Positions 1 to 64,000 of a stretch of 64,000 nucleotides of DNA are shown here, in pieces. A model generated the notes under the pieces. The model saw nothing but the letters and a program-made list of their open reading frames with translations. It had not been told where the DNA came from and ran no database searches. The position numbers were made by a program, and so were the translations under genes. Each line of letters opens with the position of its first letter. The stretch's first letter is position 1. Origin of the DNA: Trachythela sp. YZ-2020 (Eukaryota; Cnidaria; Anthozoa; Malacalcyonacea; Clavulariidae); NCBI GenBank assembly GCA_016169945.1, contig JADLSH010000318.1:1274501-1338500 (forward strand), in the 5' to 3' direction.

Positions 1-499
1 CCTGTTTTATGTTTTTCAAATATTCCAAAGCGCTATGACAGTTGAGTTATTTGGTCTGGATATCTTTTAAAATTTCCTTCCATAGACGGTTGTATTTACT
101 TTTAAAAACTGAAAAATCGCGTCGGGTGTGTGTGGGCCTTTACCGTGCAGACAGGGTTTTGTCGCAGTTCGATTGCAATTTTAATGTAGTAGGGAAAAAG
201 CTGCGGTTCTATCGCAGTTAGGCTGTGGTTTAGTATAGCGATTACGGTGCGTTTGTGGTTAGGTGGCGGTTTTGTTTAACTGGTTGATCGGACGCTCTAT
301 TAACCGCGGTTTCTGTTAGGTTATTTCTGAGCAGTATTGTACAGGGAGTTCCACACATAACTAGGGAAGTATATATTTATTATTACAATATAGTGTTCAC
401 TATTTGTGGCTAATGCAAATGAATAGTGAAGGCAGCTTATAGACATTGAACTTTATACATAAGTCAAGTATAATATATTTATTATGACTCGGTTATCTA

Positions 500-703
500 A
501 GTTTCACTAAGCAGTATCGTGCAGCAGATGGTGGTCAACTGACAGTTATCAGAGTGAGAGAATAATGTTAATTCTTTTCATTATATGTAGTAGTGTTGCA
601 TTTGTAGACAAATAGAGTTGAGAGATGTTGTTTAATTTTCTTGCTACTAAAGTGTCGACATTTCCACCACCTGCTGCCTCGTAAGTAAGGGACTGAAACA
701 CAC
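500..703. mobile_element. Palindromic MITE family P, copy 1
   Basis: This is one of at least a dozen related copies in the window. The ends are inverted versions of GCAGATGGTGGTCAAC and GTTGACCACCATCTGC, followed outward by a conserved GTTTCACTAAGC-type end and an AAACCCACC-type end. The core shares the stretch with TTCTTTTCATTATATGTAG and ATAGAATTGAGAG. Other copies lie near 6853-6949, 13169-13345, 21036-21583, 24344-24400, 27889-28045, 35185-35780, 42340-42890, 43165-43225, 45128-45285, 52097-52312, 56833-57220, 58126-58345, 58480-58530 and 63172-63393. There is no coding capacity, so it is nonautonomous. Confidence 0.75.
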
Positions 704-798
704 CAATTATTCACCACATAAAATTCACGAGACAAGTTTTGAAAAGAAGTTTTACTTTTAAAGACCAAAAATTACGAGAACCACTGAGTATTTTGATA

Positions 799-1063
799 AA
801 ATATAGAACAACGGTAACTCCGAAAATAACCATTCGACGCCTTAAACCTGAACTTAATCATGGAACAAAAGCATCGAAAGAACTGATAATATTTAACTAA
901 TCTTGTATATAACTATATATCAAATTACTTTTAATCTTCTTATCTTCACTATATATATATCTATGTAATGTAACCTTGCATCATTCCTGATGATGACTAA
1001 AACATAGTCGAAGCTCGATCTATTAAAATGTTTATTTTCGGAGTTACCGTTGTTCTATATTTT
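799..1063. repeat. Inverted-arm element near the left edge
   Basis: The 33-base arm at about 799-831 reappears as its reverse complement at about 1030-1063 with very few differences. The spacer has a small hairpin-forming stretch (around 985-1015). The arrangement fits a small foldback transposon or a Penelope-related repeat end. I cannot assign a superfamily because no clear target duplication is visible. Confidence 0.55.
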
Positions 1064-1653
1064 AAAGACCAATTACCTCACAATTACACCACACATATAC
1101 GTATATAATTTAAGTTTGATGAACGATTCAAAATGTACGTAACTTTAAAATAGCTAAAACTTCTGTCCCATTGCAGAAAGATACGGATGTCTTTACAAAC
1201 AAAATTGCGTACAATATAAATACAGTATGTTGCTATTTACATGTGGATTAAGTTGCAATTACTGGGTCTTGCAAAAGTATAGTATAACGACAGAACCAAT
1301 AGATAATAGCCAATCAAATTGGTTAGTAAAATACAAAAATATGAAGGCTTGGTTTTGAAAACTGTGGCACTGACGAAATTTTAAAAATTTAATGCAAAGG
1401 TTTCAAATAAACCTTACCTTTTTTGTACTTTGTCACCACGAAAGTGTGAAAATGTAAGAAATACAATTCCCAAGACTATCAAGACTACTTCATCCATTAA
1501 GCCACAATATGTTCCCTATTTTAATATGTCACTCTGTCAAGATTTTACTCGTTAAGAGGAAAGTGTTGGACTTTAATAGGTAAACTCCCAAACTCTCACT
1601 GTTGTGGCAGACAATTGCAAGACGAAATAATTACAACTAACAGTTTGAAATCT

Positions 1654-5851
<4,198 letters not shown>

Positions 5852-8800
5852 ATGCCTGAGAAGGTATGTATACTGCTATACGCACAGAGAAAACGTTTGT
5901 AAAATAGTTAGATTTCTTACTATAGCGCTTCGAAGGTTCACCTATAGTTTATATATGTGGCGGTCAATTCAAAAATTGCGCTGATCACCCGCCAGTTCTG
6001 TATAAAACGCTAGGTAAAAATCAGTGTAAGAAATATAGAAACTAATATAAAATGCTATGTTGGGTGTAATATTAATATTTGTAGTTTTAAAGTAAGATGA
6101 ACAATTTAAAATCACGACGAAATTAATCTACGCTGCTTGTCTGTGATAAAAGGGCAGCTAGTCTGACGACCTTTATAAATTTATTGGCATATAATCAAAA
6201 CTAAAATATTGTTAACTTTATTCTAAATATTATATAATACAAGATATATACTTGTTCAAGTATAAATTTTCAGTAATGATCAATAAATATCAGAATAATG
6301 ATCAGAACTATCAAATGATAGTAAAACAAATTTTCTGTTATCTTCAGTTATTTGATATGTCTATAGTGTGGGTTGAGTGTTTCCTAAATCCTAATCCCAG
6401 AAAAAATTGACCAAAAATGGTGATTGATATTTTAAAGATTTGGTTTTTGGGATACAATTTCTATAGTATAAGAACCAGTGCGAGGATTCAGTTCGTATAT
6501 ATAAATAAATAAACTAGATTTGTAAACTGATCACAAGATAAATTCTTGTTCTAGCCAGCTTGATTGTAGAGGACTGGCTAATTTATAAATTATCTAATGT
6601 TATACACCAAAAAATATACCCATATATATTAAAGACATAAATGGGAGCAGTTTCAGAAAATACACAATAGGTCCTGTGATTGTGGTTAGGTCGTTTGTAA
6701 ATGATGTAATATGTATTTCGTATTTATTTTAGAGAAACAAACACATCACACATTCCATAGCTGACCCACCGATATGTGATGAGGTATGGAAAATTTTGTA
6801 TGGTTCATTTTTGCCAACCTTGAGGGCATTAAAAAAGCAACAATTGCCAATTGGTGTGTTTCAATACAGGGCAGCAGATGATGGTCAACACAAACGTTCA
6901 GGTTGACCACCATCTGCACTGCACAATTGTGCTTAGTGAAACCCACCTATTGTACTAATGTATATAAAAACAAATCATTGTTCTTATAGTGCCAAAAAAA
7001 TGAACTCTCGTTTTTTGATCCAAATTGCCCTGGATGTTCAGATATACTAGCTGAGTAAGTGACCATTGTGTATGTAATTTCTTAAGTACGAGCAAGGAAA
7101 CTTTGTTTACTAGTTTCTTACTCTGCATATATTGTAATCTAATTATAGTCTACAGCAGTCATCACTCTTGGACTGCTGTAAAAACTGATAAATAGTTTAG
7201 TTGTCTTTTTCGTGGTTGAATAAAACAGTTATGTCGGTTATGATATCTGAAGGACTGATAAATTGACCATCAAACGTCTGTTTCAACCATATACCAACTA
7301 TTCAACGACAGCTTAAAAAGCCGCATTTTACTGGTGAACAAGAAGTGCAGAAATTCGCTTTAATAAAGCAAAGAGTCTTTAGAGTTTCGTACTCATCCAA
7401 GCCGAATGTACGTTTTCACCAGTTTAAACAGATAAACGCGCTGGTATTTTGGGCCAACGTTTCAAGCAAAAACGACTTTTGCGTTCGTCTCTTATTTAGT
7501 TGAAAGCGAAACTAAACGAAGAAACAAACGTACATTGTAAATGTACATGGCCATGGCCATGGGAAAACTCAAGCACAACACTAGTCAAAAGTCCTGTATT
7601 TCGTCTTCAAGTCTGCAACAAACAGCTGAACTATGAACATGCAACCACATTATATCAGCATAGCCATAGCCATAGATAATGAATGCCGAATTTGGCGAAT
7701 GGTATGCTTTTTACAACCAATTTTATCGTCCAAGTCTCTAAAACCGAGCGCTTGGACAGACAACTTATACAGTTAAAAACTTAAAATACCCCAATTGAAG
7801 TCAGAAGTAAAGACACACGGTTTTCTTGCCAACTATAGTACACCATACATTATTTTAGACTTACTTCGCGTAGTTGTTTGGGCGTCGTAGTTCGCTGGTT
7901 GTTTTGTCTTTATTCTGTTCTTCGTTATTGTCCTCCGAAATACCAGAATGTTTCAACATAATACAGTATAGATGTTCTTTCTTTAATTAATAATGGTCTT
8001 GAAAATGTAAAACGGCTATAAAGCCATACATTAACGTTGCATTTTATCGCATTTCAAGAAGGCCTGCTCTGGGACCTCAACTCGCCTTAAATCGCCTTAA
8101 ATCGCATCGGTTAAAAGTCCCAATTTTCCTTAAATCGCCTTAACTCGCAATATCGCCTTAAGTCGCCTTAAATCGCCTTAAATCGGCTTAACTCGCATTG
8201 CTTAAAGTCGCAATTTTTCCTTAAATCGCCTTAAATCGCTTTAAATCGCCTTAAATCGCCTTAACTCGCATTATCTCGCGGCGAGTTAAGGCGAGTTACC
8301 GTCCCAGAGCAGGCCTTCAAGACCGCTTTCTCCTCGTATGAAAAGTGGAACCATGCTCCGATCCATGGTTAAATTTGCATGAAGATTAATTGCAAACTCC
8401 CGCGGGAATTGGGTGCGCTCCTGGTCATAGAAACAATATGATTTGAGTTATCTTGGTATATATTCAGTACAAGATATACTAAAATAAAGAAAATAACCTA
8501 ACCATGAGTTTTGATTTGACATGCAGCCATTGTTTTTGTCGATTGAAACTTCACTTCTCTGTGACAAGAAATAGGATCAAAACGCAAATTAGTTATCCTT
8601 CGCAACATATAACAATAAACTCACAAAAATCATTTTGTAGTATTAGGATTTTTTGCAGTACAAAATTGTCGTCTTTAAGACATTACTAAACCCATTATAT
8701 TTTCAGTCCAGAGACGTCGATATCTGAGATATTTGCCATCATCAGGCAATGGGTCCCACAAGTGCAACAAAACTTGGAAACATTTGTCAGTGAGGTATCA

Positions 8801-11800
8801 TTATTATGCAAAACTTCTAACAATTACATGTATTAGATGGTACAGTGGCCTTATTTATACTAGAGACGAATCCTCCCGGTCTGATGGATCATTAAGGGCC
8901 TGTTTACATGATCCCGGCTAGGCGGGACGGGGACGACTTAATCCCGCCTAGCCGGGAAATTCGCCTAGGCGGGATGACGTCATATTATTTGCAGGAAAGG
9001 GATTTACGCGTGCTCAGAAGGAAAGTTCATCCCGGCTAGGCAGGATAGAGTGTTTATATGGGAATTTTTCGTCCCGAGATCCCGGTTTAGGCGAGATCGA
9101 AGCGGGATCATATAAACACTCAATAGGGTTTATATTACAAGCGGGATCTCGGCAACTGTCCCGTCCTGCCTAGACGGTTTTCCACTCGTCGCAAAAACCA
9201 ACTCGCAAGCTCGCTGCGAGTACTTTCATCCAATCACAATGCTCGACAGTTTATTTTAATTACATGCAAGAACTCGCAGCGAGTTTGCGAGTTTGTTTTT
9301 GCGACGAGTGGAGAAGAGCCTTTTTGGCCTGTTCGTCGGATCCGATTCTCATCTTGACGCATGTGATTTACTGGATTTGCTTACAAGAATAAGGCTATTG
9401 GCTCATACCTGGCGAAAAGTGTAGTTGTTGCTGTATTGTGTGTGTTAAATCACATACGTCAGGAGGAGAATCGGTCCGACAAAGCGGATCGTGTGAACAG
9501 ACCTTCAGACGCACTATCTAAATGAACTACCCCATGCAGAAATAGCGCGATCAATACTTGCAATGATACATATACGAATTATCAGACAAACTATATAATC
9601 TTTGCTCAAGTTCGTCCAGACGCGAATCATTTGCCTCTAGTAGAAGTTGGGCCAGTATAAATGACCATTAACTATGAATTGACAAACATTGTGCCTTTTA
9701 CTTACCAACATTTTCCGTATACCAGGCAACAAGACGAGGTGCTGGTATAGGTGACCGCGATGGTTTGACAGACATGACACTTCTACATTACGCCTGCAAG
9801 TCAGGAGCTGGTAAGATACCAAAATGTATAAGAATAGGCAGAGGTGGAGAAAGTATCGGATCCTGGGAACCTAGTTCCCAGAAATATTTTTGGATCTGAA
9901 CTTTTGCAGGAAAATTTTTAACAAAAAATTATAAAGTTAATAATTAACTGATGAGTAATAACAAAACTAGAGTATGCTCTAGTCTAGACTAGTAATTGTA
10001 ATGCATTTTGTATTCACTATATCAAACTGAACACCACTGAATATCAAGAAACAACACTCCAATCAGTTCAATGTCAAAATCAATCAATGATCATTGAACC
10101 TCGTTAATTAAGAGTCTGAAACCCAGGTTCCCAGAAAGAAAAAACTTTTTCCATGACCCTTACTGAACCTCTTGGGAGAACAGCCTCTGAGAATAGGTAC
10201 GCAATACGTACATATCACAACTCATTCTGTTACCTCGTTAGTTGGTGTAGGGGATGTTGACGCGGCAACTGCCTTGGTTACAGAGCTTATATCTCAGGTA
10301 ATCAACCTTTTCATTATATTGTATCCAAACTTGAATTTTCTTTTAAGGAAATTACCTTGCTGTATCGTTATATATTTGTCGTGTTATGTTGTGTTGTTTT
10401 GTATTGTTTGGTGCACGATAGAGTAGTACCAGTATTTCACATTATAAAATAACATGTATATAACGCGTGCTCTGATTGGTCGAAACCCGTGATCAGGCCA
10501 TCCAAACACGGAAGACTATCGTGTTGTTGTTATTTATTAAAACAATTACTTTATGGTTTCCGTGTTTGGATGATGGCCAAACCAAACTTGGAATTGTTTG
10601 CTCCTTAAAGAAAAAATCACTCAAAATCACTCGCCTTCGGCGACGCGATTTCGCGCTCTTACTTCTCTTTCCCGAAATTTTGGAATGGATCAGGCCAACG
10701 GAAACCATAAACATAAAGTATGAATGTCTTGAGTTCGGGGCGACAATCAAATCCACTGATCTCAAAGGTGAGATGCGGTTGGTATGACGATTATGCCATC
10801 GAAACCTCATAACGTTTTGTGTTGGTGAAACAATAAACTTACTATTTGTTTCTTATGATATTTACTCCAGGGTGCAGATGTGTCGTTGAGGTGTCGTTGG
10901 ACAGACATGTTGCCTGTACATTACGCTGCCTTCTTCAATTCTGCGTCTGTAATCAGAGTATTGCTTAAAGCAAGCGGGAGTAAAGGTACTTATGGACCCT
11001 CCTTTCTTTGCCTTTCGTCTCATTCCCGTTTTAGTTATACTGTATGTACAAAAATCGCCGTCGTAGTTTGTGTCTGAACTACCTGAAGAGGATCATACAC
11101 TTTCAATTGGCGTTTCAAGCAAAGGCCCTAACCTAAGATTTGTGATATTCAATCAATGAACTACGAATATTTTACAATTATTTTATCAGATATCGATGCT
11201 ACGTGTTCAGGATTTGATAACGGTACAATACTTCATATAGCAGCGAGTAATCTGTGTCTCGACGCAGCCAAATGCTTGGTTAGTACTGTACAGTATCATT
11301 ACATTTGCAAACGATATTTCCGTTTCAAGGGTGGGTCCAATTTTGAGTGTAAATGTTGCAGGCAGTAGATTTATTACTAACTTTTTGTTTTAGCTACAAC
11401 ACGGAGCAAATGCATTTGTAAAAGATGACAAAAACAGAACTCCATTGAATACTATTCCAGAAGGTATAGTTTCATGTTCCGAAATATTGGAGCAATAAGG
11501 ACTGCCTTACTGGACCTCTAAGGAGAACAATTAAGAACTGATATGGAGCTATTCAGTAGAAATGAAGTTAGCTTAGTTTAGGTTTTCTCCTGTAGTAACA
11601 CTGGATCAATAAGGAATGGCTCTTACTGGAGCTCTACGGAGAACAATTAAGAACTGATAGAGCTATTCAGTATAAATTAAGTTAGCTTAGTTTAGGTTTT
11701 CTCCTGTAGTAACACTGGATCAATAAGGAATGGCTCTTACTGGACCTCTAGGGAGAACAGATTAGAACGGATAGAGCTATCCAGTATAAATAAGTTAGTG

Positions 11801-14800
11801 GAAGAACAGTTTGGAATTGATAGAGCTATCCAGTTTAAACAAAGTTAGTTTCACCATTGATAAAATCAGTGGGAATGAAAAGTTCTTTCACATATGTTGT
11901 AGCGAGTACTTTTGAACGAGATTCTCCATCGGCTGTTATCGCTAACAAATTAAGAAGATTACTAAGTGAGGCCGAGACGAGTGGGAGTGAATCAGGAATG
12001 GAATCTGCTACAGTAAGTACATTAAGGAGGCTCCCTACAGTTTTAATTCTGTAGCACGCAAATGTGCTCTAAGGTCCATTATTTGCTCATTTTGCAAGGT
12101 ATGGTCACGAGACTTGGCCATCAGATTGCCACAATATTGCGGATTACGAAGAACAAAAAATGTTTTTAAATATTTGTTGCCATGGTAACAACGCGATTTA
12201 GAGATTGTCGTATTTTTATCTTCTTTCTTAATTTTTTGGATTTTCCTTCGGTAAAACTTTTTTATTTTTTGAACACGAGCACCTAAAGTACAAAGTATTG
12301 AAATATGCGATTTAAAAAAAATTCCTCGGAGCCGAATTTTTTTAAATCTCAAAAGAACGTTTTTTTGCAATAAAAAAAATTCGGCTCCGAGGAAATTTTT
12401 TAAAATCGCATATTTCAATACTTTGTACTTTAGGTGCTCGTGTTCAAAAAATAAAAAAGTTTTACAGAAGGAAAATCCAAAAAATTAAGAAAGAAGATAA
12501 AAATACGACAATCTCCAAATCGCGTTGTTTCCATGGCAACGTAAATATTTAAAAACATTTTTTGGTTCTTCGTAATCCGCAATATTGTGGCAATCTGATG
12601 GCCAAGTCTCGTGACCATACCTTGCAACCTTAGAGCACATTTGCGTGCTACAGAATTAAAACTGTAGGGAGCCTCCTTAACTTAAGATGACACTGTACCT
12701 CTCTATGACGGAACTTAATTTGTTCTCTGAAGTCATTTGGCGATCTAACCGACGTTTGCCTTGCAGGATTCATCTGTAAATGTTTTGGATATTATGGGTT
12801 TAAGAATTGGAGATAAAGTTATGGTCGGGGACAGTAAGGTTAGATGAGTAAGGTTTATTGTCAATTGTACTATCTAGCTGTGTATACAGGGTTCGTACGG
12901 CCCTTGGAAATCCTGGAAAGTCCTGGGTTTTTCTTCTTATCCTGGAAACCCCTGGAAAAGTCCTGAAATTTCAAACTAACCCCTGGAAAACTGAACTTGT
13001 GTTAAATATGTTTATCTATAAATAATATTAAACATGCAATAAATTGTCGATGTTATGAAAAAGTATTTTTGTCTTGTTTCAAATACCCCTGAAAACCCTG
13101 GAAAAGGACAGAAAAATGTCCTGGAAACTCCTGGATTTTCTAAAATTATGAAGGTGTACGAACCCTGTATGGTCAACTTCCGAAATTGTGGACACTTACA
13201 GGAGCAAGCAAATTAAACTGCATCTCTCAAATCTATTTCTTTGCCTCCAAATACCAGACTACTACAGATAATGAAAATAATTAACATTCATATTCGAGAG
13301 TTGACCACCATCTGCTGTACGATAGTGCTTGAAAGCCACCTATAAAAGGCATGAAATCAATAATCCTAGTTGCTTACTAGACACTGTTTATCTCTTTTCC
13401 AGGTTGGAATATTGCGTTATTGTGGCAGTACGGACTTCGCTAAGGGACAGTGGGCTGGCGTAGAGCTACAAGACCCTGTGGGCAAAAATGATGGATCAGT
13501 CGGGGGGGAAACATATTTCCAATGTAAACCCAAACACGGTATGATTGCTTGCTGTTGTTCATATCCTTAGTTTATTATGCAATACCCCTAAATGATCTAA
13601 CCATGGAGCAATGCGTTCTATACAACATCAGATTACTTTAGGATAGCCCACATTCAAGAACATGTGCTACCCTTGCATGACCTAAGTTGTGTTGTGTACA
13701 GCATCACATTACTTGAAAATAGCCGACATTCAATATGTGCCACCCCTGCATGAATAACGATGCCTCAGTGGTCAGATGTTTAAATCACTTAAATGTTGTC
13801 TCTTTTAGGGATATTTTGTCCCGTATCAAAAATCTCAAAACCGAAAACGCAAACTCGTCAAAAAGCGCGACCAAACTCCGCGAAGCTTCACACAAACCTC
13901 GCGCGTGTTGTCCACGCAAAACATACTGCTGGTGGGTCGTTACCAGGCTCCCGGTCACCGTCACCTCAACCTGGGCGAAGCCAGAAGACAATAACAATAT
14001 TAAGGTTTGAATGCTAAGTTTATTTATACTGGATAGCTCTATTAGTTTTGAACTGTTCTCACTAAAGGTCCAGTAAGAGCCATCCCTTATTGATCCTGTG
14101 AAACTACAGGATTAAACTAGATTAACCAGAGAAAACCTGCGGTGTTTGGTGGAGTCAAACTGGAAGCACTCTTCCAAGCCTGCAAATAATTATTTTGCTG
14201 GGCAGGACAAATGTCCGGCCAAGACAAAAGATAGTCGGACATTTATTAGTTCTTGTCGGACAATGGACAAAGTAAAGTTTTTTATTTCTTAAAAAATTAG
14301 CACAATGTATTTTGGCAGACTACTCGTGCATTAAGTGCGACGTCTGCTATATAAGGCTGCCAGAACCGTGTTCATATTTTGTGCAACACGGTTATGGTTT
14401 ATGCTTTACAAAACTTTTAGAATTTCTCCTGGGTTGATACAGTATGCTGTTTAAGTTTTGCCAGAATATTACAACGAACCGCGAATATTTCCGACCACGT
14501 TTTTGACTGATATTTCCTGCAGGTTCCTTTAATAATAACTTTAAACGAACAAAATATGTTGGAAAATATGTTATCAACACTTTTCACCAGCTTGAATCGA
14601 TCGGTCACATGGCCGGTCATAAAAAGGTTTGATCGGACCAAACGTAAAATTTGGCCGGACAATGTCCGATGACCGACAGTAATTTGCCGGACTGCTCTTC
14701 TCAGAGACGGATTTTCATATTTTTGTTCGGGAGGGTGGACATATATGTGGGGGGGGGTGCTACTGCTTGCTTTGGCAGGGGTCTGGGGGCAAAGCCCAGC

Positions 14801-16300
14801 AAGACCGTTTTTTTGGGCGAGAGGTTGGTAATATATATATAATTTGCGGGGGTGCAAAAACTTTTGGGGGGGTGCAAAAAATTTTTTTGGGAGGTTCGCA
14901 CCCCCCAGAAAATCCGTGTATGACTCTTCTTACATGCGACTGAGGTGAAATTATGGTCTGACAACTGTATATCGCAGGAATCGAACCTCACAGAGGTGCA
15001 AGGCACATACACTAACCACTGTGACACCAACACATAATATAGGTTCTATTTTATTTCAGGTTGGAGACAGATTGATCGTAGTCAATGATGAAAAGAGAAA
15101 AGGCATGGCTAGATTCGTTGGTGAAACGCAGTTTGCCGCCGGGTAAGGCAAGGCTTTATATCACACTTTACTCTATTGACTATGCCTAAAACCAAGCAAT
15201 CCAAACACTAATATTAAATCATGTTTTCTTATCTTTAGAATTTGGGTGGGAGTGGAACTCGACACATCATGTGGTAAAAACGATGGCTCAGTGAACGGCG
15301 TTCGATATTTTGAATGTCAACCTAACCATGGCCTCTTTTCACATCCCTCGAAATTTATTATGTATGTAATTCACTTCATTTACTTGGGCTTTAAGAATAT
15401 CTGTAGAGCTATATCCAGTCTAAATATAGTTTGTTTAGTTTAGGTTTCCTCCTGAAATAACACTGGATCGACAACTAAGGGATGGCCCTTACTGAACCTC
15501 TAGGGAGTAGGGAGAACAGCAGTTTAGAACTGATAGAGCTATCCAGTATAAATATAGTTAGTTTAGGTATCCTCTTGTAGGAACACTGGTCCAATAAGAG
15601 ATGACGATTACTGAACCTCTAGGGAGAACAGTTTAGAACTGACAGAGCTATCTAGATAAAGTTAGTTTATGGGTAAATATTAAGATTTTTTCTCGGCATC
15701 GCGTTCGATAGGATAAATAGTAGAAGGTGTTAGTAGTATTCTGTTACTTCTGTAGTGAGAAGCAGGAACATATCTCAACCTTGGCTGACTCAAGAGCAAT
15801 CAGCGCATCAGACGACGCAATAAACCTGAGTAGAGTGGAAGATGACGGTGGTTCAAACCCAGATCTCAGTGACAAGAGACATACTTTGAGTCCTTTGACT
15901 CGTCAACTGTCTAGTTCTGTGCCGGATCTTAGCAAGAAAACTGATAAAAAGTAAGTGATTTGGTTGGGGATTTGTATTAAAGTTTTGTTTATAAGACTCA
16001 GTATTCCTGCATAACCTGGGGGTCCAGTGTATGTTCCATTGTATGTTCCATCTTTTTCAGGTAGTTCAGACACAAACCACAGCAGGCTGAACTATTTAGT
16101 CATTGACACAAACTCTTACCGTTAAGTGCTCCAGCATTTAATGAAATCTCCACTATCTTTTCAGAGCGGAGTTGCGTCAAAGTGGCATTCCAAGATTTAA
16201 ACGTACAACTGTAAAGAAAAATAGTAAAGACAACACAACAGAGAAAAATACTGCAAAGAAAAACACTACTGATCCTAAGCGAAGTGCAAAATCGACTTGA
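5852..16300 (+). CDS. CLIP4: CLIP3/CLIP4-type ankyrin and CAP-Gly microtubule-binding protein
   Basis: Members of this family bind microtubules and membranes. Exons: 5852-5863, 6733-6783, 6990-7054, 8707-8794, 9726-9810, 10242-10297, 10871-10985, 11190-11278, 11394-11463, 11903-12012, 12767-12838, 13403-13538, 13809-14004, 15060-15142, 15239-15361, 15756-15950, 16165-16300. The first exon encodes only MPEK. The N-terminal SFFDPN and [18 protein letters not shown] blocks, three ankyrin-like repeats ([19 protein letters not shown] and following) and two CAP-Gly domains ([26 protein letters not shown]) occur in the order of human CLIP3/4. With two CAP-Gly domains it resembles CLIP3 more than three-domain CLIP4. 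Phases agree at every junction except 14004/15060, where the frame is broken by the sequence as given. The C-terminus is Lys-rich. Confidence 0.9.
6853..6949. mobile_element. Short palindromic MITE family P copy in CLIP intron 2
   Basis: This is a deleted copy: both inverted ends with the GATGGTCAAC / GTTGACCACCATC core are present, but almost the whole interior is missing. It ends with the family's AAACCCACC terminus and lies about 40 bases before the next 3' splice site. Confidence 0.7.
8060..8316. mobile_element. MITE with internal 10-11 bp repeats and 6 bp target duplication
   Basis: Terminal inverted repeats AGGCCTGCTCTGGGAC (8060-8075) and GTCCCAGAGCAGGCCT (8301-8316) are perfect. TCAAGA flanks both sides (8054-8059 and 8317-8322). 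The interior is built almost entirely from variants of a unit reading TCGCCTTAAA. It lies in the long intron before exon 4 of the CLIP-type gene. The superfamily is unclear. Confidence 0.85.
8894..9130. mobile_element. Foldback repeat with GCCTAGCCGGGA motifs
   Basis: TGTTTACATGATCCCG near the left end is matched by its near reverse complement at about 9101-9116. The interior repeats the motif CCCGGCTAGGCGGGA several times in both orientations. The borders are approximate. It is GC-rich compared with the surrounding intron. Confidence 0.6.
9182..9311. mobile_element. Short foldback element with 40 bp arms
   Basis: Arms of about 40 bases (9182-9221 and 9272-9311) are near-perfect reverse complements starting CCACTCGTCGC. 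The spacer is only 50 bases, so transcripts would form a strong hairpin. No target duplication was recognised. Confidence 0.75.
9325..9510. mobile_element. MITE related to the copy at 18478-18645
   Basis: The inverted ends read roughly TCGGATCCGATTCTC and GAGAATCGGTCCGA, with GTGTGAACAGACCTT as the right end. A second copy lies at 18478-18645 in RABGAP1 and carries the same ends. Both interiors contain the tract around GGCTATTGGCTCA. Confidence 0.65.
9839..10158. mobile_element. hAT-type MITE, second copy
   Basis: It is closely similar along its full length to the element at 21156-21484, whose borders are fixed by a target duplication. It starts CAGAGGTGGAGAAAGT. The right terminus has diverged, and no 8-base duplication is visible. 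It begins 28 bases after exon 5 of the CLIP-type gene ends. Confidence 0.75.
11480..11850. repeat. Tandem SINE-tail units in a CLIP intron
   Basis: About three tandem copies of a unit of roughly 125 bases lie here, recognisable by AACACTGGATCAATAAGG, a stretch around CTCTAGGGAGAACA, and GATAGAGCTATCCAGTAT. The same unit occurs singly or in tandem near 14025-14150, 15425-15665, 17865-17960, 21843-21895, 25255-25345, 50740-51220, 60530-60680 and 61095-61140. It is often joined to a tRNA-like SINE head. Confidence 0.7.
12022..12680. mobile_element. 659 bp near-palindromic element flanked by TTAA
   Basis: TTAA stands at both ends (12022-12025 and 12677-12680). The outer arms read TTAAGGAGGCTCCCTAC inward and its reverse complement. 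The two arms, each about 310 bases, are nearly identical when inverted (roughly 12026-12337 and 12366-12676). The TTAA target is typical of piggyBac-type insertion, but no transposase is present. The element begins ten bases after the 5' splice site at 12012/12013, so the pre-mRNA would carry a very long hairpin beside that site. Confidence 0.88.
12887..13167. mobile_element. hAT-like MITE in the CLIP-type gene
   Basis: The ends CAGGGTTCGTACG (12887-12899) and a matching TGTACGAACCCTG (13155-13167) form terminal inverted repeats. The interior repeats CCTGGAAA motifs. The 5'-CAGGG ends suggest the hAT superfamily. I did not find a matching 8-base duplication, perhaps because the right side abuts a family P copy. 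Confidence 0.65.
14702..14922. mobile_element. hAT-type MITE, 7 of 8 target duplication
   Basis: It starts CAGAGACGGATTTTC and ends GAAAATCCGTGTATG. The flanks are GCTCTTCT (14694-14701) and ACTCTTCT (14923-14930), which agree at seven of eight positions. The interior contains G-runs and repeated GGTGCAAAAA. Confidence 0.75.
14925..15035 (-). mobile_element. tRNA-derived SINE head (family S)
   Basis: On the minus strand this reads TGTCACAGTGGTTAG, resembling a tRNA A box, followed by GGTTCGATTCCTG, an excellent B box. Related copies lie at about 18304-18440, 22410-22500, 25350-25470, 28436-28565 and 51225-51385. The tRNA-like part is linked to a body containing the stretch around TTTGGTAGAGTCAAACTGG and then to the 125-base tail units. 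It is a retroposon, not a functional tRNA gene. Confidence 0.75.
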
Positions 16301-17264
16301 TATCGATAGTGTTATACATCGATACAGTACTTAGTTAGGATACGTGCTGTTACATCGATCATATATGCATCGATACAGTAGTTTGCTAGGATAAGTGCTC
16401 AACCCAGGTAATATACTTTCTCAGGTTGCCGCCATGCACCGCTACGCGCGATCAGAGAGAGACTTGGAGTCTACTTAGTTAACTGCATGAGTGTTCATAC
16501 GGACCTGTTGTTCATCAACTGCAATAAATCAAGAATACTCTATAACCGTTCTCTCAATCTACTTGTACGTATCTATATTAGATATCATTAATTTTCTATT
16601 TACACCATCTTTTACGATTATAGTTCTTAATTTAATATTGTTACCGTTCATACTCGATCTAGAATGATGCTAAATCATAGTTAATTGAATATAAGGTTTC
16701 GAAACATAAGAAGTAAAACACAAGTTTAGGTTTACGCAAAATATGCTCCTTTGTCACGTGTGTATTGTATTCTCGTCAAATATACCAATAGTAATATTTC
16801 CAACTGTTCTGATGCCCTGCGGAAGAGGCTGCAATTGTTCATGTCACTGATGGACAATTAAACGAAATTATTGCTACTGGTTGGTTGGGCCAAAGTACAT
16901 ATGCCCATGACGAGGAAGGACCAGAATTTTCTGAAAAATATTGGACTGAAACATAAATGATATGGAGTTAAATTTTACTTCCATGGAGTTTCCAAACCTT
17001 GTATTCTATTAACTATTGCTAAGTCAGCAATATTCATTATTCATCAATTAATTACACCGATATCACCCCCTAGACTCTATTACTTTAGTTAATTACTGGC
17101 TCAAATGAAATCTTCTATAACGAAAAGGTTGAAAGGATAACCCAACCGTGTTGTTAACATTGCCACATGGACATCATGGCAATGATAGTGTTTCCTACAA
17201 TCACCCCATCCTAGCAGACCTCATCTCCTACAATGACCTTATATATCAACATCACTTATATACG
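16301..17264. other. Convergent intergenic gap, CLIP-type gene / RABGAP1
   Basis: Both flanking genes end here. I recognise no repeat except short AT-rich runs. One stretch on the plus strand (about 16822-16956) is open for 44 codons ending in TAA and has coding-like composition, with residues such as TDGQLNEIIATGWLGQ. It has no start codon or clear splice acceptor and I do not recognise it. Confidence 0.4.
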
Positions 17265-30770
<13,506 letters not shown>

Positions 30771-32683
30771 GGTTAACAACTAGGCCATTGTCATTGTTAA
30801 AGTATCTATATAAGAAGCAGTTTTCTTTACTGATATGAAAAGGAAATTTGTCAATAATATTATAGTTTGGAGTATTTGTTTTGCATCAAGTGATAGACCT
30901 TATCAAATGCTAATGCATATTCATTTCCTCTTGCCATCCAATCCACACTTTCAGATAACTCTAATGCGTAGTTACCACTGTTCTGATAATGTAAGCATAG
31001 AATGGAACAAAAGTAACAGAGCATTGAAATTATAAATGTGAGTGAATTGGGTGGCAACAGGCATAAACATGTGTTAGCTCTTTCTGTTAAGTCTCTTCCC
31101 TACCATATGACAAGTAATATGTATTGCACTTAACTTCCCCCCCCTGCCACACCTCCCCAACAGAGGAAATGGTACGTTGATTCCCACCCCCTTTTGGACC
31201 TCCTAGTGCATTTTACTATTATCAGAAGTAGATTTCCACCCCTTCCCATCCAGATGGCACAAATTCCCTCCATAGGGCAATTTCACAGACTCCTGCATTA
31301 ATAATGTACTTGTGTGCTCATGTGTTGTAACTGACCCTAACTCTAACCTGGTCGGCAGGATGTTGGGGCCCACTAAACTGCATGCACTCTTGCCAAACAT
31401 TCATAGGTTATTGAAACTTTCAAACCCAACCCTCTTCCCCCTGGATTTACTTAGTTACTTTTATGTATTAAGCATAGAAATTCTTGGCTAAAATTATATA
31501 GTCCTTTACTATATAATCTTTTTATACCAAGTTTTATTCATTTCATATTACATTGCCAGACAGTAAAGTTTTATTTTTGCGCGGGGAATATTTTTGTGTT
31601 CCGTGGCAGCTGCGCGGAAATTAAGCCAAAACACTTAAGAATGGAGCATAAATACATGGATTTTTTAGCATTTTCTTGAAAATGCGCGGTCAGGAATTCA
31701 GCATTGCACATACAGTAAATTTTAATATATTCTTTTCAAATAAAAGGAAAATAAAACAACGTGCTATTTATTGACTCAAAACTAAACAACAAATTGACTT
31801 CCCTTTGCTATAAAGTATCTTAAGCCATCTTTAAGGCAAAACTTTAAAACAATATTTGAACTATATTGTTTCAAATATTGTTATCGTATATGACCATCTA
31901 AAAACACTGCTTGCAAGCTTCAACTTCACTATTTTCATACTTACTCGTATTATAAGAAAGTCAAGCCCAAATTCATATATTATGAGGCACAATACTCTTC
32001 CTTTCTTCTTTAGGAAACCCCTTTTGCTTTTCTTTTAAACATTAAAAGCAAAAATAAAGAGAAATTTCAAAAAGAAATAAGACTTCCAGCTAAATCGACC
32101 AAAAATAAGTAAATAACAAGCTGCTTTAAACCCGAGCCAATATAACCTGCAGCGGTGTATCCCTGCAGAGTTGATATTATCTAGCGCATAGCAAGAATGG
32201 AAATTTTAAAATCAAGCACTTTTAGTAAGTTTTGGCAATATTTTTGGTTTTTGAACACTTTTGACTGTAAAATCGGCCTTCTTATGAGACTGCATTGAGA
32301 TATTATTTGTTTTAAAGCTTTCTTCTTGCTTTAGGGTTGTGTAAATGTCAAATTTGGAGCGGCAGAGCAAAGGTTATCAGAGGGGTACCCCCACACCTTA
32401 ATATTAAAAGACTCAGAGGCTTTGCGAGTGTGAGGCAAACCAGGTTATTAAATGATAATCAAAACGAAGGTTTGTCAAGATTATTTATGTTCTCCGAGGG
32501 GGTGGGGTTGACAAAGGCAGTCAGTTGCATCTAACAATGCACAGTCGCAGATAAAAACATTGTCTATGGAAGTCTATGCTCACGTGAAAAGTTTGTCAAG
32601 AGCATTCGACAGGTTTTAATCTGATCAGCCAGTCATGTTTAACTAGCATCACCCTGACTGGCAGATTTTAATGAAGCTGTCAA
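30771..32683. promoter_or_regulatory. Divergent gap, RABGAP1 / MRPS2
   Basis: The two genes start on opposite strands on either side, so their promoters must be here. The half nearest MRPS2 is unusually AT-rich. At 32197 an ATG is followed after 28 bases by a strong donor-like GTAAGT, but its phase does not join the MRPS2 exon through any acceptor I can find. No repeat family of the window was recognised in most of this gap. Confidence 0.4.
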
Positions 32684-33474
32684 ATGCTTGCTGCAAACAT
32701 TGAAGTTCCACATGAGAATAGACAATGTTTAATTTCACCTTCAATACTTTTTGATACAGTGCATCAAAATGATCCATTACAAGACCCTGATTTCTTCCAA
32801 GTCTCAAAGCTGTTTACCATTCGAGATCTGCTAAACGCTAATGTTCATCTTGGCCATCACGAGGGATGTTGGAATCCCTTTATGAAACCTTACCTGTATG
32901 GGTCGAGAGAGAGATTTCATATTATAGATCTTGATAAAACTTCTGCACATCTTAAGGTAGAGTAAATTAGTCTTTTTCAGGTAGTTCAAACACAAACCAC
33001 AGCAGAATTATAATACTTATCAGTCTATGTATGTTCTTTTTCTAGCTTGCACTTAATATCATGTCACATATCGCCTACCGTAGTGGAGTAATCCTTTTTG
33101 TCAGCACTCATCCGCAGTTTGAAGAATTGGTACAACAAACAGCTTGTGACGCTGGTGAATACTTCATAACGAGACAATGGAACATTGGGACATTCACAAA
33201 CTCTAACATATTACTTGACACCACCCGCTTACCAGATCTGGTCGTATTCATGAACATAACCATGTTTGGCCGTGGTGCCCCACCCGTCAAGGAGGCGGCA
33301 CAATGTAACATCCCTAGTGTTGGTATCGTCGATAGCGATTGTGATCCGAGGTTGATTACGTATCCAATTCCAGGAAATGATGATACTCCCTCGGCCATGG
33401 AACTTTATTGTAAACTGTTTAAGGAAGCGATTCTTAAGGCTAAAGAGTGCAGAGGGAGTTTAAATAAAACCTGA
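32684..33474 (+). CDS. MRPS2: Mitochondrial small ribosomal subunit protein uS2m
   Basis: This is a structural protein of the mitochondrial small ribosomal subunit. Exons are 32684-32956 and 33046-33474, joined in phase 0, giving about 233 residues. Conserved uS2 blocks are DLLNANVHLGHHEGCWNPFM with the GSRERFHIIDLDKT stretch in exon 1, and RLPDLVVFMN, NIPSVGIVDSDCDP and LITYPIPGNDDTPSA in exon 2. They match vertebrate MRPS2 throughout. The ATG at 32684 is the first in frame after a TGA 12 bases upstream. The N-terminus has few basic residues for a targeting peptide, so an unseen first exon is possible. The intron carries a copy of the dispersed CAGGTAGTTC repeat. Confidence 0.93.
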
Positions 33475-33661
33475 ATTACTGTATATGAAATGACCTTTAG
33501 TCTTTACTTCATTCTTGATGGAATAATAATCATGTGCATAATTTTGAAAGCAGAACAAACTTTAGTTCCATATTACTTACTTTAAATAGTTAAACAATAC
33601 GGTAAACACTACTACCAATATATATATTTCTGCATTCCTATTTTAATCACATTTCAAAATT

Positions 33662-36600
33662 TTAGCAAACATTTTCAGAACTATTTATAGAAAATACGTC
33701 ATCAAAGTGCCCGCTATCGCGCTGTAAGGATTCCTCCCATTGGTTAACCAAGGCAGGGCTCATAACGGCCAAAGAAGTGTCAAGGTTAGGCGCATTTAAA
33801 GGGGGTAAAGGGTAAAATTCGTTCACTTTAGATTGCCTGGTTTTGGCACATTTCATGTTCGCTTCAATCTCCATAAATTGTTTGTTAGCTTCGTCCAGTA
33901 ATCTAGCGTTGATTTCTGCTTTGGCTTTTGCCATCTAAAAAGATCAATATGAGAATATTATATTGGTGGGTTTTACGAGGATGAGAGTTGATGAGAGTTG
34001 GCAAGTATCATGAGAGTCGCGACAGAAATAGTTTAGCATTCGAAACGGAACCCTGAGAATAATAATTCTAAAATTTTGGTAAACAAAGTGTTTAAATTTC
34101 TTTCTTAGCTTTTCTTGTTATAGACACAGTTCTAACGTGTTATTTTGTTAAGCTAATTCTTATAGAAAGTGCAAAACACAAGTCTGACTATAGTTGTTTA
34201 AAATTCTTATGCAACTCTTCATGACCGGTCAAACGAGCAAAACTCTCATCAACTCTCCTCAAAATTTGAACCAGCTCAAAGTTGATGAGAGTTGATCAAA
34301 GGTCAAACGCGACCGAGAGTTGCAACTCTCATTAACTCATCAATTCTCATCATCGTTTGACCGGGGCTTTACAGGGCAACGTATGGTGGTCATTACTATG
34401 TTATTCTACTAATATGCAGTGGGTTTGTCTAGAATTGACGCAGCCTTTTCCCCTTCTTTTCGTCTTAAGTGTTAATATGGAGGCGATTTTTTGCAGAAAT
34501 GGGTGAGTATTTTTGCTGCCCGGTAGTTTTTATGAAGCGTATAGTGATTTTTTATGCCTTTAATATTAAAAAGTCACCATCTGTCTTGCTAACCCATTAA
34601 GCTGCCACGTGTCCTAATACGTCCTGCTATGTCATTTACTCTGTCTAACACCAGACAATTTTACTAGCCAAGGTGAAATAATTTAGCCTTAACTGGTTAA
34701 TTAGAACTTACCTCAGCTTTACTCATCAACCTGCGATGTTCCATATATCTCTGAACTAACACCTGTTTCTCCAAATTATTCTCCCGTTCAAATCGCACTG
34801 TCTCCGACATCTTTTTCGCTTGTTCTTTCTTCGCCTCTGCGCGGTCATGATTTCGTAATGCCTGCGACACTGAGTTCTGTTGGCAGGCAAACTCGCGCGT
34901 GAATGCTACATGAGATTGCCGTATGCGATCTTCAACCATCGCCGCTTGTCGTCGTTCCGAAATTTTCCGACGCTCTTCGTTTTGTTTCGCTTCGTTCTCA
35001 TGCAACGAGTCGGCAATTTTCACGCCATCTCGTATACGTTCTCTTAGGACATTCTCCTGGTAATCTTGTTTCATACTCTACATAGAAATTAAAGAAAGCA
35101 ATATTCGCTCTTAGTTGTTTTGTTCTGTGGAAAGCACAACGTCTATTTATTTAGCAAAGCAACCAGTGCATATAATATAGATGGGTTTTACTCGAGGTTT
35201 CACTATTAAGCACTAGAGGACTTAAGCATGTAGGACGGCAACGCGACGACGACGGTCAAAACGAACTCCTTCAAATAAATGATAGTAAAGAAAACTTGTC
35301 GTGTATTATCAATCGTATGAATTTAATACAGTTTAAGAAGTTGAAGATATGGGCTTTATGGTTGAGAAGAGTTCTACTGAACCAATTTGAAGTAGCACTT
35401 GTTTCGGCTTGAATTGCAGGCGTTGTATACAAAGCTTGAAAATCTGTGATTTGCCGTTGTAAACAGAGCGAAGACCACGTCTAAAACTCCACGTCTAAAA
35501 CTCCTTCATTTCTTTTCATCGACTCATTGTATTAATAGCCGTCGTCGTCGCGTTGCCGTCCTACATGCTTAAGTTCTCTACTATCATGCAGCAGATGGTG
35601 GTCAACCTGCACTTATCAGAATGAGAAAATGATATAATTACATGTAGTAGTCTTGTATTTGGAGGCAAATAAATAGAATTGAGAGATGTATTTTAATTTT
35701 CTTGCTCCTATAAGTGCATGTCAATATTTCTGAAGTTGACCACCATCTGCTGTCCTGTAACGTTTACTGAAACCCACCAAATTCATTTGTTCCTACCTGC
35801 AGTCTCTCAATTCCTAACTCACGTCTTTCCTTCATCCCAGAAACACGTTCATTCAAGTCAGCTTGTTTCTGAGCTCGTGCCCGGTCCCCGTAAGCTTGAT
35901 GCACGGCCCGGAGACACGCCAATCCCATAGTACCATGCGTGCGTAAGAATAACTTCTGATCATTGGTCAGTTTCATTCCTCCACCTGTCTTCTTTCGTTT
36001 TTCCGGCCGTTTCCAACGAAATTGCCGAAGCGATCTTCGTACGTCTTCGCCCATTTCTTTTTTCGACAGTAACATTTCAGCGACCGGTTCGTTCTTCTGT
36101 TTCGGTGGTTCTTCGCCTTGTAGTCGGAAACCTGTCGTCTCATCTTCGTCACTCTCCGTGATAACTTCCTTTTTCGCTTTTGGTTCTACAACGTCTCCGA
36201 GGAATACACGAACTGTCCGATACTTTCCGACCATTTCCGGCTTTAAACGACGCTTATGAACCGCATCATCCTTCTCGTTCTCTTCTCTTTTTCTCTGCTC
36301 GGCCAGAATCATGTCTTCTTCGTTTACATTCACGCTTGTTTTACTTTTCGACTCTTTGGCTGATTTTGATTTCTTATCTAGTAAAACAAGTAACGTAAAG
36401 TACGTAAAGTAAATAGCTTCAATAGTTTCCAGACGAAGGGCCTCAGGGCATTTTTAACTAATGTACTGGAGGGGCCAAAGCCCCCCCAGCCCCCATGTTG
36501 GCCCCCAGTAAGCTATTTTGGCCACCCCAGTGACGGTCCCTTTTGTCCAAAATATAAGCAAAAAAGGGGGGGAAACTGAGTTTAGAGGAAAGTTATGGTA

Positions 36601-39600
36601 TTCTCACAACAAAACCTGCTCCGTTTAGATGGGATATATCAAAAATTGTCTCTGAAAATGCAGGAAATCAAGCCACAGAGACTCAAGAATACAAAAATCC
36701 TCTAGACCCCCCTTCAGCTTCCCGCACCTGTAATACACCACCTACCTGTTACGTCCCCTACCTGATTATGCCCCCCCCCACTAACTATTTCTTAAAAAAT
36801 GCCCTGCTTCATCATTTGTCAGCTATCAGTTACGTTATTTTGTCAGTCAAAAATACTGGCAAATGTTAGTTAACACTTTTCAGGTTATATTTTTCAGGTA
36901 GTTTGATCCTACAAACCCTTAAGTATTTTTAAATAAATCCGGCCATTTTCAATGCGTCACAACGACGTTGTAGTAAAAACTTGCCTCTGCCCCTCCCCCA
37001 AGGGCTTGTCCTTCGGCCACTGCTACAGAAATAAGTGGCAAACACTTCAATCGAAGTACAGTATCATGCATTAAAGTACACATCATTTCGCCTTCTTCAT
37101 GAGTTAAAATATTTCTGGCTACAGCCAGGTCAGCACCGGAGCAGAATGTGTTCTCTACACCTCGCAATATCACTGCCTTGCCCTCAGACCAATGTTGTAA
37201 TTCGTCTACAGTTTCTGCTAATTTTACCATCATTTTCCCGCTTAATGCGTTCCTGTTTTTGGGATTAGATAAGCTTATTAAAGCTATGTTATGTCCTTGA
37301 TAATCCAGCTTCTCAAGTAACACATCTCCCCCTCCTAAATTCTTGAATTTTTCGCGAAGAATTTTTCGCTTATTTTTCCCAGCTACTGCGAGACTTCGGG
37401 TCACTGTTTTACCAAAAGAGAGTACCCTATTAGTCGCTCTTTGCAAAAACATACTTTAAATTGTACAATTTGGCTCCGTTTAGATGGGATATATCAAAAA
37501 TTGTCTCTGAAAATGCAGGAAATCAAGCCACAGACTCTCAAGAATACAAAAATTTTCGGGGGGAGAACCCCCAGATCCCCCTTCCGCTTCCCACACCTGT
37601 AATACACCACCTACCTGTTACGTCCCCTTTCGATTATGGCCCCCCCACTAACAATTTATTAAAAAATGCCCTGAAGGGCCTTCGCTCGAAACGTCGAAGT
37701 TCTTATTGTATTTTTCAGGTAGATTGATCCAACTTAACCACAGTATGTATCTTCAATAGTTTAAGTCCTGACCAAAATAAGAAACATATTGTTTCCTAGC
37801 CATGTTTCCCGAGGGTGGACAAACCAGGAAGCATTTTTCCATAGCCATGTTTCCCAATGGCTTGCAAACTAAAAAACAATGTTTCCGCAGCAGGAATCAC
37901 TCTTGAAAAATCTAACATTATTCTGAATTTCTTGTAAAATGTTTGCTCCCTGAAAAACAAATCTTATCTCCACAACAAATCAACAATGTTCTCTAGTTTG
38001 TCAAGGAATTTAGTTTGCTAGTATATAATTTTCGGCCAGCGTGATAAAATAATGTTTTACCTACCCAGTCCAAGGCCACTATCAACTGTGACTTCACAGG
38101 TTGCGCTCTCAATCGTTCCAATCGCTGAAGACTCAAGTTTGAGCAAATCAATAGTCATACGTCGTGTGACTTTCTTCTGCTGTCCATCATTGCCTGGGAC
38201 TTCGTACGAGGTCCTCTGTCCAATGGAACCTTGGTAGCTTCGTTCACGCGTAGACGTAGTCTTTGTGAGAGAACGAGAGCTATGATATAGGTTCACAGTA
38301 CTACAGCTAATATCACGTGACCTAAGATCACGTGCGTCTAGAGAACCTTTACTCCGTTCTAGAGTATCTGTAGAAGTCTTACTCTGTTCTACGGTGCTTG
38401 AAGACCCCCCTTCGGTCCCCAGAGGTACGCGTATACTACTCTCTCTAGTCTTCCTTGATGAACCATTATCGTATTGGTTCAACCCCCCGGAACCGCCTGC
38501 AGATTCTCCGTGTGCTTGACTGTCATAAGCATCGTAAAAGGGGGGGATGAACGGTGAAGTTGGCGGTGGTAAGACGTCTTCTAGAGATTTCGTAATGCCT
38601 TTGTAGAAACGGTAGAATCTCTGGATCGATGTTGCAGCCCTTTGAAAAGAAGATATTTGAAATTAAAGAAGAAATGTTTAACGTTCACCTTCATGTGAAC
38701 GTCTGAGGGGAAGGAGGAGAGAGTTTCAGATGTCAACGACGTGCCTTCAAAACAAAGAAATTCTTCTTGCAAGACAAAAAGTATGCATAATTTGTGATCC
38801 CAGTGGTAACCTCAACAGCGTTGTCATTCTCAACACGACACGACACGACACATAGAATTTGTAAGGTTATTTGGAAAAGCTTCAAACATTTCTTACGCTC
38901 ATTCTTGAGCTGAAATTGAGACCGCGTCGTCGAGTTTTCGCGTCGTAATAATAACCTCAATTTATGTCGTAGATCGTAAACTTCCGATATTATGTTTACA
39001 CCAAGAGAGATCATGCTCACACAAATGATGCGTTTTGACGGATGATGTGTCCCTAGTACAGTAAAAACCCGCGTATAAGACTATTAGACTACTTAGAATT
39101 TAAGAACCTGTTAGGCTAAGATTGTGCATTTAGTGATTTAGACCCCTTTCACATAAGAACCTATTTTAGCCTAGAATTTGAAACAGGTTCTTATTTTGCG
39201 AAAATCGGTCAAACATTGAATTCACAAATTAATAAAATAAGCTCTACCAGTTTAAAATAAAATGAAGTCAAACCATTGCAATGGACAAAACTTGATATAC
39301 AAGTGCGTAAAGGGTGTGAATATGTTTAGACTGAAGACATTTTATAGAAAGTATTATGTATATCATACAAATAAAACGGCCATGCCCATCAATAGCAAAC
39401 ATTTTTTTCTTTGAAAAATAAGAACCTGTTTAAGAACTTAAATAGCCTAGTACCATTTAAATAAGAATCTGTTTAGGCTAACTTGGAAAAACTTAGGTTC
39501 TTATACGCGGGTCCTTACTGTATAAATCGGGGGCAATATTCCCCTTCACTGACTTACCAAACTCTCGTGGCCATCAGGTATTTATATCTCTTTCGAATGG

Positions 39601-41846
39601 TGAACATTCTAAAAGTTTTTTGGATTAACAAAACTGGACAATATTTGGCTTGAATTTTGTTCACTTTCGCTCTCAGCTCTTCCATTCGTCTGACAGCTTC
39701 TTCTAACGAGGACTCCTGTTCAATAAAAATGCCATAAAATGAGACGAGAAAAAATGGGATCCAGCGTAGGTAGTATTCTATAATAATAAGCTGTCATGGT
39801 TTGTGTCTGAACTACTTGAAAACTAGATTTCTCAAACGTGGTGGTACAGTGTAGGACGAATTCTACAATAAGCTGTAAGTTGTGGTTTGTGTCTGAACTA
39901 CCTGAAAAAGATACCTCAAACGTGGTGGAGGGAAGGCCCACACTACATGACACAAAGTTAATCAGCACCTCATCGTTGTCTTGATACAGCGGTAACTGGT
40001 AAGCGTCCATAAATACAGTTAACTTTCCTGTTGAATTTCTTATTAAATACAGGTCCCTTTGAGAAGTTATATCATACACTCAAAGTCGTTTATTACAGTG
40101 ATTTCAAAACACCTCAAAGTATATGTTAATCTCAAAACACTTTTCTGTGTTTCAAATCATGATAATAAACTAGAACTTCATGTGCAAGATATATTATGTT
40201 GAACTTTCAAGAAAATTACAAAAATATACCTTTGTCAAAGTGTGAGTCAGGTCTATTTTAAAATTTTTGTGCAATGCAGCAAATTGACCAGACATCTTCG
40301 AGTCCTCGATAATCTCTTCGTCCGATATGACATGAAAGTCCAATGCTTTCAAAGACCATATACCATTGACAACATGGTGACGATAGTTTTTCTTCAAACT
40401 CAGGGGGGTGTCGTACAATGTGAGAATAAGCAGGGAGGGGGAGGCACTCAGATGGTGGACGGTTTCAAGTTTTGAAATACCATTGTCGTGAAGAAGGACG
40501 ATCTGAAGTTGATTTAAAGCGCTCCAAAAATTATATCCAGGAACTTTTTTTATCTAAAACAGTTTTGTGTTAACTTTATAAATAATTTGCCTGCATTGAG
40601 ATATATACATTCTGTAAAGTGACACTCTCTAATAAGGAAAAGCAGCCATGATTTAAAGTCCTGGCATTTTATATGCATGTTATATTCTGTGAACTGTATG
40701 GGCACTTTCCATAACACTTAGCACAACAACAGTGCCATCCAATCACGATCCAGTGATCAGAATGTTCCATTGTCTTTTCATTGTTTTGAAAATCCCACTG
40801 TTCTCCATGCCATCCAGTCACTCATTGTTTAGACATATTTGTGAAGCTATTAGCAGACATGTAACTGGCATTCAGCTAGAGAGAGAAATCCAGTCTGGAT
40901 TATGGTTAAGATTACAGTTAGCCTGTGCACATCCTGTACAGGATGTGCACAGGCTAAGGTTACGGTGGACTCAATCAAACCTCCAATCCAACCCCTCTGG
41001 GTCTGCAGGGGGTAGAACCATCTCTCCCTCTCATGCAGCAGAAAGTAAATATTCTCACACACCGCTGGGAGCTGCTGCAGCACCGGCCGCAACCTTGACA
41101 TTTATTCACACAAATCACAATTGCTCACTTTACAGTAATTACAGAAACACATATAAACATTATATAGAAATATCCATTCATTCTGCCTCTTTCCTAGTAA
41201 AATAGGGGTGGGCACTTCTGTCAAGCTACGGCGAGCAACAACAAAATGTGCTCATATTACCTGCACCACCCGCTTACACCCTACTTTCATTGGGCACCCA
41301 GCAGTGTGTGAGAAAACATTTTCTGCTTCTTTCGTGCCTCAGCCAGCCGGAAAATAACACTTAGTCTATCAACCTATTACCTATCCCCCTGCGGCTTACC
41401 ATTATGGTGTAATCACCAGGGGGCAGTCAGATTTCTCTTGCTACCATTTACTACACTTACAACACTTACAACACCAAACAATATCTATATACCTGATTCC
41501 CATGCAAGTCCAAAGCCCACAGATTTAAACATCCTGCCAATGCATCAAATTCAGTAATATAATTCCCAGGTAATATACATATCCTCAAACTAACACACAT
41601 CTCTAGGGCCCCCAGAGAACTGAGCTGCTGTGAGGTCACATTTAAATACCCTACAATTGGCAAATCGCAGTCATCTAAGCCTACACTGTCGTTCAAAAAT
41701 GCAACCGTCATTCGCCGCAAATAGCCACGGTTTGCCGCATTTCTGATTGTTTCTTCCTCGCGTTGCCTGTCGTAAATAGATTTACGTTGAGTTTTCTTCC
41801 TCCTTGGTTTATTCTCGTACAGCCCACTAGCAATATCAAAGTTCAT
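33662..41846 (-). CDS. LRRIQ3: LRRIQ3-type leucine-rich repeat and IQ motif protein
   Basis: Exons in transcript order: 41846-41493, 40553-40230, 39715-39558, 38639-38065, 36377-35797, 35077-34712, 33934-33662. Every junction is in phase, giving about 876 residues. The N-terminus has leucine-rich repeats, then the LYDTPLSLKKNYRH and HVISDEEIIED blocks that I associate with LRRIQ3, followed by IQ motifs at about 257-270 (IQKTFRMFTIRKRY) and 284-293 (IQRFYRFYKG). The rest is Ser-rich and then long charged coiled coil. The family is found in ciliated organisms; its role is poorly defined. The third donor at 38064 must be GTAGGT for the frame to hold. The protein is longer than the human one of about 624 residues. 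Assignment of the last three exons to the same gene rests on phase and strand only. Confidence 0.82.
35215..35579. mobile_element. MITE with 3 bp target duplication, nested in family P
   Basis: The terminal inverted repeats are about 40 bases, beginning AGAGGACTTAAGCATGTAGG and ending in the near reverse complement. ACT flanks both sides (35212-35214 and 35580-35582). Removing the 365-base element restores AAGCACTATCATGC, exactly the normal end of palindromic family P, so the insertion into that older element is certain. A 3-base duplication suggests PIF/Harbinger or a related group. Confidence 0.93.
36618..36806 (+). repeat. Direct repeat, left of the ECHDC1-like fragment
   Basis: This begins GCTCCGTTTAGATGGGATAT and ends at GCCCTG. 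The same sequence, about 85-90 percent identical by eye, stands at 37473-37673 in the same orientation. Together they bracket the ECHDC1-like open frame. Confidence 0.88.
36949..37452 (-). pseudogene. ECHDC1: ECHDC1-like N-terminal fragment inside an LRRIQ3 intron
   Basis: ECHDC1 is an enoyl-CoA hydratase-fold ethylmalonyl-CoA decarboxylase. The frame starts with a basic, targeting-like N-terminus (MFLQRATNRVLSFGK) and carries the crotonase blocks NPKNRNALSG, ENTFCSGADLAVARN and LPLISVAVAEGQALGGGAE. Directly after GGGAE the sequence reads GCAAGT, which is a perfect GC-type splice donor (exon end 36985). Read through, the frame ends after 12 unrelated residues. I find no exon for the C-terminal half on this strand down to 33.6 kb. 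It lies in the LRRIQ3 intron 38064-36378, same strand, between direct repeats. A captured or duplicated 5' gene piece is likely; a complete gene with distant exons is less likely. Confidence 0.72.
37473..37673 (+). repeat. Direct repeat, right of the ECHDC1-like fragment
   Basis: This is the partner of 36618-36806. It starts 20 bases upstream of the ECHDC1-like start codon and runs into AAGGGCCTTCGCTCGAAACG and then a TTTTTCAGGTAG repeat, features that also mark other dispersed copies in the window. Confidence 0.88.
40918..40957. repeat. 40 bp perfect palindrome
   Basis: All 20 base pairs match around the central GTAC. It lies in an LRRIQ3 intron, beside a segment (about 40725-40830) that recurs inverted at about 45303-45435. 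Confidence 0.95.
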
Positions 41847-42383
41847 TTTAAACAGAAGGCGATTTCAAAGCGCTTAAAAGTTAAATCTAGCAAAACATTG
41901 TCATTTTAGGCCGCCATGTTAGTTTTGCATAGTTGCTTAGCAACAGCAAGCCACAGCTGCCCCAAGCACGATATAATAAGCTCAATGAGACCACAGATGA
42001 GACGCCCTGATGGCCCCAAGCAAGTAATCCGAAATTGAAGTAGCTCATTTCACCAAACCCGACGCCATTTTGTAGTCGCAATGTATTATGGTCGATCATC
42101 TGATTGAACGATTTTTAAAATATTTTTTTACAAAAATCTAAATTTTATTTGATATATATGATAGATAGATTCTGCTATACATTTAATATCTATTATAACT
42201 ATATTACTATATCAATAGATTATGCTATATAACCAATATTTACAAGCCAATTTCCACTTTGATTATATACCTAACGTTTGAGACACTATTCCACATGTAC
42301 AACAAAAGCCAAGAGCTATAGTCTTATTGGTGGGTTTTAGTAAGCGTTACAACAAATAAGGCAGCAGAGAGTGGTCAACTTTA

Positions 42384-42611
42384 AGGCCAGTTCACACGGG
42401 CGATTTTTGCTGCGATTTTAGGTGCGATTTTAGGTGCGATTTTAGGTGCGATTTTCCTCTTTTCATGGATGCGAACGAGTGGATGAGTTAGAATATTCAG
42501 ATGATGGTACATATACTCAGAATATTCATAACTAATCCACTCGTTCACATCCATGAAAAGAGGAAAATCGCACTAGAAATCGCAGCAAAAATCGCCCGTG
42601 TGAACTGGCCT
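42384..42611. mobile_element. Harbinger-like MITE with TTA target duplication
   Basis: The ends AGGCCAGTTCACACGGGCGA and its reverse complement are extended inverted repeats. TTA flanks both sides (42381-42383 and 42612-42614). The interior has tandem GCGATTTTAGGT units. It is inserted at the edge of another MITE (42616-42750), itself within a family P copy. Confidence 0.88.
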
Positions 42612-42615
42612 TTAG

Positions 42616-42750
42616 GGTAGGTTCTTTATGTACCCCTACACGAAAAGTATAATTTAATCCCAACCCCCACCCTAACCTCGATCCTAACCCTAACGTGCCC
42701 TATATATAATCACAGACATAACTCGTGTAGGGCTACTTAAAGAACCATCC
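42616..42750. mobile_element. Small MITE with GGTTCTTTA ends
   Basis: GGTAGGTTCTTTATGTACCC at the left is matched inverted at the right (GGCTACTTAAAGAACCATCC). The middle contains telomere-like CCCTAACCCTAAC. An AACTT flank appears on both sides of the compound insertion, consistent with a short target duplication. Confidence 0.72.
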
Positions 42751-42923
42751 AACTTCAGAAATGTTGACACTCAGTATAAGAGAAATTCGACATCTCTCAA
42801 TTCAACTAGTTATTTGCCTCCAAATATAAGACATTATTTTCTCACTCTAATAACTGTGGTTGACTACCCATCTGTCACAACGTATTGCTTAATGAAAATT
42901 CCAATGAACAGGAAATTCCGGTT

Positions 42924-45900
42924 TTATCGGAACCAACAGCAAGAGCAAACAATCGCAAAACACAACACAAACGTTGTTATCAGACCAAGCCAAGTAAAAA
43001 TCAACAATTGATGTTGTTCAGCGAGACGTTTTTCTACTTGCTTCTCGTAGACAGCCATGCGGTCTTCTAACGCACTCAATCTTTTCTCGTGATCTTCCAA
43101 AATTAGGTGCACACTATTCTCTGAACCAATTTTATCTAAAGAAAAAAATGGTATAGCCTATAGGTGAGTTTCGCTAAGCAGCCATTATATTTTGTTGCAG
43201 ATGATGGTCAACCACCAGTCAGGGACTGTTCGTTATTTATTGTACAGGGGGGTCCTGAGGAGAAACATCTAAAGGAAATATATTTTCTACTTCCCCCCTT
43301 TTAAGGCAACTAAAATTTTGAAGGCCCCCTTCCACCTCTTGAGACAGGGAAATAGGTTTTAAACAGGTACGTCAGTTTATGCAAACTAAACAAAATATGA
43401 AGATATTCGAGTTCTTTTTGTTAAACTATAACTGTTAAAGATAAATAATTTTTCAAAATCCCCGTTCTGCTTATTCCTATTTGTCTTGAGAGCTCCCTCT
43501 TTCACAGTAAAAAATATTTACAGGCCCTCCAGTTTCTGCTCAGGCACCCCCCTCTACAATAAATAAGGAGCTATCCCTTATTAGAGTGAAACAATAATAT
43601 TAATTGGCTTTTCGTTATATGTGTAACTTCCTATGTATAGTCTAAAGCTAGAAAATACTTTTGTGCTAGACTCTGTAACGTGAGTGTCCATGAGCGTAGT
43701 GTCAAATGCTTTTTCAGGTAGGTCAGAAAAACTACGGCAGCCATTATCTGAAGGGGCGTTCTTAAAACCATTTTAGTGTAAATCTGTTTTGTCTCATTGA
43801 CATTGTTCTATTATTTCTATGCCTGTTCCCTTTCCTGCATTGAACACTGTTTCCCAGTGTTTCTTAAAGTGTTTCTTAAAAGCAATATTAATATTAAAAG
43901 CTCCCTGGTGATTCGTTGACGTATTTGAGGTCATGGGTCAAATATTTATTAACGGACTTCAAACACGGAAAGTAAAAGCAATTAGGATTATTTTTGACTT
44001 CACCTCAGATTCCCTGCGGTAAATTAAATAGTTCGGCAGAGTCTGTTTTTGGTAAGACAAAAAAACATCAAGTATTCAAGTATGCTCCCAAAACATACTT
44101 ATATGTGGACGAACTGCATTTTTGTCAGACTGTTGACCGTATTTATGCTATGGTATCCTTTCAAATCAATCAATAAGGTTAAACGTTAGTAATTCCAGTA
44201 TATAATACAAATATAAATAATTAATATCTCTTGAGTGTCGAAATGAATGTCACTCGTTATAAGGACATCGACCGATATTGACTTGAACTTAATTTGATCA
44301 TTTTAGGTCGGAAAAATTACAGTAGAAGACTTTTAAGGTTACCACGAGTGGCTGGACAAGAGTACTATATAGAATATGACCCAATCTTCGCGCATATAAA
44401 TAGGACTAGTTCAGGACTACTCATTACATTTTGACCCTTCACCAGCTATTTATAGACACTACCCTATAAACAGCAAAGGAAGTACTATTTAAAAAAATAT
44501 CGCTCTTATGTTCAGGGATTATCCATGAAAATGTCAAGCCTAAGGGTACCCTAATATAGGACACAATATGGTAATTACGCGATAAATATTTCATAACATT
44601 ACATACAGCAGCCCAATATTCTAGCAAACCTTACTTGAATTTTCATCTAAAATTTCTCGCATCATTTCAATTCTTGCCAACTGGTCTTCAAATTGTTCTT
44701 CATGCTTTTTAATACACTGTCCGTGTTCTTGTAGCTGCAAGCGTTGAGCATCAAATTGATGCTTAATTTTAGTCAAAGAAGTTTCGTCTCCGCTATCGTA
44801 GGCGTTCTTTTCAATCATTGAGCTGAGTTGGTTTTCAATTCGTTCCCAAAACGTCTGTGTGTCTATAAACAAGATATAGAGCTCGCTGCTTAGAGATTTT
44901 TGGGTGTACTAAAAGTAGAGAACATATATAGTAATCTAACTTGCTTTACAGCTCCGTAGATCAATTATTAATGTCGTTAATTAGTCGAAATTCAGCTGGG
45001 ATTAAACGGTATATTATGACACAGATATATATAGTTATCGCAACGGTATGTAAATGAGGTATGCGGGAAATAATTATTTGCATTTCTTTAATGTTTCTTT
45101 AATTACGTCACAAAACCAACAATGCTTTTCACTAAGCACGACCTCCAGTTATCAGAGTGAGGATGTAGTCTTGGGTTTGGTGGCCAACAAACAGAATTGA
45201 AAGATGTAGTTTCATTTACTTGTTCCTATATTAGGTATCCAAAGTTCTGAAGTCGACCACCATCTGCTATCCTGCAACGCTTTATACCAGTCAAAATACG
45301 TAAAAACAATGTGTGACTGGATGGCATATGGAGAACAGTGGGATTTTCAAAACAATGATAAGATATAATGAACATTCTGATCACTGGATCGTGACTAGAT
45401 GGCATAATTGTTATGCCAAATGTTATGCAAAAGACCATATTGTGCTAACTGGTTGATTTACGTGCAGGGACGTAGCGAAGCATCTGGAGTCGGGGGGGGG
45501 GTTGTAAAAGAATTTTACCTGAAATTTGAACTTCAATGTTTAACTTTACCTGAACTGTAATGTAATGATTGTAATAGACCTTTCCCTGATTGATTATCCT
45601 TGTAACACTGAGCTGTGTAAAAGGTAGAGGGGGGGGTCTCTCTGGAGGTCCTCCCCCAGAAGATTTTTATATTTTTGAAGCTCCAGGACTGCATTTCTGG
45701 CGTTTTCTGAAGCTAATTTGCAAACGAATTATGTCCAAATTGACTTTATTTTGCACAAAATTTCAGTTATGTGGAGGTTTCAACGTTATATTTTATTTAT
45801 CACTTTCCAAAATATAACGATCGACTTTATCGTCCCAATTTTACCTGAAAATGTCAAAATTTTACCTTATTTTTTACCTTTTAGAGTTGGGGGGATGTAC

Positions 45901-47089
45901 ACCCCCACCCCCCCCTGCTCGCGACGTCCCTGTTTAAGGCTAGTTCTCATAAGTCGCAAGAGTCGGCGATGTCCATTGTCGGTGGTCATTGGTGTGTAAA
46001 ATGCTTTGTCTGTCGGCACAGAATACAATAGATCGCCGACCATCGGCGACATATGAGAACTAGCCTTAACGTGACACACAAAAGACAAGATAGATCCACC
46101 GAAATGCAAACAAGACTTACCCGGTGCAGCCTTTGCCAGTTGGTCATAACTGCATCCATCATCGTTTTCTTTCACGACCAAACACTGTCGTTTGATCAAC
46201 TGTTCCAACATGTTCATTTTCCCTTGATGTTCTTCCATCATTTTTTTCTGTACTGTTAGTTGTTGTTCAAGGCTTGTCATTTTCTCTTTCGCTTCTGTCA
46301 TTTTCTCTTTCGCTGCTCTCATTTCTTCTAGAGTAGGGCGGGTTCGCCTCTTGACAATTTTTGTTGCAGAAACGTCGTCATTTGCTTTGCATTCACGCAC
46401 TTTTTCAACTGGACTCTTTCGTTCGCTTTCTTTGCGTTCTATCAAAAGTTGTACAAGTTTTTAGTTTGGAAATGGTGAAAATGAGCATTTGCATAACACA
46501 ACGAACAAAGGCCCTACGTTAGGAGATTAATGTGCAAGTGACAGACCAAGACAGCCCTAGGGCTGTAGCGCTATTTACACAACCCAGCCGCTAGTTGCGA
46601 GGCTCATTATTGTGACCACAGATCAATTTGCCCTTCTTCTAAATTGTCCAAGCTGCCACAAAATCATTTAGTAAGATTAAACTATTTCAGTAACAAAAAG
46701 TTATCGGGACTCTATAAAGGAAAGCTCTTATGAGACTTATGAAAGCTCTTATGCTTAGCCTTAGGGTTTTCGCTTTTCTTGAAATATGATAAGAGCTGTT
46801 CTTTTTTGACTGCAAGTGAAGATTCTATTTTACCTTTTAACGGTCACAGATATGAAAGTCCTCAATTTGAGAATGTTTTCGTGGTTTGGTCGGGTCAAAT
46901 AAATTATTCATTGACTTTGATATATAAATTCTCCATGCATTTTCATGAAGTTAGCCGAAATACTAGAAATGCTAAAACTGAAAATATCCACACTTTACCT
47001 GGACTTTTCACTCCCATCTTGCTGTCTTCTGCTTCCCCTTTGTTCATTTTCTCGAAGTATATTCTCAATTTTTCCAAGAACGAGCCCAT
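42924..47089 (-). CDS. Unrecognised coiled-coil protein with C-terminal membrane anchor
   Basis: I do not recognise the family. Exons in transcript order: 47089-46999, 46438-46121, 44862-44635, 43135-42924, all in phase, giving 282 residues. The start is the ATG at 47089 with good context (G at -3, G at +4); an in-frame ATG at 47122 would add 11 residues. The protein is rich in Lys, Glu and Gln, with heptad-like coils at about 60-140 and 160-245 (for example KEKMTEAKEKMTSLEQQL). It ends with a hydrophobic segment of about 25 residues containing FTWLGLITTFVLCFAIVCSC, leaving almost nothing behind it. This is the layout of a tail-anchored protein, whose bulk faces the cytosol. Which membrane it uses cannot be told. 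The exon 2/3 intron holds three repeats. Confidence 0.72.
43222..43578. mobile_element. hAT-like MITE within a family P copy
   Basis: The left end CAGGGACTGTTCGTTATTTA and right end TAAATAAGGAGCTATCCCTT are imperfect inverted repeats. Family P sequence continues on both sides (GTCAACC before; AGAGTG and TTTCGTTATATGTG after). The target duplication is not clear. Confidence 0.65.
45465..45932. mobile_element. hAT-type MITE with split target duplication
   Basis: The ends CAGGGACGTAGCG and CGCGACGTCCCTG are inverted. TTTACGTG precedes it (45457-45464). On the right, TTTA follows, then a second foldback element (about 45937-46066), then ACGTG. The right copy of the target duplication therefore seems to have been interrupted by the later insertion. 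Confidence 0.8.
45937..46066. mobile_element. Short foldback MITE beside exon 2 of the coiled-coil gene
   Basis: AGGCTAGTTCTCATA at the left is inverted at the right as TATGAGAACTAGCCT. The interior also has GTCGGCGA inverted as TCGCCGAC. It ends about 55 bases from the exon at 46121. Confidence 0.8.
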
Positions 47090-47591
47090 AACAAAAACAA
47101 GACCGTATGATCGGGAGGGCATTAAGACAAAAGACAATAATATTTCAAATTTCCTGGCGTTTTTTGGATCATAAAAATATTACCTTCCCAAATATGCAAA
47201 ACCGTGTTCGGATTTTGTTAGAATATTTTTCGCACAAACGTTTACTGCACTCCTGTGCGAAAAAATGGCAAATTTAACAAATTTTCGCTTCGTGTCTTGG
47301 CCTGTATTGACAATAGACTTTGGAAGTTGATCTGAAACGATCTCTAGTATCCAGCTGGTTTTCAATGTGGGACGAAGCTGATTGGCTCGAATAATTTATA
47401 GTGAAGTTAAAAGTTTAAAATGCTAATATATACGATGAATGCAAATTACTATTTTGACATATGGAACGTAATGAGAACTCATTACATATTTATTTTATGC
47501 TAACACAAACTTGTCATAATAAAGTCTGTTTAAAAGGGAAATCGCGCACATATTTATTTTATAGATTTACCTTTTTCACACAAAGGCCAGG

Positions 47592-48032
47592 CTTTTAGCT
47601 GTCAAATGACATCTTTTTTGTGCGATCAATAATGGCTCAATACCATCCGACGAAGAGTGGTCGAAATCACATTTTTCCACCTTTGGGAATTAAACGTCCT
47701 TCGAATTTTCGACCATTTTCGCAAATGATGGTCGCCTATTTGCCGAAACGTTCAATGTCAGTTCAGGCTGCAAACTTCCTGTTTCGTAAAATGTTTCAAC
47801 CACCATATTTCGTTGTTAAATCTCGATTTGAACCTTCTTTAAATTTACGCCATCTTATTAAGATTCTTAAATTTGAATCCGAAATGAGAATCATTTCAAT
47901 AGGCAGACAATAGCTTTGCACTCAACTGCCAATGGTGGAAAAATGCGTTCTCGACCGGCAATTTTTAACGTATCGTATTTGGCCACTTTTGATCGCAATG
48001 ATGCAGAAAAGGTATCATTTGACAGCTAAAAG
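47592..48032. mobile_element. Foldback element with CTTTTAGCTGTCAAATGA ends
   Basis: The 18-base end at 47592-47609 is exactly inverted at 48015-48032. Weaker inverted similarity continues outside (TTACCTTTTTCA / TGAAAAAAGTAA). The interior also shows smaller inverted matches. Confidence 0.75.
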
Positions 48033-48315
48033 ATTGATCTTTATTCAGGTATGAAAAAAGTAAATCAAAAAAATAAATAATAAACGCACGACAACATCTA
48101 AAGTTGGATTACCTTTTTTTATACACCCAATATAACATTGGTACGATTTATACTAGAAAGACGGACCATCGGTCAAAGCGCACTTTCCGTCTCATGGATC
48201 ATCTGTCGTAGTATAAACACAAGACGAACTATCCAGACGAACGAGCCAGAATAGCACGATCTATACTGGCAAAGATTCTGAGAACAAATTATACCCGAAA
48301 TAACAGACGAATGAT

Positions 48316-48605
48316 CAGGGCCGCATTAACCATATGGCAGAAGCGGCATATGCCACGGGGCCCGCCCCTTCAAGGGCGCCTTCAAGGCAGGAAAGAAAAA
48401 TAGAAAAAAAATACGAAAAACGATAATGTGCTTGCCAGGATTCGATGCACGACGTAGGAACTCGTAGCCGCACGCCATTACTACCATGGCACTACGCCAC
48501 TGGCTAATTCACTAGCCAGCGGAGCTTTGTCTGAGCAACACAAAATTGCCATTGGTGACCCCATTAGGGGCCCCGCGCGTAAAAATGCCACGGGCCCCGG
48601 CCCTG
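48316..48605. mobile_element. hAT-type MITE with perfect 8 bp target duplication
   Basis: CGAATGAT occurs at 48308-48315 and 48606-48613. The ends are CAGGGCCG and CGGCCCTG, with GC-rich subterminal sequence. It interrupts a larger repeat whose own ends (CGATTTATACTAGA and TCTAGTATAAATCG) lie near 48143 and 48706. Confidence 0.92.
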
Positions 48606-48836
48606 CGAATGATCCGTCTCATTACTAGACAAATTATCGGACAAACTATCTTTTCTTTGCTCAAGTTCGTCCAAACAGATCATCCGTCTCTAGTATAAAT
48701 CGGGTCATTTATTATTATAATACGTATACCGGACATTTTAAAACGGTTAACATTTGATATAATAAAGCTATCTATATAGTTTACTGAATAACCTGACCAT
48801 CTTAAAATATAGTTATGGTGGAGAATAGTTATACTA

Positions 48837-49725
48837 CAGGTGTATGTACCACAGAATACCGCAAAAATTTACATGTTCCATATCTTTTGTCAATATATAT
48901 ATAATGTAGCTTCTTAATATTTTTTAGTATAGTTTATAGATATATTTTTTCTTCCTGGGGGTTTTTGGGCTAGATTTCATAGACTTCAATATTTTTTTTC
49001 AATTGAACATTCTGTGGAACAAACTCTAATGTACCACAGAATACCAGTGCGGAGATAAATAAGCAACGGTTTATCAAATTGTACCACGATGTGGTGTAAC
49101 CAAAGTATACCAGGTTTATCAATTTTTCAATTTTCAATGGTAAAATTGATTCCTCGGTGTGATTCCTGTATAGTAATAATGTTGTGTTGCATAGAAAAAG
49201 TAGTGATCAACATAAATTATACTGGTTTGCAAACTTATTTTTAAACTTTCGAATTTTACAGGCATTATGCGGGAAAAAAGTATCAAAAACATAGAATGTT
49301 ATTTTTTGTTAATCCTGATTATTTTAAATAATTTTTATGAAAATATTCATTTTTTGTTTTTTATATGTCAACTAATGCACTAAAACTAATATATATTCAC
49401 AAAAATAAAGTATATAGTATGTTTCCTCCAAATTTTATAAGATCAATAAATAAGACTTCTAAAATTCATCAATTATTCATAAGCAAAATACAAAGGAAAC
49501 TCATGACCCGTAGCGGATCTATATATTTGATATAGGCTTGCTCAAATTTTCAAAATTCCAACGCCAGTGAGCGTACAAAACGAGTCATTTTAGAAGTAAT
49601 ATACAAACCTTGCAGTTCGGCCTTTATCAGATCTAAAACACTCGGCTGCGCCTCGATGTTTTAAATCAAATAAAGACCTCTCGCGCGGTTTGTATATATT
49701 ACATATACTGTGGTACATACACCTG
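48837..49725. mobile_element. 889 bp element with 18 bp perfect terminal inverted repeats
   Basis: CAGGTGTATGTACCACAG at 48837-48854 is the exact reverse complement of 49708-49725. The TGTACCACAGAATACC-type sequence also recurs inside. There is no open frame of size and no visible target duplication. The CAGG start hints at hAT. Confidence 0.75.
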
Positions 49726-50258
49726 CACATAGAAGTTGTGACATTAAATTATTATGTATACACATTCAAGAAGCTTCAGTTAAACTTAGGTAAAAATTCA
49801 ACAAACGAACTGTTCTTCACTATAAAGATCAACGTTTCGGTTCAAAAATATGTTCTTGCATTGAGCTAACACATCTAACATTTGGGTGATTAGCACCTAG
49901 GCCCCAGGGCTTTTCCTTGAACGAGGCTCCTCCGGTGAATGACCCTGGATATTTCGAGCTGAGTGCAAGCTTCGTTACGTATTCGTTATATTTATCGCAC
50001 GTATTCAAAAATATGTTTTATGTTAAGATACTTAATGATTATATTCAAAACCAACCTCACAAAAAGAGGTGATAAATTAATTGGCAATTATATTGCTCGA
50101 CGTTTTCTTCATAAAGAAGAGATGAAAACATTGTCATACTGTTGTGAATCACTTTCGAACACTGGAATCAGAAATCCTTTCCATTTTTTCTGAAGATCCA
50201 ATTCTTGTCCTCAGAATAACTTCACTTGAGGGTAAACTTTCGCCTTTTTGAGTTTCAA

Positions 50259-53200
50259 TTATACCACAGTTTCAAACATAAGCGTAGGTCGTTTGCGTCG
50301 AAATGAGGCTCGCGGTGGTTCACTTTTCTTCTTGGTTCGTGGTGGTTTCCACTTGAGCGGCCGTAAACCATTGAGAATAACAGCAACTAAACCAACCAAG
50401 TCAGCTAGAACAGCCATCCACACTCGGACAAATCCAGTAAGCGCAACAACAACAAACACAAGCTTCAGTAGAACAGACATGATAATGTTTTCAAGGATAA
50501 TTCGACGACAGAAACGGCTTAGACAGATAATTTCAGGTACTTTGAGAACACTGTTGTTCATTAAGGCTACCCCTGCGGCTTCTACAGCAAGTGCGGACCC
50601 CCCAGCAGCCATTGCTATCCCGACATCCGATGCGGCCAGAGCTGGACCATCATTCACGCCATCACCGACCATGCCAACGATTTGATTCCGTTTCTAAAAT
50701 ATACATTGAAATAACGTTAGTATTCTGTTCTATATAGTACTACACTGTTATTACAAGAAGAAAGCTGACTTTTTATTATGGATATATCTAAAACTCTCCT
50801 AGAGATCCAGTAAGATCACATCCTTTATTGATCAGTGTTACTACCAAGGAAGAACCTACTAAACTAAATTTATACTGGATATCTATATAGTACTACACTG
50901 TTATTACAAGAAGAAAGCTGACTTTACTTATACTGGATATCTAAACTGTTCTCCCTAGAGATCCAGTAAGGATCATCCTTTATTGATCCAGTGTTACTAC
51001 AGGAGGAAACCTAAACTAAACTAACTTTATTTATACTGGATAGCTCTATCAGTTCTAAACTGTTCTCCCTAGAGGTCCAGTAAGGATCATCCTTTATTGA
51101 TCCAGTGTTACTACAGGAGGAAACCTAAACTAAACCAACTTTATTTATACTGGATAGCTCTATCAGTTCAAAACTGTTCACCCTAGCCCATCTTGGTTCA
51201 GTGTTACTACAGGAGAACTGGAGTACCTGGAGAAAACCTGCGGTGTTTGATAGAGTCAAACTGGAAGCATTCTTCTCACATGTGAGTGAGGTGAAACTAT
51301 AATCAGACAACTGTATATTACAGGAATCGAACCTCGGCCACACTGCATGCATGGGGGAAAGACACATGCACTAACCACTTGTTTGGACCACTAATTTTGG
51401 ACCGATCTTACCTTTCCAAAGCAACCAAATCTTCTCTGTCTTACTTCCTGTTCTTTAACATTCGTTATCCAGTTTAATTTATCGTCCGGCTTCATGTCAG
51501 ACATACATGAGTCCAGTTTTAACTCCTTCTGTACAGCATTCGCTGTCTGCTTTGCATCACCCGTCAACATACACAGATGTACTCCGAGGTCCTGTAGCCA
51601 CGAGAGCGCGGCACGTGACTCCCAGCGGATGATATCTGCCAATGAGATCATTAGTGCCAGTTCCCCATCAACACAAACGAAGATGACGGTCTTCGCATCA
51701 GTACAGAATGATATATAGGCAGCTTCACATTTTGGAGAAAGAGTGACCCCAAGTTTTTCAAGCAATGACCGGTTCCCAACTTGGACATCATGACCCTCAA
51801 TTTTTCCTGAAATACCCTGTCCTTCCATCGTGCAGAACTCGGACACGTCCGGCAGAACATTGGAATCGGCAACGAAATCGGAGACACATTCGCCAGTGAA
51901 TTCGTTCACGACAGCGGCCGCTAACGGATGGCTTGATTTACTTTCCAAAGCTGCTGCCCAGCGAAGGACATCGCTCTCGTCATAGTTATCTGCTGGGACC
52001 TGAAAAAGGTTTTGAATAGATTAGTTTTGATAAGATTTGTAGGATAACTATCACTAGGGAAACTACATTTCAAGCGAAGGCCCTTCGTCTGGAAGTTACA
52101 GTACGTGTTACCGGGCAGTATATGGTGGTCAACCACTTCAGAACTGACACTTATAGGAGCAAGAAAAGTGAACTACATCTCCAAGTTCTATTTATTTACA
52201 ACCAAATACAAGACTTCTACATATAATGAAAGGAATTAGCATTATTTTCGCACTGTGATAACTGCAGGTTGACCACCATCTGCTGCACGATTGTGCTTAA
52301 TAGTGAAATCTACATGTACAAACATACATACTTACCAGGTCAACGACCTGAAATTTCCCTTCCGTAAGAGTTCCAGTTTTATCAAATGCTAGTAAGTTCA
52401 ACTGTCCTAAAGCTTCAAGGTAGACCCCACCCTTGATAAGAGCTCCAAGACGAGCAGCACCGTTAATACCACAAATAACGACGGTGGGTGTGGCCATAAG
52501 AAGTGCACATGGACAGGCAGTCACTAGAACAATCAGAGCCCTTTCACCCCATGTTTTTGCTCGACCGTCGTAAGCTTCTACCCCAGCCAAACCCAAGAAC
52601 AAGGGGATCAAAAACACCAGAGCGGCTACAATAATCACAAGCGGTGTATAAAACTTGGCAAATTTGTTAACCATTATCTCCGTCGGAGAGACATTCATTT
52701 GTGCGTCTTCAACCATGGCGGAAATTTTGGAAATTGTCGACGAAGTCGAACTTGATGTTGTCTCGATTTCCAAGTAGCCATTTTGAATCACAGTTCCACT
52801 GTAAGCAGGAGATTCAAGGACTTTCTCGACCGGTGTGGCCTCCCCTGATATTGAACTTTCATCTACCGAGGCTCCGCCTTTCACAACTATACCATCCAGA
52901 GGGATTAGTTCGCCCTGGCGCACGGCAATTATGGAACCTAACGTGGGAATTAGAACGCATTTATTAGAACGCACTTAATAGAATGAAGGGTTCTAAATTG
53001 GTAGATTTGCGAGTCTTTGCACATAGTGTATTTAATTGATTGCATTAACTAGGCAGTTTTCAACATATTTCAAGACCACTATCTACGCCTAGAACTAACA
53101 GTTTGAAATTGAGACTAGTGAAAAGCTATCACACGAAGGACGTGTATTTCAAGATTACTAACTACGTTGAAATTTGAAAACCAATCCCTTAAAGTCGAGA

Positions 53201-56200
53201 CTAGTGAGAATCTATCATAAAGGAGGTGCATTTGAAGACTGCTACCTACGCTGAGAACCAACTGTTTGAAGTTAAGCCAAGCTAGAATCTACTACAAAGG
53301 ACGTGTATTTCAAGACGACTAACTACACTGAGAACAAGCTGAATGAAGTTATGCCTAGCTAGAATCTACTACAAAGAACATGTATTTCAAGACCACTGCC
53401 TAAACAGAGAACCAACCGTTTGAAAACAAGTTTACATTCTTACCTATAGGAACGTTTTCTATGGGGATACATTCCCCGGTACATGCCATGACTGCCTTGG
53501 AAGGCTTGGATAACATTAGGCTAGATATGGTCTTCTGTACACGATAGAAACAATATCTTTGCAGGAACCCCGCGAGTGTGAACACGAATACCACGGCTGC
53601 GCCTTCAATCCACTCCTGAATGACCAGCGTACCTATCACGGTGATAGTAATGAGAATGTTCAAATCGATCTCCAAATTTCGCATCGCATGATAGACTTTC
53701 TTAAGGACGGGTATAATTCCGAAGCATATTTCGACAATTGAAACCCACATATACCAAGAACTGGATGAGAATGAACCTCCTAAGGCAATTGCTACGAGCA
53801 CAGCCTGTACAGCAAGGTTTGCGAGACGGATCTTGAGTGATTTAGGCAGACCTGAATAGAAACAGATGCACGTGCTCAATATTACAATTCCAGTAACATT
53901 ATATTACAGTATATATAGTATTACAGTAACATTCAAAATGTGATTTGTTCTTGGATTACATTCATTCATTTAACCAGAATAATGAAACAGGTCAGTATTT
54001 GAATTTATCGTCAAAATACCTTTCTCTATCTCAGCTTCTGACCCAGTATCAACGATGGACACTCCGAGATGTCGTTTGTTTAAGGTGGTCATCAGCGTCG
54101 TAGGGGATACCAGTTCTGCAAAGTGTGTCACGTGAACAACCCGACCAATCACATTCACACGGATATTCTCGATTCCCTGTTTTGAAAAATAATTAAATGT
54201 AGAGTGCAAGTAGAAGTAACGGTAATTCATTTTATAGATTTTTTATATAGTTACCAAGTTTATTTATTACATCCGCCTGGAGGGTATGTTTTCACCTTAG
54301 TTACAGTTTATAATATATAGCTGGTGATAATGGCCGTAAGCCAAAGACAAATCGATCAAATTTTGGTTGAATGTGTATGAAAAATCGGATGAATATTGGA
54401 TGAGAAATGTAAAACATTGCCACGCTTCTCCGCGGGCTGACATGTAAAAACATCGGTTTAAATGCTGGTTCGTTTTGGTTTAAATGCTGGTTCGTTTTAT
54501 ATCATGTATTCGAAGTCGTTTATAGTGATTTTAAAACACCTCAAAATATGTTTACAAACTCGGCCATCGTCTTGTTTTTCGGTGTTTCAAATTAATATAA
54601 TAAACTCGTGTATAATATATTGTTAAAGGTGAAGTAATACGAGCGACAAAGTTGCTGCGACTTGCCACAAAATCTGCTTTCAACGAATGTTAATTGGAAA
54701 CGTTCACGCATAAGTTACAAAACGCGAGACAACGACATTCGTCACATTTCTACTTAAATACTTAACATGCGTTGAAATCAGTTTTTGTTGCAAGTTGCAG
54801 CAATTTTGTTGCTCTTAATACTTTGTTATTTTATTGTCAAATAATTAAGTTCAATAGTTATAATAACACTAACCTCAAATTTACGTAATTCATCATGGAC
54901 GATTTGGGCTTCTTTGGGACAGCACATGTTTTGTACTCTCAGTTTAGTCGTCCGTACCACCATCTCAGCCACGTCTACCTTCGATCCGTCAGACTTCATC
55001 AAAGGTTTAAGTTCCTCGTGTGAGCCATGGGGTGCATCCCCGCAATTTGGGTCTTCACAGCAGCTCTTGCGATCTGGAGAGTCGGGCTGTGGGGTGCCTT
55101 GACAACAAGAGTCGTTACCCTGGTGATTGTCGTCGTCATGGTTGTCACGGTGATGGTGGTCGTCATGGTGATCATCATGGTGATCGTGATGATGGTGGTC
55201 ATGATGGTGATTATGGTCATGATGGTCATGATGGTTATGGTGGTGGTCATGGTGAGGATGACCATGCCTGGCATGGTGGTATTCGTGTGCATGATGGTGA
55301 TCATGGCCGCGATGTGGGTCAAACAGCTGACCTTCACGTAGCTCTTGAGTAGACAACTTAAAACAACTGGGTCTTCGTTCGTTCAGAAGACTTCCCAACC
55401 TTGCTTCGGCCAGACTCTGACTTCGTCTCACTTTACGATAAGGCACGGGAGAAACATCAAAAGCGAAATTGGATTTTATTTCAAAATTTGGAGCTTTTGC
55501 AATCTTGGTGGGAGAGTTAGGACCGGAGGAAGGATTTGCCGGCAAACTGGTAGTACGAGATAATTGTTTCAGATCATTCACACGTGATTTAGCGCAGTGA
55601 TCCTTGCTTGCCTTCTCCGAACTCTTCTTGCAACTTTTGTCATCACAACAGGGTGGATGCTTGTGGGTTTCTTCACTCAAGGTCTTCCCCTCGCATTTTT
55701 TGTCTCCACAACAAGAATCCTCAGTGTGTGAATGCTTGTGGATGTCTTCACTAGAGGTATTTCCCCCACAAGTTTTATTCTCACAGCAACTTGCCTCAGA
55801 GGAATGCGAATGCTTTGCTTCGCTTAATTTCTCCGCCCCGCAGGCCTTATCATTACAACAGCTTCCCTCGGTCGATTTTGGATGTTGGTGGCTTTCTTTC
55901 CTTGACTTCTCTGCTCCGCATTTTTTGTCCCCACAGCAACTTTCCCCGGTGTGTTTTGAATGCTTGTGTGTTTCATCCTCAGAGGCTTTCACCCCGCAGC
56001 CCTTGTCATCGCAGCAACTGGCAGCATCACTTTTCTTCGGGTCTTTTTCAACCTTCTGTTCACCCTCCCCCCTGCATGAGTTGTCCTTACAACAGCTTTT
56101 AGCAGGAGTATGGTTATGCTGTTTCACATCTCCTGGGGGGTGGGAATTACATTTCTTTTGACAACTTTCATCAGCGCAGCAACTTTGGTTAGTTTTACCT

Positions 56201-56718
56201 TGCGTGCTCCCGCGATCTTTCCCAGCGGTTTTCGTACAGCTGACGTCATCACAACATTTGTCTTTATGACCGTGTGGAGCATGGGTACCACTTTCCTCAC
56301 CATGGCCATGTGGGGCATGCGTGGCAGTTTTGTCAACTTTTGAAGGATCCTTTTCGCAAACACCAGTTTGACAACAACTGTCTACTGTTGGCGAATCGCT
56401 CTTTTTCGAACCCTCTTGCTTCTTGATTGGGCTAATATCGTCTTTATTCCCTCCATTAACCATTTTCTCCGTGTCGTCAACATCAAGACGAGGCTCAATA
56501 GGCTTGACGTAATCGGCCAGTTCCTCCTTGGTTCGGCAAGGGCAAATTTTGAGGCGAGAGCTGTCAGGTATGCCTTTCAAATCTGGCTCACTGAACAGAA
56601 ATGGATTCTCGAATCCCACTCCAGCGGTAAAGTCCGCGTCTTTAGGCAACAGACACTCGCAATCGTTTGAGCAGTCGCATATGTCGTCAGGACAACAGCC
56701 AACCTTACATGCGGGCAT
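50259..56718 (-). CDS. P1B-type Zn/Cd ATPase with long Cys/His-rich N-terminus
   Basis: This is a predicted ATP-driven heavy-metal export pump. Exons in transcript order: 56718-54874, 54176-54020, 53851-53444, 52937-52336, 51999-51412, 50693-50259; all phases fit, giving about 1344 residues. Residues 1-560 carry 12 CCxxxxC motifs (first at 8-14, last at 553-559) spaced by His-rich linkers, and 471-532 is a His/Asp tract. A heavy-metal domain follows with CCPKE at 599-603, the CCxxE form typical of Zn/Cd pumps. The core has SGEATP (834-839), the membrane CPC (945-947), phosphorylated D989 in DKTGT, the HP pair at 1028-1029, TGDAKQT, and GDGVND (1210-1215). Near the end are membrane K1277 and D1298, but the usual DxG reads DLV. 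No selenocysteine or frameshift is needed. The metal is inferred from motifs. Confidence 0.94.
50730..51390. repeat. SINE with four tandem tail units in an ATPase intron
   Basis: Between ATPase exons 5 and 6, units of about 125 bases recur four times in direct order (starting near 50765, 50880, 51020 and 51140). Each holds ATACTGGATA, CTCCCTAGAGATCCAGTAAG-like sequence and CCAGTGTTACTACAGGAGG. The array leads into a family S SINE body and its tRNA-like head (minus strand, about 51320-51385). Confidence 0.85.
55130..55310 (-). repeat. Coding CAT/GAC triplet-rich tract in the ATPase
   Basis: This stretch of exon 1 encodes the His/Asp tract. On the plus strand it is a run of ATGGTGATC-like triplets. 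It also opens long spurious frames on the other strand and frames, which are shadows. Such runs often vary in length between individuals. Confidence 0.85.
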
Positions 56719-56852
56719 GATTCAGGCTTGCAGGTTAGGATTGTACTGTAGTTGGTTGGTTTAGAGAATTGGATTAAATAAAATGCTAGAAAAATAAACG
56801 TAATGGTTAAAGCCTGGCATAGTTTACAATTGGCGGGTTTTAGTAAGCGTTA

Positions 56853-57022
56853 AGGTACGTTCACACGTTGCGATTTGTCGGGCCGATTTCAGATGCACGT
56901 TAATGATTTTGAAAAATACGTGGCAAACGTCATCTGGTGACATCATCAACTGAAAATATTCGTCATTAACATTCAGCAAAACCTAAAATCTGCCCGACAA
57001 ATCGCTGTGTGTGAACGTACCT
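56853..57022. mobile_element. Harbinger-like MITE with TTA target duplication, nested in family P
   Basis: AGGTACGTTCACACGTTGCG at the left is matched inverted at the right. TTA flanks both ends (56850-56852 and 57023-57025). The host is a family P copy whose GGCGGGTTTTAGTAAGCGTT end precedes and whose GGCAGCAGATGG follows. Confidence 0.9.
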
Positions 57023-57239
57023 TTACAAGGCAGCAGATGGTTGTCAACTTCAGAAATGTTGACACTTATAGGAGCAAGAAAATTAAACTATATCTCTTAA
57101 TTCTAAAAATTTGCCTTCAAATACAATACTATATATAATGAAAATAATTAACATTATTTTCTGACTCTGATAACTGCAGGTTGACCACCATCTGTTGCAC
57201 GACAGTGCTTAGTGGAACCCACCTTTAAAGAGACCATTC

Positions 57240-57605
57240 AATGTATTTATTTATTTATTAAACGAATATTTATACAGGATAAATCACTTCAGTTCAATAG
57301 AGAGCTGTTATCAATGTGAGTCCTGTAAATATAGTAAGTAAAATATATAAAATTCCTAAATACACTGATGAAGCTAAAATATTAAAAATGTTAAAATATT
57401 AAAAATATCCTTTTAAAAGCTTATTAAACGAGTTATATAATCTTCTGCTTTTCGAATGTTTAAGGGCAAATCATTGTAAAGTTTCCCCCCCATATAGTAA
57501 AATGATCCTCTGCTGTATTCCAATCGGATTTTTGGTAGTTTCAGTTGGTATCCACCGTTTCGAGTTGACCTTTCATGTGCGTGTATCTCAAAGTAGTTCA
57601 TAAAA
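57240..57605 (-). mobile_element. 5'-truncated LINE remnant
   Basis: The minus strand encodes a 62-residue piece ending shortly before the 3' end, with KLPKIRLEYSRGSFYYMGGKLYNDLPLNIRKAE. This resembles the conserved C-terminal block of many non-LTR reverse transcriptase ORFs (…GAxLWNxLPxxIR…). It is followed by a tail of AATA repeats at about 57241-57262. The catalytic reverse transcriptase motifs are absent, so it is a dead fragment. Confidence 0.7.
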
Positions 57606-60364
57606 TTTGAGCAAATATTTCCATCTTGCGAGAAATGCTAACTAACAAACAAAACTATATATACCATATGATTAACCAACTCACCAACTACCACATAGCT
57701 AATCAGACAGCAAGTTAACTAACCTTTAGAAGCGCTCGCAGTTCGATGAGCCTGTGCCTGTATAAACCCGTTTTGCTACATTTATTGTCCCAGTGTAACC
57801 TTTCTTTTTTAACTTAACTCTTCTTTTTCTTTCTGTATATACTTTTCAATCCACCGATTAAAAGCACTGGCATAAGTGCTACAAAGCTACAGGCTGTGCA
57901 GACTATGCTGTATATTTACGAATGTTAGGTCATATACACACTGACAATGACCTGACAAGGAGTTCACATTTGGGGGTCTCCAATATATGGCTATTTCACA
58001 ATGCTATACCGGCATGAGTCTCACTCGTAAACATGTCTCGAATTTTCGCCGGTTCATTGCCAACCGTGTGAATATGGAAATGATTATGCACAGAATTTGC
58101 TAGCGAACCCTATCTTGCTACACGTGATGGGTACCACAAAGCACTATCGTACAACAGCTGGTTATTATTACCCGCAGTTATATATATCAGAGCGAGAAAA
58201 TGATGTTAATTCTACAGTAGTCTTGTATTTGGTGGCCACTAAATAGAATTGAGAGATGTAGTTTAATTTTCTTCCTCCTATAAGTGCCCGCATTTCTGAA
58301 TTTGACCACCATCTGCTGTTCTGTAACGTTTACCGTAACCCAGCAACATACCAGACAAGCCACAAGGACTTACTGAATCGATTCTATGAATAATAACCAC
58401 CACTACACCATTGAACCCAATGTTGACTTGCATCTATTGTTCAGATTTTTTACAGCTACTGAGTATCGAACTTTCTTACTCTGATAACTGCAGGTTGACT
58501 ACCACCTGCTGCACGATAGTGCTTAGTGAGAACCATCTATTATATTGCAGCTTTTGAAGATCGGTTTCATGTGTTTTGCTTTTATAACCCCATACTCATT
58601 GCAGTATTGACCAAGCATTTAAGTCTTATACACACACAAACTAACCATAATCGTGGTGCATGCATAAATAAACCCACCATGTCTATATCGTCATTGTTGC
58701 ATCTCAAAATAGTACACTGCGGACACATTGTAACACGAAATAGTACCAACGTTGTTGATATAAGCTTAAATACTTTTAAGCTGTTGTACACATTTAAGAT
58801 ACAGTTTTAATCGGAACTGAAGTTTTAATCGAACACTTTAAACCAGGCCTAGGTCGAACAAGGTCGAACACCCATGTAGATAAATGCAGGAAGTGAGACC
58901 TCGGGACCTGAGAAACATTTGCCTTAGCAACCAGATTGTGGAACATTTTCAATATATTTCACACATTCTGCACGAAAGAATCATCAGGGATCAGAGTTGC
59001 AAAACTCTAGAGTTGTCAAACAGTTCTCTATCTCCATTTTAATTGAGTCGGTGAAGTCTTCTTCACATCACACTTTCAACCTTCCTCCGGCTAGGAGTTT
59101 GCCCGCCTTTCGTGCCCGCTTTAACGCCTGCTACGCAGGTTAATACTTAGATTAATTTTGTTGAAAATTTTAAAACACGCACTAGGCAATATTGTAGGTA
59201 TGTTGAACATTTCAGTATAGGTTTGACTTCACGGGGATTGTACTAAACACTGAATAAGATCAATTACCGATCTTAAACGTGATTATTTCCTCTCACAGTA
59301 GGGTCTGAGTCTGTGTCTAAGTTGTGCAAGTCAAAGAGATTAGACCTAAACTGTCTCAGTGTGACTGTCTGCAGTGTAATTAGATCACACGAGTACTGGC
59401 GCCAATACACGTACAGTCATTAGTATAATTGTACATCATTGTATTATTAAATGCGTTAAGAAAATAGAAATATTCAAATGAATGCTATATTAAAACCACT
59501 TGTTTGGCAAGGCCTTCATAAAGTTACATAAACAAATACTTATCCAACAGACAAAAATACCAAGACACTTGCTTAGGCGTTCGGTTTCAGGCAGCAAAAT
59601 ACACACCTTGGGGTGGAATGGAAAAGGGGGCGAGAGGGTGGTGGGGGTGGGCATCAGGAGGGTGGTGGGGGTGGGCATCAGGAGGGTTTGTTCCTGTTTA
59701 AATTTTATGTCAAGAGGCATTCGGACACGACCTAACACATGCGCTATGTTTTAGGTCACTTGCATGGCCTGTGGATGAATTTTTTACACTCATTAACATA
59801 ATTTGCGAACCCTAAGTTACGCCGCAATTGCCAACTTAACACGTGTTGAATATGCGGGTACAATTAAGAGATTAATTGGAGAGGCATGTCACGCAAATTG
59901 CCGGTGCTTTTCTTTTAATTAAATTAAACTTGCGCAAGACGTATCGTAGAACCACATGTGTTTGTCATTGGAGGTCATATTTGACCCTGTAAGATCTAGA
60001 GCAATTTACTAGTATCAAGTGAAACATATATAGTTGTTTTCATCGAGGCCGACCTATTTCAAATTACCTATTGATATATTTCGTATTTGTAGATTTAATA
60101 TTGCTAACTTTGTTTGAAAGATAATATAAAGTAAATATATATGCTTATATTGCTAGCTTTGTTTGCAAGATCTTATGTAAATATATATATGAATAACATG
60201 ACATTGAAGATTAATACCTGCAGAAATTAACAATCTTGAACAAACACAACATACGTTTTCCTTTGATCAGACCAACTCCACAAAGTTTCTATACACCAAA
60301 CCACATATTAAGATTCAACCTTCCAGATTATTTGACAGCAACAAAGATATTTCTTTACACTCGT

Positions 60365-60500
60365 AATCTGTTAAAGGTGCACAATTTCAGATCTCCGGGT
60401 ATGTTAAATTAACTTGTTAAGGTGATAATCCTTATACTCGTAATCTGTTAAAGGTGCACAATATATTTCAGGTCTCCGGGGATGTTAAGGTGATAATCCT
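60365..60500. repeat. Two-copy direct repeat
   Basis: CTCGTAATCTGTTAAAGGTG is followed in both copies by a CTCCGGGGATGTTAA-like segment and GGTGATAATCC; copies start near 60361 and 60436. The first copy has an extra TTAACTTGTTAA insertion. Confidence 0.85.
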
Positions 60501-63500
60501 AGCAGTGTAGAGAACTTAAACGAACAAACTATATTTATACTAGATGGCTCTATCAGTTCTACACTGTACTCCCTAGAGGTCCAGTTAGGCCATCACTTGC
60601 CGAGTTAGTATTACTACAAGAGGAAACCTAAACTAAAGTAACCTCGTTTATACTGGGTAGTGGATAGCTGTTCTTACACTGTTCTTAATAAGGGGTGTAT
60701 TACTCAGAAAAAAAGCGTACGAGGATTTTTGGGAATTAAAAATCCCTGCGATATATCAATGTCAATGGATTTTGGGATTTAAAAAAATTTTCTGTGGATT
60801 TTAAAGGAGATTTTGGCTCGATTTTCAAGATTTTGATATGATTTTTGGGATTTGGAGAGGGATTTTGCGGATTTTGAAAGATATTTTGGGATTTTCAGGG
60901 ATTTTATGGCAACTTTAGGGATTTTATAGCAATCTTTTTGGATAAGCTAAAATGAAATAACACTTTCACGCATTTTGTGAATGCCTGAACTTAAATCTTA
61001 TGCATTTAATATGTAGTTGCCTCAAGTTGAAAATTTTTAGCTTGGCTGTTCGATGAATGTATAGACTTGATCGGTATTTTCGATTAGTACAACCGGCCCC
61101 AGTTGGTCCTGTGTTACTACAGGAGGAAACAGCCGGAGTACTCAGAGAACACTTGTGGTGTTTGGTAGAGTCAAACTAGCAGCATTTTCCCCACGTGTAA
61201 TTGAGGTGAAAGTAGCTACAATCAGACAACCGGTCACATCGGCAACCTCGTACAAAGGGCTTCTGGTGAAATTAGTGTCCCAAACACCCGGGTTAGATTA
61301 TATGTTCACGACCTATTTATTCCATGTGTTTAGGGTCAGCGCTTGTCTTCAGGTCAGAATGAAGTGTTCGCGTGCATACAAATAAGCATATACCACACCC
61401 ACAACATATCTTCAAATTCCCATCTTCGGTCAAAACAAACATAATCGTGACCATGTACACGCATGAACAAAACACGAGATATCCTCGTTTATTTTTTATC
61501 CTCAGTGCTGCTGACGTATCATCTAGACATGTACGTAGTTTCCTTGGGTTTATTAAATCAACAAAATTGTATGATTCGTCATATATGTTCATTCACTTCA
61601 TACTTGATGGTATTATTTACATCTAATCTTCATTTTTTATCGATTCGAGTTTCCTTATCTCATGACCTTTTATGGAAAAATAATCAATTTTTTATGGTCT
61701 TTGGTTGTTTAGGCTTACAGTCCATCACCCCGGAAGGCTTATACCAAGCATTGCAGCGATACCCTCTAGTGTTGCGTTTTATTAATAACAAAGTCAAAGC
61801 TTTTTTAATCTTTAATAATTCTTAATAAACGTCCATAAATTAACTCAATTTCGCGTCAAAATGGTTCATTTCAGAGTGTTGTATCATACACTCAAAGAAG
61901 TTTATTATCATATTTCAATAATTCACGAGCAAAGCCTTGGGATCAGCACCGTATCATTGACTCGAGACCACGGTAAACGTTCATAAATGAAGCCAACTTT
62001 CGCGTTGAATTTCTCGTTAAATCGTTCTCGGTTCATTTGAGAACGTATCGTATATTGACTCGAAATCGTTTTAGTGTTTCTAAAACACCTCGAATATGTT
62101 AAAAAAACACTCGCCAAACGCCTCGTTTTCAACACACTTGTCGTGTGTATTTCAACACAAATATAACCATCGAAAGTTTGCTTACCTTACAAAAAGATCA
62201 ATTCAGTAAAATTAAACCACTTCCAGCTGTACTACAGGTAGTATTCAAACACTGCCACTGGTGACTGGTCAACTACAAAATATGCAATTTAATTTCGCGG
62301 CCCGGCTCCAACAGCTAATTGACACTGCAGCTCTGAAAACATCAAAAGAGACAAAGGATAAGACAATTACTTGATGAATAGAAAGTTACGAAACATTAAT
62401 TCGCATGGTTAAGTTTCCTGATTAAAGCCGTCGGATTACACGACAGCACACAGAAGGGTCTCAAAGAGTGTAACTCTGTTACAGAATCACACAGCTTATA
62501 TGTAATTAGTCATTCCGCGTTAGCACAGAGACACTTTTCAAAAGCACAACAGGCGAAACTGACGTCCAACCTCGATACGTGCTATGCAAATTTTAAGTTA
62601 AAAAGCACCCTCAGTGGTAGCGCTGTATGCAATTCACTCTTAAGACAAACAAAAAAGAGTAATTAACGAAAATATCTCTGTTACTCACAGTTACTTTTGT
62701 GAGGGCTCCAGAGTTTAATATATAGAGATTATTCGTCCGTTCTAGCCTGCAATATTAGGGCGGGTATAACGAAAATTGGAAGTCACAAGAATTACCATAA
62801 TACCATTACTCATTAGTGCAATCACAAGGTCTTGGAACTTGATGGAATCACATCGAGATATCTTTTTCAGGTAGCTCATACACAAATCACGGTAGCTTAT
62901 TGTAGAATACTACCTACACTGAACCCCCACGTTTGAGATATATATTTTCAGGTTGTTCAGAAACAAACCAGAATAATACAAACTAGAATACTACCTACAC
63001 TGGAACCCCACTTAAGATCTATTGTATTTTTTCTGTCTAAGTTTATGCAAAAATGTGCTCTTTAATCGTAACGTGCGTGTTAAACTGAGGAGTTTCGTCA
63101 AAAAAACAATTTCAATGTTTTGGCTTAATTATCCCAGCCCGTGACTTGAACAATAGTTGATTCATATAGGGTGGTTTAGGTCCACGAAGGTAACGTTTAC
63201 TACGCATTATCATGCACCAGATGGTAATCACCAGGCGGTTATCAGAGTGAGAAAATAATGTTAATTCTTTTCATTATATGTAGTAGTCTTGCATTTGGTG
63301 GTAAACAATTAGAATTGAGAGATGTAGTTTAATTTTTTATTGTAGTTTTAAACCACCATCTGCCTGCCCTGTAACGCTTATTGAAACCCACCAATGTGCC
63401 TGCAGAATGCGCAGAAGAATTACTCATTTCTTGTACAAAAGATTTAAAACAAACAAACAAGTCAATCAGGGCGTATTATCGGTATTAATAACAAACACAT

Positions 63501-64000
63501 CTGGAAGGTAACACTGGATAACAATTCAGATAAACAAGAAATCTCCATTGACAATTTTGTCTAGTTCTCACTCTCCATTCATCTCATTAGTACAACACAT
63601 CATAAAGCATTGATAAAAATATACCATGGATAGATCTAGGGTCTTACGTTTCTCACAAATATTTTAGATATCAGAATCTGTGTCTGTGATCTCTGATGGT
63701 GGAATATCCTAGCTTATGCCAGGGAACCCTCAAGACTTGTTACAAGTCAAAAGGGTGTGGGGGGGGGGGAGGGGACAGTATGTAGACCACAAACAATCAA
63801 GGAAATCAGAGGCCATTATTTGTCAGGTGGAGTGCAAATATATTTCAGGGGGTGTGCCATACCTGATACATTGACATCTTTTGATTATTAACTGGACTAG
63901 AAAATTAATGTCTTGTTGTTCTATCAATGTACTTGAACCTTTGCTGAGCTAATTAATTGTGCTGAAAGACTGGCAAGACCTTAAATAAGCTTATTAACTA

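Follow-up and report, generated by a model that had tools for sequence, protein, structure and literature searches.

The 64,000-nucleotide stretch of Trachythela sp. YZ-2020 DNA analysed here (the window) carries on its minus strand (56718-50259) a six-exon gene encoding a 1344-residue P1B-type ATPase, in which a long Cys/His-rich N-terminal extension precedes a heavy-metal pump belonging, by sequence, to the zinc/cadmium (P1B-2) class. Among the matches listed, members of the family come from octocorals, stony corals, anemones and Clytia, and the N-terminal tail of these pumps probably senses or stores metal before pumping. The fusion of the extension to the pump, as first noticed in exon 1, is confirmed at the level of the gene model, which comprises the following exons:

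54874..56718, minus strand: exon 1, residues 1-615, Cys/His-rich extension and first half of the CCxxE domain (open reading frame, GT donor, in-frame stop before the ATG)
54020..54176, minus strand: exon 2, residues 616-667, phase 1 at its end, remainder of the CCxxE domain (GT-AG, frame; joined to exon 1 without an intron in the paralogue)
53444..53851, minus strand: exon 3, first membrane helices and start of the A domain (gene model, profile matches, structure prediction)
52336..52937, minus strand: exon 4, A domain (SGEA), CPC and DKTGT (gene model, profile matches, alignment)
51412..51999, minus strand: exon 5, P and N domains, with SSHPL from residue 1026 (gene model, motifs)
50259..50693, minus strand: exon 6, GDGVND, last helices, C-terminal tail and stop (gene model)

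All five introns are of the GT-AG type and the six exons, once joined, give a single open frame. Exon 1 consists of 615 codons, starting from an ATG at 56718 that an in-frame TGA precedes with three bases between them, and running to a GT donor in phase 0; exon 2 begins at 54176, preceded by a CAG acceptor. Accordingly, the in-phase splice from 54874 to 54176 into a core with CPC and DKTGT, as proposed by the initial annotation, stands, and the some 600 residues of exon 1 with 12 CCxxxxC motifs, HxH linkers and a His/Asp tract were recovered from the open reading frame and the motif counts. A second copy of the pump, located on contig C259 of the same genome, is devoid of an intron at this junction, and its genomic DNA reads as the uninterrupted TTKLRVQNICCPKEARIVQEELGKLPGINTIRVNVLGR; the whole fused layout of extension and pump also occurs in P0001 and P0002. 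No second copy exists within the window. The TGCRCNC sequence, which we take to be the core of metal response elements, is not enriched in the window (29 occurrences against 30.6 expected), with none listed for the 2 kb that precede the ATG.

The class of the pump was deduced from its core, where the following residues occur:

52507..52515, minus strand: CPC, residues 945-947, transmembrane metal site (motif, alignment)
52369..52383, minus strand: DKTGT, residues 989-993, phosphorylation site (motif, alignment)
50463..50465, minus strand: Lys1277, in the alignment column of Lys693 from 4umv, a zinc pump (conservation of 90% or more among 50 pumps)
50400..50402, minus strand: Asp1298, in the alignment column of Asp714 from 4umv (conservation likewise of 90% or more among 50 pumps)

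With residues 574-1344 scored against family models, the P1B heavy-metal ATPase model TIGR01525 gave 510 bits for a cut-off of 346, the core motifs being present, and the cadmium-family model TIGR01512 was also passed (407 bits, cut-off 313.5); the copper-family model TIGR01511 stayed under its cut-off (314 bits for 397), and a motif scan found no GMxCxxC anywhere in the window protein. Together with the CPC, the Lys and Asp columns and the tree presented below, these scores assign the protein on sequence grounds to P1B-2, in agreement with the earlier view of an animal pump of the Zn/Cd rather than the copper type, and Zn2+ or Cd2+ would be the transported ion. The bacterial pump ZntA (4umv/4umw) shares the core, the CPC and the columns of Lys693 and Asp714 but has no long extension, and the window pump remains under the cut-offs of the NCBI ZntA equivalogs NF008262 and NF033775, with 428 and 348 bits for cut-offs of 1005 and 1240, respectively. 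The motif of the last helix reads D-L-V-G in the window pump and D-T-G in 4umv, so that the metal site need not match that of 4umv. The best sequence match in the PDB is 7qbz (308 bits), which carries a cadmium-pump label and which we take to be a cobalt-type P1B-4 pump; the zinc pump 4umv scores lower (271 bits). Searches with the predicted fold (Foldseek and VIA-align) returned copper, zinc, cadmium/cobalt and KdpB pumps intermixed, with a copper pump in the top row; they confirm the superfamily and do not tell the metal.

The extension and the domain that follows it are built up from the following elements:

56677..56697, minus strand: first CCxxxxC, residues 8-14, part of the cluster of Cys at the N-terminus, MPACKVGCCPDDICDCSNDCEC (position deduced from the gene model)
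55630..56376, minus strand: array of 10 CCxxxxC, residues 115-363, several linkers with HxH (shuffle test, DNA-level repeats)
55360..55428, minus strand: block RRSQSLAEARLGSLLNERRPSCF, residues 431-453, nearly unchanged across three octocorals
55123..55320, minus strand: His/Asp tract, residues 467-532 (motif and composition scan)
55042..55062, minus strand: last CCxxxxC, residues 553-559 (motif scan)
54910..54924, minus strand: CCPKE (CCxxE) site of an HMA-like domain, residues 599-603 (motif scan; fold of the homologue P0003)

Residues 1-575 contain 12 CCxxxxC motifs, as compared to 0.29 on average, and never more than 4, in 20,000 composition shuffles. Nine of them (residues 155-363) are spaced in steps of 21-29 residues, and a stretch of 76 nt occurs three times (spacing 75 and 150) in DNA copies that still match at 68-72%. 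Upstream of the CCxxE site HxH is found 26 times, overlaps counted, and the whole protein contains 14 CC pairs, that of CCxxE included, none of which lies beyond residue 599. In gap-free columns, the Cys residues of the extension are identical to those of Dendronephthya gigantea in 43 of 44 positions (288/428 for residues other than Cys and His; Fisher 2.6e-6) and to those of P0002 in 39 of 43 (217/397; Fisher 2.2e-6), a contrast inflated to an unknown degree by the preference of alignments for matching Cys. The His residues, identical in 38/50 and 26/41 positions respectively, behave as the remaining residues. Judged from these alignments, the Cys of the extension are selectively conserved and the His are not, a point on which the Cys/His-rich metal buffer initially put forward needs amending. 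The number of CCxxxxC varies among three octocorals (12, 11 and 6). Exon 1, folded alone from one sequence, reached a pLDDT of 39, and the extension is probably disordered. Block RRSQSLAEARLGSLLNERRPSCF is possibly a phosphorylation region.

At E values up to 0.1, the Pfam matches of the window protein are limited to E1-E2_ATPase and Hydrolase, with neither PF00403 (HMA) nor any metallothionein family among them. The CCxxE-type HMA domain is recognized through the predicted fold of the octocoral homologue P0003, of the beta-alpha-beta-beta-alpha-beta type (strand 167-174, helix 180-191), and not through that of the window protein itself. A query with 112 residues of modules gave one candidate and no significant match, and no free-standing small relative was found in this search. 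Descent from a metallothionein was dropped in view of these two results, and the term "metallothionein-like" originally applied to the N-terminus is retained as an analogy only.

Relatives were searched with the whole protein and scored on residues 576-1344, the best 120 of 7,438 matches being listed; a second listing holds the best 120 of 7,987 matches, and in both, scoring was limited to the candidates sharing most words. Rows P0001-P0103 except P0004 (2182 residues, 35% identity), i.e., 102 of the best 120 of 7,438, were assigned to a cnidarian clade because they rank ahead of the first rows that look bacterial, and 11 of the 102 bear cnidarian names (P0001, P0006, P0008, P0017, P0052, P0055, P0063, P0071, P0076, P0084 and P0101). 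The orthologue P0001 from D. gigantea, named "cadmium/zinc-transporting ATPase HMA3-like isoform X2" in the NCBI database, is 92% identical over residues 576-1344 and displays the same layout with an ETVV end, but its His tract is shorter and, with 11 CCxxxxC, it has one fewer than the window pump. Among the matches listed, at least five CC pairs occur in the extension of 58 of the 62 long rows and one of the 40 short rows of the cnidarian clade, many of these rows being near-copies of each other, so that the pump with its extension can no longer be regarded as the oddity of a single lineage. The 97 rows used for comparison in this count include a partial Nematostella row, P0187. Both long and short forms may coexist: a short copy is located on another contig of the present genome, away from the window locus, and Oculina possesses a long/short pair (P0008/P0071) with adjacent gene numbers. 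The short copies, that of this genome included, are devoid of the array, which should thus be unneeded for transport as such.

Trees were built from residue 576 onwards for the window protein and from the last 820 residues of the other P-number rows. The first tree included 17 of the 102 cnidarian-clade rows (20 with P0187, the window protein and the paralogue), and the second 16 of the 102 (18 with the window protein and the paralogue), P0187 and P0103 being left out. In the tree rooted on copper pumps, all cnidarian pumps sampled fall into a single clade (100/100), sister to the algal/plant P1B-2 pumps to which it is joined at 100/99; the pump thus sits with the latter and away from the copper pumps, so that the placement named at the outset as grounds for refutation did not occur. 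In AU tests, grouping with three copper pumps (p=0.0047) and with twelve bacteria (p=1.5e-5) was rejected and a union of the cnidarians with the Chloropicon pair was not (p=0.061), these p values being weakened by the naming of the groups after the first tree had been seen.

The origin of the family in cnidarians is evenly balanced between descent from an animal ancestor and an old transfer from an alga into the cnidarian stem. The position of algae and plants as sister group and the result for the Chloropicon pair are consistent with such a transfer, as is the finding that no bilaterian or sponge name occurs among the name-bearing rows of the two listings (best 120 of 7,438 and best 120 of 7,987), although listings of the best 120 of thousands do not allow the absence of other animals to be read from them. 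Against it, the best tree, with a thin sampling of eukaryotes, leaves the cnidarians outside the supported algal/plant clade (100/99). An old algal transfer is compatible with the sensor-buffer mechanism discussed below.

The C-terminus of the pump ends in a short motif:

50262..50273, minus strand: C-terminal ETVV, residues 1341-1344, resembling a class-I PDZ ligand ([DE][ST]x[VI] in 44/62 long rows listed)

This PDZ-ligand-like end was not part of the initial annotation. Among the matches listed, [DE][ST]x[VI] terminates 44 of the 62 long and 5 of the 40 short cnidarian-clade rows, leaving 18 long rows without a PDZ-type end, and a looser class-I pattern occurs in 53/102 cnidarian-clade rows and 2/120 others (the partial Nematostella row P0187 counted among these others), with many near-copies among the rows. 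The end thus has the sequence of a class-I PDZ ligand conserved across rows, and PDZ binding is putative. In this respect, PDZD11 is described as influencing the placing of PMCA and ATP7A (PMC9307954).

Long tails rich in di-Cys pairs and His are known from plant HMA4, a Zn/Cd pump of the P1B-2 class. The tail of A. thaliana HMA4 is cytosolic, with 13 di-Cys pairs and a run of 11 His (PMC10654040); it is reported to bind about 11 Zn with a KD under 10 nM, and its di-Cys motifs matter in vivo whereas the His stretch does not (PMC6255694). However, the tail of HMA4 is C-terminal and that of the window pump N-terminal, which sets the latter apart from the HMA4 subtype; its location at the opposite end, as originally noticed, is borne out by a CC pair in the C-tail of none of the 102 cnidarian-clade rows (among the matches listed). 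Algal P1B-2 pumps (P0124 from Chloropicon, P0126, P0129, P0133) also associate di-Cys modules, some of them CCxxxxC, with a P1B-2 core, but their CC arrays are mainly C-terminal and the rows placed in the tree form a separate clade. In 23 algal/plant rows chosen by eye from the second listing (best 120 of 7,987), C-terminal di-Cys pairs occur in nine, and the N-terminal end holds five CC pairs in one row and three to four in five more.

On the whole, it is rather probable that the protein is a P1B-2 pump exporting Zn and/or Cd, endowed with a sensor-buffer extension and a PDZ-anchored C-terminus. Such a pump would expel Zn2+ and/or Cd2+ from the cytosol at the expense of ATP, via the CPC/Lys/Asp membrane site, and the di-cysteine modules and histidines ahead of the CCxxE domain would bind many metal ions. 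At low metal, the extension would restrain the pump or retain it on an intracellular membrane, and rising metal would occupy the di-Cys sites and lift the restraint, the metal then being passed from the extension to the CCxxE domain and next to the membrane site. The PDZ-type C-terminus would probably tether the pump to one side of a polarised cell. The loading of specialised cells, considered at the outset, remains speculative. By extension, cnidarians may have kept, or acquired early, a P1B-2 pump with an N-terminal di-Cys array that senses metal and gates activity or trafficking and a C-terminal PDZ ligand that secures the pump to one membrane face, plants and algae having built their arrays independently and mainly at the other end, a scenario that we put forward tentatively and do not favour over its alternatives. 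If true, such tails would be a means of control ("transceptor") that arose repeatedly in the Zn/Cd pumps of eukaryotes.

Two other functions of the extension appear unlikely. To our knowledge, the yeast P1B cadmium pump Pca1 has no CCxxxxC/His array. Its Cys-rich N-terminus nevertheless serves as a metal-binding sensor, which binds Cd and governs the degradation of Pca1 itself (PMC10654040, PMC11050377), and the cnidarian extension could similarly mark the pump for destruction until metal binds, neither buffering nor feeding it. The Cys-rich region occupies the same end of both proteins, and the co-occurrence of long and short pumps within a genome would agree with an inducible and a constitutive form, but a switch would require far fewer sites than 12 CCxxxxC, and we regard this reading as improbable. 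The extension might also be a mere tethered store attached to an otherwise ordinary pump, as its growth by tandem duplication, its variable module number and the disorder suggested by the low-confidence fold would allow; this is doubtful too, since the sites per pump molecule would be few relative to free thiols and the union of extension and pump in nearly all of the long rows listed suggests a role at the pump. The sensor-buffer reading is preferred.

An identity as a copper pump (ATP7/P1B-1) is hardly tenable: P0017, P0055 and P0101 are called "P-type Cu(+) transporter" in UniRef, and a CPC is common to both types, but the missed copper-family cut-off, the motifs and the AU test led to its rejection, and separate copper-pump-like loci carrying CPCALGLATPTAVMVGTG exist in the same genome. 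Weaker still, bacterial contamination, a gene recently transferred from bacteria or the misjoining of two genes can be given practically no credence, the first two being excluded by the five introns, the location of the gene more than 1.27 Mb into its contig, in an assembly of 578 Mb, the single clade formed by orthologues from several named cnidarians and the AU test against bacteria, and the last being countered by the uninterrupted junction of the paralogue.

A 2014 survey had offered horizontal transfer or contamination as the two explanations of a single Nematostella match (PMC3922081), and a 2023 review states that "Animals only have P1B-1" and considers poorly understood why animals can dispense with zinc pumps (PMC10654040). 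Beyond the mention in the former, the open-access text retrieved in a literature search contained no article dealing with Zn/Cd P1B pumps of cnidarians or with the N-termini of these pumps, which is weak evidence of absence. Occurring in members of an entire animal phylum, the cnidarian pumps seem at odds with the premise of the review (PMC10654040) and speak against contamination (PMC3922081). Also at issue in that review is when eukaryotic metal pumps acquired their terminal control domains (PMC10654040), a question on which the comparison, now possible, of cnidarian and plant/algal tails located at opposite ends has a bearing. The pump may also bear on the way corals cope with zinc and cadmium. 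Nematostella, in which genes are amenable to knockout, possesses a family member (P0076) that lets the role and the metal be tested directly.

In the initial annotation, exon 1 was described as encoding 12 CCxxxxC motifs, a His/Asp tract and a CCxxE domain ahead of a CPC/DKTGT ATPase core, a layout confirmed by both the gene model and the motif count. An in-frame TGA occurs three bases before the ATG of the gene, whose features are as follows.

56718-50259, minus strand: six-exon gene, GT-AG at all five introns, open frame of 1344 codons
56718-54874, minus strand: exon 1, residues 1-615
54176-54020, minus strand: exon 2
53851-53444, minus strand: exon 3
52937-52336, minus strand: exon 4
51999-51412, minus strand: exon 5
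50693-50259, minus strand: exon 6
Residue 599: CCPKE, C-terminal to the Cys array
Residue 945: CPC, membrane and catalytic core
Residue 989: DKTGT, membrane and catalytic core
Residue 1026: SSHPL, membrane and catalytic core
Residue 1210: GDGVND, membrane and catalytic core
50262-50273: ETVV, class-I PDZ-ligand-like C-terminus

Residues 1-560 contain 47 Cys and 58 His, and the 12 CCxxxxC motifs of residues 1-575 compare with 0.29 expected from shuffles (maximum 4 in 20,000). Many modules of the Cys array read SCCxDKxC, with a step of 21-29 residues, and the His/Asp tract covers residues 467-532. Because three array copies can still be aligned in DNA at 68-72%, the array has probably grown by tandem duplication. 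A block located between the array and the His tract, RRSQSLAEARLGSLLNERRPSCF (55360-55428), hardly varies among three octocorals, and its appearance suggests a site for phosphorylation or docking. Copies of an interspersed repeat, probably the remnant of a mobile element, occur in intron 4 (52217-52299) and upstream of the gene (57129-57211 and 58443-58525), with inverted copies nearby.

The fusion of this N-terminal tail to the pump is supported by several sequence comparisons. The second P1B-2 gene found in the genome (G000:C259:1504522-1512427; loci L015, L016), a four-exon paralogue with a short N-terminus containing one CCxxxxC and 16 His, and with a short His stretch, is devoid of introns 1 and 2, and its genomic DNA thus runs continuously across the exon 1/2 junction. 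The same fused layout occurs in the Dendronephthya gigantea model and in P0002, a database relative of 1236 residues whose source is probably a transcript, since its 4,812-base contig cannot hold introns of the length found in the window gene. Stony-coral and anemone relatives also possess a Cys-rich extension, of different sequence, at the equivalent place.

Among the matches listed, at least 5 CC pairs occur in the extension of 58 of the 62 cnidarian-clade sequences of at least 900 residues and of 1 of the 40 shorter ones, whereas C-terminal CC pairs are absent from all of these 102 sequences. The layout noticed at first thus stands, but its restriction to "this lineage" was too narrow. At least 5 N-terminal CC pairs are found in 1 of the 23 algal/plant sequences (picked by eye) and at least 2 C-terminal pairs in 9, against 0 and 1, respectively, of the 97 others; CCxxxxC itself is present in some algal C-tails. 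The HxH linkers and the His tract are additions of the octocoral long form, HxH occurring at most once in the remaining cnidarian-clade matches listed, with the exception of the octocoral-like P0001-P0003. In gap-free columns, identity with the Dendronephthya tail reaches 43/44 for Cys, 288/428 for residues other than Cys and His, and 38/50 for His, the latter showing no difference from the rest of the tail; the corresponding values for P0002 are 39/43, 217/397 and 26/41. Since Cys identity exceeds the rest while His identity does not, selection appears to hold the tail Cys more than the tail His. In this respect, the tail resembles that of plant HMA4, where Cys likewise outweigh His: according to an excerpt of PMC6255694, its di-Cys motifs offer about 11 sites with a KD under 10 nM and are of importance in vivo, in contrast to the His stretch. 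The predicted protein P0063 (Acropora millepora) has a Cys-poor N-terminal half with a repeat resembling another frame of the Cys repeats. P0065, P0067 and P0068, which share its first 28 residues, contain 47-55 Cys in that region; a gene-model or frame error in P0063 is possible.

An end of the [DE][ST]x[VI] type occurs, among the matches listed, in 44 of the 62 long cnidarian-clade sequences, which include many near-copies and are not 44 independent cases, in 5 of the 40 short ones and in 0 of the 120 others. Octocoral forms end in ETVV, anemone forms in ESIV and stony-coral forms in ESYV, different letters that all fit the pattern; it is absent from the short pump of this genome. The placing of PMCA and ATP7A is influenced by PDZD11, as stated in an extract of PMC9307954.

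The P1B-2 class of the window pump is well supported by family cut-offs, metal-site columns and the tree, and the Zn/Cd-type P1B pump first proposed was right in class and layout. Against NCBIfam models, residues 574-1344 score 510 bits for heavy-metal P-type pumps (cut-off 346) and 407 bits for the Cd family (cut-off 313.5), and remain under the cut-offs of the Cu family (314 bits, cut-off 397) and of the ZntA equivalogs (428 and 348 bits, cut-offs 1005 and 1240). Among the matches listed, the closest to residues 576-1344 (92%) is the Dendronephthya gigantea "cadmium/zinc-transporting ATPase HMA3-like isoform X2", which makes an octocoral related closely to D. gigantea the most likely host. 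K1277 and D1298 align with the K693 and D714 columns of the zinc pump 4umv, two positions whose conservation is at least 90% across 50 aligned pumps. The top PDB sequence match is nevertheless 7qbz, which scores 308 bits, is annotated as a cadmium pump and belongs to the cobalt-type P1B-4, and its outscoring of 4umv (271 bits) counts against a zinc-pump assignment from these columns. The predicted fold of the homologue P0003 (927 residues), which groups with the short copy of this genome, combines a beta-alpha-beta-beta-alpha-beta CCxxE domain with a P-type core (mean pLDDT 77.7; below 50 for residues 1-163); fold searches intermix Cu, Zn and other P-type pumps, with a copper pump in first place. 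Database names of the relatives listed include both Cd/Zn pumps and Cu(+) transporters; the UniRef name "P-type Cu(+) transporter" of P0017, P0055 and P0101 conflicts with the tree and, for P0017 and P0055, also with the NCBI name.

Two trees rooted on three copper pumps, a quick one (49 sequences, LG+G4) and a careful one (47 sequences, LG+C20+F+G4, 708 columns), gather the cnidarian sequences (20 and 18) in a single clade (support 100; 100/100). Its sister consists of eight algal, plant and dinoflagellate-type sequences (joint clade 99; 100/99), and prokaryotes fall outside. Groups that separate within the cnidarian clade are octocorals, anemones together with stony corals, and one that includes Clytia; anthozoans are united at 93 in the quick tree, the deepest order being unsettled in the careful one. 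In AU tests, with groups chosen after a first tree had been seen, neither the bacterial grouping (with twelve bacteria, p=1.5e-5) nor the copper grouping (p=0.0047) fits, and the P1B tree suggested as a check thus keeps the window pump apart from copper pumps. The pump family may come from an old algal source, a reading compatible with p=0.061 for cnidarians constrained with the Chloropicon pair.

A portion of a 2014 survey reports one Nematostella Me2+ ATPase, judged a probable transfer or contamination (PMC3922081), and a passage of a 2023 review gives P1B-1 as the only P1B pumps of animals (PMC10654040). The cnidarian pump is of real interest because it contradicts this statement and is easy to test; no study of cnidarian pumps or their tails was found among the top matches of large result sets in the open-access literature. 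The pump would most likely export Zn or Cd, driven by ATP, through the standard P1B-2 cycle; by analogy with Pca1 and HMA4, the tail would probably act on it as a metal-dependent sensor and buffer, and the C-end would anchor it to one membrane face.

The window corresponds to G000:C87:1274501-1338500 in a 578-Mb assembly. Elsewhere in this assembly, copper-pump-like exons (CPCALGLATPTAVMVGTG) occur on contigs C155 and C308; C189 matches them with scores almost equal to those of C155, the two being perhaps uncollapsed haplotypes. The 298-kb contig C93 carries an intronless P1B-type frame of 839 codons (18500-23500; L017) adjoined by bacterial-looking frames, and is probably a bacterial contig. 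Among ten other open frames scanned in the window, four have Pfam matches (DOT1, PTB/PID, enoyl-CoA hydratase and leucine-rich repeat), consistent with an animal genome, the first in the following frame.

1657-4980: long open frame whose Pfam match is the DOT1 histone-methylation domain
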